Source: Methanococcoides vulcani (GTDB lineage: Archaea > Halobacteriota > Methanosarcinia > Methanosarcinales > Methanosarcinaceae). Taken from it: 64,000 bases of DNA. This document shows, in pieces, positions 1-64,000 of the stretch. The translations under genes and the position numbers were made by a program. Every line of letters starts with the position of its first letter. Position 1 is the first letter of the stretch. The stretch is from assembly GCF_900111645.1 (NCBI RefSeq), contig NZ_FOHQ01000001.1, positions 567,468 to 631,467 of the forward strand, given 5' to 3'. Under the pieces are notes generated by a model. It made no database searches, was not told where the DNA came from, and was given only the letters and a program-made list of their open reading frames with translations.

Positions 1-45
1 TCCGTCCTTCTCTATCCTAATCCTGTCACCAAGTTCAAATTCCAT
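1..45 (-). CDS. gatD: GatD, Glu-tRNA(Gln) amidotransferase subunit D (N-terminal fragment)
   Basis: Only the first 15 codons lie inside the window; the gene runs off the left edge. The visible start reads MEFELGDRIRIEKDG, which matches the opening of archaeal GatD, the asparaginase-like subunit that releases ammonia for converting Glu-tRNA(Gln) to Gln-tRNA(Gln) with GatE. There are three consecutive ATG codons (51, 48, 45); a GAGGG ribosome binding site just upstream best fits the last or middle one. It lies downstream of argH on the same strand with a short gap. The identification rests on a short stretch and on remembered family sequence, so it is probable rather than certain. Confidence 0.6.
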   Translation of the reverse strand, partial: MEFELGDRIRIEKDG

Positions 46-90
46 CATCATCCCTCATCAATATGATCTTTCGTTATTTTCAGCCATTTC

Positions 91-1566
91 TCAGGTACTC
101 ATGCAGTCATCTACGACGCCGAACAGTGCTTCCATAGCGCTGTCAACGTTAGCCTTCAGTTCCCTGAGGCTGTTCTCATCCTCTGTTGATCTTGCCCTGC
201 AATTGCTGATCAACTGCTGCATGGTGTCCGGGGATGGTCCACCGGTCACAGTTCGCTTCCTGACATTCAGTATCGGATCTAGTGCCTCGTTGACCATCTC
301 CTCGGTAAGTCCTCTTCCGCTTAAGCTCTCCCCGATAACATTGTGGGCGACCGCATCGATCTCGCCAAGGGTAGGCTCGCCATTTCCACGTGCAAGCACT
401 CCAACTATCTGATGTGCTGTCCTGAACGGGATGTCACAGACACGAACCATGGTGTCTGCAAGTTCGGTTGCAGTTGTAAAGCCTGCTGTTGCCAGACCTG
501 CCATGTTCTCCTTGTTGATCTTCATCGTTGCTATCATTCCGCTCATGATCCTGACAGATGCCCTTGTTGTCCTGAGGGAGCGCCAGATGTTTGGTGTTGC
601 TTCCTGAAGGTCACGGTTATAGCTTAACGGCAATGCCTTGCAGATGGATATCAGCGACATCAGTGAACCGATGGCAACACCGCTCTTTCCTCTCAGCAGT
701 TCGGCAGTGTCGGGGTTCTTTTTCTGCGGCATGATGGATGAAGTGGAAGCATACCTGTCATCCAGTTCAATGAACGCGAATTCGGATGTAGACCAGATAA
801 CGAGCTCCTCGGCCATCTTGCTCAGGTTTATCATAAGATTTGCGAAAACCGATGCTGTCTCTATCAGGAAATCCCGTGAGCTTACGGCATCCATGGAGTT
901 CTCAACAATTCCGTCAAAACCGAGGAGTGTTCTTGTCCTTTCCCTGTCAAGATCAAAACCTGTGGATGCAAAAGCAGCAGCACCAAGCGGGCTCATGTTC
1001 ACACGTGAGTAGCAGTCCCTTGTACGCTCGAAGTCACGACCGATGGCATTTGCATGCGCTGTCAGGTGGTGTGCCAGCGTTGTTGGTTGTGCGTGCTGCA
1101 GGTGTGTGAATCCCGGCATAAGCGTGTCAACATTTTCCGAAGCTACATCTATCAGCGTGTTGCGAAGTCCGATCAGGTCTTCCATGACCAATAACAGTTC
1201 ATCCCTGAGCGTAAGCCTGATGCAGGTAGCGACCTCGTCGTTGCGTGACCTTCCGGAATGCATACGTCCGCCGACATCCTCGCCTACTATGTCAATAAGC
1301 CTTGATTCAAGTGAGATGTGAATATCCTCATAAGTGTGGTCGAGCTTCTCGATGCCTTCCTCTCTGATCGTCAGGAGACCTTCCAGTATCTTCTGGCAGT
1401 CCTCTGCCCTTATCACATTTCTCTCTTTGAGCATGACCGTGTGTGCAAGGTCTACGAGGATATCCGAATTGAATATCCACTTGTCAGCGCTCATTGATGA
1501 GGTGTACTCTATGATCTCTTCATCAGGGACGGACGCCAGTCGCCCTCTTCTTAAAATATCGCTCAT
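91..1566 (-). CDS. argH: Argininosuccinate lyase
   Basis: The 491-residue product cleaves argininosuccinate to arginine and fumarate, the last step of arginine synthesis, in the cytosol. The fumarase/aspartase superfamily signatures are all present: HSGRSRNDE at about 103-111, the THLQHAQP segment at about 154-161, and the signature loop SSIMPQKKNP at 276-285 that carries the catalytic serine. Length is typical for the family. An AT-rich promoter with a TATA-like box lies at about 1588-1600. The downstream neighbour on the same strand is gatD. Nothing is unusual. Confidence 0.97.
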   Translation of the reverse strand: MSDILRRGRLASVPDEEIIEYTSSMSADKWIFNSDILVDLAHTVMLKERNVIRAEDCQKILEGLLTIREEGIEKLDHTYEDIHISLESRLIDIVGEDVGGRMHSGRSRNDEVATCIRLTLRDELLLVMEDLIGLRNTLIDVASENVDTLMPGFTHLQHAQPTTLAHHLTAHANAIGRDFERTRDCYSRVNMSPLGAAAFASTGFDLDRERTRTLLGFDGIVENSMDAVSSRDFLIETASVFANLMINLSKMAEELVIWSTSEFAFIELDDRYASTSSIMPQKKNPDTAELLRGKSGVAIGSLMSLISICKALPLSYNRDLQEATPNIWRSLRTTRASVRIMSGMIATMKINKENMAGLATAGFTTATELADTMVRVCDIPFRTAHQIVGVLARGNGEPTLGEIDAVAHNVIGESLSGRGLTEEMVNEALDPILNVRKRTVTGGPSPDTMQQLISNCRARSTEDENSLRELKANVDSAMEALFGVVDDCMST

Positions 1567-1587
1567 TAAATACCTCGGGATGATCTA

Positions 1588-1600
1588 ATATCTATAAATT
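1588..1600 (-). promoter_or_regulatory. Candidate TATA box of argH
   Basis: On the minus strand this reads as an AT-rich TATA-like element (TTTATAGATA) about 25 bases before the argH start codon, the right sort of position for an archaeal promoter with a very short leader. It is assigned by sequence resemblance only. Confidence 0.35.
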
Positions 1601-1745
1601 TGTCAGGTTATGTAGCGTGGTATGCCACAAAGACTTAAAAACGAATCGGTTTCCCTTATACATCCCGACGTTCATTGATGAAAATACAGAAAAATGGAGA
1701 ATAACTGAAAAAAGGAAAAGCAGAATCAGGAGGCGGGGATGGTGG

Positions 1746-3641
1746 TTATTTAGGAAGCTGGATGTGGATCTCTGTTCCCTTGTTCTCTCCTTCGCTTTCT
1801 GCCCGGATCTTGCCTTTGTGAGCTGTGACGATCTCCTTACAGATATATAAGCCCAGACCGGTACCGCCATATTTGCGTGTTCTGGTAGCATCTATCTGGT
1901 AGAATCGCTGGAAGAGCATTGGAATAAGGTCTGGCGGGATACCTATGCCTGTATCCTTCAGGATGAGATGGAGGTATTCATCCTCCTCTTCAACAGTGAA
2001 GGTAAGCGTTCCGCCTTCTGGCGTAAATTTGATGGAATTGTCCACGATGTTAGTGAACATATCTGTGAGCTTGTCCTTATCGCCGTTTATCAACGGTAGA
2101 TTATCCGGGATCTTCCTCTCCACATTGAGCATTTTCTGTTCTATCTGTATCTTAAGGTCAAGGAGTGTCATGTCGATGATCTCTGCAATGGAGGTTGGCT
2201 CGAACAGGTATTTCACATTGCCGGACTGCACCCTGCTTATGAATAACAGGGACTCCACAAGTCTCTTCAGTCTTTCAGCATTTCGAAGTACGGTGGTTTC
2301 CACCTCTTTCTGCTTATCGGTCAGTGGTCCCAGGGATTCTTCAGAGATAAGTTCGGTATAACCTTTGATCGATGTAAGGGGCGTTTTCAGCTCATGGCTT
2401 ACGTTGGACAGGAACTGGTCCTTCATCCTGTCGAGGGTCTTGAGTTCCTCATTGGCAGCTGCAAGTTCCTCTGCATACTTCTTCAGTGCTTCTTCTGCTT
2501 CTATGCGGGCTGTGATATCCTCAACGATCCCGATACCACCCAGAAGTTTTCCATCATCCGAGATGTTCGGGCTGTAATCAGCTTTTAGGGGTGTGATCTT
2601 ATCGCTTAACGGGTGGCTGTATTTTCCCTCGTAATGCCCGGACTTTCTCGAGAAGATCGCCTTGACAGCTTCTTTCATCTCCCTGTCATCGATGTCGCTT
2701 AGCATGTTCATGCCAACGATCTTGTCCTTTGGCACACCCATGATCTTTGCAATATTATCATTACAGTGGGTTATGGTTGCATCTTCATCGAAATTGAATA
2801 TTCCAAGCGGTGAGTTCTCAAAAATGAACCTGTACTTTTTCTCACTTTGAAGAAGTGCTTCCTCGGCGAGTTTACGTTCGGTAATGTCTATCATTATACC
2901 CTGATAATAGGATGGCTTATTATCCTCATCAAATCCAAGTAATGATCTTTCAGCTACCCATCTTATCTCGCCGGATTTGGTCAGTATACGATATTCCTTA
3001 GAAAAGAACTGCCTTCCTTCAACTTCAAGCTGTGTTACGTCATTGCGCACAAAATCAAGATCATCCGGATGGATTATATCTCCATATATCAGTTTTCCGG
3101 ATGTAAAATCCTCAGTTGTGTATCCGAACTGGGATATGTTATCTGAAACGAACTCTACCGGCCAGTCCTTTTCTGCTGTCCAGAGGAATGCGACCACGGG
3201 ACTATTCTTGTAGATATCTTCAAGTTTTTTCTTTGAACTTAACATATCCTTGAAGGTCTTTTCGCGTATCTTCTGCTCTGAAAAGCTTTCCACAGTACAT
3301 ATTATTCCGGAGTACTTGTCATCTCCGTTTATCATCGGGTAAATATGCCCGCTCTGGATACTAAGCTTCCCTTCGGGTGTCAGAAATTGTAATGAGTGGT
3401 AACTGGAAGGTTTCAGCGTATCTTTTACACGAAGTGCCAGTTCCCTGAAATGTCCTTCATCCCCTACACTGAGGTGTGCCAGCTCCATGAAGTACTTAAG
3501 ATCTTTTCCAATGATCTTATTTCGGGAAAGGCCAATTATTTCTTCCATTCCTTCATTGAAATAGATGAATTTATTGTTGATATCAACAGCCCATATCCCT
3601 TTACACAGGTTGTTGAGCAATTTGTCTGGCAAACCTTTCAT
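1746..3641 (-). CDS. PAS-domain sensor histidine kinase (soluble)
   Basis: A 631-residue sensor kinase without membrane segments, so probably cytosolic. It starts with several PAS domains (roughly residues 1-115, 130-260 and 265-385, with PAC-type DITERK and DITAR motifs), followed by a coiled-coil linker and a HisKA dimerisation domain with phospho-acceptor His in SHELKTPLTS (about residue 416). The HATPase_c domain shows the N box (DNSIKF), G1 (DTGIGIP) and G2 (GGTGLGLYI). The ATG at 3641 is chosen over an upstream GTG at 3656 because a GGGGAG site lies five bases before it. There is no response regulator beside it; a second histidine kinase is the upstream neighbour. The signal it senses cannot be read from sequence. 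Confidence 0.92.
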   Translation of the reverse strand: MKGLPDKLLNNLCKGIWAVDINNKFIYFNEGMEEIIGLSRNKIIGKDLKYFMELAHLSVGDEGHFRELALRVKDTLKPSSYHSLQFLTPEGKLSIQSGHIYPMINGDDKYSGIICTVESFSEQKIREKTFKDMLSSKKKLEDIYKNSPVVAFLWTAEKDWPVEFVSDNISQFGYTTEDFTSGKLIYGDIIHPDDLDFVRNDVTQLEVEGRQFFSKEYRILTKSGEIRWVAERSLLGFDEDNKPSYYQGIMIDITERKLAEEALLQSEKKYRFIFENSPLGIFNFDEDATITHCNDNIAKIMGVPKDKIVGMNMLSDIDDREMKEAVKAIFSRKSGHYEGKYSHPLSDKITPLKADYSPNISDDGKLLGGIGIVEDITARIEAEEALKKYAEELAAANEELKTLDRMKDQFLSNVSHELKTPLTSIKGYTELISEESLGPLTDKQKEVETTVLRNAERLKRLVESLLFISRVQSGNVKYLFEPTSIAEIIDMTLLDLKIQIEQKMLNVERKIPDNLPLINGDKDKLTDMFTNIVDNSIKFTPEGGTLTFTVEEEDEYLHLILKDTGIGIPPDLIPMLFQRFYQIDATRTRKYGGTGLGLYICKEIVTAHKGKIRAESEGENKGTEIHIQLPK

Positions 3642-3787
3642 AACATCTCCCCGCACATAGTCGGTTACTTGTTGAAGCTAATGCTAGTGGGCACTGGACA
3701 TCGATCTTCGTAGGGAACGATCATTTCATGTGGAGGTCCGCTTAAATAGCTACAACTAATCCCATTATTAAATTGATCTTGCTCGAA

Positions 3788-5977
3788 TTAATAAGTTTTG
3801 GCAGTTTGCTCTTCGAGCTCATCGGTGTATCTCTTTAACTTCACAAAGAAGACAGAACCTTTTCCGGAAGGATTGTCCCTCACACCAACATCTCCATCAT
3901 GGAGCTCAATGGTCCTCTTGACGATGGCAAGCCCAAGTCCGGATCCCTTCACTCCTGTTTTGTTCACCCTCTTAAAGCGGTCAAAGACAGTTGTTTTATG
4001 TTCATCCTTGATCCCCTCACCAAAGTCAGTGATCGTAATTTCTGCGAAATCACTGCCTTCCTTTATCTCGATGACCACTTCGCTTTTTTCAGGACTGTAC
4101 TTGATCGCATTTGAGATCAGGTTAGTGAACACAGTTTCAATGATCGGGTTGGCCAGCACATAATGTGGCTCTTCGTCGTTGAAAGTTATCATTATCTCCT
4201 TGCTGCTGGCCTGTGTGGTAAGTATCTCGATTGAATGCTCGATGATAATGGTAATGTCCTGTATCTTGAGTTCGAGTTCGTCGGAGCTTTCCAGTTTGCC
4301 AAATTCTGCTGCAGAGTGGATCATTTCGATGAGATTATTGTTGTTCTTCAGGATCCTTTCAAGGAACAGCTTTGTCTGGTCATCCTTCTCGGTCATAAGA
4401 AGCAGTTCAGTAAAGCCTTTTATAACGCTTGCAGGATTTAACAGGTCGTGGCGCATAATATCGGTGAACATGTCTTTAAGTTCATTGGATTGCTCCAGCT
4501 TCCTGGCATATTCTTTAAGTTCCTGTTCTGCTTTCTGGCGATCGATACTTGCCTGCTGTAGTGACAGGCGTGTCTGTTCGATACCTTCTGTAAGTAATTT
4601 CAGGTCACCATGGCCATGGAAATGTACTCTCCGGGAGAAATCCTCTTTTTCCATTGCTGAAAGGACTTCATTTGACTCATTGATAATGACATCCAAAAGC
4701 TTGGCAAAATAATTGATCGATTGGGCAAGTTGCTTGAATTCCCCTTCGGTGTTACCTTCGAATCGGGTATCTAAATGACCTTTTGAAAGTTCAACTGCGA
4801 CTCTTGTAGTTTCATGTATCGGGACTACTACTCCGTCAAGGATGTGGTTGAGACCTTCCGGTATCTTTTTAAAATCCTCATCGATATATGTGTTAGCCCT
4901 GATGTTCAATTCTCCATCAGCTACAGAATCCGCCATTTCCTTGAAATCGTTTACAATATCGTCTATAGACCCGGTTACAGTTCGTGAAGCAAGGTATGCT
5001 GCAATACTGGTAAAGAAAATAGAAAGGATTCCGATCGCGATCAGCTTATCCCTTAATGCAAAAGTACCTTCAAGCATTTCCTCTTTTGGTATTACGAGGA
5101 AGAATCCATAGTTCTTTGACTCTATGGGCTCGTAGAACACGACGACCTCTTTCCCTGTGTCCGGGTCTATCGTATTGACATAACCACTTTTCTTATGTTT
5201 GATATCCTCTGCAGCTTTGGAGAATTCATCATTCCCATAATCATAGATCGTCTTATTTCCTATCCAGTCCTTGTTATAAGGTTGGGAGAGTATCAGTCCG
5301 GAACTGCCGGTCATGATGGCATATCCTGTATCGAATGCTGTGATCTGGCTTACAATCTCATCCATATAGTCCAACGAGACATCAACTCCTCCGACACCGA
5401 TGAATTCTCCGTCTCTTATGATCGGTGAAGCATAGCTGACCATGAATATACCATCGTAGAAGTATGGGTCGGTGATTATATCCTCTTTGAAGACCTTTGG
5501 ATAAAGGTAGTAATCATAACTTTCGCAATCCTGCAAGTGATCTCTTTCAATATTCTCACTGATCCTGTGCCAGTATGGTGCGAACCTGCCGGTGCTGTCG
5601 TAACCTTCAATGTTTGCAAATTCATTATCCTTGCCATCAAAAGCATTTGGCTCATAGGATACATACGTTCCCAAAAGATGTGGATTGTCTTCCAGGATCG
5701 CAGATAGGACCCTGTTTATCTCATCCCTGTCAGATGAATCATATTCACTCAATGTGGAGCTGATAGAGCGGGCGATCGCAAGGTCGGAACGCATATCTCC
5801 ATCGAACTTGTTCGCGTTGCTCTTTGTGATCTCAAAAGCTTGCTGGTGGGCAAGCTCTTCCTGCACTGAGATCTGAGTTGTTATCGTGATAGTAGTTGTC
5901 AGTACCATTACAAGAAGAACTCCTGTAACAGCAGCAAGAACAAGTTTAGATCTTAATGGGATCTGCATCCAATTCAT
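3788..5977 (-). CDS. Membrane sensor histidine kinase with Cache and HAMP domains
   Basis: The 729-residue protein has an N-terminal membrane segment (about 10-30), an extracytoplasmic dCache_1-type sensor region (about 35-305, including the FDxxYAIM-like stretch), a second membrane segment (about 308-330), HAMP-like helices (about 335-470), a coiled coil, and a kinase core with His510 in RHDLLNP. That RHDLxNP form of the H box is common in archaeal kinases. HATPase motifs NAIKYSP, DFGEGI and GSGLGLAIVKR are intact. Such receptors usually bind small ligands such as amines or carboxylates. It is an orphan kinase next to another orphan kinase. Ligand and partner regulator are unknown. Confidence 0.92.
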   Translation of the reverse strand: MNWMQIPLRSKLVLAAVTGVLLVMVLTTTITITTQISVQEELAHQQAFEITKSNANKFDGDMRSDLAIARSISSTLSEYDSSDRDEINRVLSAILEDNPHLLGTYVSYEPNAFDGKDNEFANIEGYDSTGRFAPYWHRISENIERDHLQDCESYDYYLYPKVFKEDIITDPYFYDGIFMVSYASPIIRDGEFIGVGGVDVSLDYMDEIVSQITAFDTGYAIMTGSSGLILSQPYNKDWIGNKTIYDYGNDEFSKAAEDIKHKKSGYVNTIDPDTGKEVVVFYEPIESKNYGFFLVIPKEEMLEGTFALRDKLIAIGILSIFFTSIAAYLASRTVTGSIDDIVNDFKEMADSVADGELNIRANTYIDEDFKKIPEGLNHILDGVVVPIHETTRVAVELSKGHLDTRFEGNTEGEFKQLAQSINYFAKLLDVIINESNEVLSAMEKEDFSRRVHFHGHGDLKLLTEGIEQTRLSLQQASIDRQKAEQELKEYARKLEQSNELKDMFTDIMRHDLLNPASVIKGFTELLLMTEKDDQTKLFLERILKNNNNLIEMIHSAAEFGKLESSDELELKIQDITIIIEHSIEILTTQASSKEIMITFNDEEPHYVLANPIIETVFTNLISNAIKYSPEKSEVVIEIKEGSDFAEITITDFGEGIKDEHKTTVFDRFKRVNKTGVKGSGLGLAIVKRTIELHDGDVGVRDNPSGKGSVFFVKLKRYTDELEEQTAKTY

Positions 5978-6361
5978 GTGACTCCATTCTTAAAAGCGGA
6001 TAATGCGATATTAACGTTTCTGAACAATTTTTATATTTTTACATTTTTATGCCAAATTCTCGCATTATTGCACTTAATTCTGTCACATCTGTTTATATTT
6101 CAAATCACATGAATTTGTCAAATTCGATGCATATTATGCAAAAAGAGTTACTCCGAAACTAATAATTTGTTAGGAGCATGCTGAAATTGTAAGTAACCAT
6201 CTTAATGATGGTGTAAATGCCTGTGGGATTATGTGCTTCAAGCTTTTCGATCTCAATTCCATAAAGCTTGACACATCTGTTGCGAAGGTATCGGCAATAT
6301 TCACAAGCTCATCTATTTCCATGTCCGATATTGCTGGTCATTATATCTATTGATATTGATT
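5978..6361. other. Gene-poor stretch between kinase and metal transporter operon
   Basis: About 380 bases with no complete recognisable gene. The right half of the kinase side (5978-6150) is AT-rich and probably holds the kinase promoter. Positions about 6159-6308 hold a protein-like open frame described separately. No tRNA or repeat was seen. Confidence 0.6.
6159..6308 (-). pseudogene. Possible coding remnant with CxxC motif
   Basis: On the minus strand a 49-codon open frame bounded by TGA and TAG reads as plausible protein (it includes CEYCRYLRNRC and GIEIEKLEAHNPTG) but has no ATG near its beginning and no ribosome binding site. A second frame over the same bases has an ATG and also runs about 50 codons, ending in TAA at about 6173. 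I do not recognise a family. It may be the decayed C-terminus of a lost gene; chance is possible at this length. It is also the third place in the window where a TAG is found at the end of a protein-like frame. Confidence 0.25.
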
Positions 6362-7189
6362 TCAGCTATCAACTCGATTTCCTGAAACGCTTTTCCACTT
6401 CTGTAATACTATGTTTAAAAGGTATGCAGTAGCCATTACAATAATTATGGTGGCTCCGGATGCGATATCAAAATAGTATGATAGTATCAATCCGGTTGTG
6501 GTGAATATAGCACCGAAAAGTATGGAGAGATACATCATGATCTTCATGTTGCTGGTGTACTGACGGCTCAATGCTGCAGGAATTGTAAGAAGGGCTATTA
6601 CAAGTATCAGTCCGACCACGCGTATCATCACTACGACTGTCAGTGCAATAAGGCATAGTAGTAGAATGTATAACTTTTCTGTAGGAACTCCTGCCACTTT
6701 GGAGAATTCCTCATCATAGCACAGTGCCATGAACTCTTTGTAAAGTACGTATACAGTCCCCATGATCACTGCATCGAGTGCCAGCATCAGGTAGATATCC
6801 GAACCGGGCACGGTCAATATGTTCCCGAACAGGTATGTCATAAGGTCAGGGGCATACCCGGGTGTCCATCCGATGAATATGATCCCGATTGCCATTCCAA
6901 GGGACCAGAGAATTCCAATGATGGTGTCTTCCGGAACATCCGATCTTTTACTGATGGTTCCCATTGTCAGGGCTGAGAAAAGGCTGAAGGGGAGAACTCC
7001 GAACATCGGGTTGATCCCGAGGAAGTAGCTGATACCAATACCTCCGAAGGAAGCGTGTGCGATACCGCCACTGATGAATACGATCTTCTTTACCACAACA
7101 TAAACACCGATTATGCCACATGCGATACTTGCCAGTAATCCTGCAACAAGGGCATTTGTCATGAACTCGTATTGTAAAAGCTCTATCAT
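6362..7189 (-). CDS. znuB: Zinc/manganese ABC transporter permease (ZnuB type)
   Basis: A 275-residue ABC-3 family permease with about eight hydrophobic helices, forming the membrane channel of a high-affinity importer for zinc, manganese or iron. The family features [16 protein letters not shown] near the N-terminus and the helix-rich C-terminus (ending with [12 protein letters not shown]) are visible. I take ATG 7189, which has an AGAGG site seven bases upstream, rather than a TTG at 7204. It follows the ATPase gene by about 10 bases, so it is the last gene of a three-gene operon. The transported metal cannot be settled from this subunit. Confidence 0.88.
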
Positions 7190-7200
7190 TGAAGTTCCTC

Positions 7201-7950
7201 TCAATGTTTATGTAATACCCTGTGCGGGACTCCGTGAGCGATAAGCTCCACAGGACATCCGTATGACTCTTCAATATCTTCGGGGATCAGCTCTTTTGAG
7301 CCGTGGTAGTGTAGTTTCCCGTTAAGGCATGCGATCTTGTCAACAAGGACCGATACTGCGCTCAGGTCGTGGGATACCATGATAATGGTCACCTCTGACT
7401 TAAGCTTCTCCAGAAGTTCATAGAATTCTTTCTGCATCCTGGTATCAATACCCGTTACCGGTTCGTCTAAAAGGAGGACCTTTGGATCGCTTACGAGAGA
7501 ACGCGCAATGAATACCCTCTGGCGCTGACCCCCTGAAAGTTCTCCTATCTGCCTGTCACGAAACTCGAGCATGTCAACAATTTCGAGTGCTTTATGTGTT
7601 GCTTCCCGATCCTCATCAGTGTAATGCTGGAACAATCCTTTTGTTCCCAGGCGTCCCATAAGCACGACTTCCCATACGCTTATGGGGAAATCAATGTTCG
7701 AGGGGCCGTACTGTGGCACATATCCTATTACCTGATGTGCCTTCTCCGGAATTTTTCCGAGAACTTTCACTTCCCCTTTTTGTGGTTTTATCAATCCCAG
7801 GATGACCTTTAGTAAGGTACTCTTCCCACCACCGTTAGGTCCTATAATTCCCAGGAAGTCCCCTTCGTTAACTGTCAGGTTCACAGCTTCCAGTACGGCG
7901 AGTTTGTCATATTTTACCCATACGTCCTTAAGACTGATCACTTCTGCCAT
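7201..7950 (-). CDS. znuC: Zinc/manganese ABC transporter ATPase (ZnuC type)
   Basis: The 249-residue ATPase energises the metal importer from the cytoplasmic face. Walker A (GPNGGGKST), the LSGGQ signature ([10 protein letters not shown]), Walker B with following Glu (VLLLDEP) and the switch His (VSHDLS) are all present. The ATG at 7950 has a good purine-rich site; an ATG at 7962 overlaps the stop codon of the binding-protein gene (ATGA) and is less well placed. Middle gene of a tight operon. Confidence 0.92.
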
Positions 7951-7958
7951 TCCACCCC

Positions 7959-8885
7959 TCATTCCTTTGTAATGCCCTGCGAAAATGCTTCGGTGATAAT
8001 GTCAAGATTGTCTATGTAATCTTTTGCAAGCGGGTCCACAGTTACGATTTCCCCACCAATTTCAGATGCGATCGCCCCAGCGCTCTGTGTGCTGAACTGT
8101 GCCTGCACAAATATCACTTTGATATTTTTCTCTTCGGCTTCATCAATAAGCCTTTGCATATCCCTTGGGCTTGGCTCCTTTCCTTCTTCCTCGATAGTTA
8201 TCATATCGAGTCCATATTCAGTTGCAAAATAGTTCCAGGAAGGATGGTATGTCATGAAACTGCCGCCTTCTTCACCAAGAGTGGCTCTTATTCTGGCATC
8301 AGCTTCGTCCAGTTCTTTCAGGTAAGCCTCTTTGTTCTGCAAGTAGAGCTCGATGTTATCGGGATCGATCTCGATAAGGCCAAGGCATGTGTTCTCGACC
8401 ATGATCTTAGCATTCATCGGGGATGTCCAGATATGAGGGTCAACTCCTCCATGGTCGTGACCAGCTTCTTCCTCACCTTCATGCTCTTCTTCATGCATTT
8501 CAATTATCGTGATTCCTTCTGAGCAATCCACTATCAGCATGTCTTCATTTACCGTTTCTATCTTCTCAAGCCAGACGTTCTCAAAAGGCAATCCTGATCC
8601 CACTGTAAAATATGCTTTTGCATCTGCTACATTCCTCAGTTGACCGGCTGTTGGTTCATGAGTGGCAGGACTTGCTCCGGGCGGTATCAGGACAACGACA
8701 TTAACTCTGTCGCCAGCTATTTTTTCTACAAATTCCTGTTGTGGCAGTATGCTTACCGCAACAACGATACTTTCATCCTGATTGGTGTTCTCTTCTGTCT
8801 GGTCAATGCAACCGGATATGAATACTGCCATCAGTAAAGTGAAGAGGCTCAATATGAGTTTAATATTTCTGTTCATGCTATCCAT
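7959..8885 (-). CDS. znuA: Metal-binding lipoprotein of zinc/manganese ABC importer (ZnuA type)
   Basis: The 308-residue protein is the extracellular cluster A-I substrate-binding subunit. It has a lipoprotein signal peptide with lipobox ISGC (Cys about 26), the family motif [11 protein letters not shown], and a His/Glu/Asp-rich loop ([16 protein letters not shown], about 131-146) followed by DPHIW. Such loops are typical of zinc-specific members (ZnuA) rather than manganese ones. The conserved His in MTYHPSW and the C-terminal Asp (TVDPLA) complete the metal site. It is first in the operon and has inverted repeats upstream that may bind a metal-responsive repressor. Confidence 0.9.
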
Positions 8886-8925
8886 CTTGCAGCGGTTTTA
8901 GTTTCGGCTTTTCCTTTTTTACACA

Positions 8926-8946
8926 TTTTTGGCATTATACCAAAAA
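8926..8946. promoter_or_regulatory. Operator-like inverted repeat upstream of metal importer operon
   Basis: TTTTTGG-CATTATA-CCAAAAA is a perfect 7-base inverted repeat with a 7-base spacer, 40 bases before the znuA start codon. The position and symmetry fit a metal-dependent repressor (DtxR/Fur-like) or a biotin/NikR-type site; which protein binds is unknown. Confidence 0.4.
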
Positions 8947-9046
8947 AAACCAATTTCATATTTTCACTTTATAGTTAAAACATATTACTTATATATGTAT
9001 TCCGCCTTCAAAACGAATTGTTCACATTTCATTCAATAATTTTGCC

Positions 9047-9064
9047 ATACCCCAAATTTGGTAT
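9047..9064. promoter_or_regulatory. Second palindrome in the znuA/budA intergenic region
   Basis: The core CCAAATTTGG is a perfect 10-base palindrome flanked by ATACC and TAT. Its left neighbourhood (TTTTGCCATACC) resembles the first repeat (TTTTTGGCATTATACC), which suggests two sites for one regulator. Weakly supported. Confidence 0.3.
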
Positions 9065-9237
9065 TTATGACTGTTTTTGATATTGCAAGCCTCTTTTATT
9101 AGGAACGTACATTATTTTTTAGATGCGCTTTCATATGTTTCACGTTTATTTTCCAGGCTTCAAGATCCAAATAACTAGTACCATTTGATTAATTATTTAT
9201 AAACATATTAATTATGTTATAATGAATGAGGTAGAAA

Positions 9238-10068
9238 ATGAAAAAAGAATTTCAATTATTTATCTGTTTATTGATCGTTTCTGGAATATTGACACTGTCC
9301 GGTTGTGTTGATGATTCTCCGGATATGCCGGATGTTACGCAAAGCGGGTTGCAGAATGATGTCCTGTATCAGGTATCGACCATTGATGCCTTGCTTGAGG
9401 GTTTGTATGATGGGCAGTTGAGCATGGGTGAACTGAAAGAGCAAGGAGATCTTGGTCTTGGGACATTCGATGCTTTAGATGGCGAGATGATCGTTATTGA
9501 TGGTGAGGTCTACCAGATGAAAACCGATGGATATGCCTATTCTGTGGACGATACCGTCACTACGCCCTTTGCCGCTGTAACTTATTTTGAGACGGATGAG
9601 TCCATTGTATTGAAAGAACCATCCTACTCCTCTGAAGTTGCTTTATTGATAGGGGAATTGTTTCCTTCAAAGAACTTGATGTACGCTATACGAATTGACG
9701 GTACGTTTGAGCATATGAAAGTACGCAGTGTCCCTGTTCAGGAAGAGCCATATCCTCTGCTGGTCGATGTGATCGCTGATGAGCAGGCTGTGTTTGAGCT
9801 TGAGGACGTTGAGGGCAGTATTGTAGGTTTCTGGCTGCCTTACTATGTTGAAGGCATAAATGTGCCGGGTTACCATTTCCATTTCATTGACACTGGCAGG
9901 GAAAAAGGCGGTCATGTACTTGAGTATGTGATCCGGAATGGTACTATATATATAGATCAGACAGCAGGTTTTGAATTAGTACTTCCAGAGTCTGCTGAGT
10001 TTATGAATGGGGATATTTCACGTGACAAAGGTGATGAGCTGCACACTGTGGAAAAGGATGATAAATGA
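9238..10068 (+). CDS. budA: Acetolactate decarboxylase, exported as a lipoprotein
   Basis: The 276-residue product matches alpha-acetolactate decarboxylase, which converts 2-acetolactate to acetoin and CO2. Family features are the opening of the mature domain (VSTIDALLEGLYDG, about 47-60), GDLGLGTFDALDGEM, and the zinc-binding histidines in YHFHFIDTGREKGGH. It carries a lipoprotein signal peptide with lipobox LSGC (Cys about 23), so the enzyme should sit on the outside of the membrane, which is odd for an enzyme of a cytosolic metabolite. A GAGGT site lies just before the ATG. It stands alone, divergent from the metal importer whose zinc it might need. Confidence 0.85.
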   Translation: MKKEFQLFICLLIVSGILTLSGCVDDSPDMPDVTQSGLQNDVLYQVSTIDALLEGLYDGQLSMGELKEQGDLGLGTFDALDGEMIVIDGEVYQMKTDGYAYSVDDTVTTPFAAVTYFETDESIVLKEPSYSSEVALLIGELFPSKNLMYAIRIDGTFEHMKVRSVPVQEEPYPLLVDVIADEQAVFELEDVEGSIVGFWLPYYVEGINVPGYHFHFIDTGREKGGHVLEYVIRNGTIYIDQTAGFELVLPESAEFMNGDISRDKGDELHTVEKDDK

Positions 10069-10209
10069 AGGTGGGCCTGTTTTCCGGTCACCCATGATTT
10101 TTAATTCTAAGGCGAGAAATCCCCTTGTGTGAGTTGGAGGATGAAAGCCGTACCACTCCTAAATTTTTATGCGAAATGTATATACATTGTTAAAACCATT
10201 GACATAATA

Positions 10210-11328
10210 ATGCTAAAAGCTTACAAATATCGATTATACCCTACTGGATCTCAAAAAGAGATCCTTCTGAAACATATCGGTGCATGTAGGTTTACATATA
10301 ATTGGGCATTAGAACAGAAGATCAAAGCATACGAAACTGATAAGAAGCATTTGTCAAGGTTCGAATTGCAGAGCTGTCTTGTTCATGAGCTGAAGCCAGA
10401 GAACACATGGCTCAAGGAAGTTAATTCACAAGCGTTGTTGAATACACTAATCAACCTTGAATCCGCTTTCACCCGATTTTTCAGGGAAAAGAAAGGATTT
10501 CCAAGATTCAAGTCAAGGAAGGTCCCTTTCCAATCGTTCCAGATTCCACAGCACTATGTCGTGGATTTTGAGAACAATACGATCAAACTCCCGAAAATAA
10601 AACAACCGATCAGGGCAAAACTGCATAGGAAGTTTGAAGGGAAACTGAAAACCGCAACGGTATCAATTACAAAGACGAGGAAGTTCTATATCAGTGTCCT
10701 TGTAGATGATGGAAAGGAACTTCCTGAAACACAAAAATTTGATAATAATTCAACATTGGGAATAGATGTGGGTGTAACCCATTTTGCTACACTCTCCAGC
10801 GGCAAAAAGATCGACAACCCCAAACATCTCAAAAATAGCATTAAAAGATTGAAAGTCCTGCAAAAAAGGTTGAGTAAAAAACAAAAAGGCTCACAGAACT
10901 GTGACAAAGCAAAGCTAAAAGTGGCAAAACTTCATGAAAGGATACGAAACCAGAGGATAGATTTCCTGCACAATACCTCTTCTAAACTGGTAAGCGAGAA
11001 CCAAGCAATAGCAGTGGAATCTCTGGATGTATCTGGTATGCTGAAAAGTCATTGTCTTGCACAATCGATCAGTGATGTTTCATGGAGTGAGTTTTTCCGA
11101 CAACTTGAATACAAAGCACAGTGGTATGGGAAAACATTGTTAAAGATCGGTCAGTTTGAACCATCTTCGAAATTATGCAATATTTGTGGACACTATAACG
11201 GTGAAATGACACTTGCAGATCGAAAATGGGAATGTCCGGATTGTAGTACAAAACATGATAGGGACATCAATGCTGCAATTAACGTCAAGAAGTTTGCACT
11301 TCAAAATCAAAATTTACTAAACATTTGA
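10210..11328 (+). CDS. tnpB: TnpB, RNA-guided endonuclease of IS200/IS605 family
   Basis: A 372-residue TnpB starting MLKAYKYRLYPTG, the usual N-terminus; a longer frame opening at 10129 would run into the element's left end and is rejected. TnpB is a ribonucleoprotein nuclease, ancestor of Cas12, guided by an RNA from the element's right end. The RuvC-like residues are intact: Asp186 (GIDVGVTHFA), Glu270 (AVESLDVSGM) and Asp350/352 (HDRDINAA), with a zinc ribbon CNICG...CPDC at about 323-345. Since all catalytic residues remain, it may be active. Confidence 0.93.
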   Translation: MLKAYKYRLYPTGSQKEILLKHIGACRFTYNWALEQKIKAYETDKKHLSRFELQSCLVHELKPENTWLKEVNSQALLNTLINLESAFTRFFREKKGFPRFKSRKVPFQSFQIPQHYVVDFENNTIKLPKIKQPIRAKLHRKFEGKLKTATVSITKTRKFYISVLVDDGKELPETQKFDNNSTLGIDVGVTHFATLSSGKKIDNPKHLKNSIKRLKVLQKRLSKKQKGSQNCDKAKLKVAKLHERIRNQRIDFLHNTSSKLVSENQAIAVESLDVSGMLKSHCLAQSISDVSWSEFFRQLEYKAQWYGKTLLKIGQFEPSSKLCNICGHYNGEMTLADRKWECPDCSTKHDRDINAAINVKKFALQNQNLLNI

Positions 11329-11421
11329 CACCCTCGGAACGAGGGGAAGAGCCTGTGGACTTGTGAACGATGGTTCAAAGAATGAAGCAGGAAGCTCCGT
11401 CCGTAAGGACGAGTAGTTCAC
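11329..11421 (+). ncRNA. Right-end part of the TnpB guide RNA (omega RNA)
   Basis: The sequence between the tnpB stop and the element's right end folds into two GC-rich hairpins (CCCTCG-GAA-CGAGGG and CGTCC-GTAA-GGACG). In related elements the RNA made from the 3' part of tnpB and this region is the scaffold bound by TnpB, and bases directly beyond the right end form the guide. Here those would be the bases from about 11422, in the leader of dapL. The 5' end of the RNA, inside tnpB, cannot be placed. Confidence 0.5.
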
Positions 11422-11489
11422 ATAGGTTTGTAGCAATAGAAGCGCTACAATACCTAAGAGATCTTTTTAATTTAAACCAAGGTGAACAT

Positions 11490-12647
11490 ATGTACGCAGA
11501 CAGAATCAACGCATTACCTCCTTATTTATTTGCAACAATCGATGAAGCAAAGGCAGCCCAGAAGGCAAAAGGTGTCGATGTTATCGACCTCGGTGTGGGT
11601 GACCCGGACCAGCCAACCCCATCTCATATTGTTGATGCCATGTGTGAAGCGGTAAGGGACCCTGGCACCCACAGGTACCCTTCCTACACCGGCATGATGG
11701 AGTTCAGGGAAGCAGTAGCAGACTGGTGCAAGGAATCCCGCGGTCTTGAGCTTGATGCTGCAACAGAGACCCTTACACTTATCGGCTCAAAGGAAGGTGT
11801 TGCACACATTCCTCTTGCATTCATCAATCCTGGTGATGTGGCATTGGTCCCGGATCCAGCATATCCTGTTTACAAGATCGGAACACAGTTCGCCGGTGGG
11901 GAGCCCTACATCATGCCTCTTCTTGAGGAGAACGGCTTCCTTCCTGACCTTGAAGCTATCCCTGCAGACAAGCTTGCAAAGGCCAAGCTCATGTTCCTGA
12001 ACTACCCTAACAACCCAACATCTGCAACTGCTGATGTCAAGTTCTTTGAAGAGGTCGTGGAATTCGCGAAAGAGAACGATGTTGTTGTAGTTCATGACAA
12101 TGCTTACTCTGAGATGGTCTATGATGATTACAAGGCACCAAGCTTCCTCAGCGTAGATGGTGCAATGGATGTCGGAATGGAGCTTTATTCCATGTCCAAG
12201 ACCTACAATATGACCGGCTGGAGACTTGCATTCGCTGTGGGTAACAAGGACCTCATAACAGGATTCGGAAAGGCTAAGTCCAACATCGATTCCGGTGCAT
12301 TTGATGCTATCCAGAGGGCAGGTATCACAGCTCTCTCAAGCTCACAGCAGTGTGTTGCAGATATGAACTCTATGTATGAGGAGAGGCGAGACGTGCTTCT
12401 TAAAGGTCTCAGGAGCATTGGTCTTGATGCCAAAGCACCAAAGGCAACTTTCTACATGTGGGTACCAATACCTGATGGCTATGACTCCATCGGATTCTCC
12501 AAGCTCTTGCTCGAGGAAGCAGGAATTGTAGCAACACCAGGTGTCGGCTTCGGTGAATACGGAGAAGGTTATGTGAGATTTGCTCTTACACAGTCCGTTG
12601 ACCGCCTCGATGAAGCTGTTGCAAGAATGGAAAAACTGACCATTTAA
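11490..12647 (+). CDS. dapL: LL-diaminopimelate aminotransferase
   Basis: A 385-residue PLP-dependent fold-type I aminotransferase that converts tetrahydrodipicolinate plus glutamate directly to LL-diaminopimelate, the methanogen route to lysine. Key features are [12 protein letters not shown], the [17 protein letters not shown] segment, NYPNNPTSA, and the PLP lysine in [13 protein letters not shown] choose ATG 11490, preceded by AAGGTGA, over an upstream ATG at 11370, whose 40 extra codons are simply the right end of the TnpB element and the promoter region. A clear hairpin terminator follows the stop codon. Confidence 0.9.
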
Positions 12648-12677
12648 GATCAGATCAAAGTTATATCAAAATGAGTA

Positions 12678-12716
12678 ATGCCACCAATGTTCGGTGGCAT
12701 CATCTCTTCTTTTTTA
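12678..12716 (+). terminator. Hairpin terminator after dapL
   Basis: ATGCCACC-AATGTTC-GGTGGCAT is a perfect 8-base stem (12678-12700), followed by a pyrimidine/T-rich run (CTTCTTTTTT) around 12706-12716. The position, 30 bases after the dapL stop, supports a transcription end. Confidence 0.7.
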
Positions 12717-12776
12717 CTTGTTTGTGAACTTTGGACCAGCCGCAGGTTTGGTTGGTTGATTGATTGATTTTTTTAA

Positions 12777-13874
12777 TCACTTCAAAAGCGAATCCGGATG
12801 GATGTGACCACTTCTGATCATATGGTCAACGATCACCAGTGCCATCATGGCTTCTGCCACAGGGACCATTCTTGGTGGGATCGTCGGATCGTGGCGGCCT
12901 TTGATGTTGATCTCAGTCTCCTTCATCTCTTTCATGTCCACGGTTTGCTGCGGTTGTGAAATGGATGGGGTTGGCTTGACAGTAGTGCGGCAGATTATGG
13001 GCATTCCCGTGGATAAGCCACCGAGTATTCCGCCTGCATTGTTGGTCCGGGTTGCTACCATTGCATCTTCCATGACAAAAGGATCGTTCATCTGGCTGCC
13101 TTTCATCCGTGAGGCCTCATAACCTGCACCTATCTCCACAGCTTTGACCGCACCGATGCTCATCATGGCCTTTGCAATATCAGCATCCAGTTTATCAAAG
13201 ACCGGTTCACCGATGCCTGCCGGAACACCGGTTGCAATGATCTCAACCACGCCTCCGATGCTGTCATGCTCTTCTCTTGCTGCTTCGACCTCTTTGAGCA
13301 TCTTCTCTGCGGCTTCAAGGTCTGCACATCTGACAGGTGTCTTTTCCAGGTTTTCCCTGATAGCATCCAGGGGCATTGGTCTTGCACTTACTGTGCCAAG
13401 TGCTATTACGTGGGCAACGATCTCGATACCGAATCTGGCAAGTATCTCTTTTGCGATCGCTCCGGCGGCTACCCTGCCAATGGTCTCACGAGCCGATGAA
13501 CGTCCGCCACCACGGTAGTCGCGGATGCCATACTTTTTCATGTATGGGTAATCGGCATGTCCCGGCCTTGCAAGGTCTTTGATGTTGTCGTAAGAACTTG
13601 ATCTTGCATCCTTGTTCCATACCATCATGGAAATTGGTGTGCCGGTTGTCTTGCCTTCAAAAATACCTGAAAGTATCTCTACGCTGTCTGCTTCGGAGCG
13701 CGGGGTGGAAACCTGGCTCTGTCCGGGGCGTCGCCTGTCCAGTTCTTTCTGGATCATCTGCGGCTCAAGAGGAAGTCCTGCCGGAACTCCATCTACCACG
13801 ACTCCCAATGCTTTTCCATGTGATTCTCCCCAGGTTGTGATCCTGAAAGAGTGTCCAAAGGTATTTCCTGGCAT
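12777..13874 (-). CDS. aroC: Chorismate synthase
   Basis: A 365-residue FMN-dependent enzyme that converts EPSP to chorismate, the end of the shikimate pathway. The N-terminus [20 protein letters not shown], the [29 protein letters not shown] region in two consecutive stretches, and the late [10 protein letters not shown] motif are diagnostic. Length is normal. It is convergent with dapL and codirectional with the CDF gene upstream but with its own short gap. Confidence 0.97.
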
Positions 13875-13901
13875 GTTGATCTAATTCCATTTGATATTAT
13901 T

Positions 13902-14771
13902 TTATTTTTTTTTATTCAATGGGTCGATGTGAACCAATACTTCGGCTACACCTTCCAGTTTTTCTTTAAGATGGTCCATAACCTGATGTGAGATCGCATG
14001 AGCTTCGGAAATGGTCATGTCAGGTTCTACCATAATATGAAGGTCGATATGTATGTTGCCTTTACATCCTCTGGTCCTGATCTTGTGGCAGTCACGAACC
14101 CCGTCTATCTCATAGACAAGTGAACAGATAACTTCCTCTTCAAGCTGGGCTGCATCACATAATGTATTGGAACTTGCCATTATTATTTTGATACCTGCCC
14201 TGACAATTACGGCTGCTATTATCAGTGATATTAAAGGATCTATTATTGGATATCCTGCTTCTATTGCTACAAGTGCCACGAGGACTGAAAGTGAAACGAA
14301 TATGTCACTTCTGGTGTGGATGGAATCGGCCAGCAGTATCTCGCTGTTAAGCTTTTCACCCTTTCTTCTTTCATATTCGGTTACCATCAGGTTAACAGCC
14401 ATTGTGCTTATCATGACGATAAAGCTCAGGCCGGTTACGGTGGGCTGTATGTCCGATGTGAACCTTGTGATGGAATTATGGATTATCTCGAACCCGACGA
14501 AGATGATCAGTACTGCAATGACGATGGATGCAAGGGTCTCGAACTTCTGGTGTCCATAAGGATGTGTCCTGTCAGGAGGTTTTGCTGCAACAAAGATGGC
14601 TACGATCCCGACGATGTTCGATATTCCGTCAAAAAGGGAATGGTAACCATCGGATTTCATGCTGAGGGTGTCTGTAATTGTACCATAGATTATCTTTGCA
14701 AAAGCTACTATCAGATTCAGGACTAATATAATTACCAGTATCTGCTGTATCTTCTTCGAACGCTCATCCAT
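13902..14771 (-). CDS. Cation diffusion facilitator metal exporter
   Basis: A 289-residue CDF-family antiporter, expected to expel zinc, iron, manganese or cobalt from the cytoplasm. It has six hydrophobic helices, the metal-site motifs in helix 2 (SDGYHSLFD, HxxxD) and helix 5 (ADSIHTRSD, HxxxD), and the C-terminal cytoplasmic domain with EVLVHIDP. HxxxD in helix 2 with HxxxD in helix 5 is typical of the zinc/iron/manganese groups; I cannot decide which metal. The gene ends 27 bases before the aroC start. Confidence 0.9.
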   Translation of the reverse strand: MDERSKKIQQILVIILVLNLIVAFAKIIYGTITDTLSMKSDGYHSLFDGISNIVGIVAIFVAAKPPDRTHPYGHQKFETLASIVIAVLIIFVGFEIIHNSITRFTSDIQPTVTGLSFIVMISTMAVNLMVTEYERRKGEKLNSEILLADSIHTRSDIFVSLSVLVALVAIEAGYPIIDPLISLIIAAVIVRAGIKIIMASSNTLCDAAQLEEEVICSLVYEIDGVRDCHKIRTRGCKGNIHIDLHIMVEPDMTISEAHAISHQVMDHLKEKLEGVAEVLVHIDPLNKKK

Positions 14772-14940
14772 GGAAATCTTTCCAACAATATCTTTGACGT
14801 GACATATATAGTTATGTTGAAATTCCAGACCTGTTTAAATAATTATATTACTTATATGTCATTAATACAATATGCCGACAAAAAAAGAAGATACAAAGAC
14901 GATATACAGTAACATCATAGAAACCAATGAGGTCTTATTA

Positions 14941-15717
14941 ATGGTAAAAATCGCAGTTACAGGCAAAGGGGGTGTTGGCAAGACCACCCTGTCCGGAACT
15001 CTGGCAAGGCTGCTTGCCAGGGACGGTTACGAAGTACTTGCCATTGATGCTGATTCGGATATGAACCTTGCATCTTCACTGGGTATAGCTGAACCACCAC
15101 GTCCGCTCACGGAGTACAAGGAGATGATCGACGAGCGTGCCGGCGAGGTTGGTGGCATGTTCAAGTATAACCCGAAAGTGGACGATATCGTGGACAAGTT
15201 CGGCGTTGTCGGTCCTGATGGTGTTAAGATGCTGGTAATGGGTACCGTTGAGCGTGGAGGAAGCGGTTGCATGTGTCCTGCATCTGCATTTTTGAGAGCA
15301 CTGCTTCGCCATGTGGTGCTAAAGGATACCAGTGCACTGATCATGGACATGGAAGCCGGGATCGAGCACCTTGGTCGCGGAACGACCCGTGGTATCGATC
15401 TCATGATCATTGTAGTGGAACCGGGAATGCGCTCCATTGAGACCGCCGGAAGGATCAAGGAACTTGCAGGCGGGATCGGTGTGAAGAACCTTGCTGCGGT
15501 TGTCAACAAGGGGACCTCTGCTGATGTCAAGCCAAAACTTGCTGAGCTTGGTATTCCCGTTCTTGGCGAGATCCCATTCTCTCCTGATCTTATGAATGCT
15601 GATTTTGAAGGGAAATCCCCGATCGATGCAGGCAGCGAGAGCATTGCTTCCTTTGTGGAAATTAAGGAAAAGATGCTCGAAATGATCGAGAGCTTCAGTA
15701 AGGATGAAGATAACTGA
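14941..15717 (+). CDS. cooC: CooC-type nickel-inserting ATPase
   Basis: A 258-residue MinD/ParA-class ATPase with the deviant Walker A motif GKGGVGKTT (8-16) and the CxC nickel/zinc site GCMCP (Cys110 and Cys112) that marks CooC, the protein that matures the Ni-Fe-S cluster of CO dehydrogenase/acetyl-CoA synthase. The ATG at 14941 has a GAGGT site eight bases upstream and matches the usual N-terminus; an ATG at 14872 would add 23 residues unlike the family. Its stop overlaps the start of a cupin gene. The CODH genes themselves are not in this window. Confidence 0.85.
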   Translation: MVKIAVTGKGGVGKTTLSGTLARLLARDGYEVLAIDADSDMNLASSLGIAEPPRPLTEYKEMIDERAGEVGGMFKYNPKVDDIVDKFGVVGPDGVKMLVMGTVERGGSGCMCPASAFLRALLRHVVLKDTSALIMDMEAGIEHLGRGTTRGIDLMIIVVEPGMRSIETAGRIKELAGGIGVKNLAAVVNKGTSADVKPKLAELGIPVLGEIPFSPDLMNADFEGKSPIDAGSESIASFVEIKEKMLEMIESFSKDEDN

Positions 15718-16066
15718 GTACTCACAGGTCGAACCATTCACCACAAAGGATGGCTCGACAATCCGTGAATTGATGCATCCAAACGTTGGTGGCAGCAACA
15801 GTCAAAGCTTTGCAGAAGCCACCGTGCCTGTGGGATGCAAGACCCTTGAGCACCGGCATCATGGATCAGAAGAGATCTATTATATAACAACTGGAAGCGG
15901 TGTCATGACCTTGGGAAATGAGGTTTTCGAGGTGAGTGCCGGTGACACTGTGCTGATCGATCTGGGTGTCAGACACAAGATAGAAAATACCGAGGGCGAA
16001 GAGCTGAAGATCCTGTGTTGCTGCTCTCCGGCGTATTCACATGAAGATACTGAACTGCTGGAATGA
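15704..16066 (+). CDS. Cupin-domain protein
   Basis: A 120-residue single-domain cupin. Motif 1 is seen as LEHRHHGSEEIYYITTGSG (metal ligands His, His, Glu) and motif 2 as DLGVRHKIEN (His). The start codon lies 14 bases inside the end of cooC, so the two are probably translated together. Cupins of this form bind a metal and may act as small isomerases, dioxygenases or sensors; coupling to cooC hints at a role in metal handling, but this is inference. Confidence 0.8.
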   Translation: MKITEYSQVEPFTTKDGSTIRELMHPNVGGSNSQSFAEATVPVGCKTLEHRHHGSEEIYYITTGSGVMTLGNEVFEVSAGDTVLIDLGVRHKIENTEGEELKILCCCSPAYSHEDTELLE

Positions 16067-16125
16067 ACACGTCTTCGTTTTGTTCTTGCTCTTTCTTCTC
16101 TTTCTATTCTTTTTCCTCCTTCTCT
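16067..16125. terminator. Pyrimidine-rich convergent terminator region
   Basis: The 60 bases between the convergent cupin and PEBP genes are almost all C and T on the plus strand (for example TTCTTTTTCCTCCTTCTC). Archaeal transcription ends at T-rich runs, so this probably terminates the cooC-cupin transcript. Confidence 0.45.
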
Positions 16126-16686
16126 TTACTCTCTGGAGTAAGTTCCCATTAGCTCGGCCTCTGCAATTATGTGATCTTGCATTGCCTGTTCCAGAGTTGT
16201 TCTTGTGGATCCTGATTCAATATCAATCATGGTGTTCAGAGCATAGATTCTGAAAAAGTACCTATGAGTTCCGGAAGGTGGACATGGTCCGGCGTAGTCT
16301 GTGGTCTTAAAATCGTTAAGTCCCTGTACTCCCGGAATTGTGTTTTCCCTGATTACAGATCCCGGCTCGATGTTCCATACTATCCAGTGGGTGAACGTCC
16401 CTCTCGGAGCATCGGGATCATCAACTATCAGCACAAGGCTTTCGGTATCTTCAGACAGGATGCCGGGAATGAGTTCCGGATTAACGTTATCCCCATCGCA
16501 GGTGTAGCGTGAGGGGATCTCTCCGTTGTTCTCAAAGGCGCTGGTAGAGACTGTGAATGTATTCTGCTTATCGTTCTCAATTATATCAGGTATCGGTTCC
16601 GGGTCAGTATCTGTGGTTGTACAGCCCGATATTGATATGATCAGTATTATTGCAGCTAATGTAACGATCTTCGTAAGTGTATGCAT
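16126..16686 (-). CDS. PEBP/YbhB-family lipoprotein
   Basis: A 186-residue protein of the phosphatidylethanolamine-binding (Raf kinase inhibitor-like, YbhB/YbcL) family with a lipoprotein signal peptide (lipobox ISGC, Cys about 22). The ligand-site motifs are DDPDAPRGTFTHW and GPCPPSGTHRYFF. The fold binds anionic ligands; function in prokaryotes is largely unknown. It is a single gene, anchored outside the membrane. Confidence 0.88.
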   Translation of the reverse strand: MHTLTKIVTLAAIILIISISGCTTTDTDPEPIPDIIENDKQNTFTVSTSAFENNGEIPSRYTCDGDNVNPELIPGILSEDTESLVLIVDDPDAPRGTFTHWIVWNIEPGSVIRENTIPGVQGLNDFKTTDYAGPCPPSGTHRYFFRIYALNTMIDIESGSTRTTLEQAMQDHIIAEAELMGTYSRE

Positions 16687-16794
16687 TTCAATTACCCCAA
16701 TCCTACATTTGCCTGTACCTTTAATAAACTATATATCGAATAGGTGGTTTTCAACTATATTGTTCGATACATTCCTAACGATCATTGGGGGGCA

Positions 16795-17475
16795 ATGCTG
16801 TTGAAAGCGGCAGGAAATATCATATCAAGGTTGCAAAAGACCGAAAAGGTTGAGAGGTTCAGGCTGTCCCTTCAGCTCGTTGGCCTTGCTATCTTCATAT
16901 ATTTTGGTTCGCAGTCAACATTCTATGTTGTTCTCCTGTCCGTTCCTGTTGCCCTGCTATTCGGTCCGGTCTATTGTGGCTGGATGTGCCCAAGGGGCAT
17001 GTTCCAGAACATCATTGGTTCTATGGGAAAAAGGGTCCTCGGTAAAAGATACAACAAACTGGTCCCAAAAAGGATCCATAAGCCGTTGCTATATTTCCGC
17101 TATGTAGTATTGCTCTTCCTGCTGACCGTCATGGTGCTGCATGAGCTCCAGGTCATTGACGATATCATCATGGAATCGGTGGTAACAGATGGCCTGATCG
17201 TGGTGATGGTAGTCTCGATACTTCTGTCCTTCTTCGTGGACCGGGCCGCATGCAGGTACTTCTGTAAGGAAGGTGCAGCTGCTTCGCTGACAAACCTTGT
17301 TAAGATCAGGATGATCAGGCGTGACCCTTCGATCTGTAATTCGTGTGGTATATGTGACAGGGTGTGTCCGATGTGGATCGATGTTTCAAAAAAGGATGTT
17401 GTCAGGGACACTGTCTGTATCAGTTGCATGAAGTGTGTTCAAAAATGTCCTGTAGATGCGCTTAAAGTTGAATGA
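16795..17475 (+). CDS. NapH/CcoG-like membrane iron-sulfur protein
   Basis: A 226-residue membrane protein with four to five hydrophobic helices, a CGWMCPRG motif between helices and ACRYFCKEG, followed by two ferredoxin-type 4Fe-4S sites (CNSCGICDRVCP and CISCMKCVQKCP) near the C-terminus. Proteins of this kind pass electrons between quinol-like carriers and soluble partners or feed metalloprotein assembly. ATG 16795, three bases after a run of six G, fits better than a GTG at 16744. It is monocistronic. No partner reductase is adjacent, though superoxide reductase is the next gene (convergent). Confidence 0.85.
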   Translation: MLLKAAGNIISRLQKTEKVERFRLSLQLVGLAIFIYFGSQSTFYVVLLSVPVALLFGPVYCGWMCPRGMFQNIIGSMGKRVLGKRYNKLVPKRIHKPLLYFRYVVLLFLLTVMVLHELQVIDDIIMESVVTDGLIVVMVVSILLSFFVDRAACRYFCKEGAAASLTNLVKIRMIRRDPSICNSCGICDRVCPMWIDVSKKDVVRDTVCISCMKCVQKCPVDALKVE

Positions 17476-17528
17476 ATTAAATGAAGCTGAAAATTTAAGG
17501 AAAAAAAGTGATCAGGCATTAAACCCGA

Positions 17529-17900
17529 TCATGCTTCAATGCAGTTTTCCCACAGGCCGTGGATGTTGCAGTACCCAAGAGCACAGAATGCCTTGTATTC
17601 ACCAATGTTCTCAAGCTTGAACCAGCAGTCAGGTTTTGTATTACCCGGGCTGAAGTTCACTCTTCCGAGGTTAACGACTTCGCCGCCATCTTTCTTGCCA
17701 TAAAGCTCTACCCATGCAATGTGATGCTCAACGGTATTTGGATGTGCTGTCTCCTTGCCTACGATTACCCGAATCAGGTCAGCATCTGTCCCCCCATGTC
17801 CTTTGAGGATCTCAATGGTAGGTACATGTTTCTCCTTCATTGCGCTTTCTGCTTCAATGTCCTTTCCTTTGACTAACTCTCCAAAATTCAAAGATTTCAC
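17529..17900 (-). CDS. Superoxide reductase (neelaredoxin type)
   Basis: A 123-residue one-iron superoxide reductase that reduces superoxide to peroxide without making oxygen, a defence of anaerobes. Counted from the GTG at 17900, the iron ligands are His25 (EKHVP), His53 and His59 (AHPNTVEHH), Cys111 and His114 (CNIH), with the catalytic Glu-Lys pair at 23-24. There is no N-terminal rubredoxin-like Cys4 domain. A TTG at 17891 has better spacing to the AAGGAG site and may be the real start, giving 120 residues. Confidence 0.93.
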   Translation of the reverse strand: MKSLNFGELVKGKDIEAESAMKEKHVPTIEILKGHGGTDADLIRVIVGKETAHPNTVEHHIAWVELYGKKDGGEVVNLGRVNFSPGNTKPDCWFKLENIGEYKAFCALGYCNIHGLWENCIEA

Positions 17901-18042
17901 TCCTTTATGGTTTATTCTTCATTATTTATCATTGGTTGAGGTATATGCTTTTTATGGTTGTTGTGGGATGCAAACTTGAGGTCACTGGAAACTTGCCGAA
18001 ACCACGAAATAGTAAAAAATTGATTATGTATGGGTTAACATT

Positions 18043-18243
18043 ATGAATGCAAGATGGCAATCTGAACTGAGAAGGCGGTGTAGATATGCTGGTTTTACTC
18101 GCAATCGGGTAATCGTTTTTGTTCCCTTTCTATTATTGTTGCTGGTGATTTCTGTAGCTATTGGTCATATTGAAATTCCGATTACTGCACTTACAATGTT
18201 CCTAATTATATCTGCTATTAAAACCGTATTAATTCGAAAATAA
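18043..18243 (+). CDS. Small two-helix membrane protein
   Basis: A 66-residue product with a basic N-terminus (RRRCRYAGFTRNR) and two hydrophobic segments (about 23-41 and 46-62), ending ILIRK-like. I do not recognise a family. It starts an AT-rich accessory patch and has no operon partner. The composition supports a membrane protein, but the lack of a convincing ribosome binding site leaves doubt. Confidence 0.45.
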   Translation: MNARWQSELRRRCRYAGFTRNRVIVFVPFLLLLLVISVAIGHIEIPITALTMFLIISAIKTVLIRK

Positions 18244-18317
18244 ACGGTTATTTAAGAAACACTTTGAAAATGTTGGGCATACTATTAGTTGATTGCGAAA
18301 AAACAGGATACTACCAC

Positions 18318-18382
18318 TGAGTTCTTTAAGAATAGTACACCAAGGCGTGGTATATTAAGAGGAAATCTTCTTAAAGAACTCA
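18318..18382. repeat. 15-base perfect inverted repeat
   Basis: Left arm TGAGTTCTTTAAGAA (18318-18332) and right arm TTCTTAAAGAACTCA (18368-18382) are perfectly complementary around a 35-base loop that itself has a short ACACC/GGTGT-like stem. A related, slightly imperfect repeat occurs at 19375-19435. Could be a small mobile-element end pair or an RNA hairpin. Confidence 0.6.
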
Positions 18383-18424
18383 TTAAATTCGATGTCTGTT
18401 TTTTTATTTATATGTGAGCATTTT

Positions 18425-18506
18425 AAAAAATCAGATATGGAATGTTAATGATTGGAATATTGATGCAAAGTTATTAGGAAACAGAAGGTTGAGGTGAGTT
18501 TTGGAA
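18425..18506 (+). repeat. Direct repeat, copy A
   Basis: This stretch resembles 19304-19390 (for example AATGATTGGAATA followed by GAAACAGAA and GAGTT in both). In both copies one frame reads WxVNDWNxDxKL, which suggests the duplicated pieces come from the C-terminus of a protein gene. Confidence 0.5.
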
Positions 18507-18556
18507 AGACACATCTTTACACACGCACGATCATCCATTCGGCCCATACTGTGAAC

Positions 18557-18814
18557 ATGATTATGATGGCACATATGGAACCGTCTACTAGATTCTGTTT
18601 GTTTATGTTTGCCCCTGTCATGATATTATTCCTCCTTGATTTATTATATCATTTGTTCACACATATCAATACCTTGACCATTCTTTGCATAATTGTGTCC
18701 ATATGTTGTGCTGTAGTGATAGTTATCACGTTTTGCATAAGTTTTAATATCAATATTAAAAATAATAAAAAATGTCAAAAATTATTTTATTTTCATTCAT
18801 ACTCTCTATGGTGA
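18557..18814 (+). CDS. Doubtful small membrane protein
   Basis: A frame with two strongly hydrophobic segments (FCLFMFAPVMILFLLDLLY and ILCIIVSICCAVVIVITFC) followed by a basic Asn/Lys-rich tail. It overlaps the start of the following lipoprotein gene by more than 40 bases in another frame and has no good ribosome binding site. It may be real, with its C-terminus overlapping, or chance in AT-rich DNA. Confidence 0.25.
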   Translation: MIMMAHMEPSTRFCLFMFAPVMILFLLDLLYHLFTHINTLTILCIIVSICCAVVIVITFCISFNINIKNNKKCQKLFYFHSYSLW

Positions 18815-19257
18815 TTATATCTGGATGTGTGAGTACTACAGAAGAAACACCATCTGATGTCGTTGAGCAGTTTGTCAATTTTCAAAAGATGGGGAAGTAT
18901 CAGGAATGCTACGATTTGATGTCTGAAGATTATCAAAATGATCATGATTTTGAAGTATTCATGGATCAATTGAAAATTAATGACAAAACTCTCGATAATT
19001 ACGCATTAGTCGAATATTTTAATGAAACTGAAGTGATTGTGGGTAATTATTCAACTGTACGAATTCATTTTATAGAGCAGTCAAACATTTCAGCTTTCCA
19101 TGAGTCTGAATTGAATGAATCTGGATCAATCTAGGACTTTCTGGAAACTCGAGAAATTGAATTATTCAAAGAACCAACTGGATGGAAATTGAAATCGGTG
19201 TACTCAGAATTGGTCGTCAACAAGGAAGACCACTATGTGCTTCATTTTAATTGTTGA
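18772..19257 (+). CDS. Small lipoprotein with in-frame amber (TAG) codon
   Basis: The first 120 codons encode a lipoprotein (signal peptide, lipobox ISGC, Cys about 19) with a DUF4878/NTF2-like look: TPSDVVEQFVNFQKMGKYQECYDLMSEDY in two consecutive parts. At 19132 comes TAG, but the same frame continues for 40 more codons to a TGA at 19255, and that part (ETREIELFKEPTGWKLKSVY) is just what the end of such a domain should look like. Full length would be 161 residues with residue 121 amber-encoded. Either pyrrolysine is inserted, or a recent nonsense mutation has truncated the gene. The function is unknown; proteins of this kind sit outside the membrane. Confidence 0.7.
19132..19134 (+). other. 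In-frame amber codon in lipoprotein gene
   Basis: A TAG at codon 121 with coding continuity on both sides in the same frame. It is a candidate pyrrolysine codon; see the lipoprotein entry. Confidence 0.6.
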
Positions 19258-19303
19258 TGCCAAAGGCAATAGTTGTCATTAATAAGAATCCAGATTTGTT
19301 TTA

Positions 19304-19390
19304 CAAAAAACAGAACTGGGATGTCAATGATTGGAATAAGGACACAAAATTATGAAGAAACAGAATGTTGAAATGAGTTCTAAAAGGGCA
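19304..19390 (+). repeat. Direct repeat, copy B
   Basis: Second copy of the block seen at 18425-18506, diverged by roughly a quarter of positions by eye, with the core AATGATTGGAATA kept. It lies directly after the amber-containing lipoprotein gene, so the whole gene may have been flanked by the duplication. Confidence 0.5.
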
Positions 19391-19468
19391 AAAAAGTTAG
19401 TTATGGGGGGTGGGGGTACAGCCCTTAAAGAACTCGCTGAATTCACTAAACATTACACAACTATATAA
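19373..19468 (+). CDS. Possible 31-residue small protein
   Basis: ATG 19373 to TAA 19466-19468 encodes a basic, Gly-rich peptide (KRAKKLVMGGGG, then LKELAEFTKHY). It spans the inverted repeat. No ribosome binding site is evident; it is listed because the composition is protein-like, but chance is quite possible. Confidence 0.2.
   Translation: MSSKRAKKLVMGGGGTALKELAEFTKHYTTI
19375..19435. repeat. Imperfect inverted repeat related to that at 18318
   Basis: GAGTTCTAAAAGGGC (19375-19389) and GCCCTTAAAGAACTC (19421-19435) pair at 13 of 15 positions. The outer CTTAAAGAACTC arm and the bases after it (AATTC) match the right arm of the 18318 repeat, so the two elements are related. The loop is G-rich (GGGGGGTGGGGG). 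Confidence 0.5.
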
Positions 19469-19671
19469 ACATTTCCACATGGAGTAATCGAAGAGGAATA
19501 TATTAGTGATTGAAATAGAGCACAGCCCGGATCACAATATCAAATCGTGGAATCAACTGCTGACATCTGCTTCTACGGCGGAGCAGCTGCTTCAAGAAAA
19601 TGATACAAGCCGGAAATCACATCATGGAGCAACTAAGTCATATTTTCCATTATTTCATTCTCAGTCGTTTT

Positions 19672-19947
19672 TTACTTTTTTGATATCCGATCAGGTGTCC
19701 ATGGAGGATCCCAGACCAACTCGACTTCTGCCTTCTTTATACCGTCAATCGATTCAACCTTCTGCTTGACATTATCCACGATCATTGCAGCCATCGGGCA
19801 GCCGGGCGTTGTCAAGGTCATTTTGATATGGGCTCGGTCGCCTTCAACATCTACATCGTACACTAACCCAAGGTCCACGATATTGATCGGAATCTCGGGA
19901 TCGTAGCATTTCTTAAGAACTTCCATCACGTCTTCTTTAGTTACCAT
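19672..19947 (-). CDS. MIP18/SufT-family Fe-S assembly factor (DUF59)
   Basis: A 91-residue single-domain protein of the MIP18 (DUF59) family, involved in iron-sulfur cluster assembly or delivery. The signatures are YDPEIPINIVDLGLVYDV and the reactive-Cys loop TTPGCPMA, with WDPPWTP at the end. ATG 19947 is preferred over GTG 19953 because AGGAG lies nine bases upstream of it. Single gene. Confidence 0.9.
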   Translation of the reverse strand: MVTKEDVMEVLKKCYDPEIPINIVDLGLVYDVDVEGDRAHIKMTLTTPGCPMAAMIVDNVKQKVESIDGIKKAEVELVWDPPWTPDRISKK

Positions 19948-20064
19948 CGGCACTCACTCCTTATCTTTTGCATATTATGGTAATGACTAAATAGTTTAAT
20001 CCTGAATAATTATTACGGGCATGATAAATGCCTATTTAATTCGTTAAATGGGGGTAATTCGAGT

Positions 20065-20406
20065 ATGGCAAAACCTAAGATGTTATCTATAGAAACCATA
20101 GCCAGAGATCCTATAAAGGATGCAGAAGGAAAAGAAATTGGGAATTTCGTAGACTTTATGATAGACTTGGAGCAAAATTGTATTCCATACGTCATTGTGT
20201 CGCTTAAAAGTAGAGATGGATACGTTGGCATTCCCTGGGGACTTTTCAAATTAGGGGAAAAACACAGTTTTATTCTGGATGTTGCTAGCTCCACGCTTGA
20301 TAATGCACCGGGTTTTTCAGAAGATAAATGGCCTGATATATCTACTCGCGAATACGAAGAAAAGATTTACAAGCACTTTGGCTGTCCGTTGTGTGTGAGC
20401 TGCTAA
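20065..20406 (+). CDS. PRC-barrel domain protein with C-terminal CxxC
   Basis: A 113-residue PRC-barrel protein. The beta-barrel fold is seen in IKDAEGKEIGNFVDFMIDL and VGIPWGLFKL. PRC barrels in archaea are small RNA- or protein-binding modules; in photosynthetic bacteria they bind the reaction centre. The tail CPLCVSC is unusual and could bind metal. A GGGGGT ribosome binding site precedes the start. Role unknown. Confidence 0.8.
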   Translation: MAKPKMLSIETIARDPIKDAEGKEIGNFVDFMIDLEQNCIPYVIVSLKSRDGYVGIPWGLFKLGEKHSFILDVASSTLDNAPGFSEDKWPDISTREYEEKIYKHFGCPLCVSC

Positions 20407-20600
20407 ATCACATCAATTTTGTATTACAGTGACGTCATGTGACGTTTCCTGAACTTTCCTTTTTATAACCCAAAGTGACAGCCTACTTCATGTCATAAAT
20501 TCAATCCACTATCCACTCTGAAAAACCACTCATTGAAGACAAATCTGTCACACTGCCAATTGTGAGGTCCGCCATTGAACCTCAATAGTTACTCATTAAA
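20407..20600. other. Short intergenic region with TGACGTCA palindrome
   Basis: Convergent gap holding GTGACGTCATGTGACG near 20430-20446 (palindromic TGACGTCA followed by a second GTGACG). No gene found. Likely transcription end of both neighbours. Confidence 0.3.
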
Positions 20601-22031
20601 TCACAAAAAATACAAGATCACCGGCAACAGTATCACTCCCATTGCATGCGACTTCCTGATCTTCATAAATGAGGCAGACATGCCAAGGGGGATTGCGATC
20701 ACAAAGATGAGCAGACCAAAGAAGCCGGTGAACAGCAGGCTCATCAGTGCGAGGCCCAGGAGGACTGTGATGCAGATCATTGAGTAATCGAGCTTTGCGA
20801 GCATCCTGTGGATGTTGTTTCCGATGGCTATTGTTGAGAGATATGAGAGTAGTGCTGTGATGGCAATGACCAGCAGGAACAGGATGATGTCCTGGGCGGT
20901 CAGGCTGGCGGCTTCCAGAAGTTCGTCTACGGCAACCATTGCGCCACTTCTTGTTTTTCCTATCACTGCGAGGGCGAACAGGCCGAAGATCGCATTGGCT
21001 GTGTTGACGCCGGAAACCGAGACGATGAACTCTTTGGAGCTTTCCATGGTCTCATCAATGTAGAACTCGTCATCTTCGTAGCGATAATAATTTCCATTTT
21101 CATTATCGTATTCACATTCGGATCCGCATCCGTAATCCTGTTTGTCTTCTTCTCTATTCTTGGTGCTCCCTTTCCTGTCAAAATCGCTTTTGATGAACAG
21201 TCTTGCAAGTACTGCTGCAATGGATGAAGATATCCCCGGGAGCCAGGCTACGATGGAGCCAGCTGCACTGCCGGTGATAACTCCTCTGATGATCCTTTTT
21301 GCAGGCAGCTCGATCTTTGAATATTTCTGGGGTGGAATGTGGGAGCCTGAGAACAGGCTGATGAGCAATTGGGATGCACCAAAAAGTCCGCTGAGAAGCG
21401 GGAGGAGTATTGATGGAGATCCGAAGTCGATCAATGGGTGCATTGAGGTTTCCATCCTGAACGCGAACAGGCCGAGGAATCCGGTCAGAACGAAGAGGAT
21501 GAGCGCGTAGGCTTTGTACTTGTACTTTACAAGGGAACCTTGGTTGATGATATATTCACCTTTCTCGCTCAGTATCAGGCTTACGGATATCAGCAGGAGG
21601 AGCAATCCGAGATAGTTCTGGAGTATCGGGTAGATGTTGCTGAAAGCAAACGCGAGGGGGACTGCAATTATTAATGAGAATGCCACTGAACCTGCGCTTC
21701 CCAGCGCTGATAGGCGTATGGCCTCCGACCCGAAGCCCTCGAGCAGCAGCCGGTGTCCTGGAAGGACTGCCAGAGCCATGTCGTCATTTGGTGCTCCAAG
21801 ATACACAGCGGGGATAATGTCGTGGAAGGTGTGCGACAGTGAGTTTGCCAGAATGGCTATGGCTATGTAGGTTGGCGGGATGCCGCTGTCCATGAGCATG
21901 GGGGAGAGTGCTACCAGCATCAGGGCAAAGTTGTTCGTGTGTATTCCCGGGATCAGTCCCGAGAATATCCCGAGGGCATATCCGATGAGCACTGACAGTA
22001 GCAACATCGGGATGGTGATGTCGGAGGGCAT
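20601..22031 (-). CDS. TctA/DUF112-family multi-spanning membrane protein
   Basis: A 476-residue archaeal member of the TctA (DUF112) family, with about ten to twelve hydrophobic helices and the internal duplication typical of the family: SGLIPGIHTNN in the first half and AAGSIVAWLPGISSS in the second. In bacteria TctA is the large membrane subunit of a tricarboxylate importer; archaeal forms lack the other subunits and their substrate is unknown. An acidic Tyr/Asp/Asn-rich hydrophilic loop with two Cys (about 300-345) is inserted in the second half and is unusual. Single gene. Confidence 0.82.
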   Translation of the reverse strand: MPSDITIPMLLLSVLIGYALGIFSGLIPGIHTNNFALMLVALSPMLMDSGIPPTYIAIAILANSLSHTFHDIIPAVYLGAPNDDMALAVLPGHRLLLEGFGSEAIRLSALGSAGSVAFSLIIAVPLAFAFSNIYPILQNYLGLLLLLISVSLILSEKGEYIINQGSLVKYKYKAYALILFVLTGFLGLFAFRMETSMHPLIDFGSPSILLPLLSGLFGASQLLISLFSGSHIPPQKYSKIELPAKRIIRGVITGSAAGSIVAWLPGISSSIAAVLARLFIKSDFDRKGSTKNREEDKQDYGCGSECEYDNENGNYYRYEDDEFYIDETMESSKEFIVSVSGVNTANAIFGLFALAVIGKTRSGAMVAVDELLEAASLTAQDIILFLLVIAITALLSYLSTIAIGNNIHRMLAKLDYSMICITVLLGLALMSLLFTGFFGLLIFVIAIPLGMSASFMKIRKSHAMGVILLPVILYFL

Positions 22032-22283
22032 TTGAGTTCCTTCTAAGTATCGTTTTTTAGAATAGGTGCAATTTCTTGCATCCGGCAGCTCGAAGGTTTT
22101 TGCTCTTAGTCGGTGTGTTACGATATAAGAATTTCCTGTTTTTATTGGGGTTGAAATATTTTAGTTGGGCTTTCCTGTAGCTCTCCTGTATTCTGGTCTT
22201 TTTACCAGTCATACAACAAATATTTATGCAATTGACGATATATGGAAATTATACACGAAATATAGTCCTACTTGAGAATCAAT

Positions 22284-22793
22284 ATGTTCAACAAAAGTCC
22301 TTCATTCAGGGAAGTGCAGAAATTCAGGCAATTCTGGGTAAGTTCATTGGTACTTATTCCTGCGGTTGTGACACTCTATGGAGCTTACCAGCAACTGGTG
22401 CTAGGTCAGCCTTTTGGCGACAACCCTGCCTCGGATACCACAATGATAATTCTGACGATCATCTTTGGTTTCCTGTTCCCGTTATTCATCTTTTCGATGA
22501 AACTGGTGACCGAGGTGCGCAGCGATGGGCTTTATGTTCGTTTCTTCCCATTCCACCTGTCCTTCAAGAAGATCGGCTACACAGACATTGCCGGCTATAA
22601 AGCAGTGCATTACAGTGCACTTCGGGATTATGGTGGCTGGGGTATACGCTATGGAAAAAATGGTAAGGCTTACAACATAAGCGGCAACGATGGGATCATG
22701 GTGGAATTCAGGAACGGAATGCATCTGCTCATCGGTTCACAAAAGGTCCACGAATTGCTGATGGCAATGGATCAAAGTACCAGAGCTGCCTGA
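22284..22793 (+). CDS. Two-helix membrane protein (DUF6141-like)
   Basis: A 169-residue protein with two membrane helices (about 18-36 and 53-75) and a C-terminal PH-like beta-rich region (RSDGLYVRFFPF, GGWGIRYGKNGKAYNISG, VEFRNGMHLLIGSQ). It resembles the DUF6141 group of small membrane proteins. I take ATG 22284 rather than a TTG at 22272. Function unknown. Confidence 0.7.
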   Translation: MFNKSPSFREVQKFRQFWVSSLVLIPAVVTLYGAYQQLVLGQPFGDNPASDTTMIILTIIFGFLFPLFIFSMKLVTEVRSDGLYVRFFPFHLSFKKIGYTDIAGYKAVHYSALRDYGGWGIRYGKNGKAYNISGNDGIMVEFRNGMHLLIGSQKVHELLMAMDQSTRAA

Positions 22794-22843
22794 AATGGCA
22801 GCCTGAAATTCAAAAAAAGTCTTATTTTGTGTATGGATGCTGT

Positions 22844-23707
22844 TCAAAACAGCTCATCTACACAATCCTTGTAATCACGGTATGCACGGGTGTCTGCGAT
22901 ATTCTGTGGACCGGTGGTAAAAGCTTCGAGCATTGAGCGATAATACCATTCCTGCTCATCCTTTGGTGCATTGAACTTGCTCCAGAAATCATCACCATCC
23001 TGCTTTATATCGCTGATAAGGTCCCTGATGTTGGCAAGCTTGTCCGCACATGCCAGGAGTCTGATCTCGCTACTTGCCCTGCCTATCCTTTTGATGGTGT
23101 ACTGCTTTCGTTCTTTCCAGGTCTGTGCCTTATCGCCCTCTGCAGCCTGTCTGAGCTCAGCAGGTTCGGTAACAGCTTCCACATAATCACCGACTGCCGG
23201 TCCATATCTTCTTCTTATGGTCACAAGGTCAACGTCCGTATCCTCAACGATATCATGGAGCAATCCTGCAAAAATAAGTTCCGATGGTGCATCTTCTTTA
23301 ATCAGTATGGATGCTACGTCCATTGGATGGGATATATATGGCACTCCTGACTTCCTTGTATTATTTCTGTGCTCATAGCTGACGAAAGCGAATACGTCTG
23401 CAAGCTCGTTCAGGTCGCTCTCCTGCTTTTCTCCGTATTCTTCCTGGAGATCAAGTAACTGTATCCTGTAGTTTGCCAACCTCACATGTTCGTAGACGGT
23501 GATCTTCCCATCTATCTCTGTTAGTATCATCCTGTAATCATCACTGTTCCAGATCCTCCTGGAAGGTTCCTCGGACAGGAAATCCAGATAGCTGAAAAGT
23601 TCAGGGGTTTCTACAGGCTCGGAAACATTACCGGTATGGATGATAAGTCCATTTCCTTTATTTTCAGTGTTGTCACAGTTCTGGATGATAAGCTCGCGTA
23701 TTTTCAT
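22844..23707 (-). CDS. HD-domain hydrolase of RelA/SpoT (MESH1) type
   Basis: A 287-residue protein whose C-terminal two thirds is an HD phosphohydrolase related to the (p)ppGpp hydrolase of SpoT/MESH1: PYISHPMDVASIL, GLLHDIVEDTDVDLVTI (the HD and ED motifs) and LLACADKLANIRDL. There is no synthetase domain. The first 110 residues are unique. ATG 23707 has GGAGT seven bases upstream and is preferred over a start about 34 codons earlier that would overlap cobN. It follows cobN on the same strand with a 98-base gap. A nucleotide substrate is likely; (p)ppGpp itself is inference. Confidence 0.75.
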   Translation of the reverse strand: MKIRELIIQNCDNTENKGNGLIIHTGNVSEPVETPELFSYLDFLSEEPSRRIWNSDDYRMILTEIDGKITVYEHVRLANYRIQLLDLQEEYGEKQESDLNELADVFAFVSYEHRNNTRKSGVPYISHPMDVASILIKEDAPSELIFAGLLHDIVEDTDVDLVTIRRRYGPAVGDYVEAVTEPAELRQAAEGDKAQTWKERKQYTIKRIGRASSEIRLLACADKLANIRDLISDIKQDGDDFWSKFNAPKDEQEWYYRSMLEAFTTGPQNIADTRAYRDYKDCVDELF

Positions 23708-23805
23708 GATAAGGACTCCATATTTTAATTGTCTGTTTTTTGTTATACTGGATGGTATTCTACGGATAAAGGTTTCGTCCGCTCCAATTCCGGATACGTT
23801 CTGGT

Positions 23806-26800
23806 TCAATCTTCTGTAAATCCTTCCAGAATATCCTCTGCATCCAGATAAATGGATTGCAACTTCTCGATGGTGTCATCATCTGCATCCCACATACCAC
23901 GTTGTATCGCTTCAAGCAGACGCCCTGCCATCTGGCGCATCGCATATGGATTGTTCTCTTCTATCCATTTCCGTGTCTCTTCATCAAAGAGGAAATGATC
24001 TGCCAATGACTGGTACATCCAGGGATCTAACATATCAGATGTTGCATCCCATCCAAAAGCGTAATCAACAAGTATTGAAAGTTCCTGGGCGCCGCGATAA
24101 CCGTGTTCCTTAAGCCCGTTCAGCCATTTCGGGTTCAAGATACGGCTTCTGAAAATAAAACGCCCTTCTTCCTGTGTTGTCCGGGTTTTCGGGCGGTCGG
24201 GATCGGAACTGTCTCCTACCACTGACAGGGGATCCTTTTCTCCAAATGATTTCACTGCAGCCACCATGCCGCCATGATAGATGTAATCATCATCGTTGTC
24301 AAGTATGTCGATCTCCCTGGAATTGTGGTTCTTGATCGTCACATCAAGATCTGCGAGTCTCTGTGTGAAAAGTTCCGGCATCTTCTTTCCTTTTAACTTA
24401 CGTCCATAAGCATGTCCTCCCCATTGGACATACATTTCTGCCAGTTCCTCTCTTTCTGTCCAGCGGGAAGATTCGACCAGCTGGTCCACACCTGCGCCGT
24501 ATGTTCCGGGCGGGCATCCGAATATGCGTATAAGTGCTTTCTCACGGGCTTCTTCTTCACTCATCCCGGACTTTATGGATTCAAGCAGTTCTTCCAGAAG
24601 GTGGCGCACATAGTAGTTCTCATCTTCCGATTCATCAAGTGATGCCACCATTTCCACTCCTTCATCGATCATTTCCACAAGGTTTGGGAAAGCGTCCCTG
24701 AAAAGACCGCTAATGCGAAGCGTCACGTCGATCCTCGGGCGACCAAGTTCCTCAATGGGTATGACCTCAAGTTTTGTGATCCGTCCTCCGGCCGAAGACC
24801 ATACCGGTCTTAATCCCATGAGCCAGAGTATGTATGCGATATCATCTCCACCTGTTTTCATGGTATCCGTGGCGAACACGATAATCCCTACATTTTCAGG
24901 ATAGCCTCCCTCTTCATCGATATGCCTGTTGACCATCTGGTCTGCAAGCTTGTGGCCAACCTCCCATGCAGCAGGTGTAGGGATCAGTGAAGGGTCTATG
25001 GAATAAAAGTTTCTTCCTGTGGGAAGCAGGTGTGAGTTCCCTCGTGATGGAGAGCCGGACGGGCCAGGTGGTACATATCCGCCATCCATACCCCGCAGGC
25101 AGTTCATGACCTCATCGGTCGTAAGCCTTAGATTGGGCGCTATCACTTCACAAATATGGGACACCGCCATTTCAATTTCTGATCCGTTTGGATAAAGGGA
25201 TCGTGTATATTGGACACACTCCTCGTGTTCATAATTTTGGATATCCATCTCATGTATAAGGAGTCTTGATCTTTCATCCACATCTTCAAGCAGGGTACCT
25301 TTGAGCACACCCGTTCCTTCATGCGATCCCGATGGATCATCCTGAAGGTCACGCAGATCAAGACCTTTGTATGATGCAATACTTTCCCTGAGAGAAGGAA
25401 CCAGTCCATTGCATAATCTTGACAGGGAATACACCATCTCTGCAAAACGTTCGTCTGTCGGAGGGCGACCGAAAATATGAAGTCCGTCCTTGATCAGGTT
25501 GTCTCTGAACTCACAGATATAATCGTACAGGTCCTCAACGCGCTTTGCCAGCATCTGTATATCAGCTTCTTCCGGCAGGCCAAGGTCGTTCAGGTAATTA
25601 TGCTCTTTAACGATCTCATAGATGCTCTCCAGTACCTGTTCTGCTTTACCGGTCTCACCACTCCTTGAAGATCGGAAGTATTCCTGAAGGTTCATATCAA
25701 GGTCTGCAACTTCTGCATAGCTATCTGCACGGTTCATTGCAGGGACCAGATGGTCCAGTATAACTGCACAACTTCGCCGCTTGGCCTGTATCCCTTCTCC
25801 TGGATTATCAATGATATAAGGATAGAGGTGTGGGATCTCTCCAAGTACTACATCCGGGAAACATTCTCCGGACAATCCCACAGCTTTTCCGGGTAGCCAT
25901 TCGAGTGTACCATGGGTACCCATATGAATGACGGCCTGAACTCCAAGATCTTCAGCAAGGTATCGATAATAAGCAAGATAATGATGTGGCATCACAAGGT
26001 CAGTATTGTGATACAATGTCTCGACCTGTTCAAGGAACCCTCTTGGCGGTTGTATCCCGATAAAGACATTTCCATTCTTTACACCCGGGATCACAAGCTT
26101 GCCGTCAACCTCGAACATTTCGCCCGGAGGGGTTCCCCAATCACGACACATGACTTCCTGACATGTGGCAGGTATTTTTTCGAACCATTGCCTGTATATG
26201 TCCTTCTCTACAAGACCGGATGCCTGTTCGACCATCTGTTCAGCTGACAGCCATTCAGTATCATTGCTAACGCCTGCAAGTAGTTCTTCTACGACTTCAT
26301 TACCTGAGGACGGGATCCGTTCAACATGATATCCGTTCTTTTTCATTTCCGCAAGAAGATTTACCACACTTTCCGGGGCATCAAGTCCAAAAGCACCTCC
26401 TATACCATCACTACGTGGAGGGTTCTGGTGAAGGATAACTGCGATTTTCCTGTCCGAAGGAGGTGTTCGGCGCAGGTCTGCCCAATTCCTTGCAAGGGAA
26501 ACTACCTTATTGACCCTTTCCTAGATGGGAACCGCTTCCCGGGAGCCCTGATCTCCACTGGTCTCGGTAGTTGCTATAGGCACTGTTATTATTTGTCCAT
26601 CATACTCCGGCCAGACGACATTGGATGATAGTTCCATGGTTCCAATCCCCTGTATGTCCTCCTGCCATTGTTCATAAGAATAGTAGGTTGTCATAGCCTG
26701 TAGCACCGGTACATCCAGTGCATCAAAGAAATTGTACGTAATTTCTTTTGTAGTCCCGTCTCCCGGTGATGAAAGTGATAGCTGGGAAAAGCCCATATTT

Positions 26801-27564
26801 AGAACAAGGATCTCGATCAGTGAATTACATTGATCCATGAAGTACCGTTCAATTACATTTTTCACTCCCACAGCCCCTGTTATGGGATTCGGAGCAGATT
26901 GTGTAAATATGGCCAGTACTTCCATTCCTTTGTCTTCAAGCCCCCTTATAAGTGCATCTATGGCTTTCAAGTCACCGGTGAGCCATTGCCCCTGCCAGAA
27001 AAGAATTCCTGCTTTTGGTCTATCTGGATCCATCCTTGCAAGATGATCCTCAAGGTCCAGTATGTCGGGATGGTCCGGGTGATAGATCCCCTCGATCCTT
27101 GGACGAACGGGTTCAATTGTTTCAACATCCATCTTTGCAATGTGGTTGCAAGCCCAGAGTATCAGACCTCTGGAATTCGTTTCACCACCAAGCTGGATAA
27201 ACCTATCGACCAGTTCGTATTCTTTATCCGGAAGTCTGAAATATGGTCGTAGTTCGAGAGATTCTTCAAGTATTTCACTGTGAACGAAAACCGGAGATTC
27301 TGTCTGCTCAATATGTTCTCTTAAACGTGGGAATTTCTTAAAATATGGAACTCCACCGTGAAGTACCAGCAAAATAAGATCGGCGTCTTTAACATGTTTC
27401 AGCATTTGTTGAAAGGACCTTTCGTCTCCATCAACATCTTCAGATGTATAACTGAAAAGTTCAATATCAATACCTTCATTTTGAAGGGTCACAGCAGCTC
27501 TTGAAAGGGATGGATTACCGCCTGTTCCTGATCCAATACTTACGATCTTCATGTTATCATTCAC
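23806..27564 (-). CDS. cobN: CobN-type chelatase large subunit with in-frame amber codon
   Basis: A single 1253-codon frame from GTG 27564 (or ATG 27552) to TGA 23806, broken only by TAG at 26521-26523, codon 348. Both halves are CobN/BchH family: the first has the N-terminal domain (VLHGGVPYFKKFP, ILFWQGQW, GKAVGLSGE comes after the break), and after the break the text resumes at once with ERVNKVVSLARNWADLRR, GIGGAFGLDAPES and the metal-insertion domain (MGTHGTLEWLPGK, GGHAYGRK, GWDATSDMLD). The size fits intact CobN. The enzyme inserts a metal, cobalt in the aerobic corrin pathway, into a tetrapyrrole with help from an AAA pair (here at 36815-39792). Amber may encode pyrrolysine. Last gene of the tetrapyrrole cluster. 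Confidence 0.88.
26521..26523 (-). other. In-frame amber codon in cobN
   Basis: TAG at codon 348 of the CobN frame, between PI and ERV, in a link that in other CobN proteins runs without a break. Nothing suggests a start codon close behind it: the first ATG is 51 codons further, inside conserved sequence. Candidate pyrrolysine codon. Confidence 0.7.
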
Positions 27565-27732
27565 AGAATATTTTTTAAAATCAGAAGTTTTTCAAATTAT
27601 ATTGGGAGACTTCCTTTTCATCAATAAAAGTCCTAAAAATTGGTAGAAAAACTGAATAAATATGCAATATTAAATCTATCTCCTACATCAATGTGGGAAA
27701 TACATCAATTTTGCATATCATAGTGTTCATAG

Positions 27733-27781
27733 AAGGGTATCCAGAAACGAATGCATAAGTTTGTATGCGCTGGATACCCTT
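27733..27781 (-). promoter_or_regulatory. Long hairpin between cbiK-like gene and cobN
   Basis: AAGGGTATCCAG (27733-27744) and CTGGATACCCTT (27770-27781) form a perfect 12-base stem with a 25-base loop containing a weaker GCATA/TATGC inner stem. It begins ten bases after the cbiK-like stop codon. It may end or stabilise the upstream transcript, leaving cobN to a promoter in the remaining 165 AT-rich bases, or act as a regulatory hairpin. Confidence 0.5.
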
Positions 27782-27790
27782 TCATTTATC

Positions 27791-28690
27791 TCAAAGGAAA
27801 TTGTGGCTTTGTGCTGTCTGTTTTAGACGCTCAACAAAAAGGTCGAGGATCGCATCTTCTTTTCCAAGGACCCTTTCATCTACCTTTACATCATGACCTG
27901 CTGATTCCAGTACGTTCTTCCATGAAGATTCCTTGTCCCCATAGACGTCCATCTTTGCATGATAGCCGGCTACCATGGTGAAAGGTGCAAGTATGACCTT
28001 TTCGGCATTGATATGTGCAAGGCGGTTCTTGACCTGTTCAATACCCGGATAGCCATTGTTTGTGGCAATAACTATGCGTCCTCCGGTAATCTCATCCAGA
28101 ACCATCTGTAACTGACATAGTGTTGGGTCAGCGTTACCTTCTTCATTGGATGCCACAAGCACAACAGTCCCATCATTGAATATGGAAGCTAATGCCTCTG
28201 CAACATTGCTATAATCTTCTGCTTTCAGAAGAAGTGGGTTGCTGATAAGTATTCCATCGATGTCCAGCATTCCGTGTGGACCAACAAGATTGTTAATTCC
28301 GGAAACGACTGGGTAGATCGAATGCAAAGCATTACCTGGTGTAATATACAATGGTTGTACTACTATCTGTGAATAACCATCATCGATCAAACCTGCCAGT
28401 GCACCAAGAACACTGTTTTTTCTTTCACCCTGCTCTGCAAGAACTTTTCTTATGACATCAGAAGTAACTGCAAGTCTAAACTCTACATCCGGATAGGCTT
28501 CCTTCATTTTTGAGACACATTTGTTCACAAATTCATCACACTCTGGTGATGTTGTCCCTTCAATTACTGCAACAACTGCTCCTTTATCCTCTTTAGGAGC
28601 ACCATGTCCTGGAATATTCTCTGTCATTTTACTGATCTCCATACTTACTTTTGAAAAATTAAAATGCCTATCAATAGATTCTAATTTCAT
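27791..28690 (-). CDS. CbiK-family chelatase homologue lacking catalytic residues
   Basis: The 299-residue protein aligns along its length with CbiK, the class II cobalt chelatase acting on sirohydrochlorin: VVVQPLYITPG (about 110-119), ISNPLLLKAEDY, NGYPGIEQV (213-220), LAPFTMVAGYHAKMDVYGDKESSW (in two parts, 234-257). But the general-base His in the usual GHG motif is replaced (VASNEEG at 179-185) and the Glu before GYP is Asn (NNGYP); only the last His (His244 of AGYHA) remains. It may therefore bind a tetrapyrrole without inserting metal. The first 36 residues are extra. It follows the NifK-like gene by 77 bases. Confidence 0.75.
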   Translation of the reverse strand: MKLESIDRHFNFSKVSMEISKMTENIPGHGAPKEDKGAVVAVIEGTTSPECDEFVNKCVSKMKEAYPDVEFRLAVTSDVIRKVLAEQGERKNSVLGALAGLIDDGYSQIVVQPLYITPGNALHSIYPVVSGINNLVGPHGMLDIDGILISNPLLLKAEDYSNVAEALASIFNDGTVVLVASNEEGNADPTLCQLQMVLDEITGGRIVIATNNGYPGIEQVKNRLAHINAEKVILAPFTMVAGYHAKMDVYGDKESSWKNVLESAGHDVKVDERVLGKEDAILDLFVERLKQTAQSHNFL

Positions 28691-28767
28691 CTATTTGTCT
28701 AGGGAACATACTATATGAAATCTTTTATTATATTATAAGTAAGGCTATGCATGAAAAGTTTATTCTT

Positions 28768-30048
28768 TTAAGATAACATGCGTATGCCGTTGAGAACTTC
28801 TTCAAGGATCATGAGGGCACCGGTTGTACCCATGTATGTTTTTTGGACCATGTCCAGATATTCTCCGGCTGGAAGGGCTATCTCAATTCCATTCCTGCAC
28901 ATATTCTGGTTACGCAAAGATCCTACGGTATGACCGTCTGCGATTGCAATATCTACCGGCTGATCACCGGGGAAAATATCCCACTCATCAGTAAAACCGA
29001 TCTCCTTCATAAACTCGCAAAGAGCCCGTTCATATTCAGGATCCCCTCCGGGAAGCGTCTTTACTGCCATGGGTGCCATCCCAAGATAATAATAAAGCCA
29101 TTTGGTCAGTGGGAGTGCCAGGGAACTGTCTGCCTGAATTGAAAATGTAGCACCTTTCGGCAGACCTGTAAGTGAATTATATCTTGCTATCTTCCTGTAA
29201 GCGGTCTTTCTGGCTTGGGATATATCTTCCAATGCTCTGGATGCATCAATATCCATTGCTTCAGCTATTGAATTTAAGAATGATACAGTGGCATCAAATC
29301 CTACAGGCGCTCCTTCCGGACAATATATATAGGGAATCCCAAACTTATTTTCATACCATTTTGCGACCTGAAGTCCATATTCTGCACACAGGACGATATT
29401 AAATGAAGCCTGACCTGAAGCTTTTATTTCATCCATGCTACAGCCGGCCGGTATAACAGAACCGACTTCCACTCCCATAAGGTCCAGAAGTCTCTTTATT
29501 TCTTTGATCGTCCCCTCCCAGTGCTTATGGGATATGGAAAGTCCTAAAATGTTCACTTTTTCCGATGAACTTTTGCCGGGTTCACGTACATATTTCTTCA
29601 ATATCTCCAGCAATGTTTTTTCAAAACCTTCAGGTGCCGAGCGTGAGAAATCCACACTTTCAATGGCCACACATTGATCTTCAAGTCCCGTTTCCTTGAA
29701 TGTGTATTTGAGGTCATCCCCGATCAATGTTGCACCCGGTGAGTTGATCACCACGATGGCTCCTTTTTGTCTGGGTGCCACGTTTGGAAGAATGCTTAAC
29801 AGTTTCTCCGATGAACCTGCCACATAATCATCCTCGTCAAGATAGGTGCAGGGGATGCGTGGTTGTCCAAAATAGAATTCCTCAGCAAAAGAGAGCGGAT
29901 CAAGCGAAGACTCCCTTGGATATTGCTGGTTCGATATGTGGGCATGGTAGAATTTGCATCCTGTCGGGCTGTTCAGTACTACACAGCAATCTTCAATACT
30001 TTCCGCTGCAAAAATGGAACCTGTCAATGCATCCGGGATAAATGTCAT
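28768..30048 (-). CDS. Nitrogenase-like reductase subunit (NifK/BchB-like)
   Basis: A 426-residue member of the oxidoreductase/nitrogenase component 1 family. It begins directly in the family's first conserved strand. Of the three cluster Cys of NifD/NifK, only the middle one is kept (Cys31 in SPTGCKFY); the first is lost (DALTG) and the third is replaced ([10 protein letters not shown] instead of a Cys-Pro there). This is the pattern of BchB, which gives one ligand to a shared 4Fe-4S cluster. The gene overlaps the preceding fusion gene by ATGA, so the two are made together, presumably as a heterotetramer. The substrate is unknown; the neighbours suggest a tetrapyrrole. Confidence 0.82.
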
Positions 30049-32240
30049 CTTATCACCTCTCCGTCAATTTTCCATCCTTCGATCTCAGGGAGCCTCAACA
30101 AGCGACTCCATCTTTGTGCCATGAATATATCATTCCTGAAACCCACTTCCGGACAGAAGGGGATCGAGTCATAGTGTACGCCATCCGAGGCAAACATTGG
30201 CGGATAATTTGAAAGAACAAGATGGGGTCGATGGTCCAATATATCCTTCTCTCTCTGTTGTGCAGTATAATTATCTTCCACATGGACCTTCCCTGCATAT
30301 TTACTGGAAAACCCTTCCTCTGCTGATGAATGAAGGAGTCCGATCTTAAGAACGTCCATGCCCAGGTCGAAGATAATGTCAAGTAACCAGTCAATGCTCC
30401 GGCTGTATGTATTTATCAGTACTTTTTTACCTTGAAGGAAGGGACGCAAGCGCGTCATTTCAGCATCGTATATCTGCTTTTCTTTCTCAATGATCATCTC
30501 TGCATCATTTTTCCTGCCACTCAGGTGAGAAAGTTCCTCCAGCCATTTTGATGTCTCATTAAATCCTATCGGGAAGTTCATATCTGTAAAAGAGGCATTA
30601 AAGCAGTTCTCAAGGTGGTCCCTGACAAGCTGGCTTGAATCATCTTTCTTTGCAAGGATATTGATCTCACCTTTTTTGAACTGACGGATGGAATCAATAG
30701 TGGTACTGTTCAGGAAACGGCAGTTCACTTTCAATCCGATGTCATCAAGGAGGGATTCGATGGTCTGGAAATTAACTTCAACATTGTCAGATAGATTTTT
30801 CTCGGCTACGATATTGACAAACCCTTTTTCAGGAGATACGCTATTATCTATCAGTTCTGATACCTTTTTCCACCCTTCTACAAGGCCCTGTGCAAAATCA
30901 CCTGCAAGATTCCCGTCCACAGGTACCGGGATTATCTTAGTTCTCGGATATTGCTCCTGCACCATTGATACGGCTGTCTCAAGATCATCTCCTATAAGGC
31001 CTGCAGGGCATGTCGTTACCAGAAATACAATTTCCCAACCCTGGGATGCGGCTTCTTCAAGTTTATTCCTGAGCTCTTCCAGTCCACCGAATATGAATGA
31101 AGTCTCACCCATGTCAGTTGATGCGATCTCACCTTTGCAAGGAAGATCAGTTCCATGTCGCGATCTTGCTGCAAGCACGTTGGATGAAAGGAAGTGGGTC
31201 ACTATATGACCACAACTTCGGGGACCGTGTATTATTGTCAATGACCCGTTCACCTGGGATGTAGTGGTTACCGCACCGGCAAAAGCACAACCATGCAGTG
31301 GTTCTTTGTTCCGCACACTTTTGGAATACAGGTTCTTTCGGACTGGCAGAGTATCTTTTCCATCTGTTGGTCCTTTAGGTATATGAGTAGAGCTTATCTG
31401 GTCCGGCTTAATAACAGGTATATTCCTTCCAAGCACAAGTGTTTCCATTTCACTATTTTCCAGAGGTTTAGAAGGATACAGTCGGTTAGAACCTGTGACA
31501 AGATGGGATATATATTCGGAAAGATCCCGAAAGACGGTTGCAACATCGGAATCAGGGAATGCTTCTAATGTGGTTTTTCCCTGTTTTTCTGCCTCTGCAA
31601 AAAGCTCGCTTCTGGGTATTGATGCTACCACAGGTAATTTGACAGCTTTGGCAAAAGCATCAACTCGTTCATCTTCGTGTTCCAATCCCCTGCCATTGTG
31701 GATTATACCTGCCACCCTGGGTGAACTCCCATCAAAATTAAGTATCCCGCGCAGGATATTATTGGCAGCATACAAAGCCATGTATTCCCCGGAAGTTACA
31801 AGGAATACAGCATCAGCATATTCCCTTCGTAAGGGTACTGCAAAACCTCCACATACAACATCACCCAGTACATCATATAGTGACAGGTCAAATGGTATTT
31901 CATGTATGCCCAGCCGGTCCAGCAATTCGAACATGCTAAGGATACCTCTTCCTGCACATCCGACACCGGGTTCAGGACCACCTGCTTCAACACAGGACAC
32001 TCCCTTGTAGCCATCGAAAAGGATATCTCCAAGGAGGCGGTCTTCTGGAAGGGTATCGCGTATATATTCCATAACGGTGGTTATGCTGTTCCCGTTCGTA
32101 AGAAGACGGGTGGAGTCGTGCTTTGGATCACAGCCTATTTGGAGTACTTTTTTTCCGGATTCTGCCAGGGCAGCCGACAGATTTGATGAAACAGTGGATT
32201 TCCCAATTCCACCTTTACCATAAAGTGCTATTTGTATCAT
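30045..32240 (-). CDS. NifH-NifD-like fusion, reductase plus catalytic subunit
   Basis: A 731-residue protein joining two usually separate parts. Residues 1-250 are NifH/BchL/CfbC-like: GKGGIGKST at 8-16, CDPKHDST at 37-44, and the two Cys that hold the bridging 4Fe-4S cluster (Cys95 in VGCAGRG, Cys130 in VVCGGF). After a linker (about 250-312) comes a NifD/BchN-like domain with all three cluster Cys (Cys318 HGCAF, Cys343 RSCGH, Cys411 [11 protein letters not shown]) and [11 protein letters not shown]. No FeMo-cofactor ligands are evident, so it is not a nitrogenase. Electrons would flow from its own ATPase part to the component 1 core. The frame is unbroken, and AGGGAAAAT lies before the start. 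Confidence 0.88.
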
Positions 32241-32324
32241 ATTTTCCCTGAATTGATATTCGTTTTATGTCTTATTATTTAATAACCTTGGAATTGCAAA
32301 ACTGGTCAATTTACAAAGAGATCC

Positions 32325-33395
32325 TCATTCTCCTCTTCTATGGTGAACTGGATCCAGACCTTCAGTCTGTTGTTCTGTTGCCGTGAGCTTCCTGAGGAAA
32401 TGGACCATATCTCCTATGGAGTTGAACCGATTTGTATTATCTTCGAACCTGCAATCCCAGAATGCAATATCACTATCAATACCCACTTCAATGTGTAGTT
32501 CTGCGTTTTCCGGGCCTACTATTTTATAACCTGCTCTCTCAAGGGCTCTTGTGGTCCACATATGCTCCATTCCTTTAGCACCACTAAGGCAGGCATGTCC
32601 TTTTTCTTCAGGAGATATGACAAATACGCCCTTTTCCCTGTCAAAGTGCACACCTTTCACATCAAATGCAGATCCAAAGACTCCTCTTAGTACGAGATCT
32701 TCAGGTGCACCGGAAATAAAATTATTATTTCCATCGATCAGCCACAACCTGTCTGCAGACCTTATGGCCAGATCCAGGTCATGTGTTGATAGAAGGACCG
32801 CTCTTCCCGGATGTCTGGAAAGTGATCTGAGTATTCTCATGACCTCCACTCTGTGTGGCAGGTCAAGGAAAGCTGTAGGTTCATCAAGTATCAATAACGA
32901 TGGATCCTGTGCAAGTCCCCTTGCGATCATTACCTTCTGCTTTTCACCGTCACTTAGCTCATGGATGAACCGATGGGAGAGGTTGGTAGCTCCAACTGCA
33001 TCAAGAGAACTGCTGACCATGAACCTATCTTCTTTGGATAAGGAACCGGACCATCCGGTATAGGGGTATCTTCCCAGTGCAGCTACATCATAAGCTGTCA
33101 GGTGACCGGCACTTACAGGACTTGTCATGACTATGCTTAATAATCTGGATTTTTCAGAAGTTGTCAGGTCTGCTATGTTCTTTCCTTTGAGAAAAACATC
33201 CCCTGCTACAGGGGGTTGTAAACCTATAAGAGTTCGCAGAAGTGTTGATTTGCCTGCTCCGTTGGGACCTACAAGGCATACCAGCTCTCCTTCGTTAAGC
33301 TGGATATCCAACCCGCTGGATATAATAGTAGGTTTTTGTTTTCCGGAAATATAACCTGTGGAAAGACCATTGGTCATGAGAAGGCGATGGTTCAT
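32325..33395 (-). CDS. BtuD/FepC-like ABC transporter ATPase
   Basis: A 356-residue ATPase of a corrinoid/siderophore/heme importer. Walker A is GPNGAGKST (about 39-47), signature LSDGEKQK, Walker B LLILDEP, switch STHDLDL. The C-terminal hundred residues (about 255-356, with KGHACLSGAKGMEHMWTTRA) form an extra domain seen in some archaeal and bacterial corrinoid-transport ATPases. It overlaps the permease gene by ATGA. The associated CbiZ and CobN make a tetrapyrrole cargo likely. Confidence 0.87.
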   Translation of the reverse strand: MNHRLLMTNGLSTGYISGKQKPTIISSGLDIQLNEGELVCLVGPNGAGKSTLLRTLIGLQPPVAGDVFLKGKNIADLTTSEKSRLLSIVMTSPVSAGHLTAYDVAALGRYPYTGWSGSLSKEDRFMVSSSLDAVGATNLSHRFIHELSDGEKQKVMIARGLAQDPSLLILDEPTAFLDLPHRVEVMRILRSLSRHPGRAVLLSTHDLDLAIRSADRLWLIDGNNNFISGAPEDLVLRGVFGSAFDVKGVHFDREKGVFVISPEEKGHACLSGAKGMEHMWTTRALERAGYKIVGPENAELHIEVGIDSDIAFWDCRFEDNTNRFNSIGDMVHFLRKLTATEQQTEGLDPVHHRRGE

Positions 33396-34465
33396 ATGGA
33401 AACACCTCTGCCACTCTTGCTTCCACGAATGACGACCCAGATGACGACCGGGGCACCTAGCAGTGATGTTATCGAGTTTAGGGGAAGCATAAGATCACTT
33501 CCGGGCATCTGGGCCAGAAGGTCGGAAGCAAGTGCAAGGAATGCGCCAACCAGAGCACATGCAGGCACAAGGGTCCGATGATCAGCTGTTACAAATATGC
33601 CTCTGCACAGGTGTGGTACAGCAACACCCAAAAAAGCTATGGGGCCGCAGAAAGCTGTCACTGTTCCAGCCAGCAGTGCTGTGCTTATTATTATTAGACT
33701 ACGTGTCCTTGAGAAGTTCATACCCATACTTGTAGCATATCGCTCACCCAGTAGGAGGGCGTTCAAAGGCTTTGCCAGAAGAAAAGATGTAACCAGTCCT
33801 GTAATTGAAAATAATGTCATTATGTATACCTGTTGCCATGTGACTCCTGCAAAGCTTCCGAATGTCCATATGATGAAAGCCTGGACACGTTCTGCAGCGC
33901 TAAAATGCATAAGTACTGTCACAACAGAAGATGTCACGTATCCGAACATAAGGCCAAGGATGAGAATGGTCATGCTGTTCTCCACACGCCGGGAAACGAA
34001 CAGCACAATGAGCATTACTGTAGAGGACCCGATGAAAGCTGCCATGGCAACCCCTGCATCCCCCATGAGTCCCATGCCGGATACCAGTGCTGAGGCAGTT
34101 GAAGCACCTGCAGAAAGAACTATCAGGGCAACACCCAGACTGGCTCCGGAGCTAATTCCCAATATATATGGTCCTGCAAGTGGATTCCTGAAAAGGGTTT
34201 GCATCTGTAGACCGGCTACCGCAAGTGCAGAGCCGCCAAAGACAGCAGCGCAGGCGCGAGGGAGGCGGAAATTCAATATGATCCCCTCCCAGCTTTCTTT
34301 CTGCACATCCTGTCCTAAGAGTATTGAGATGACCGCATCAACAGGAATCTTTACAGATCCCAGTACAAGATCCAGTACGAAAAATGTACTTAAGAGTACT
34401 ATGAACAGCGTCATTAGAGGAAAGATCTTCCTTTTTGTCTCAGGACCCCGGTCATCATAGTTCAA
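33392..34465 (-). CDS. BtuC/FecCD-like ABC transporter permease
   Basis: A 357-residue FecCD-family permease with about ten helices; motifs RLPRACAAVFGGSALAVAG in two parts, NPLAGPYILGISSGAS, and GPIAFLGVAVPHLCR are intact. The start is TTG 34465, well supported by GGAGGT eight bases upstream and overlapping the stop of the binding-protein gene. Works with the adjacent ATPase and binding lipoprotein. Confidence 0.9.
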   Translation of the reverse strand: MNYDDRGPETKRKIFPLMTLFIVLLSTFFVLDLVLGSVKIPVDAVISILLGQDVQKESWEGIILNFRLPRACAAVFGGSALAVAGLQMQTLFRNPLAGPYILGISSGASLGVALIVLSAGASTASALVSGMGLMGDAGVAMAAFIGSSTVMLIVLFVSRRVENSMTILILGLMFGYVTSSVVTVLMHFSAAERVQAFIIWTFGSFAGVTWQQVYIMTLFSITGLVTSFLLAKPLNALLLGERYATSMGMNFSRTRSLIIISTALLAGTVTAFCGPIAFLGVAVPHLCRGIFVTADHRTLVPACALVGAFLALASDLLAQMPGSDLMLPLNSITSLLGAPVVIWVVIRGSKSGRGVSI

Positions 34466-35682
34466 TTCTGTGTACCTCCGGTTAAAGGTGCAAGCTGCTG
34501 GTAATAGACAAATTCGTGTTCAGGCAAAAGTTCCGGATGGAAGATCTTTACCATATCTGCAAGGATATCTTCAGGGTGGACAATACCCGATTCATGGTAA
34601 TCATTGCCTCCCCATTCGTTTACCCTGCGGTTGTTATTGTAGACGTTCCCGGATTTGGCGGCTACAAAATCAAAATAGCGTTCATCATCTGCCTTTGCTT
34701 CGTCAAGACTGGACCAGATTCCTGTATCTATCCAGTAGTCCGCATCCAGTGACCTGTCATATACTGATTCAAAACCAAGGGTCATGCTTCCGCTTGAATT
34801 GTCCTCAGACCACAGGTATGAAGCACCAGCATCCTCCATCAGGCGGGCAGCATAGCTTTTTCCACCCGGGGTGTACCAGGTGCCTTGCCATGATACTCCG
34901 GAAAATACTGTAGGTTTGTCTTCCACCTGATCTGCAAGGGATGAAATGTATTCATATTCTGTGACAACTTCATCAAAGTAGAGGTTTGCTTCATGTTCTT
35001 TGTTGAAAAAAAGGGATGTGAACTTGACCCATTCAGTTCTGCCGAGAGGATGTTCCTCCATATAATCTGCGTTAATGACAACATCAAGCCCAACCTCTTC
35101 CAGTTTTGGATGAACATCATAGGCAGGATTGCCTGTTGCATATGTCATGACAACATCAGGGTCAATGTCCATGATCACTTCGAGATTGATTGAATCGGCT
35201 CCGCCAACTTCCACAACACTGCCATCCTCTACCATTTCAAGTACATACGGACTGTTCACGTATCGAATATCCTTATGCCCTTTGAGATGGTCTGTGACAC
35301 CAAGTATCTCCAGATGTGGCAGGTAAGTTGTGGATATGGTCACTATGCCTTCAACGGGTATCTCAAAAACAGTAGCTTCTTCATATCCATCCGGTATGCT
35401 GGTTCCTCTCTGGACCAGAAGATATACTAAGGATTCTTCGGCTCCGCGCCAGGGCTGGTTGACAGTTACTACTTTGTATGAATCGTAATATTCCACTGAA
35501 AAACGGCTGGAATATTCAACCTCTACCTTTTCAGGGAACAGGTCTCCTTCTTTAACTATATTACTATCTATATTTACTTCACTGCCGAAAGCCTGTTCAT
35601 CATTCGGGGAGGATCGATCCGAAATGCAACCTGCTGCTATGACAGCTAGCAGGATGGCAACCAATACCAGATGTTTCATCAT
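34462..35682 (-). CDS. BtuF/FepB-like substrate-binding lipoprotein
   Basis: A 406-residue periplasmic-binding protein of the helical-backbone class, with a lipoprotein signal peptide (lipobox AAGC, Cys about 19) and the family hallmarks VTTYLPHLEILG-like TT.LP, DPDVVMTYATG and GVSWQGTWYTPGG. Such proteins bind corrinoids, heme or ferric siderophores outside the membrane. A TATA-like AT-rich patch precedes it (35690-35760), so the transporter may also have its own promoter inside the cluster. Confidence 0.87.
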   Translation of the reverse strand: MMKHLVLVAILLAVIAAGCISDRSSPNDEQAFGSEVNIDSNIVKEGDLFPEKVEVEYSSRFSVEYYDSYKVVTVNQPWRGAEESLVYLLVQRGTSIPDGYEEATVFEIPVEGIVTISTTYLPHLEILGVTDHLKGHKDIRYVNSPYVLEMVEDGSVVEVGGADSINLEVIMDIDPDVVMTYATGNPAYDVHPKLEEVGLDVVINADYMEEHPLGRTEWVKFTSLFFNKEHEANLYFDEVVTEYEYISSLADQVEDKPTVFSGVSWQGTWYTPGGKSYAARLMEDAGASYLWSEDNSSGSMTLGFESVYDRSLDADYWIDTGIWSSLDEAKADDERYFDFVAAKSGNVYNNNRRVNEWGGNDYHESGIVHPEDILADMVKIFHPELLPEHEFVYYQQLAPLTGGTQN

Positions 35683-35768
35683 AAACCATTACCTCTGTAA
35701 ATAATCTTTCTTAGCAAAGAAGCTCATGATATAAAAATAGATGGATTTAAATTAAAATAATTTTATCT

Positions 35769-36779
35769 TTAACGAGTCCACTGATTGCCATTTAGTGATC
35801 CACATTGTAATCTTAACTTCCGATCAAGTTCATCCAGTCCCTTGGTTACGAATTCATGAGTAAGGTAATTCGGTGATACAATATCCACGATATCTTTACA
35901 TTTAGTTATGCTAAAAGGCATATGTTGATCGATCTTCCCCACATGTTCCATTATGTCCATATAGCTTTCAGAAAAGTTCTTTTCCTGAAGATGAGGGGGG
36001 TGCTGTGGCAGTATGCTCTCTTTCTGGTAATCTCCTGAAAGACTGTAATGAAAGTGCATTCCTTCGATCTTTTCGATGATCTCACGTGGAAGTTTATCAA
36101 GCCTGTCCAGCACAGTACCTACAGCACAATTTTCCTCATTACAGCACATAGTGGCATTCATAAAATGACCTGTATCCAACAGGAACGCCCAGTTGTTAAA
36201 ATCAAGCATGTCACTAAAACGAAGGGTCAGTTCGGGATCAAGCAAGGTAAGACCTGGCCACCAGAGATTCTCGAAGAAGAGTCTTACCGGAGGTTCCCCA
36301 TCAGGAAAATGTGAGACTGCTTCATTAAGGAGGTCAGCGGTAGCACACAGGACATCTTCATCTGTGCAACCGTGGTTGCGTGTGAAGACCTGGTCCGTTT
36401 CAACATAGCTAACATGGAAAACTGCGTATGCAGGATCAAACGCTGAAACATTTTCCATGGTGTTACAAAACCTTGAGATCAATTCTTCCCTGTTGCGGCC
36501 ACCATATATGATATTGATCTCCCATTCCTCCAGACCCTCAAGATCAGGGTCGCCTGTTAGCAGCTTGAAATAAGCAAAGGGACTTGGAAGGTGAACTCCA
36601 TGTACAAGGTGTGCAGGTATCTCCGGTAGAGGTTCATTTCCTACCAGAAGTTCCAGCCCATTAAGTCCATGTCCTGAAACGAATTGTTCCAGTGAGCTCC
36701 AGTCCCCTCCAAACCTTTCGATATCACAGGGATAGATGGAAAAATTCACCAGTTCCTTTATTTCCTTCTGCTTTATCAT
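35769..36779 (-). CDS. TIM-barrel protein (sugar phosphate isomerase/AP endonuclease 2 fold)
   Basis: A 336-residue protein of the PF01261 xylose-isomerase-like TIM-barrel group. Conserved points are HGVHLPSPF, RLFFENLWWPG (metal-binding Glu), LLDTGHFMNA (Asp, His) and IEGMHFHYS (His), the usual metal-site residues. I start at ATG 36779, with AGGAA nine bases upstream, not at a TTG at 36818. It sits between the AAA chelatase genes and the importer genes. Its substrate is not known; an epimerase or lyase step on a tetrapyrrole side group or a nucleotide sugar is possible. Confidence 0.7.
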   Translation of the reverse strand: MIKQKEIKELVNFSIYPCDIERFGGDWSSLEQFVSGHGLNGLELLVGNEPLPEIPAHLVHGVHLPSPFAYFKLLTGDPDLEGLEEWEINIIYGGRNREELISRFCNTMENVSAFDPAYAVFHVSYVETDQVFTRNHGCTDEDVLCATADLLNEAVSHFPDGEPPVRLFFENLWWPGLTLLDPELTLRFSDMLDFNNWAFLLDTGHFMNATMCCNEENCAVGTVLDRLDKLPREIIEKIEGMHFHYSLSGDYQKESILPQHPPHLQEKNFSESYMDIMEHVGKIDQHMPFSITKCKDIVDIVSPNYLTHEFVTKGLDELDRKLRLQCGSLNGNQWTR

Positions 36780-36814
36780 ATTGGCATTTCCTTTTATATT
36801 CAGTATTGCTGGGA

Positions 36815-38779
36815 TCAATGATCCCTATGGACCAGATGTCTGATAGAACCTGCCAGAGCTGCTGAATTCAGATCTTCCAGGCGGAAATAGGTTCCCTGGA
36901 GAGTCGAACATAATTTTGCTGCAAGACCCAGGCGTGGGAATCCTGATTCGGTATCGACGACCACAAAACGAACTGGCAGGTCTGCAGCTTTGTTTGCTAT
37001 GTCAAGAGCTTCCTCAAAGGCATCGGATCCACCCGCTGAAACATTTGCCCTGCCGTCGGAGACCAGAACAATAACAGAATCATTTTCCGAGGACATACTG
37101 CTGCCTGTCATTAATGTCACAGCCCGGGTCAGGCCTTCTGCAAGAGGTGTCTTGCCGCCGGTTGGCAGGGTTTGAAGCTTCCTGTAGGCAAGATCGACAC
37201 TTCGTGTTGGTGGCAAAAGAAGTTCGGCGCTTTGGTCCCTGAATACCATCATGCCCACAGCATCACGTTTGCGGTATGCATCTTCGAGCAACGATAGGAT
37301 GGCACCTTTGACCGCTATCATCCTTTTCCTCGCACCCATGGAACCGCTACCGTCCACCAGGAACAGGAGGTTCGTCCCCTTCTTACTTACCCGTACCTTC
37401 TCCCGCAGGTCACATCGTTCAAGAGCCACAGCAAGACCTTTTTTTTCTCTCAAATGCTGGTACGGTGCAGCTGCCCTTAATGTTGCATCAAATGCCAGAT
37501 CATGCACTCTGTCACGAGGATACCGAAATGCAACGTACCTTCCCGAACCACTTTTTGAGATCACATTATCTCTTCTACCTCTTGAAAGCGATTCTTTCAA
37601 ATGGGAGTTGTCTATGTTTGCAAGATAATCGATGACCACAAAAGGATCTCCGACATCGGCGACACTATCATCAAGGGAACCAAATGTCTGTGGTTCTGAA
37701 GTGGGAGGTTCGTCATCTTCTGTTCCTGAAGATCCATCGTCAGTTAATTCTGAAGATATGTCATTCTCATTTCCCTCTTCTTCACGGCTCTCATTATTTT
37801 GGTTTCCATTGTCCGGACCATCAGCTTCGTTTTGGTTTTCATCATCGGTTTTATCAGTTTCATTCTGTTTTTCAGACTCGTTCTTGTTAGTGGCGTTTGA
37901 AGGCTGTGGCTCGTTGCGCCTGTGTTCCAGACAGAGTAAAGCAGCTTCTTTAAGGTCTTCAAAAATGACCTGATCCCTTCCTTCAAGAGCTGCAATAGCC
38001 CTGGCAGTCCTGGCAACTGCGATATCACCCCTATGACCTTGTACACCCATTTCGGTGGCAAGGCGCGCTATCAGTTCCATATGCCCTTCAGGAAGGATCA
38101 CATAGCTAATTCTTTGTTTTGCTTTTATCAGCTTTTCACGTAGGGATAGGATATCCTGTTGGGAGTCGATCACTAAAGCAGTTGAATTAGCTTCATAGGC
38201 CAGACGTTTCCTGATAACTTCAATTCGATCATCTATATTATCGAGGGAGTCCATTTGCACACAAAGGTCGAAACGATCCATGACATGAGCTGAAAGCATG
38301 CCTCCAGAAGGGTCCATGGTACCGACCAGCAGGAACCTGCAGTCATGTTTCCATGAGATTCCTTCCCTTTCCACGATGTTCTGGCCTCTTTCTGCAGCAT
38401 CGAGGACAGATCCTACAATACGTTCGTCCAGCAGATTTATTTCATCGATACAGATAATTCCGTCATGTGCTTCATGCAGAAGACCAGGAAGCACATTTTT
38501 TCGTCCTTCGATAATGCTTGACTCAATATCCACAGAACCTAACACACGCTCTTCCGTAGCATTAAGGGGAAGGTTCACAAAAGGCATCTCAGGTAGAAGG
38601 CGATCTATTGAACGGACAAGCGTGGATTTCCCTGTCCCCCTTCTTCCCATTAGGAGTACGTTATTTATTTCCGGGCATATCAATGCAGAGATAAGGGCCT
38701 TTTTGGCATTTTCCTGCCTTACTATGGCAGTAAATGGATAACTTTGCCAGTTCAATCGTCCAGTCTTTTTACAAGCCAA
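36815..38779 (-). CDS. Fused ChlI/ChlD-like chelatase motor subunit
   Basis: A 654-residue AAA+ plus von Willebrand A protein like BchD/ChlD/CobT. The N-terminal AAA domain has a working Walker A (GRRGTGKS, 45-52) and Walker B ([11 protein letters not shown]), unlike many ChlD in which these are dead. A long acidic, Asn/Glu-rich linker (about 275-365) leads to a VWA domain with MIDAS DGSGSMG and the TPLAEGL motif. The start is TTG 38779 with a strong GGAGGAG site eight bases before; it overlaps the preceding gene by 28 bases. It should form the motor ring for CobN together with the ChlI-like protein. Confidence 0.85.
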
Positions 38780-39792
38780 GTTTCAAGCTCCTCCATGTCA
38801 AGATAGCCTTCTTCAAATGGACGGCGTCTCATCCTGTGAGGTAAAGCCAAGCGTGCTGCTTTTAGAATATGTTCTAATCCAATTGTATCTGAACCATCCA
38901 GTGCAGCTGCAGAAATTGCTGCTTTTACCAATGTCAGGTCTGCCCTGTGACCATCCACTCCAAGATGAAGTGATATCTCCACCGCTGTGCGGAGAAGATC
39001 TTCATCAGGTTTGATTTGAGCTAATCTCTCACGGGCGCTGATGATGGCTTGTGTAATTTGTTCTTGCTCATCCATATATTCGGATATGAACGTATGTGGG
39101 TCTGCTTCGAATGCAAGTCTTCGCCGGATCACTTCCATGCGCCGATTCGTGTCCTGTTCACCGGCTACATCAACAGCCAGACCAAAACGGTCCAGAAGCT
39201 GAGGTCTCAGGTCTCCTTCTTCCGGGTTCATGGTCCCGACCATAACAAAACGTGAAGGATGTGAAAAGGAAACACCTTCCCTTTCTACGAAATTGACACC
39301 CATCGCTGCTGCATCGAGAAGCAGGTCTACCAGGTGATCATCAAGGAGGTTGATCTCATCAACGTAAAGTATGTTGCCATTTGCCCGGGCAAGAACTCCT
39401 GGCTCAAAACGTTTTTTCCCACTAGTAAGTGCATGCTCGATGTCAAGGGTTCCGGCAACTCTGTCTTCTGTAGCACTCAGGGGAAGTTCTACGACTCTCA
39501 TGGGGCGCGATTCAAATACGATCTGCTCCCCTCTCTCAACACGTTGCCTGCAATCTGCGCAGAGGTGTTCATGATCAGATGATATACAACCATAAACACA
39601 GCCATGAACTGCCTTTCTTTCCGGGAGGAGATCTGCAAGAGCTCTGACTGCAGTTGATTTTGCAGTTCCTTTTTCCCCGCGTATAAGTACGCCACCGATA
39701 GATGGATCGATCACGTTCATCAGTAGTGCTTCTTTCATGGCTTCCTGACCCACGATCGCACTGAACGGGTAAACAGGTCTTTCCATGCTCAT
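38752..39792 (-). CDS. ChlI/BchI-like AAA+ chelatase subunit
   Basis: A 346-residue AAA+ ATPase of the magnesium chelatase I group: Walker A GEKGTAKS (39-46), Walker [12 protein letters not shown], sensor NPEEG and [11 protein letters not shown] four-Cys insert (Cys65, 69, 78, 81) could bind zinc or a cluster. It overlaps the end of cbiZ by ATGA and the start of the ChlI/ChlD-like gene. With CobN and ChlD it would make a three-part class I chelatase. Confidence 0.9.
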
Positions 39793-41000
39793 TGCCTATC
39801 ACCATATAAATTGGGGCATTTTCCATTCTTGACTATCCATGCTGTTATGGAGATCCAATTGTCCATAATGGATTCACGTTCATTCAGAAGCACATCCATT
39901 GGAACATCTTCCTGTGCTCCCAAAAGCTGTGGGAGTTCACGCATCATTGCAAGAGCAGCTTTCCTTCCGGCATTTTCTGGAATGAGCCCCCACGAGATCT
40001 CATCAATTATGTGGAGCACGGATGCAACATATCCTACAAGGGATGGATTGCAGGAAATTTCCCGAAGATCTTTGAGAAAACGTGCTTTCTTGTTATCTCC
40101 ATCCATTGCGGATGCAACTTTCCAGTAATTGCTCTCATCCACGCCGAAACGATCAAGTCTTACCAGCATGTCCCGCTGTGTTAGGGGAGTTAGTTCTGAC
40201 TGGAGCCCTACTGCTTCCTGCACTCCTTCCAGCACACACTTGCCGATCATCTCTCCGAGTTTAGAATGCTTTCCTGCATCTGTTAGTGTCATGGAACTTG
40301 TGCTATCCACGACCACGGCTATCATATCTGTTCCTGAACCCGTGGCAACACCATTGGAATAACGGCTCGAAGCCATCAATTGTTGCAGTGCTGCTGTCTT
40401 AGCTTCGGTGGCTGTCATCAGTACCCTTGTCAAAGCATATGGTGGCATATTAGCCCCTATCAGAAGAATAACGTTGATGGTGCCGCCTACAGGCTCATAT
40501 CTTTCATCTTCCTGATAATAAGATGCAGGATCGCCGGCCCGGCCACCATTTACTTCAATACCTCCGGTAACGACCGCAGTTACTTCCAGTCCTCTGAATG
40601 ACTGGGTCTTTATGACAGCATTTCTCATATTCGCAGCGGTCAACAGACCAGATGCCCTGGATGGGTCCAGCCCAAGCCTTGATGCCGCTATCTTGAGGTA
40701 TTCGGGTACGCTTCCACCTTCAAGTTCATGGGAAGTGCGACCTTTGGTCGGGACCTTATGATTAAATATACCTTTCAGATCTTCCTGGCATCCCCCATTG
40801 ATCCAGGATGTGGTCAATGTACGTCTCTTTGCCGGGAAAGTTACTATAATGGAAGTATCCTGAAGGTATACACGTTCCCCGTTAGAAGTTTCAAAAAGGA
40901 TCTTTCGTTCATTTTCAGTATTCGGGCCGATGTCGATTGTTCCAGTTCCTGAAGATTCTGTTTTTATGTCTGTTTTATCGGTCATGAAGATCGCATCCAC
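39789..41000 (-). CDS. cbiZ: CbiZ-type adenosylcobinamide amidohydrolase
   Basis: The 403-residue protein belongs to the CbiZ family, which cuts the aminopropanol side chain from cobinamide to give cobyric acid, the archaeal way to salvage corrinoids. Family motifs are [40 protein letters not shown] and [13 protein letters not shown]. The first 30 residues and the last 120 exceed a bare CbiZ domain. ATG 41000 is used; an ATG five codons later is possible. First gene of the cluster, with an AT-rich promoter (41040-41110) before it. It ties the cluster to corrinoids. Confidence 0.8.
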
Positions 41001-41188
41001 TTATATCAAAATATGAGATTGACTTTCTATCTCTGGATGCTATCGAAAATGTTGACGATAATATATAATATTTAGTGCAAGGGGTAACAATTATGTTGAA
41101 AAATATAAAATAAAAAAGAGTCGTTCGCCTCAGTACTCATAGGGTTCATCATTGCTCAGAACGGTTGCTCATCACAGGCGATAACAGA
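41001..41188. other. Promoter region of the tetrapyrrole cluster
   Basis: The 188 bases between pyrF and cbiZ, both minus strand. The AT-rich block 41050-41115 (ATATATAATATTTAG and later AAAATATAAAATAAAAAAG) is the only plausible promoter for cbiZ. I see no riboswitch. The pyrF end sits about 41130-41188. Confidence 0.4.
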
Positions 41189-41842
41189 TCAGCATTTCAT
41201 ATCATTGCATATTTTCATGGCGGCATCAGCAGGCGAATCTGAGTTATAGATACTACGTCCTACGATCACCCAGTCGGCACCTGCATTGATAACATCGGCA
41301 GCACTGCCACCCTGTGCACCTACTCCAGGTGAGATTATGTGCAGATCATTGCCGATGATCTTGCGAATATCCCTGACCCTTTCAGGTCTTGTGGCTGGTG
41401 CAACAACACCTGTAGCACCGGCATCAACCGCCATCTTTGCAATGGTCTCTGCAACAGGTCGGAAGAACTCCACGCCGCCGGGGTGGCTCATTTCTGTTAC
41501 AACGTAGACGTCCCTGCCATATTCTTTTGCGACCTTTACACAGGAATCCAGGCTGTCACGACCTGTAAATCCATGTGTTATGACTGCATCAGCTCCGGCT
41601 TTGAATACCTGTTCGCAAATAAGGCGGTCGGTATTAGGGATGTCGGCAACCTTGAAATCTGCGATAACAGGTGCAAGCTCGGCTAATTCTTTAACGATGC
41701 CCAGCCCTTCTCCGAGTACAAGCGGATATCCGACCTTAATGGAATCCACATATTCAGATACTTCATTTGCAATACGCAGGGCATTTTCCCTGTCTGTCAC
41801 ATCAAGGGCAAGGATCAAGCAATTCTTCTTTTCCATGGGCAT
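41189..41842 (-). CDS. pyrF: Orotidine 5'-phosphate decarboxylase
   Basis: A 217-residue TIM-barrel enzyme making UMP from OMP. The catalytic DxKxxD motif is present as [10 protein letters not shown], with LALDVTDR at the start and SPGVGAQGG and VGRSIY binding the phosphate. The size is typical of archaeal PyrF. It lies between the cbiZ cluster and the acetyl-CoA synthetase gene on the same strand but with separate gaps. Confidence 0.96.
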
Positions 41843-41888
41843 CTCCTGTATCCTGGTTTTGGAACAAGTATGAGTTATACTAACGGCT

Positions 41889-43835
41889 TCAATGTTCCCT
41901 TAGCTCATTAACCTTTCTTTTAAGTTCCTCGACCACAGCAGGGTTCTGAAGGGTTGTAATATCTCCTACCTCTGTGTCATTAGTAATTGCTTTCAGGACA
42001 CGCCTCATGATCTTACCACTTCTTGTCTTTGGAAGGTCCTCTGTGAATATGATCTGTTTTGGACGTGCGATGGCCCCTATCTCATCAACAACATGTTCCT
42101 TTAATTCCTGTTTAAGTTTATCACAGAGTTTGGCATCTGATTCAAGGATCACATAAGCGACGACGACCTCTCCCTTGATCTCATCTGTCTTTCCATCAAC
42201 CGCAGCTTCTGCAACTGCCGGGTGTGACACAAGTGAGCTTTCGATCTCCATTGTCCCGAGCCTGTGCCCGGAAACCTTGATAACATCGTCCAGGCGACCA
42301 AGTACCCAGAAGTCCCCGTCCTTGTCCTTGCGTGCACCATCGCCTGCAAGGTATCTACCTGTACCCCACTTGCTCCAGTAGGTCTCAAGGAATCTCTGCT
42401 CGTCCCCGTTTATTGTCCTGATCATACTCGGCCATGGTCTCTCAATGGCAAGGTATCCGCCTTCACCTTCAGGAACTTCATTTCCTTCCTCGTCAAGGAC
42501 AGAAGCCTTAATTCCCGGGAATGGTCTGGTCGCAGTACCCGGTTTCATGGTGGTGAGGCCGGGCAGCGGACTTATCATTATCATACCTGTTTCGGTCTGC
42601 CACCAGGTATCTACAATGGGGCAGTTGGAGTTGCCTATGACCTCATAGTACCATAACCAGGCTTTTGGGTTGATAGGCTCGCCGACACTTCCAAGCAGGC
42701 GCAGGGATGAGAGGTCATGCTTTGCGGGAATGTCATCTCCCCACTTCATGAAGGTCCGTATTGCAGTAGGTGCTGTGTAGAATATAGTTACTCCATATTT
42801 TTCCACGATGTCCCAGAACCTGTCCTTGTCAGGATAGTCAGGTGCACCTTCGTGCATTACAATGGTCGCTCCGTTTGAGAGGGGGCCGTATACAAGATAC
42901 GAATGTCCGGTGATCCATCCGATATCTGCAGTACACCAGTAGATATCATCATCCTTCAGGTCGAATATCCATTTGGAAGTAACATTCGTGCCGACCATAT
43001 ATCCGCCGGTAGTATGGACAACTCCTTTTGGTTTGCCTGTTGTACCGCTGGTGTACATCAGGAACAGTATGTCTTCGGCATCCATTTGTTCAGGTTCACA
43101 TACCGAATCAATATTGTGTATAAGGTCATCCCACCAGATATCCTTGTCCTCTTTCATGGCGATAGCATTAGCAGCATGGTTGACCACAACGACCTTTTCC
43201 ACACATGTAGCAGTCTCAAGTCCCCTGTCAGCTTTCTCTTTCTGTTCCACCAGTTTACCCTTGTGGAAATAACCGTCACATGTAATGACATATCGGCTGT
43301 TCGCATCATCCACACGTTGTGCAAGCGCGTCTGCGGAGAATCCTGCAAAGACCACGCTGTGGGGTGCACCTATCCTGGCGCATGCCAGCATGGATATCAC
43401 TGCTTCGGGTATCATGGGCAGGTAGATCGTTACCACGTCACCTTTCTTCACCCCCATTTCTTTTAAGGCAGCAGCAAAACGAGCAGTTTTGTCCAGCAGT
43501 TCCTTATATGTATAGGTCTCTGAATTTTCCATTTCACCTTCCCAGATAAGGGCTGTCTTGTCACCATGTTTTGAGATGTGGCGGTCGAGACAGTTGTAGG
43601 AGGCATTCAGTTTTGCACCGGTGAACCACTTTGCGTGAGGTGGCTGCCAGTCAAGGACAGTATCCCATTTTTCGAACCAGTCGATGTTGTAGGCAAGATC
43701 CTCCCAGAATCCCACAAAGTCCTCTTCCGCTTTTTCATATATCAGCGGGTCCTTCATGTTAGCCTGCCTGACAAACTCTTCCGATGGATAGTACTTCTTC
43801 TGTTCCTTAAGCAAAGATTCGATTGTTTCTGTCAT
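41889..43835 (-). CDS. acs: Acetyl-CoA synthetase (AMP-forming)
   Basis: A 648-residue acyl-adenylate-forming enzyme: acetate + ATP + CoA to acetyl-CoA + AMP + PPi. Visible motifs are [27 protein letters not shown], the hinge [13 protein letters not shown] and the regulated lysine region [11 protein letters not shown]. It yields pyrophosphate, which the H+-pyrophosphatase encoded 1.4 kb away could recover. In this family it may serve acetate assimilation rather than energy metabolism. Confidence 0.97.
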
Positions 43836-44098
43836 TTGTTAACAAGACCTATTGATTATGTAAGGATGTATAGTAATTATAACGATTAATTAGGTAAATA
43901 TGTAGTGGTCAAATCTTTTATCTTAATGGCGCATAATTCATCAGAAGTTTGAATTTTATTTCAGGTAGTTTCAGTTCAATTTTAAATTCTGCATTTTCTG
44001 TCCGAACCCGTTTCAATAGTATTCCAATTATCTATATTGTGCTCCTTTGTGGTGAAAATAGAGAAATCTAAAGGAGTTCTGAAGAATAAAAGGTTCAA
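43836..44098. other. AT-rich promoter region of acs
   Basis: About 260 bases with several AT-rich stretches (for example 43855-43900), most likely the acs promoter and the leader of the small gene that follows on the plus strand. No gene, repeat or RNA was recognised. Confidence 0.4.
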
Positions 44099-44224
44099 AT
44101 GGAGGACATTCATGGACATGTTTATGAATGCCAGGTGAGGGGAAGCGCAGACAAGAGCGTAATTTGGGGATCACCCGGCGGGGGGATGGTGGTACGTATG
44201 GAAAGCCTGCGCTCTAATTATTAA
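44099..44224 (+). CDS. 41-residue small protein of unknown function
   Basis: ATG 44099 to TAA 44222-44224 encodes a compact 41-residue peptide (MEDIHGHVYECQVRGSADK, then SVIWGSPGGGMVVRMESLRS). The composition is balanced and unlike the AT-rich surroundings, GC content rises sharply over exactly this frame, and AAAAGG lies five bases before the start. It is too short for standard gene finding. The GC-rich block can also be drawn with an AGCGCAG/CTGCGCT stem, so a structured RNA is an alternative. No family recognised. Confidence 0.5.
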   Translation: MEDIHGHVYECQVRGSADKSVIWGSPGGGMVVRMESLRSNY

Positions 44225-44307
44225 TCTGTCACAATTCTATAAATAGATAATCATTAATCATGATATTTTTATACTAATACCTATTTTTAATGACACTTTT
44301 TTTTAAT

Positions 44308-44451
44308 TCATAGCTGAAGGTCAATTATCTCTTCAAGGATCATCGACGTATAGGATGCAGGCATGAGGGGCCTTTTGTGATTGCTGTGCAAATGATACTC
44401 TGTGCCATACTCTGTACCACATTGAATGAATTTAATGATGAGACCGCCCAT
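44308..44451 (-). CDS. 47-residue small protein of unknown function
   Basis: ATG 44451 to TGA 44308-44310 reads as a sensible 47-residue protein (MGGLIIKFIQCGTEYG, then a His-rich HLHSNHKRP, ending ILEEIIDLQL with an amphipathic acidic helix). No ribosome binding site is visible. It faces the small gene at 44099 end to end. Not recognised. Confidence 0.4.
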   Translation of the reverse strand: MGGLIIKFIQCGTEYGTEYHLHSNHKRPLMPASYTSMILEEIIDLQL

Positions 44452-44499
44452 AGATATTCAGCATATTATAGTACATTAACAGGTATTGAGCTAAAAATA

Positions 44500-44949
44500 T
44501 CAGTTCCTGTCATAGAACATATTTGGTGTTTCTGTAACATCCGTAAGTGTTTTTGAAGTTCCGCCGGGATATATGATCTGAAGGGAATGAATGGTGGTTC
44601 CCAGATTATGACCGTCGTGCAGGTAGTAACTGTCACTTGACCTCGAAACATCCTTTAATGTAATAACTGCAGTGTCGTAACCTATCTCCTCGATTTCTGT
44701 TTTTTCATATTCGGAAAAGATGTTCTCAAAAGATGATTCGAGGTGACGTGTGCCGAATGCAAGCACGTACATTCTGGCGAACATGTCAAGGTCATAGGTC
44801 ACTGTCACATATGCATCTGTTTCATCAAAGCGCATGACCATCCTGTCAAAGTGCATAAAATCAGTTTCTTCTTCTATCTCTTGTGCTAATGCAGGTATCG
44901 AAACAGAGGAAACTAATATGAATAATACAAGAAAAGAAAGCACTTTCAT
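44500..44949 (-). CDS. Exported protein of unknown function
   Basis: A 149-residue protein with a cleavable signal peptide (hydrophobic 4-20, cleavage near ALAQE at 21-24). The mature part is rich in aromatic and acidic residues with beta-strand patterns (DAYVTVTYDLDMFARMYV) and resembles secreted beta-sandwich proteins of methanogens, but I do not recognise the family. Single gene, divergent from hppA. Confidence 0.65.
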   Translation of the reverse strand: MKVLSFLVLFILVSSVSIPALAQEIEEETDFMHFDRMVMRFDETDAYVTVTYDLDMFARMYVLAFGTRHLESSFENIFSEYEKTEIEEIGYDTAVITLKDVSRSSDSYYLHDGHNLGTTIHSLQIIYPGGTSKTLTDVTETPNMFYDRN

Positions 44950-45233
44950 ATTAACATGATTGTGCTACAGGTAGATATTACTAACGCGTTTTCTTCGGAA
45001 GAATGAATATAATTGGAGTTAAAAGAGGCTGAATTGTACAAATCGAGCTCAGTTCATAACAGTTTAACATTTCCCAATCGATACATTCATATTTAGTGTG
45101 TTCTATTTCAACCTGCTTTTAGCATTAATATATAAGTGAACACAACGATCCGTTAACAGGATTTGTATGTTGTTGCTATTATAATAATATCATATTGATC
45201 AAAAATTAGATCTAAACAAAGAGGAGTATGATT

Positions 45234-47252
45234 ATGGAGAGTTTAATTTACCTTGCCCCTCTGGCAGGTATTGTAAGCCTGGTGTTTGCTGCATTCTTCG
45301 CCTCCCGTGTCCTTAAGGAAGGAACCGGTTCAGAAGAGATGCAGGAGATATCACTTGCGATCCAGGAGGGTGCTATGGCTTATTTGAATCGTCAATATAA
45401 GACAATAGCTGTCGTAGCAGTTATACTTGCAGGACTTATCTTCTTCCTTCTGGGAGATGACAGTGGCAAGATCGCAGTAGGATTTATCGTCGGTGCTGCA
45501 GCTTCCGCAGTAGCAGGATACATCGGTATGAACGTTTCTATCAGGGCAAACGTCAGGACAGCACACGCAGCTTCCAAGGGACTTCAGGAAGCAATGTCCG
45601 TCGCATTCCGCGGTGGAGCTGTCACAGGACTTGCTGTGGTCGGCCTTGCATTACTTGGTACCAGTGGTTTCTACATTCTTTTCGGCGATGTTGACCTTGT
45701 TATCGGATTCGGTTTCGGTGCAAGTCTTATCAGCCTGTTCGCAAGGGTCGGTGGAGGTATCTTCACAAAGGCTGCAGATGTAGGTGCTGATCTTGTTGGT
45801 AAGATCGAGGCTGGTATCCCTGAGGATGATCCAAGGAATGCCGGTGTCATTGCTGACAACGTAGGAGACAATGTAGGAGACTGTGCCGGTATGGGTGCAG
45901 ACCTTTTCGAGACCTATGTCGTTACCGTCCTTGCGTCAATGCTTCTTGGATCCCTTATCCTTGAAACATATCCAAACGCAATCCTTTACCCATTGATCCT
46001 CGGTTCAGTGGCTATTTTCGCATCCATCATTTCCATGTTCTTCGTGAAGGTCGGCAGCGATGGAAAGATCATGAAAGCACTCTATAAAGGAGTTGGTGTA
46101 TCAGCAATTCTTTGTCTGGTTGCATTCTACTTCGTCACTGATTCACTCATGGGTGACATCCGCCTTTACTACGCATCCATCGTGGGTGTAATTATCATGG
46201 TGCTGATGGTAGTGTTCACAGAATACTACACTTCCACAAGCTTCCGCCCGGTCAGGACCATTGCCAAGGCATCAGAGACCGGTGCAGGTACCAATGTCAT
46301 TTCCGGTCTTGCTATCGGATTCGAAAGTACGGTACTCCCAGTGATAATCATCATTGCAGGTATCCTTGGTTCCTACTTCATTGCAGGCGGTGCAACAGAC
46401 CCTGCAATGGGTGTTTACGGTATTGCTATTGCAGCAGCAGCAATGTTGTCAACAACCGGTATGATCGTGGCTCTTGACTCATACGGTCCAATCACAGACA
46501 ATGCCGGCGGTATTGCTGAGATGGCAAAGATGCCTGAAGAAGTACGTAAGATTACCGACGCACTTGATGCAGTCGGAAACACCACAAAGGCAGTAACAAA
46601 GGGTTATGCCATAGGTTCCGCAGCACTTGGTGCAATGGCACTTTTCGCAGATTACAGGCACAAGGTCAACCTCGAGGCAGGTTCGCTCAGCCTTGACAAC
46701 CCTATAGTTATTGTTGGTCTGCTTATCGGTGCACTGCTTCCATTCCTGTTCACTGCAGTTACAATGAAGGCAGTAGGAAAAGCAGCATTCGCTATCGTGA
46801 ACGAAGTTCGCCGCCAGTTCAGGGAGATCCCTGGTATCATGGAAGGCACCGCAAAGCCTGAATATGGCAAGTGCGTGGACATCGTCACTGCAGCAGCTAT
46901 CCGTGAAATGGCAATTCCAGGTATCCTCGCAATCTTCGTTCCACTTTTAGTTGGAGTTGTGCTTGGTCCGGAAGCTCTCGGCGGTCTGCTTATCGGTATC
47001 ATCGTTGCAGGTCTTCTCCTTGCTCTTACAATGAACAACGGAGGGGGAGCATGGGACAATGCAAAGAAGCTCATTGAAGATGGAGAACACGGTGGAAAGG
47101 GTTCCGACGCTCACAAGGCAGCAATTGTCGGTGACACAGTCGGTGATCCATTCAAGGACACATCAGGACCCGCTCTTAACTCACTGATCAAGGTAGTGAA
47201 CATGATCGCGATCCTGTTCTCTTCCCTCTTCATCGGCAAGGGCTTGTTCTAA
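45234..47252 (+). CDS. hppA: Membrane-bound proton-pumping pyrophosphatase, K+-independent type
   Basis: A 672-residue integral membrane pyrophosphatase with about 16 helices that couples PPi hydrolysis to H+ (or Na+) export. The substrate motif DVGADLVGK and the acidic [19 protein letters not shown] block (in two parts) are intact, as are [14 protein letters not shown] near the end. In the diagnostic [10 protein letters not shown], Lys replaces the Ala of K+-dependent enzymes, so it should not need potassium. GAGGAG seven bases before ATG 45234 favours that start over ATG 45228. A hairpin terminator follows. Confidence 0.95.
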
Positions 47253-47264
47253 ATTTGAAACATC

Positions 47265-47302
47265 GATCCGGCATTGTCCGGATCATCTATTTTCTTTTTT
47301 TG
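47265..47302 (+). terminator. Hairpin terminator after hppA
   Basis: GATCCGG-CATTGT-CCGGATC (47265-47284) is a perfect 7-base stem, followed by ATCTATTTTCTTTTTTT. It lies just after the hppA stop. Confidence 0.7.
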
Positions 47303-47515
47303 TTGATCTTTCTGATAACGTTCTCATCACTGATCTATTTGAAAAGCCAGAGGTTTGTTAAAGATCGGTTATTTGATATTAGCTGGCAATAGCTGGTAAT
47401 AGTTAATAAAAAAGAATATAGCTGATCAATAATAGAACAAATAAAGGAATAATATCTCCGGCTAAACTGTCCAGGATACTTATTATTGTACAGCGACCTG
47501 TACCTGATCATCGGA

Positions 47516-47971
47516 TCAGGCATCACACATCTCGAAGAATACACCTCTCTCTTCCAGTTCTTGCACTATCTCTTCGTAGAAAACTCCCATGCCTTCCACA
47601 TTCTCATGTGCAAATTCACTGACACGCCCGGCAGGTCCTCCTATGGTCGTGGTCTGTGCACCGCATGAGGGGCTCTTTGGAACTCCGAGTATCTTTATGG
47701 AATAGCCTTCCTGGTAGAATTGCTCGAGCATATCTGCAAAGGGCTCGAAAAGAGAACGACAAAAGCGTCTGTAATTCGGAGTCTCCAGCTGATCCTTTGT
47801 GATCTCCCTTCGTGAACTGCCAAGATAGATCATTTCAGGACACGGAAGCTGGATCACGTTCCTGCTGCATATCTCCATTTTAGGTGGGGCTTTGATGCCT
47901 TTGAGGCGGGAATACACATTTGCCAGGCAATGTCCGATAACCAGTATCTCTTTTTCATTATTTTCTTGCAT
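47516..47971 (-). CDS. DUF523-like protein (COG5418 type)
   Basis: A 151-residue protein with a Cys-based pattern: LVIGHCLANVYSRLKG near the start, LPCPEMIYLGSSR, and PKSPSCGAQTT. The SPSCG motif and the N-terminal HC.AN resemble DUF523/YbbK-like proteins, whose Cys may bind a metal or cluster. Function unknown. It is convergent with hppA and its own promoter lies toward 47980-48060. Confidence 0.7.
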   Translation of the reverse strand: MQENNEKEILVIGHCLANVYSRLKGIKAPPKMEICSRNVIQLPCPEMIYLGSSRREITKDQLETPNYRRFCRSLFEPFADMLEQFYQEGYSIKILGVPKSPSCGAQTTTIGGPAGRVSEFAHENVEGMGVFYEEIVQELEERGVFFEMCDA

Positions 47972-48113
47972 GATACGACCTCCTCACTAACCTAGATCCT
48001 ATATCCAATATTCTTCACATGCTTCATAAAATGTTCAGTATTATTGTCGGGATCTAAGCAATATTTATATAGTGTCAGAAACGGTTTAAATCTATCTCGA
48101 GGAGATAAAAAAC

Positions 48114-49019
48114 ATGCATGAAGATCTGGGGAAAGTTCTCAACAAAGGATTTGGAACATGGAAACGTAATTTAGGGATTGCCGTCCCGTTCATCTTTAAC
48201 ATGCTGCTAAGTATGCTCGTCATGGTAATGGCTGTTATTATCCTGTCGTTCCTTGTCATCGCTCCGTCGATCTCAAAGATATCTGATCCGTCTTCCCTTT
48301 CCCCGGAAGAAGCAATGGCGTTGATCATGCCTTTGTTCAATGATAGCATTGGCATAGTCGTGGTATTCGGGCTTCTGACAATACTGGTACTGACATTTAT
48401 CCAGTCCTATTTCACTGCCGGTGCTGTAGGAATGGCAAAGGCAGCATCAGAGTCCGGGCATACGACCCTTTCCGATATGTTCCATTATGGGAATAAAAAC
48501 GTTATCAGCCTGCTTCTGGCAAAGATCATGGTATTCCTGATAAGCCTTGCTGGCATCGTTTTTATTGTACCAGGGGCACTTGTTACAAATGACTTTGGGA
48601 CATTGATGTCCAATCCCGAAAATGCCGTTATTACGAGTGTAATGCTGCTTTTCGGTTTTCTATTGTGGATCCTTTATGCTATAATCGTTGCTCTGGTGCT
48701 AAGCCCTCTGGAATTCTGTCTGGTAGTGGATAGCCTTGATCCCATCTCAGGTCTTAAGAGGGGTTACAGTTTCTTCATGGAAAACAAGCTGGACGTTCTA
48801 CTGCTTTTCATAGTAATGATCAGTATATCTGTCCTGAACAACCTGCTTAGTGAAGTGATGTCTTCCATAGAAGCAGTTGGAGCCGTCTGGGCATTTATCA
48901 GTTTCATTCTATCCATCGCTGTGATACAACCACTTATTACGGTATGGTGGACCCGCCTTTACATGTCCAGGTCAGAAAAAGAACTGTATGATATCAGTGA
49001 GTTGCTGGAATATCCTTAA
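48114..49019 (+). CDS. Six-helix membrane protein (DUF7847-like)
   Basis: A 301-residue integral membrane protein with about six helices (near 20-50, 75-105, 125-150, 165-195, 215-235, 250-275), of the archaeal group related to the membrane part of glycerophosphodiester phosphodiesterase-like proteins. A good GAGGAGAT site precedes the ATG. Single gene; function unknown. Confidence 0.72.
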   Translation: MHEDLGKVLNKGFGTWKRNLGIAVPFIFNMLLSMLVMVMAVIILSFLVIAPSISKISDPSSLSPEEAMALIMPLFNDSIGIVVVFGLLTILVLTFIQSYFTAGAVGMAKAASESGHTTLSDMFHYGNKNVISLLLAKIMVFLISLAGIVFIVPGALVTNDFGTLMSNPENAVITSVMLLFGFLLWILYAIIVALVLSPLEFCLVVDSLDPISGLKRGYSFFMENKLDVLLLFIVMISISVLNNLLSEVMSSIEAVGAVWAFISFILSIAVIQPLITVWWTRLYMSRSEKELYDISELLEYP

Positions 49020-49082
49020 AAAAGATCTCTTTAAGAGAACCACTTTGAAAATATATCATCAAGTTATTCGCTGTCAACTCTA

Positions 49083-49991
49083 TTAACTTCGTCCAAGCAG
49101 CTTACATGCCTGACAAAGCTCAGCTGTACATGGTTCGCCACACACCCTGCAATCCGTGAGACTGGCCTGTGGGAATTCCTTTCCAAGTATTCCTACCATC
49201 TTGTCAAAACCTCTCATGATGGAGTACTTGGTACCGGGATGTCTTACTTCAAAATCATTGATCATATCCCTGACCTCTCCCCTGAGGGCTTCATGGGCAT
49301 ACGGACATTCGCTCATATCGAATGGAAGGTCGTTTACAATAGCATACAAGGCAATCTCTTTCTCAGGAACCTTGCGTAAAGGTTTTGCACGAAGCACAAG
49401 ACCTTCCAGTGCACGTGGCGGTGAAAGACGTATCATACGCTCCACATCACCTCCAAGGTGGTTCATCATTATGGTCTGGGCCTCATCATCCAGATTGTGG
49501 CCGGTGGCAAGCTTTGTAGCACCTATCTCATTAGCTATCTTGTTCATCAGGGATTTTCTCAGGACACCGCAGTAACTGCATGCTCCAAGCTCCCTCTCCT
49601 GTGCGACCAGTTCATCCAGTGTCTTGTCATATTCATCCTTAAAAGAACGCACAATGTGCCTGATGCCAAGCTCGGATGTGAGCTTTCTTGCTTTTTCAAG
49701 GGTAACTTCCCTGTAGCCCTCAATGCCTTCGTCAATAGTGATCGCAACGATCTCCACATCCCGTCTCTTGCTGAATATTTTGTGAAGTATGTGTAACAGG
49801 ACAATACTGTCCTTTCCTCCGCTAAGTGCGACGGCAATGATGTCACCTTTTTCGACATTGTATTGCTTTCTGATCGTCAGCTTGATCTTGCGTTCCACAT
49901 CTTCAATGAAATGTTTCCTGCAAAGGTGCATGCCTGAGTATTTCTGGAAAATAATGGCATCCTTGTTACATTTCATGCATTTAATGGGCAT
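49083..49991 (-). CDS. TtuA/NcsA-type tRNA 2-thiolation enzyme
   Basis: A 302-residue PP-loop ATPase that adds sulfur to uridine or ribothymidine of tRNA. Features are the N-terminal zinc finger (CMKC, then CRKH), the PP-loop SGGKDS at 57-62, the cluster Cys in GACSYCGVLRK, ATGHNLDDEAQT, and a C-terminal zinc finger CRVCGEPC...CQAC. Methanogen homologues use a 4Fe-4S cluster. Single gene. TtuA and NcsA cannot be told apart with certainty here. Confidence 0.88.
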   Translation of the reverse strand: MPIKCMKCNKDAIIFQKYSGMHLCRKHFIEDVERKIKLTIRKQYNVEKGDIIAVALSGGKDSIVLLHILHKIFSKRRDVEIVAITIDEGIEGYREVTLEKARKLTSELGIRHIVRSFKDEYDKTLDELVAQERELGACSYCGVLRKSLMNKIANEIGATKLATGHNLDDEAQTIMMNHLGGDVERMIRLSPPRALEGLVLRAKPLRKVPEKEIALYAIVNDLPFDMSECPYAHEALRGEVRDMINDFEVRHPGTKYSIMRGFDKMVGILGKEFPQASLTDCRVCGEPCTAELCQACKLLGRS

Positions 49992-50146
49992 TGAATAGAG
50001 CTCCTTTCCTTCTCAAAAGAAACTATGATATTAGAACTTTGGGGTTTGAATGGATATGCCGGATATATTTGCTATAGTCATATTGTGCTCATCTTCGTTG
50101 GTTCCACATCAAAACGTTAATTTACACATAATGTAATCTTATTCCG

Positions 50147-50875
50147 ATGGATAGCATACTATCACTCAGCAATGTCTCTAAAAGCTACGGGAATTTTCCT
50201 GTTCTCAAAGGCATTGATCTTGACATAAGAAAAGGAGAGTTCGTTGCTATACTTGGGTCCAACGGAGCAGGCAAGACCACTCTTGTTAAGATCATGTCCA
50301 CCCTATCCTCTCCTTCGGAAGGGGTAGTAGAGATCAGCGGACATAACGTTGCAGATGATCCGGCTTCAGTAAGAAGCATGATCGGTGTGATCTCCCATGA
50401 AACACATCTGTACAACGACCTCACAGCAGAGGAAAACTTACGTTTCTTCGGAAAGATGTATGGCATCAGAGGTGATGGTCTGGAAGATCGCATAAATGAA
50501 CTTCTGGAGCAGGTAGAACTTTCCGGCAGGTCGGATGACAGGGTTGTCACTTTTTCCAGGGGTATGAAACAGCGTCTTTCCATTGCAAGGTCATTGATAC
50601 ATGAGCCACAACTTCTCTTCCTTGATGAGCCCTATACAGGGCTGGACCAGCATGCAAGCCGGACATTTGAGAAAGTGCTTCAGGACCTTGATCCTAAAGA
50701 TACTACAAGAGTGATGGTCACCCATGATCTCATAAGGACATTCCAGATGTGTAATCGCGTTGTAATACTGGATCATGGAAGGATAGTATTCGACAGCCCG
50801 ATGTCTGATGTGGGTTCAGCAGAAGAGCTAAAAGAGATCTACATATCTAATGTAAAAAGCCATAGTTCAATATGA
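50147..50875 (+). CDS. ccmA: CcmA-type ABC ATPase, cytochrome c maturation
   Basis: A 242-residue ATPase with Walker A GSNGAGKT, signature FSRGMKQR (degenerate LSGGQ, as in CcmA), Walker B LLFLDEP and switch VTHDL. It should energise CcmB in release of heme to the chaperone CcmE. The gene after it, 13 bases downstream, encodes CcmB. Its AUG has no evident ribosome binding site, so the message may be leaderless. Confidence 0.88.
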   Translation: MDSILSLSNVSKSYGNFPVLKGIDLDIRKGEFVAILGSNGAGKTTLVKIMSTLSSPSEGVVEISGHNVADDPASVRSMIGVISHETHLYNDLTAEENLRFFGKMYGIRGDGLEDRINELLEQVELSGRSDDRVVTFSRGMKQRLSIARSLIHEPQLLFLDEPYTGLDQHASRTFEKVLQDLDPKDTTRVMVTHDLIRTFQMCNRVVILDHGRIVFDSPMSDVGSAEELKEIYISNVKSHSSI

Positions 50876-50888
50876 CCGGGAGTTTTCA

Positions 50889-51563
50889 ATGATACGCATC
50901 CTTGACATTGCAGCAAAGGACCTTAAAGAGGAATTTCGCACCAAGCAGATGCTCAATTCCATGGTGATCTTCTCGCTGCTTGTTATCGTGATATTTAGCA
51001 TTTCATTTGGTCCGATACTTGGTTCTTCGGAAAATGTGGAGATGGTTGCACCGGGTGTACTCTGGATAGCATTTATCTTTGCAGGTTCGATCGGCCTGTC
51101 CCGATCCTTTGTAGCAGAACTGGAAAATGGCTGCCTTGAAGGATTGAAGCTCTGTCCGGTGAGCAGGGCTGCTATCTATACAGGGAAAGCTGTTGCAAAC
51201 ATCGTCCTGATGCTAATAGTGGAAATTATCACAATCCCTATCTTCGTCATCCTGTTCAACTACAACATCGGAGGCCTGTTCCTCCCTGGCCTGGTGATCG
51301 CTCTGGGAACGATCGGTTTTGTCTGTGTGGGCACACTACTCTCAGCACTGACGGTAAATACACGTACGCGTGAGATCCTGCTTCCTGTATTGCTCCTGCC
51401 GCTGGTACTTCCGGTGCTCATACCTGCTGTAATGGCCACAGGCAGTGCACTCTCAGGTGCGTCTATGGGGGATATCTCACAGGAACTGAGGTTGTTGCTC
51501 GTTTATGATGTCGTGTTCTTCCTTGTGGCACAGCTCGTCTTCGAATACGTGATACAGGATTAA
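50889..51563 (+). CDS. ccmB: CcmB, heme export membrane subunit
   Basis: A 224-residue protein with six hydrophobic helices, the membrane partner of CcmA. Family points are KDLKEEFRTKQMLNSMVIF and the ENGCLEGLKLCPVSRAAIYTGK stretch (in two parts). It forms an operon with ccmA. GGGAG precedes the start. Confidence 0.9.
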   Translation: MIRILDIAAKDLKEEFRTKQMLNSMVIFSLLVIVIFSISFGPILGSSENVEMVAPGVLWIAFIFAGSIGLSRSFVAELENGCLEGLKLCPVSRAAIYTGKAVANIVLMLIVEIITIPIFVILFNYNIGGLFLPGLVIALGTIGFVCVGTLLSALTVNTRTREILLPVLLLPLVLPVLIPAVMATGSALSGASMGDISQELRLLLVYDVVFFLVAQLVFEYVIQD

Positions 51564-51617
51564 GGTTATAGAATTAATTACAGGATTATTACAAGGTCAA
51601 TTCTTGCAGGATTAAGG

Positions 51618-51626
51618 CTTATATAG
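51618..51626 (+). promoter_or_regulatory. Candidate TATA box of ccmC
   Basis: CTTATATAG in the 113-base gap after ccmB, about 50 bases before the ccmC start, suggests that ccmC has its own promoter in addition to readthrough from ccmAB. Confidence 0.4.
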
Positions 51627-51676
51627 CGGGGAGTTAGTACTACCTACATCATTTAACCTTATTATCGGAGCCTCAA

Positions 51677-52384
51677 ATGTCGGATAGAAGTTTAACAGGT
51701 AAGATCTTGCCACTGCTGGCCGCTGCAACCATGTTGCTGGCCATTGGTATGATATTCTTTTACCTGCCTGAGATGAAAGGTGAGTCCGGTGAAGTCCTGG
51801 ACAGCAGTTTCAGGATATTCTATTTCCACATGCCCATTGCAATAACATCTTATCTTGCATTTACAGTTGTTTTCATATCCAGTGTTCTCTATTTGAGGAA
51901 AGGTGAATATAAATGGGATATTGTTTCACGCTCTGCTGCAGAGGTGGGTGTGATATTCGCATTACTTGTGCTTATCACAGGCTCCATCTGGGCAAAGGCA
52001 ACATGGGGATGGTACTGGATCTGGGAGCCACGTCTGACCACGTCCCTTGCACTTTTCCTTGTCTATGTAGCTTACCTGTTGCTACGTCAGGCAGTTGATG
52101 TTCCGGATAAGCGTGCACGTCTTGCATCAGTATTCGGCATACTTGGTTTTGTCTCGGTACCACTGAGCTTTTTATCTATACGCCTTTGGCGTTCAGCTCA
52201 TCCTTTAATGTTCGGTGAAGCTGCTTCCGGATCAGGTGGTGGGCTGGAAGGTGCATCTCTCCAGTTGACCCTGCTTGTGAACATAGTTGCATTCATACTT
52301 CTTTTTGCATCCATGGTCTCATACAAGATGGGTAATGAGATGCTTGAGGAAGAGGTCAATGAACTTAGATCGTCTCTTAAATGA
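51677..52384 (+). CDS. ccmC: CcmC, heme handling protein
   Basis: A 235-residue protein with six helices and the heme-handling WWD-type motif WGWYWIWEPRLTT, flanked by likely heme ligands His in FHMPIA and SAHPLM. It loads heme onto CcmE during c-type cytochrome assembly. A GAGCC-like weak site precedes the start. CcmE and CcmF are not adjacent, so they must be elsewhere or differ. The presence of Ccm implies c-type cytochromes, as in several Methanosarcinaceae. Confidence 0.92.
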   Translation: MSDRSLTGKILPLLAAATMLLAIGMIFFYLPEMKGESGEVLDSSFRIFYFHMPIAITSYLAFTVVFISSVLYLRKGEYKWDIVSRSAAEVGVIFALLVLITGSIWAKATWGWYWIWEPRLTTSLALFLVYVAYLLLRQAVDVPDKRARLASVFGILGFVSVPLSFLSIRLWRSAHPLMFGEAASGSGGGLEGASLQLTLLVNIVAFILLFASMVSYKMGNEMLEEEVNELRSSLK

Positions 52385-52515
52385 ACATTCTTTTCTTTTC
52401 ATTTTACTTCAGCAATTTCTTTCCCCTCTTCACTCTTTCTTTCCTTTTTTCCTTCTTTCCCTCTACTCTATTCCACTTCCCTTCCCTCCTTCCTTCTTTC
52501 TTCATCAGCAAAAAA
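52385..52515 (+). terminator. Long pyrimidine tract after ccmC
   Basis: About 120 bases that are almost all C and T on the coding strand, with many T runs (for example CTTTCTTTCCTTTTTTCC). Archaeal RNA polymerase stops at T-rich sequence, so this is probably a strong, repeated terminator between ccmC and the next gene. Confidence 0.5.
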
Positions 52516-52543
52516 TATAAAGAATAGTTGCTGATTAGGTAGC

Positions 52544-53638
52544 ATGCTTTTCGAACCAATTTCCATAGCAGACCTTAATGTGAAGAACCGTTTTGTGCGT
52601 TCAGCTACTAATGAGTGGCTTGCAGAGGAAGATGGCACCCCTACCACTGCCATTGGTGACATGTATGAGGAACTTGCACGCAATGATGTGGGTCTGATAA
52701 TCACCGGCTATTCGTATGTGAATGTACAGGGAAAGAGCAACGAAAAGCAGCAGGGTATATACGATGACAGGTTCATCGGACCTTACAGTGAGATCACATC
52801 AAGGGTGCACAAGTATGACAGCAAGATATTCATACAGATCGTGCATGGCGGTCGCCAGTCTGTGGTACGGGAGGGAATTCCTCTTCTGGCACCTTCAGCT
52901 GTTGAAGATGCTTCATCTGGAAAAAAGCCTGTGGAAATGACAGAGGAAGATATTCTCAACACCATTGAGGACTTTGTGGAAGCTGCCAGACGTGCAAAGG
53001 ATGCAGGTTTTGATGGTGTGCAGATACATTGTGCACATGGTTTCCTTTTGAGCAGTTTCATATCTCCTTATACGAACCAGAGAACCGACAAATGGGGTGG
53101 TTCTGTTGAGAACCGTACCAGAATAATAACAGAGATCACAAGGCTCATTCGTGAGAGAGTTGGCGAGGATTTCCCGATCATGGTGAAGCTGAATGCTACG
53201 GACGGGTTTGACGTATTTTCAGGCAAGTTCGGACTTGATGCTCCGGAATGCGTGGAGATTGCAAGTCTTCTTGAGAATGCGGGGATATGTGCCATTGAGG
53301 TAAGTGGCGGTATATTTGAAGCAGGGGATGTGATGTCTCAGCCGAATATCGATTCTGAGGAAAAAGAGGCATACTTTAAGCGTTATTCAAAGATGATAAG
53401 CGATACTGTAAGTATCCCGGTCATACTGGTTGGGGGTATAAGGTCGAAGAAAGTTATGGAATCCATGCTAAATGGATATGCGGATATGGTCTCTTTCAGC
53501 AGGCCGTTCATAAGTGAGCCTGATCTTGTGGTGAAGTTAAAGAAGGGTATCTCTGACAGGGTAAGGTGTGTATCCTGCAACAAATGTTTTGATCACAACG
53601 GAATTCGCTGCAATTATGATTTTGGCGATTCCGCTTAA
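52544..53638 (+). CDS. Old yellow enzyme-like NADH:flavin oxidoreductase
   Basis: A 364-residue FMN-binding TIM-barrel oxidoreductase of the old yellow enzyme group. It has NRFVRSATNEWLA, QIVHGGRQS, the FMN/substrate site DGVQIHCAHGFLLSSF and NQRTDKWGGS, and ends with a Cys cluster CVSCNKC..GIRCNY (about 345-358), which in larger relatives holds a 4Fe-4S cluster. The C-terminal NAD/FAD-binding domains of those relatives are absent, so electrons must come from another donor. Substrate unknown. AGGT just before the ATG. Confidence 0.88.
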   Translation: MLFEPISIADLNVKNRFVRSATNEWLAEEDGTPTTAIGDMYEELARNDVGLIITGYSYVNVQGKSNEKQQGIYDDRFIGPYSEITSRVHKYDSKIFIQIVHGGRQSVVREGIPLLAPSAVEDASSGKKPVEMTEEDILNTIEDFVEAARRAKDAGFDGVQIHCAHGFLLSSFISPYTNQRTDKWGGSVENRTRIITEITRLIRERVGEDFPIMVKLNATDGFDVFSGKFGLDAPECVEIASLLENAGICAIEVSGGIFEAGDVMSQPNIDSEEKEAYFKRYSKMISDTVSIPVILVGGIRSKKVMESMLNGYADMVSFSRPFISEPDLVVKLKKGISDRVRCVSCNKCFDHNGIRCNYDFGDSA

Positions 53639-53696
53639 TATCTTTTTTTGATTTTTTGGTCGCATCTATTTATAGTTTCTTTGCCTTCATTAATTC

Positions 53697-54374
53697 ATGA
53701 GGCTGGATGCATATCTCGTTGAAATGGGTCATTTCAAGTCCCGTGGACGTTCCAAACAGGCTGTTCAGGACGGTCATGTGAAAATAGACGGAAATATTGT
53801 AACAAAACCTTCAAAGGATGTTTCTATAAATGATGAGATCGAGGTCGATGAAGGTCTCGATATGCCAAAAGGCTATTTCAAGTTGAAGGGGATCCAGGAA
53901 GAAACAGGTCTCATTAGTGAAGGTGACAGTATCCTTGACCTTGGTTCAAGTGCAGGCGGTTTCATCATGTTTGCATCAGAGATCGCCGGTAAGATAAAAG
54001 GTCTGGAGTTCAGCCATGATTTCAGGTCAGAACTCGGCCAGCTTGCTCATGAGAATGAGAATGTATCCATTATGTTCGGTGATGTCTTTAATGTCCCTCT
54101 CAAGGAGCTTTCAGAGGAGCCTGTAGATATAATTCTGAGTGATATGACACTGGAGCCAATGGACTCATTAACAGCTCTTGAACGCATGCTTCCACTGCTG
54201 AAGGATAGGGGCAAGGTTCTTCAGGTTATTAAGGTGACAAGGAGTTGTGACAGAAGACCGCTGCTTGCCAGGATGGAAGAACTTGGGATCGAGATATTGC
54301 AGGTTCTGGAATCTAAAAAGCAGGAAATATATGTGTTTGGTCAGAAGATAGGTATCCACGAAGCTATGGAATAA
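53697..54374 (+). CDS. TlyA-type S4-domain RNA methyltransferase
   Basis: A 225-residue protein with an N-terminal S4 RNA-binding domain (MRLDAYLVEMGHFKSRGRSKQ, in two parts) and a FtsJ/RrmJ-like methyltransferase domain (LDLGSSAGGFIMFA motif I, DIILSDMTLEP). The family is hemolysin A-like in name but acts as a ribose methyltransferase of rRNA in bacteria. Archaeal forms are common and untested. The start codon has no strong ribosome binding site. Confidence 0.82.
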   Translation: MRLDAYLVEMGHFKSRGRSKQAVQDGHVKIDGNIVTKPSKDVSINDEIEVDEGLDMPKGYFKLKGIQEETGLISEGDSILDLGSSAGGFIMFASEIAGKIKGLEFSHDFRSELGQLAHENENVSIMFGDVFNVPLKELSEEPVDIILSDMTLEPMDSLTALERMLPLLKDRGKVLQVIKVTRSCDRRPLLARMEELGIEILQVLESKKQEIYVFGQKIGIHEAME

Positions 54375-54400
54375 ATCCGTTCATCAGGGAAAGCTTGGCA

Positions 54401-54982
54401 ATGCTTTTGAAGCTATATGGAATGGGGCGACCTTTCCGGCTTTTTGTTTCAGGTCTGCATGGTTCGGAATGGCGTGATACTTCATCTGTTCTGTTAAACC
54501 TTGGACGGCCCTTTTCAGGTACTCTGGCGATCCTGCCGGTAGTTAGCAGGGGAAAATATATCTCTACACTTGACAGGGATTATTATTCCGGGATCGGAAA
54601 GACGATCGTTGATGTTGTTGAGGAATACAAGCCTGACATCTATGTGGAACTGCATTCTTATTCTAAGGGGAATTTCTGCAAACTGGTCTCTAAGGACAGG
54701 GTAAACAATGTGGGTGTTCCTGGTTTCAGCACTCTTGAAAATGGTGTTCTTATGGGATCGGTATCTCCTCTCATCCGAAGGGAACATTTTCCTGTTGAAG
54801 CTCTCTGCCTGACCTTTGAGGTTGAAAAGAATAACCATCAGTCGCAGAGATTTGTTTCAGGGATGCTTGATGTTGTTAAAGACTGCAATTCAAGGGACGA
54901 GTTCATCGAATATATGATGGAACATTATCCTGAAGTGGCAAAAAAAGCGATAGAAGATTATAAAAAATTCTATGGGTTGTAA
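54401..54982 (+). CDS. DUF2119 family protein
   Basis: A 193-residue conserved protein of methanogens (DUF2119), with LFVSGLHGSEWRD, a possible metal-binding VELHSYSKGN and LCLTFEVEKNN. The HG.E and E.H pattern recalls succinylglutamate desuccinylase-like metallocarboxypeptidases, which is inference. I take ATG 54401 with AGGGA ten bases before, not TTG 54395. It follows the methyltransferase by 26 bases and is probably cotranscribed. Confidence 0.8.
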   Translation: MLLKLYGMGRPFRLFVSGLHGSEWRDTSSVLLNLGRPFSGTLAILPVVSRGKYISTLDRDYYSGIGKTIVDVVEEYKPDIYVELHSYSKGNFCKLVSKDRVNNVGVPGFSTLENGVLMGSVSPLIRREHFPVEALCLTFEVEKNNHQSQRFVSGMLDVVKDCNSRDEFIEYMMEHYPEVAKKAIEDYKKFYGL

Positions 54983-55001
54983 GGTTTCCCTTACAATCCA
55001 T

Positions 55002-56621
55002 TTACAATCCAAGAGCGTCGTAGTTGTGAATGTTGTGCTCCGGGTTGACATCCATCATTTCTTTTCTCTGTGATTTGAGCATGTCGTCGACACGAAGTAC
55101 CATGTTGGCAACTTCTGAAGCTGATTTGATAGCCTGTTTCTTTACCCTGAGAGGATCGACGATTCCCTTTTCGAGAGAATCGCTGATGTCGCCTGTGTAA
55201 ACATCAAGACCTGCATTCTTTATCTCACTGTGCTTTGCACGAAGTGCGAGGATCGTGTCAATACCATCCATTCCTGCATTTACTGCAATTTCCCTTGGTA
55301 TGACTTCCATTGCTTCTGCAAATGCTGTGATAGCAAGCTGTTCACGACCACCGAAACTGGATGCAAAGGCGCGGAGTCCCTGTGCAACTTCGATCTCGGA
55401 TGCACCGCCGCCAGGAACGATCTTTTCATCCTCAATAACGTCCTTGATCACCTGTAATGCATCGTCAATTGTACGCTCGAGGTTGTCAGTGACGTGCTCG
55501 GTGGCGCCTTTAAGCAGAAGGGTTACAGTCTTTGAGTTGTGGCATTCCCTGATATAGGTCTTACCAAGGTCGAATGCTCCGATCTGTTCAATGATGCCTG
55601 CAGTTCCAAGGTCCTTTTCGGTGATGTCAGCGATGTTCTTGACGATGTGTGCACCTGTTGCTTTTGAGATGCTCTTCATGTCTTCTTCGTTGACACGTCT
55701 GATAGCAAATATTCTCTTTTTCTGGAAATAGTCTGCAGCATACTGGTCGATGTTCTTTGTTCCGACCACTACAGTAGCACCGGTCGCGATGATCGTGTCG
55801 AGCAACTTTTCATAATCTGCTTCTTCCTGTGCAGCGAACTGTGTCAACTGCTCTGCAGAATTGATCTGGAAAGTTGCTTTGTTCCTTGTTTTCTGAACTA
55901 AAACGTCTGAAGCTACAAGTGCGATCTTTGGGTTCTCGACGATCGCCGGCATTGCAGAATGAAGGCGTGCTTTGTTGATGACGAGACCTTCAAGAAGTTC
56001 GGTATCACTGATCTTGTGGCCAGGGTCCTGTGTGATCAGGATATTATCCTTTACATTGACCTTTCCATTAACTGCGACTTCCAGTGCTGCGTCTACACAT
56101 AATTTTGCAATGTGATCGCCGTAAGCTTCTACGGATTTGCCTGCGATTGCGGTCTTTGCGATCTTTAATAGAACATCCTTGTTCTCTTTTGTGACATCTA
56201 CAGCATAGTTGTCAAGAATTTCTGAAGCTTTACCTGAAGCTGCCAGGAAACCTTTGATTATTACTGTAGGGTGAACTCCGGAAATGACCAATTCTTCTGC
56301 CTTTTCAAGAAGTGATCCTGCAAGGACAGCTGCGCTGGTGGTACCATCACCTGCAATGTCTTCCTGTGTCTTTGCGATCTCCACTATCATTTTTGCAGTT
56401 GGGTTCTCGATCTCCATGCCCTTAAGGATCATTGCACCGTCGTTGGTGAGTACAATATCTCCGACCGCATTTACAAGCATCTTGTCCATTCCTTTTGGAC
56501 CAAGTGTTGTTTTTACGATATTCGCAACTGCTTTTGCTGCACCGATGTTCGCGAAGAGAGCCTGCTTGCCCTGCGTATGTTCTTTCCTTGGATCTGTTAT
56601 AATTGCTGGCTGACCTACCAT
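55002..56621 (-). CDS. thsA: Thermosome (group II chaperonin) subunit
   Basis: A 539-residue chaperonin subunit that builds the two-ring archaeal folding machine. The ATPase motifs [21 protein letters not shown] and [12 protein letters not shown] are intact, and ENKD-type apical residues follow. The tail ends NYDALGL without the Gly-Gly-Met repeats seen in many thermosomes. AGGAGGT sits nine bases before the start. Single gene with a 167-base promoter region upstream. Confidence 0.97.
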
Positions 56622-56788
56622 TGGATCTGAACCTCCTGATGATCTAATATATGAACTGGTATAGTGATTTTACTAAAATTGAATGAAACTAACTGTGTAT
56701 GGTTCTATAAAAACGTTTCGAACGATTATACTGGCTTTATATTAGATACTCAAAAACTTTAACATACAAGCTGGTTTTAACCGTATTT

Positions 56789-57592
56789 ATGCTCGACTTT
56801 GTAGGACTTGGACTTTTTGATGAAAAAGACATCTCACTAAAAGGACTTGAGAAGATCCATAATGCGGATAAGGTCTATGTGGAATTCTATACTTCCATTC
56901 TTATGGGGACTGACCTTGAAAAGATGGAAGAGCTCTACCAGAAAAAGATCACAGTCCTTTCAAGGGAAGATGTAGAACAGCATGCAGAGGAATGGATCGC
57001 CGATGCGAAAGATATGAATGTCGTGTTCCTGACCGGCGGTGATACCATGGTATCCACAACCCATGTGGACCTACGTCTTCGTGCACTTGATATGGGTATT
57101 GAGACCTTCCTCGTTCATGGTGCATCCATAGCATCCGCAATATGCGGTCTCTCAGGTCTCCAGAACTATCGCTTCGGGAAAGCGGCAACTGTTCCTCATC
57201 CTTATGTTACCAGTCGTGGTAGCAGGGTGATCTCCGAAACACCTTATGATACTATAAAAATGAACATGGAGAATGGCCTTCATACGGCGGTGTTCCTTGA
57301 TATTGATAAAGACAAAGGATACATGACAGTAAATGAAGCTCTCGAGATCCTGCTTGAGGTGGAGGAAAAACGCGGTGAAGGTGTTATGGCCGATCGTATC
57401 TCTGTCGGTATAGCCCGTGCAGGCTCGCCATCACCTGTGGTGAAGGCAGACTATGCCCAGGCTCTAAAAAGTTTCGATTTTGGAGAACCCTTGCATATCC
57501 TGATAATTCCTGCATCACTGCACTTTGTTGAGGCTGAAGCTCTTGTGAAGCTTGCAGGTGCTCCGGATGAGATACTTGAAGATATGGACTGA
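56789..57592 (+). CDS. dphB: Diphthine synthase
   Basis: A 267-residue SAM-dependent methyltransferase that builds diphthamide on elongation factor 2. The opening LDFVGLGLFDEKDISLKG, the LTGGDTMVSTTH motif and GIARAGSPSP agree with archaeal DphB (tetrapyrrole methylase fold). Length is typical. It heads the conserved run with the HerA-like ATPase, DUF357, DUF555 and a PfkB kinase. Confidence 0.95.
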   Translation: MLDFVGLGLFDEKDISLKGLEKIHNADKVYVEFYTSILMGTDLEKMEELYQKKITVLSREDVEQHAEEWIADAKDMNVVFLTGGDTMVSTTHVDLRLRALDMGIETFLVHGASIASAICGLSGLQNYRFGKAATVPHPYVTSRGSRVISETPYDTIKMNMENGLHTAVFLDIDKDKGYMTVNEALEILLEVEEKRGEGVMADRISVGIARAGSPSPVVKADYAQALKSFDFGEPLHILIIPASLHFVEAEALVKLAGAPDEILEDMD

Positions 57593-57758
57593 TAAGTGAT
57601 AGTGAAAAGTTTCCCCGATGGTGCACGGACTGTCTATGGTCGATAAGCTCACTAATGTGTGCCTGTCTTACCCTTTACTTTCTTATCGTTAACAATAGCA
57701 ACGGTATAAAGCACAATAGATATAAGTCTGAAGTCCCTTTTTTTGGTGAGAGGATATG

Positions 57759-59450
57759 ATGCGCGGCTCAGTAGGTATAATTTCAGGTGAGACCGGATCG
57801 TTTGATTTTAAGTTCTTGATTTCTGACAGCACGGCTGTACATCGAGGGGAATATGTAAAGGCCTGGCATGAGGGCGATGGATGGGTGCTTTGCCAGGTGC
57901 TTTCGATCAAAAGGTTCAGTGATAAGGTTAGTATAAAAAAGTCCTTTGACGAAGCTAAGAAAGCCTTTGAGGAATTGAAGAAGGATGGTAAGGACAGGAA
58001 GAGTTCCGACCGTATAGTTGCAGAAGCTACTGTTATAGGAAGTCGTGATCCTTCCGGGCTCTTAAGGGCTCCCAAGACCCCGTTCAGTCCGGGCGATGAT
58101 GTTTTTAAGGCAGACAATGACCTGATAAGCTCTGTGCTCGGTCTGTCTGGTAATGAGATGTACATAGGTCTGCTCGATGGTACTGATATTCCGGTGCACC
58201 TGAGCGTGAACAGCCTTGTACAGAAACATTGCAGTATCCTTGCGAAGACTGGAAGTGGCAAGTCATATACCGCAGCAGTTCTGCTGGAGGAGTTGCTTGA
58301 CCGCAAGGTCCCTCTTTTAATACTTGATCCTCATAGTGAGTATGCTTCTATGAAGGAACCTGCATCCAAATCTGCTGATTTCAGGAAGTTCGGTGTATCT
58401 CCAAAGGGCTATGGCTCCAATGTAACAATATATACTCCTGCGAACAAGGTGATAAATCCGAATGCTGATGAACTCTTCAGGTTGAACGGCAACAATCTGA
58501 CCGCAAAGGACCTTACTTCCATCTTTCCGGAGAATTTCAACAGCACCCACATTGGTATTCTGTACGAATCGATACAGAAGCTCCGTGCGGAAATGGAAAC
58601 CTATACTCTTGACGACATAATATTCGAGGTAAGCAATAACGAGAGCAAAGCCCGCTGGAATGTTATGAGCCTCCTTGAGGACATCCGTGATTCAGATCTC
58701 CTGTCCTCATCACCAACATCCCTGGAAGAGCTCATGCAGAAGGGCAAGGCAGCAGTTATCGATTTTAAAGGCGTGGCTCCGGACCTCCAGAGCATGATCG
58801 TAGCACAACTTTGCAGTGCGCTTTTTGAAGCACGTAAAATGAACGCCATCCCGCCGGGTATGCTTGTTGTGGAAGAAGCACATAACTTTGCTCCGGAGCG
58901 TGGTTTCAGCAAGACCGCAAGTTCTGAGGTCCTGCGTACTATTGCATCAGAGGGACGTAAGTTCGGTCTTGGTATGCTGGTAATATCCCAGCGTCCTGCA
59001 AGGATTGACAAGAATGTGCTTTCCCAGTGCGGGACTCAGATTATCATGAAGGTGACCAACCCCAACGACTTGAAATCCATCAGTAAGGGACTTGAAGGTG
59101 TGAACTCTTTTGTAGAGGATGAACTTATGCGCCTGCCTCCGGGTGTTGCCATGCTTGTGAGCAACGATATCGAGAGACCTGTTCTTATAGATGTCAGGGT
59201 AAGAAAATCAAAGCATGGCGGAGAATCGGTGAACGTGCTTAAAAGTGCCCAGACATCGTCCCCGGCTCCTGCAAAACGTGCCCCTGGACCTGTCAGCCAG
59301 CCACCGGCAAGTTCTGCACCCGTGCAGGCGGAAGGCTCTGCTGAAGCAGGCAGTCCGCCACCGAAAAGGCAGCCCAGCAGGCAACCCGATAGGCAGCCTA
59401 AGGCTGAGGGTGGAGGACTTTTCAAGAAGATATTCGGTTCAGAAAAGTGA
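57759..59450 (+). CDS. HerA-like DUF87 ATPase
   Basis: A 563-residue RecA-fold motor with an N-terminal HAS-barrel (about 1-125), Walker A ILAKTGSGKS (about 161-170), Walker B MLVVEEAHNF, and an arginine-type loop PARIDKNVLSQCGTQ. It ends in a Pro/Ser/Gln-rich disordered tail (about 490-550) with a final KKIFG segment. HerA works with NurA nuclease in DNA end resection, but no nurA is here, so this may be the paralogue that acts alone. ATG 57759 follows GAGAGG by five bases; ATG 57756 is possible. Confidence 0.85.
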   Translation: MRGSVGIISGETGSFDFKFLISDSTAVHRGEYVKAWHEGDGWVLCQVLSIKRFSDKVSIKKSFDEAKKAFEELKKDGKDRKSSDRIVAEATVIGSRDPSGLLRAPKTPFSPGDDVFKADNDLISSVLGLSGNEMYIGLLDGTDIPVHLSVNSLVQKHCSILAKTGSGKSYTAAVLLEELLDRKVPLLILDPHSEYASMKEPASKSADFRKFGVSPKGYGSNVTIYTPANKVINPNADELFRLNGNNLTAKDLTSIFPENFNSTHIGILYESIQKLRAEMETYTLDDIIFEVSNNESKARWNVMSLLEDIRDSDLLSSSPTSLEELMQKGKAAVIDFKGVAPDLQSMIVAQLCSALFEARKMNAIPPGMLVVEEAHNFAPERGFSKTASSEVLRTIASEGRKFGLGMLVISQRPARIDKNVLSQCGTQIIMKVTNPNDLKSISKGLEGVNSFVEDELMRLPPGVAMLVSNDIERPVLIDVRVRKSKHGGESVNVLKSAQTSSPAPAKRAPGPVSQPPASSAPVQAEGSAEAGSPPPKRQPSRQPDRQPKAEGGGLFKKIFGSEK

Positions 59451-59499
59451 CTTTTCAACGGATGGGTTTATTACTATATTATATGTAGATGGTGTAATT

Positions 59500-59781
59500 G
59501 TGGCAGCAGATCTGAACGAAAAGGTTGAAAGATACGAACGTCTGTTAAGAGAAGCACTTGGAAAGGCGGACATAAGTCCAATTGAGCGATCGCACATGCG
59601 TAAGGTGGCCGAGGACTATAAGAATATGTCACGTTCCTACTATGAGGACGGGATGCATTTCATTAGGTCCAAGGATCCGGTAAATGCACTTATCTGTTTC
59701 AGCTATGGTCATGCATGGCTGGATGCGGGTGCTCGCCTGGGTGTTTTTGATGTTGACGACGATGTGCTGTTCACCATATGA
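59500..59781 (+). CDS. DUF357 protein
   Basis: A 93-residue helical protein found across archaea, with RKVAEDYKNMSRSYYEDG and ALICFSYGHAWLDAGARLG. I set the start at GTG 59500, five bases after GGTG; the long frame reaching back to 59245 runs through the herA-like gene and is not believed. It lies 49 bases after that gene and is probably in the same operon. Function unknown. Confidence 0.8.
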   Translation: MAADLNEKVERYERLLREALGKADISPIERSHMRKVAEDYKNMSRSYYEDGMHFIRSKDPVNALICFSYGHAWLDAGARLGVFDVDDDVLFTI

Positions 59782-59852
59782 TCATCATTCAATAATGTAG
59801 ATTAAAGAAGACAATGAAGGTTTAAGATAAAATCTCTGGAGAGAATGAAACG

Positions 59853-60194
59853 ATGACAAATTATCATGTTACACTTGAAGCTGCCTGGTTGGTAAGAGAC
59901 GTAAATACTGCAGACGACGCTATTGGAGTTGCTATTGCAGAGGCTGGAAAAAGATTGAACCCACAACTCGATTTTGTAGAGGTCGATGTCGGAACTACTT
60001 TTTGTCCTGCCTGTAATGAGCCTTTTGGTAGTGTTTTCATTGCAGCTAATACCGCAATTGTCGGTCTTGTCCTTGAAATGAAGGTTTTCGATGCAGAGAG
60101 TGCAGAGCACGCATCAAGGATCGCAAAGTCCGTAATAGGCAAGGCATTACGTGATGTACCACTCCATGTAGTGGATGTTGAAGATTTTGAATAA
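59853..60194 (+). CDS. DUF555 (UPF0212) protein
   Basis: A 113-residue archaeal protein of UPF0212. The family opening [15 protein letters not shown] and a CPAC motif (about 51-54) followed by EPFG are clear. It is usually found with DUF357 in methanogens. The single CxxC might bind metal as a dimer. Function unknown. Confidence 0.9.
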
Positions 60195-60206
60195 AAGGGT
60201 GTCTGG

Positions 60207-61109
60207 ATGTCTGATGTGATATCTGTAGTAGGACATGCTGCGATCGATCTTCTCTTTGATGTGGAAGGCATTGCAACACAGAACGAATCATATCCGATAG
60301 TCGATTACCAGAGATTCTATGGAGGCGGGGCTGCAAATATCGTTGCAGCGATCTCCATTCTTGGTGGTAACTCTCAGCTGATCTCTGCGGTTGGTGATGA
60401 TTTTGTTACATCAGGGTATGAAGAGCACCTTGAAGGTATTGGAGTTGATCTTTCCCTGCTTTTCCGGTTCAAGGGGGAAAAAGGAACTGCTGCTTATGTT
60501 TTCACAGATCCTTTCCACAACCAGTCCACTTACTTCTACTGGGGAGCATCTGCAAAGATGAAGGAACTGGAACCTCCGGAAGTTGATTTTGTTCATCTTG
60601 CAACATCTGAGCCAAACTTTAATGCTAAGATAGCACAGAAAGCAAAGTTCGTGTCTTTTGATCCCGGACAGGACCTTATCACGTATTCAAGAGAGAATCT
60701 TGAAGCTATTCTTGAGAACACTGACGTTCTTTTCACGAACAAGCATGAGATCAAGCGTGTCTGTGAGATGACTGAAAGCACTTTTGAGGATATTAAGGAA
60801 CAGATAGGCATTGTAGTTGTCACTTACGATGCAGAAGGCAGCAAGATATTTGCATCCGGTGACGAGCATGTGATCCCCGTGGTTCCGGTAAAAGCAGTGG
60901 ACCCAACCGGGGCAGGAGATGCATATCGTGCAGGGTTCCTTGTGGCATATACTCGTGGATATCCGCTGGATGTCTGTGGCAAGGCCGGGGCTACGGTTGC
61001 ATCATTTGCGGTGGAATCTGTTGGTTGCCAGACAGACCTTCCCACCTGGGATGATATGGTGGCCAGATATGAAGGTCAGTTCGGAGCATTCCCATCACTT
61101 GATGGGTGA
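60207..61109 (+). CDS. PfkB-family carbohydrate/nucleoside kinase
   Basis: A 300-residue ribokinase-fold kinase. The signatures are FYGGGAANIVAAISILGG (PfkB signature 1) and VDPTGAGDAYRAGFL (signature 2, with the catalytic Asp). Related methanogen enzymes phosphorylate nucleosides or sugars; the substrate here is not settled. It follows DUF555 by 12 bases, so is cotranscribed. Confidence 0.88.
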   Translation: MSDVISVVGHAAIDLLFDVEGIATQNESYPIVDYQRFYGGGAANIVAAISILGGNSQLISAVGDDFVTSGYEEHLEGIGVDLSLLFRFKGEKGTAAYVFTDPFHNQSTYFYWGASAKMKELEPPEVDFVHLATSEPNFNAKIAQKAKFVSFDPGQDLITYSRENLEAILENTDVLFTNKHEIKRVCEMTESTFEDIKEQIGIVVVTYDAEGSKIFASGDEHVIPVVPVKAVDPTGAGDAYRAGFLVAYTRGYPLDVCGKAGATVASFAVESVGCQTDLPTWDDMVARYEGQFGAFPSLDG

Positions 61110-61152
61110 TGTTCTTCTCTTTTTTATTTAAGTTCAGGTAGCTACGCTAACC

Positions 61153-61176
61153 TTAGTTAGTTAGTTAGTTAGTTAG
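61153..61176. repeat. Six-copy TTAG microsatellite
   Basis: TTAG repeated six times in the gap between two convergent genes, just past the end of the kinase transcript. A simple repeat, possibly variable in length; no role suggested. Confidence 0.9.
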
Positions 61177-61221
61177 TAAATCGGTTAGCTAGTGGCAACT
61201 AGGCCAATTGGTAAATATGTG

Positions 61222-61264
61222 TAAAAAAAGAGTTTCCAATATCGCGTGTTTCCACACGATATTG
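61222..61264 (-). terminator. Hairpin terminator after ppdK
   Basis: On the minus strand CAATATCG pairs with CGATATTG (61237-61244 with 61257-61264), with inner GTGT/ACAC, and a run of seven T follows on that strand (61223-61229). It lies directly after the ppdK stop codon. Confidence 0.6.
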
Positions 61265-61275
61265 TGTTATTGCGT

Positions 61276-63930
61276 TTACTGCTTGTTCTCGATCACAGCG
61301 TGTGCTGCTGCAAGTCTTGCAATTGGCACACGGAATGGTGAACAGCTGACATAGTTCAGTCCGACGTTGTGTCCGAACTTCACGGATTTTGGCTCTCCGC
61401 CATGTTCACCACAGATTCCGATCTTGATATCAGGTCTTGTAGCACGTCCTTTCTCGATCCCGATCTTCACAAGCTGTCCCACACCTTCCTGGTCAAGCAC
61501 TGCAAATGGATCGTCCTCGAGTATGCCACTCTCTAAGTAGAATGGTAAGAACTTGCCTGCATCGTCCCTGCTGAACCCGAAGGTTGTTTGGGTCAGGTCG
61601 TTGGTACCAAAGGAGAAGAACTCAGCTTCCTTTGCTATCTGGTCGGCTGTGAGTGCTGCTCTTGGCAGTTCGATCATTGTTCCGATCATGTAGTCAAGTT
61701 TGATGCTCTTCTCTTCCATCACTGCTTCTACGACCTTGATAACATGTCTTTTGACAAATTCAAGTTCTTCGATGTTGCTGATCAGCGGGATCATGATCTC
61801 AGGTACTATTGTCATACCTTCTTTTGTGAGTTCACAGGCTGCCTCGATGATGGCCTGTGCCTGCATCTCATAGATCTCCGGATATGTGATTCCGAGGCGG
61901 CATCCTCTGTGGCCGAGCATTGGGTTCATCTCTTTGAGATATTCAATACGGCCGATGACCTTCTTCACTCTGTCAAGTTCGGTTTGAGGGGCATCACTGG
62001 CATTCAGTTCTGCCAGCTTTTCAATTGCTTCCTCATGATTTGGCAGGAATTCATGGAGTGGTGGATCAAGCAACCTGATGGTCACAGGATATCCTTCCAT
62101 TGCCCTGAATATTCCGATAAAGTCCTCTCTCTGCATTGGGAGAAGTTTCTTTAGTGCTGCTTTTCTGACATCGATCTCTTCTGCCATGATCATTTCACGT
62201 ACAGCAGGAATCCGATCTTCTCCGAAGAACATATGCTCTGTTCTGCAGAGTCCGATACCCTCTGCGCCAAAGTCACGTGCGACCTTTGCATCGTGCGGGG
62301 TATCTGCGTTGGTCCTGACCTTCAGGGTTCGAACCTCGTCGGCCCATGAGAGTATCTGTTCAAGTTCACTGGAAACACCTGGCAGGATAAGCTCGACCTC
62401 TCCAAGAATAACGTCTCCTGTGGAACCGTCAATGGAGATCATGTCTCCTTCATTAATGGTATGTTCTCCGACATGGAAGTTCTTCTCTTTCATATCAATT
62501 ACAATTTCACCACAGCCGGCAACACATGGCTTCCCCATGCCTCTTGCAACGACTGCTGCATGTGAGGTCATTCCTCCGCGTACTGTCAGTATACCTTCTG
62601 CAGCATTCATGCCGCCGATGTCCTCTGGTGAGGTCTCAGCACGTACAAGGATGGTCTTTTCTCCCTTCTTTGCTCTTTCTTCGGCATGTTCTGCTGTGAA
62701 CACAACTTCACCCACAGCAGCTCCGGGGGATGCAGGGAGACCGTTAGCAATTACGTCCGGTGTTGCGTCAGGGTCTATATTTGGATGCAGGAGCCTGTCG
62801 ACCTGTGCAGGTTCAACCCGTGTAAGGGCTGTTTCCTTATCGATAAGTCCTTCTTCGACCATGTCGGTCGCGATCTTGATGGCTGCAGCTGCAGTTCTCT
62901 TACCGGTCCTTGTCTGTAGCATGAAAAGCTTGCCTTTCTCAATAGTGAACTCAATGTCCTGCATGTCCCTGAAGTGATCCTCCAGTTTCATGTAGATATC
63001 CACAAGTTGGTTGTAGACCTCAGGCATGTTGTTCTTCAGAGTTTTGATGGGTTGAGGTGTTCTGATACCTGCAACGACATCTTCACCCTGTGCATTGATG
63101 AGGTATTCTCCAAAGAATCGTTTTTCACCTGTTGCAGGGTCTCTTGTGAATGCTACTCCCGTTCCGGAGGTATCTCCCATGTTACCATAGACCATGCTCT
63201 GTACGTTCACTGCAGTTCCCCATTTGCCAGGGATGGCATTCAGGCGTCTGTATGTGATAGCACGCTGGTTGTTCCATGAGCCGAACACTGCATCAATGGC
63301 CATCTGGAGCTGTTCCCTTGCTTCCTGGGGGAAGTCCTTTCCGGTCTCTTCCTTGATAATGCCCTTGAACTTTTCAACAAGTCCTTTAAGGTCATCTACG
63401 TCAAGGTCGGTGTCCTGTTTAACGCCTTTATCCTTCTTTTTAGCAGTGAGTGTGGACTCGAACTTCTCGTGTTCGATGCCAAGCACGACGTCTGCGAACA
63501 TTGTGAGGAATCTTCTGTAGCTGTCGTAAGCAAACCTGTCATTACCGGTCTTATTGGCAAGACCGACTACTGAACTGTCGTTAAGTCCAAGGTTCAGTAC
63601 AGTGTCCATCATACCAGGCATGGACACACGGGCACCTGAGCGTACAGAAAGAAGTAATGGATTGTTAAGATCTCCAAATCTCTTCCCTGTGGTCCTTTCC
63701 AGTTCCTTTATGGCATTATCGATCTGCCCTTCAAGACCTGCAGGATAATGTTCATCCTTAAGATAAAGAGTACAGACCTCGGTTGTGATCGTAAATCCAA
63801 CCGGAACTGGTATTTCCAGATTTGACATTTCTGCGAGGTTGGCCCCTTTGCCCCCAAGCAGGTCTTTCATACTATTTTTGCCTTCAGTTTCGTCGTTTCC
63901 GAAAAGGTACACAAATTTATTATCTGCCAC
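61276..63930 (-). CDS. ppdK: Pyruvate, phosphate dikinase
   Basis: An 884-residue enzyme that interconverts pyruvate + ATP + Pi and phosphoenolpyruvate + AMP + PPi. Domains are the ATP-grasp N-terminus (LLGGKGANLAEMS), the central phosphohistidine domain with GGMTSHAAVVARG, and the PEP/pyruvate TIM barrel with GTNDLTQTTFGFSRDD and GICGEHGGEP. The start is GTG 63930 with GGGAGG eight bases before. It provides gluconeogenic PEP from pyruvate and is a second pyrophosphate enzyme near hppA. Confidence 0.96.
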   Translation of the reverse strand: MADNKFVYLFGNDETEGKNSMKDLLGGKGANLAEMSNLEIPVPVGFTITTEVCTLYLKDEHYPAGLEGQIDNAIKELERTTGKRFGDLNNPLLLSVRSGARVSMPGMMDTVLNLGLNDSSVVGLANKTGNDRFAYDSYRRFLTMFADVVLGIEHEKFESTLTAKKKDKGVKQDTDLDVDDLKGLVEKFKGIIKEETGKDFPQEAREQLQMAIDAVFGSWNNQRAITYRRLNAIPGKWGTAVNVQSMVYGNMGDTSGTGVAFTRDPATGEKRFFGEYLINAQGEDVVAGIRTPQPIKTLKNNMPEVYNQLVDIYMKLEDHFRDMQDIEFTIEKGKLFMLQTRTGKRTAAAAIKIATDMVEEGLIDKETALTRVEPAQVDRLLHPNIDPDATPDVIANGLPASPGAAVGEVVFTAEHAEERAKKGEKTILVRAETSPEDIGGMNAAEGILTVRGGMTSHAAVVARGMGKPCVAGCGEIVIDMKEKNFHVGEHTINEGDMISIDGSTGDVILGEVELILPGVSSELEQILSWADEVRTLKVRTNADTPHDAKVARDFGAEGIGLCRTEHMFFGEDRIPAVREMIMAEEIDVRKAALKKLLPMQREDFIGIFRAMEGYPVTIRLLDPPLHEFLPNHEEAIEKLAELNASDAPQTELDRVKKVIGRIEYLKEMNPMLGHRGCRLGITYPEIYEMQAQAIIEAACELTKEGMTIVPEIMIPLISNIEELEFVKRHVIKVVEAVMEEKSIKLDYMIGTMIELPRAALTADQIAKEAEFFSFGTNDLTQTTFGFSRDDAGKFLPFYLESGILEDDPFAVLDQEGVGQLVKIGIEKGRATRPDIKIGICGEHGGEPKSVKFGHNVGLNYVSCSPFRVPIARLAAAHAVIENKQ

Positions 63931-64000
63931 TAAGTTTTCCTCCCACGGGAAGATATTTTGATTATGGGTTAGGCTAGCGTAATTATGTATTAGATGATCT
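63931..64000 (-). promoter_or_regulatory. ppdK promoter region (partial)
   Basis: The last 70 bases of the window contain only the leader and AT-rich upstream region of ppdK (TAATACATAATTACG when read on the minus strand). No other gene starts here. Confidence 0.3.

Follow-up and report, generated by a model that had tools for sequence, protein, structure and literature searches.

Does the in-frame TAG of a small predicted lipoprotein gene in Methanococcoides vulcani end the protein, or is it read as an amino acid? In the 64,000-nucleotide stretch of DNA analyzed here (the window, which is part of contig C5 in a genome of 2,314,846 bases, 15 contigs, and 99.95% completeness), the frame at 18772-19257 on the forward strand translates as 120 codons, a TAG, 40 further codons, and a TGA, reading MSKIIL...SGSI-TAG-DFLETREIELFKEPTGWKLKSVY...FNC-TGA. 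This arrangement had been described in an earlier note together with the end of the frame, ELFKEPTGWKLKSVY, and the description proved exact: the amber codon, codon 121, occupies 19132-19134 and is the only TAG in the frame, the tail extends over 19135-19254, and the TGA lies at 19255-19257, giving 161 residues if TAG encodes pyrrolysine. The window copy carries no further stop or frameshift. Positions 18772-18828 encode a signal peptide of the lipoprotein type up to the cysteine at codon 19, which we take to be the lipobox cysteine; this residue and the preceding G18 are invariant in all 18 rows of our homologue alignment (A1). The gene is flanked by two copies of a 91-nt imperfect direct repeat (18421-18511 and 19300-19390, both on the forward strand, the right copy 76% identical to the left), and a DNA search of the genome itself found no third copy. 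An open tail is by itself weak evidence of translation, as 10 random substitutions create a stop in the tail in only 45% of simulated runs, and the evidence above chance for the tail thus comes from homology and not from the openness of the frame.

A PylS gene is present in this genome (TIGR03912, 133.8 bits against a cut-off of 51, E = 4.7e-39) and adjoins a tRNA-Pyl(CUA) gene; the pylB, pylC, and pylD open reading frames (ORFs) come next on the same strand. PylB scores 570 bits against a cut-off of 348 bits, and the ORF after pylC bears PylD_N. The identity of pylC is based on its position and an ATP-grasp match; a profile search with PF21360 gave no match for PylC, which we regard as a miss of the search because a pylC-like ORF sits between pylB and pylD.

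The use of TAG was assessed in the window and 39 further stretches, which together cover 766,149 bases (33% of the genome). Coding-scored ORFs of 80 codons or more numbered 605, of which 318 end at TGA, 278 at TAA, and 9 at TAG; within the first 386-kb sample, TAG accounts for 18.5% of all stop triplets. Six of these nine continue as coding sequence, which leaves three ORFs that appear to be truly terminated by TAG, namely, pylB, L105:14722-15471 (+), and L118:6059-6937 (-). The latter two are followed by 27 and 34 non-coding-like codons, respectively, up to the next stop. A stricter overlap filter listed no TAG-terminated gene, probably having dropped pylB, which a looser filter lists. A tally of stop usage by ORF length alone gave 9 TAG in 266 ORFs, but several of these nine seem to be antisense or edge artifacts; coding scores were used in its place.

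Eight cases have coding sequence before as well as after the TAG, which a single Pfam domain spans in six of them: CobN, MtmB, MtbB, a NosD/beta-helix protein, a fumarase-type lyase, and an AMP-binding enzyme. The two others are an ORF antisense to the NosD ORF, which was left out of the Pfam scan, and one without a family. The bare count of such cases (8 for TAG, 24 for TAA, and 12 for TGA) was rejected as a separator since it also includes neighboring in-frame genes, whereas the domain-spanning test does separate TAG from the other stops: a Pfam domain crossed a TAA or TGA in none of 35 ORFs (36 cases), 8 of which have no family, so that spanning could not show in them. The test considered only the best stretch per family, at E ≤ 1e-8, or 1e-5 in one scan; the remaining TAG cases were covered by separate Pfam scans. 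The TAA and TGA cases look like neighboring genes that share a frame. Among the spanning cases, the NosD/beta-helix and PKD protein, of ∼1,580 residues (L038:2387-7126, minus strand), carries its in-frame TAG ∼350 codons from its start, and the fumarase-type lyase (L109:18941-19999, minus strand) and the AMP-binding enzyme (L111:9037-10341, plus strand) are further candidate pyrrolysine proteins. Within the window, the other in-frame amber codon on which the earlier note had relied lies in a cobN-like gene at 23806-27564 on the reverse strand, where the CobN/Mg-chelatase domain runs across the TAG at codon 348 (26521-26523). The pyl genes and the domain-spanning control together give good sequence-level support to the proposal that amber codons are decoded genome-wide. 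The lipoprotein frame itself scored below the coding threshold in both genome screens and is not among the eight cases, presumably owing to its short length and AT-rich composition.

For the lipoprotein, the evidence comes from its homologues. The gene is present in 25 of 111 genomes of the family, counting its own, and in 3 of 11 within the genus. Of the two congeners that have it, G018 carries an intact copy (58% identity to the window protein) with no stop through the tail stretch. This copy is syntenic with that of the window, standing between TctA (88% identity) on one side and a conserved ORF (94%) and a ferredoxin gene (92%) on the other. The amber column is CAG (Gln) in both G018 and G023, and a single C-to-T change therefore accounts for the TAG. 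Distant homologues, mostly of genus g10, have IELVKQEDEWKITEFPY or a similar sequence at their end, aligned with IELFKEPTGWKLKSVY after the amber codon of the window. Among the other 17 rows of the alignment, only the G023 copy (L004) has its own stop within the tail, a TAA 10 codons past the amber position that replaces a leucine codon (TTA/TTG); the remaining rows extend into the tail or end at the limit of the reported or trimmed match. Hence, it is not the case that every homologue stops at codon 120, and the homology of the downstream frame is kept past the TAG.

That only one base separates the TAG from the codon of both congeners would also fit a sequencing or assembly error hiding a true CAG. 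We consider this very improbable, given a genome that is 99.95% complete in 15 contigs and the six other domain-spanning TAGs in a third of the genome with no such TAA or TGA, as random errors would have produced all three stops.

The homologues bear equally on what the tail encodes. Judged by the homologue alignment and the domain matches of relatives, the first ∼28 codons of the tail appear to form the final part of an NTF2-like domain, and the last 12 are an end absent from distant homologues. The DUF4878 label given in the earlier note is weak for the window protein, which scores 14.7 bits against PF12870 (curated cut-off, 24.1) in a match that spans only 21-59, but it is good for relatives, with L006 passing the cut-off at 24.8 bits over positions 5-111 of the 112 in the profile. 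MecA_N, which is NTF2-like, is found at E ≤ 0.01 in 10 of 18 members of the lipoprotein family and has no match at this threshold in the window protein alone. In five of six scanned relatives (L006, L010, L012, L015, and L022), MecA_N reaches the part equivalent to the tail, matching ∼1-102 of 117 profile positions and extending almost to the end of the supplied stretch; the sixth, L005, has no MecA_N match reaching that far. DUF4878 reaches the same part in L006 and L022. A stop at codon 120 would accordingly cut off the end of the domain. Weak matches to PDB entries at the family level (E = 0.007 to 0.05) include a de novo NTF2 and PBP3, the other matches being clearly spurious. No Pfam match to the pyrrolysine methyltransferases (MtmB/MtbB/MttB) was obtained for the window protein, which yielded only the weak DUF4878 match and chance matches. 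A structure prediction from the single window sequence was set aside as too poor (mean pLDDT, 41).

It could be argued that the genuine protein has 120 residues and that the tail is a chance coding-like sequence, as both the signal peptide and the best portion of the DUF4878 match precede the TAG. This notion is barely credible, since intact homologues have an equivalent of the tail, the Pfam matches of relatives extend into it, and the syntenic G018 copy, which reads through, contradicts it.

A more serious alternative is a simple nonsense mutation, which the earlier note had also entertained. On this view the gene is dispensable and decaying, any read-through has no role, and selection has ceased to act on the tail. 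The G023 TAA, a frame-shifted homologue (L027), and the presence of the gene in only 3 of 11 congeners indeed indicate a dispensable gene, and its location in a patch flanked by repeats points the same way. Substitution patterns in the tail speak on both sides. Over the whole tail, dN/dS is 0.16 between the window and G018 (bootstrap, 0.07 to 0.37; 449 of 500 resamples usable) and 0.41 between the window and G023 (bootstrap, 0.13 to 1.31), compared to 0.35 and 0.39, respectively, before the amber codon. However, as CAG persists in G023, the amber codon arose after the window and G023 lineages diverged, and a large part of the distance between the window and G018 is older than the amber codon. 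When changes are polarized with G018, the tail of the window branch has 10 nonsynonymous changes and no synonymous one, compared to 15 and 7 before the amber codon (Fisher P = 0.07), and it also differs from the tail of G023, which has 3 nonsynonymous and 4 synonymous changes (Fisher P = 0.015); a count of 0 synonymous changes out of 10 arises in 6.5% of neutral simulation runs. From this excess of nonsynonymous changes, the full-length lipoprotein may not be under selection in the window lineage. Yet, the final 12 codons, which lie beyond the domain, contain 7 of the 10 changes, and the difference disappears when the tail is cut to its domain part (P = 0.53 and 0.20), a comparison that involves three changes only and a cut chosen post hoc. 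These 3 changes in ∼28 codons compare with 22 in 117 codons before the amber codon, which argues against decay, as does the lack of a second stop or frameshift in the window copy. Moreover, TAG rarely terminates in this genome, making a nonsense effect itself unlikely. The neutral-looking substitutions in the tail and the TAA of G023 keep this explanation alive, and we judge it to be unlikely without dismissing it.

Taken together, codon 121 is very likely read as sense, and, judged from comparative sequence data, the most likely explanation of the lipoprotein TAG is a neutral C-to-T change that produced a codon decoded as pyrrolysine, given a complete pyrrolysine system and a TAG that hardly serves as a terminator. 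The gene product would be a secreted, lipid-anchored NTF2-like protein in which a CAG (Gln) codon of a variable loop was presumably turned into TAG; tRNA-Pyl(CUA) would insert pyrrolysine there, and translation would continue to the TGA to yield 161 residues. Pyrrolysine at this position is probably neutral and not catalytic. We consider this account as a whole, from the C-to-T amber codon in an NTF2-like lipoprotein to the pyrrolysine-containing 161-residue product, to be probable; we infer, in particular, the insertion of pyrrolysine at codon 121, its efficiency, and the usefulness of the full-length form. No PYLIS-like RNA structure was found downstream of the TAG (z = -0.29), and the simplest account would be that TAG is decoded generally, with no need of a local signal, as in Thg1.

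An independent in-frame TAG occurs in the copy of G064 (L022), from another genus, in the same loop and one alignment column off, where the relative L016 has GAG; the conserved end is intact past this TAG as well. As two genera have independently placed TAGs no more than one alignment column apart in this lipoprotein family, the idea arises of a recurrent pyrrolysine-gated switch, by which the full NTF2-like domain would be made only when pyrrolysine is plentiful, as during growth on methylamines, and a truncated lipoprotein otherwise, but we attach little credence to it.

Since pylB still ends at TAG (L030:6795-7907, minus strand), this codon is not purely sense in this genome. The same ending is seen in 51 of the 90 family genomes examined (95 exceeded the family cut-off; pylB ends in L051-L080 and L122-L181), with marked differences among genera: 11/11 in the genus of the window, 22/23 in g13, 8/8 in g9, 4/4 in g5, and 1/26 in g10. 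In most of the TAG cases shown, a candidate pylC start (ATG, GTG, TTG, or CTG) lies one base past the pylB TAG. As a conjecture, the pylB TAG may be a pyrrolysine-sensitive stop that couples the translation of pylC to the supply of pyrrolysine. The pylB TAG had already been noted for three species (PMC2933860, in the portion available).

With this lipoprotein, the probable pyrrolysine proteins come to include the product of a small, nonmetabolic gene, and the sampled third of the genome provides a controlled estimate in which in-frame TAGs, but not TAAs or TGAs, occur inside domains. Genes of this type, this lipoprotein and cobN among them, would be cut short by standard annotation. The change from CAG to TAG, set beside a syntenic relative that is intact, offers a clean case on whether new amber codons are neutral.

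Among known systems, the methyltransferases MtmB, MtbB, and MttB likewise have an in-frame UAG read by tRNA-Pyl, and both MtmB and MtbB with TAG are found in this genome; there, however, pyrrolysine is an active-site residue, whereas in the lipoprotein the codon lies in a variable loop with glutamine in relatives. General TAG decoding in Methanococcoides has proteomic support, and an archaeal "Pyl code," in which every TAG means pyrrolysine, was reportedly described by Kivenson and colleagues in Science in 2025. The genome studied here resembles such a code in that TAG is nearly absent as a terminator and is found inside unrelated genes, and differs from it in that pylB, and perhaps two more sampled ORFs, still end at TAG. 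A further parallel, from the available portion of PMC2933860, is Thg1 of Methanosarcina acetivorans, whose in-frame amber codon is translated as pyrrolysine that is not essential for activity; as with the lipoprotein, a single species acquired the amber codon and the gene has no connection with methylamine use, but pyrrolysine was physically observed in Thg1, while here it is predicted from sequence alone. In the available portion of PMC1242214, Chaudhuri and Yeates predicted in 2005 a read-through ORF for CobN of M. acetivorans, which shares with the lipoprotein a predicted UAG read-through and varied residues in the amber column of homologues. The cobN of the window also has a TAG, and CobN is a large conserved enzyme, in contrast to the small and patchily distributed lipoprotein. 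Neither a lipoprotein nor DUF4878 is mentioned in the available portion of the main text of PMC3639795, nor is a lipoprotein in that of PMC1242214. Amber codons in genes other than those of methyltransferases were, in any case, already known (PMC2933860, same portion), and the lipoprotein is probably a further pyrrolysine case and an ordinary example of the code expansion known in this group.

Follow-up and report, generated by a model that had tools for sequence, protein, structure and literature searches.

Introduction

CobN-type enzymes are cobalt/magnesium-inserting chelatases. Kivenson et al. (Science, 2025) have reportedly described an archaeal genetic code in which all TAG codons stand for pyrrolysine (Pyl).

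A pyrrolysine-containing CobN is not a new idea: it was proposed in 2005, when Chaudhuri and Yeates named the CobN homologue of Methanosarcina acetivorans as a Pyl candidate (PMC1242214), and was disputed in 2007, when that homologue was considered a probable pseudogene owing to an additional TAA (PMC1914089). The Thg1 protein of M. acetivorans has been observed to contain Pyl, which its activity does not require, and an amber codon introduced into this organism was read through at 20-30% (PMC2933860). A preliminary description of the locus studied here held that Pyl in a metal chelatase would be notable. Pyl outside the methyltransferases has a measured precedent in Thg1.

A CobN frame crossed by one TAG codon

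We analysed a 64,000-nucleotide stretch of the Methanococcoides vulcani genome, referred to below as the window. On its minus strand, two ORFs of 347 aa (26521..27564) and 853 aa (23806..26367) share one frame. Apart from the TAG at codon 348, this frame contains no stop and no frameshift in 1252 codons (Table 1). The joined protein scored 1002 bits against the equivalog model TIGR02257, above its cut-off of 822 bits, and PF02514 spanned residues 122-1231 continuously, across the TAG, with 1276 bits. By these family assignments the frame is a single predicted CobN gene, which bears out the preliminary observation, and the 904 open codons of homologous sequence past the stop are not a product of chance.

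The closest CobN orthologues, at 66% and 64% identity, belong to other genera of the same family; both are uninterrupted and align end to end with the 1252 aa, in accord with the earlier statement that about 1250 residues is a normal CobN length. The preliminary description had also taken the bases after the TAG to encode standard CobN sequence, and residues 349-399 indeed share 76.5% identity with the closest orthologue, compared with 56% upstream of the TAG and 69% further downstream. The residues right after the TAG are therefore the best-conserved part of the protein relative to this orthologue. Near-invariant CobN columns are kept on both sides of the codon (9 of 10 upstream, 95 of 97 downstream).

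Table 1. Features of the cobN region (window positions) and of other genes crossed by an in-frame TAG.
Feature	Position	Strand	Remarks
CobN-type chelatase large subunit (predicted)	23806..27564	minus	1252 codons + TGA, one in-frame TAG
TAG codon 348 of cobN	26521..26523	minus	variable position directly before conserved stretch
Codons after cobN TAG	26368..26520	minus	conserved CobN sequence, absent from second annotated ORF
CbiK-type chelatase, intact	27791..28690	minus	PF06180; beside cobN in orthologous loci too
Nitrogenase component 1-like protein (NflD/BchB-like), intact	28768..30048	minus	neighbour kept in loci L112, L114
NifH/CfbC-like reductase fused to nitrogenase component 1-like domain, intact	30045..32240	minus	
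Three ABC uptake genes: ATPase, FecCD permease, periplasmic binding protein	32325..35682	minus	
ChlD-like (AAA + VWA) chelatase motor subunit	36815..38779	minus	
ChlI-like (AAA) chelatase motor subunit	38752..39792	minus	
CbiZ, adenosylcobinamide amidohydrolase domain	39789..41000	minus	PF01955
SepCysS	C5:136085-137239 (L046:16085-17239)	minus	TAG at codon 102
CcmF-like cytochrome c maturation protein	C5:550019-551014 (L067:10019-11014)	plus	TAG at codon 181; orthologues L202-L206, L208
B12-dependent ribonucleotide reductase NrdJ	C5:371722-373818 (L058:11722-13818)	minus	TAG at codon 258

Residue 348 in CobN homologues

The residue found at position 348 in relatives had been proposed as a check. 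This position is highly variable: it holds Met or Arg in the closest orthologues, Pro in the aligned M. tuberculosis CobN (7c6o), and M, R, K, P, D, E, Q, A, N or G among about 40 homologues that extend to the site. None of these homologues is split there, in agreement with the earlier reading of one gene rather than two. TAG occurs at codon 348 in no CobN orthologue that we compared, and a scan of genome contigs found three named relatives, none of them with TAG; a TAG conserved between species was seen for SepCysS and the CcmF-like gene, not for CobN. Judging from the alignment, position 348 is tolerant and probably sits in a loop ahead of a helix, with the N-terminal region on one side and the central region on the other. 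Because no relative carries the TAG and the position is variable and probably in a loop, a Pyl at this site would probably be incidental or tolerated, without a catalytic role.

Pyrrolysine genes and TAG usage across the genome

The presence of pylTSBCD elsewhere in the genome had been named as another check, and all five genes were found: a tRNA-Pyl with a CTA anticodon beside pylS, then pylB, pylC and pylD. In-frame TAG codons are present in the MtmB, MtbB and MttB genes of the same genome, which encodes one aRF1 release factor scoring over its cut-off. The stop of the pylB gene (L036:7795-8907, minus strand) is likewise a TAG, and 42 more codons beyond it are open; TAG-ended pylB genes have been reported for M. 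mazei, M. acetivorans and M. burtonii (PMC2933860).

Gene calling with a simple hexamer model, applied to 1.15 Mb of a genome of 2.31 Mb, gave 979 genes, which end in TGA (527), TAA (437) or TAG (15). Ten of the 15 TAG-ended genes continue into coding-like sequence, as against 35 of 437 ending in TAA and 34 of 527 ending in TGA; those of the TAA and TGA cases that were aligned with a congener mostly resemble neighbouring genes sharing a frame. The ten TAG cases comprise MttB, two MtbB, CobN, SepCysS, the B12-dependent ribonucleotide reductase, a CcmF-like protein, an FrhB-like protein and two that were identified by inspection, a NosD-like repeat protein and a surface protein. Very few genes in this genome seem truly to end at TAG; of the five other TAG-ended genes, four reach another stop after 3 to 42 codons. 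Usage is similar in the congener G010, where TAG ends 13 of 1039 genes.

Frames of this genome were also compared with their G010 orthologues. In the filtered list, with short arms set aside by eye, TAG faced a sense codon in a small number of genes, one here (CoaBC-like, C5:418582, where congeners have CAG for Gln) and four in G010, including FpoH and a TnpB-like transposase; in the same comparison TAA interrupted one frame and TGA none. Control counts of interrupted orthologues were confounded by wrong N-terminal starts and then by antisense shadow frames, and the filtered count was used. In the FpoH-like gene (F420H2 dehydrogenase subunit H-like; G010:C1 near 1882593) TAG replaces a TTG codon for Leu. 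At C5:526037 (minus strand) a TAA takes the place of a CAG of G010 inside a conserved frame about 150 codons long, which shows that ordinary nonsense mutations occur too.

Selection downstream of TAG in other genes

Three of the other TAG-crossed genes could be followed through the genus. At codon 102 of SepCysS, three species have TAG and eight have CAG. Between the two closest TAG-bearing species (G007 and G010), the sequence downstream of the codon differs by 30 synonymous and 2 nonsynonymous changes, giving a dN/dS of 0.019. Codon 181 of the CcmF-like gene is TAG in 7 of the 10 gene-bearing genomes of the genus, this one included, and CAT (His) in the other three; dN/dS downstream of the TAG is 0.11-0.17 between TAG-bearing species. 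In NrdJ the congeners have CAG at codon 258, and a second NrdJ copy, in G009 (L111), carries a TAG at codon 104.

Proteins that remain under selection downstream of a TAG must be translated through it, and on this comparative evidence TAG works as a sense codon in this genome and genus. The CcmF-like gene is a better Pyl candidate than CobN, and the wider finding, that conserved housekeeping genes carry TAG, is a stronger result than the CobN case.

Gene neighbourhood and other CobN copies

ChlI/ChlD-type AAA partner genes were found near cobN, and the genes of the cluster are open in this genome. The cluster (window 23806-41000, minus strand) is patchy within the genus, and is partly deleted in G009 (L035). 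The parts shared with G009 show dN/dS values of 0.09-0.14 and are thus evolving under constraint. Among ten congeners, a near relative of this cobN was found in G009 only, with about 181 codons left at 88% identity. Since this genus mate has lost the rest of the gene, cobN is dispensable in the genus. The M. vulcani genome also encodes a second CobN, free of interruption, at C5:511572, along with two further members of PF02514. The preliminary description had argued that losing either half would destroy the enzyme; with a second CobN in the genome and the gene mostly lost in G009, this argument fails.

Discussion

We consider it very likely that the TAG at codon 348 is read as pyrrolysine and that M. 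vulcani has an intact Pyl-containing CobN, the best reading of a TAG in a genome where this codon has sense. The cobN gene would then be intact and encode one 1252-residue CobN-type chelatase subunit. The TAG would be decoded by PylS-charged tRNA-Pyl(CUA), placing pyrrolysine in a variable loop, and some ribosomes may halt there to give a 347-residue fragment. In the genus as a whole, TAG is nearly gone as a stop and serves as a rare sense codon. We infer from sequence that the cobN mRNA is read through, that Pyl is the residue inserted and that the product functions. The preliminary description had come to the same reading; the pyl genes, the unsplit gene and the sense use of TAG genome-wide support it, while its essentiality argument is lost and no relative shares the TAG. 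A PYLIS-like hairpin or stimulatory RNA structure was not found 3' of the cobN TAG (z = +1.37), and no such structure is known to be required for TAG readthrough (PMC2933860).

Since every CobN orthologue compared lacks the TAG, the codon may have arisen as a recent nonsense mutation. An accessory cobN would in that case be starting to lose its function, a pseudogene in the making in which suppression by tRNA-Pyl is incidental; the truncated copy in G009 and the intact CobN elsewhere in the genome agree with this. We regard such decay as unlikely: the frame has accumulated no second stop or frameshift in its 1252 codons and keeps its conserved residues, the remaining genes of the cluster are open, and TAG would not be a null mutation here, because conserved genes genome-wide read through it.

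Mechanical gene calling yields two ORFs, as would be expected of a gene split into two subunits, the N-terminal one stopping at the TAG and the C-terminal one starting afresh at GTG 26367 or nearby. We examined this GTG as a restart: a GGAGG lies upstream, about 27 bases off, and belongs to the coding sequence of the conserved GIGGA motif, and there is no properly spaced ribosome-binding site. The strongly conserved residues 349-399 just after the TAG would fall in neither protein, and the homologues reaching the site are all unsplit, making two subunits highly improbable. That the TAG is a sequencing or assembly error is scarcely credible, even for a draft of 15 contigs and the only genome of its species in the comparison: TAG-crossed genes recur at the same codons in this and other genomes of the genus, so that TAG inside genes is real there, and random errors would produce TAA and TGA as well.

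If the TAG of cobN is read as pyrrolysine, the supply of Pyl might gate the metal-tetrapyrrole chelatase, so that full-length CobN would appear only while Pyl synthesis is induced by methylamines. We think this quite unlikely; if true, it would tie a nitrogenase-like tetrapyrrole cluster to growth on methylamines.

With these results, a metalloenzyme subunit of 1252 residues joins the likely pyrrolysine proteins. They also show that TAG works as a sense codon in housekeeping genes of the genus (SepCysS, ribonucleotide reductase and a cytochrome c maturation-like protein), so that standard annotation splits real genes here. The set of TAG-crossed genes provides defined cases of how an extra amino acid spreads through a proteome when codons change in a near-neutral way.

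M. tuberculosis CobN (7c6o) and the Mg-chelatase ChlH (4zhj) match the present protein in sequence over residues 182-1247 and 165-1249, respectively; both are without Pyl. The cobN of M. vulcani has CbiK and nitrogenase-like genes linked to it. With the M. acetivorans homologue this gene shares the CobN family, an in-frame TAG and membership of the Methanosarcinaceae, but that gene has an in-frame TAA besides, while the present one has no other stop. The methyltransferases MtmB, MtbB and MttB of the Methanosarcinaceae resemble it in having a single in-frame TAG and pylT and pylS in the same genome; their Pyl is catalytic and its site conserved, in contrast to the variable CobN site with a TAG in no relative. 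Thg1 is closer in this respect, having a species-specific in-frame TAG absent from relatives' genes and Pyl outside the methyltransferases, although Pyl was seen physically in Thg1 and is predicted from sequence in CobN. At the level of the genome, the likeness is to the archaeal code of Kivenson et al.: here too TAG is nearly absent as a stop and is found inside many unrelated genes.
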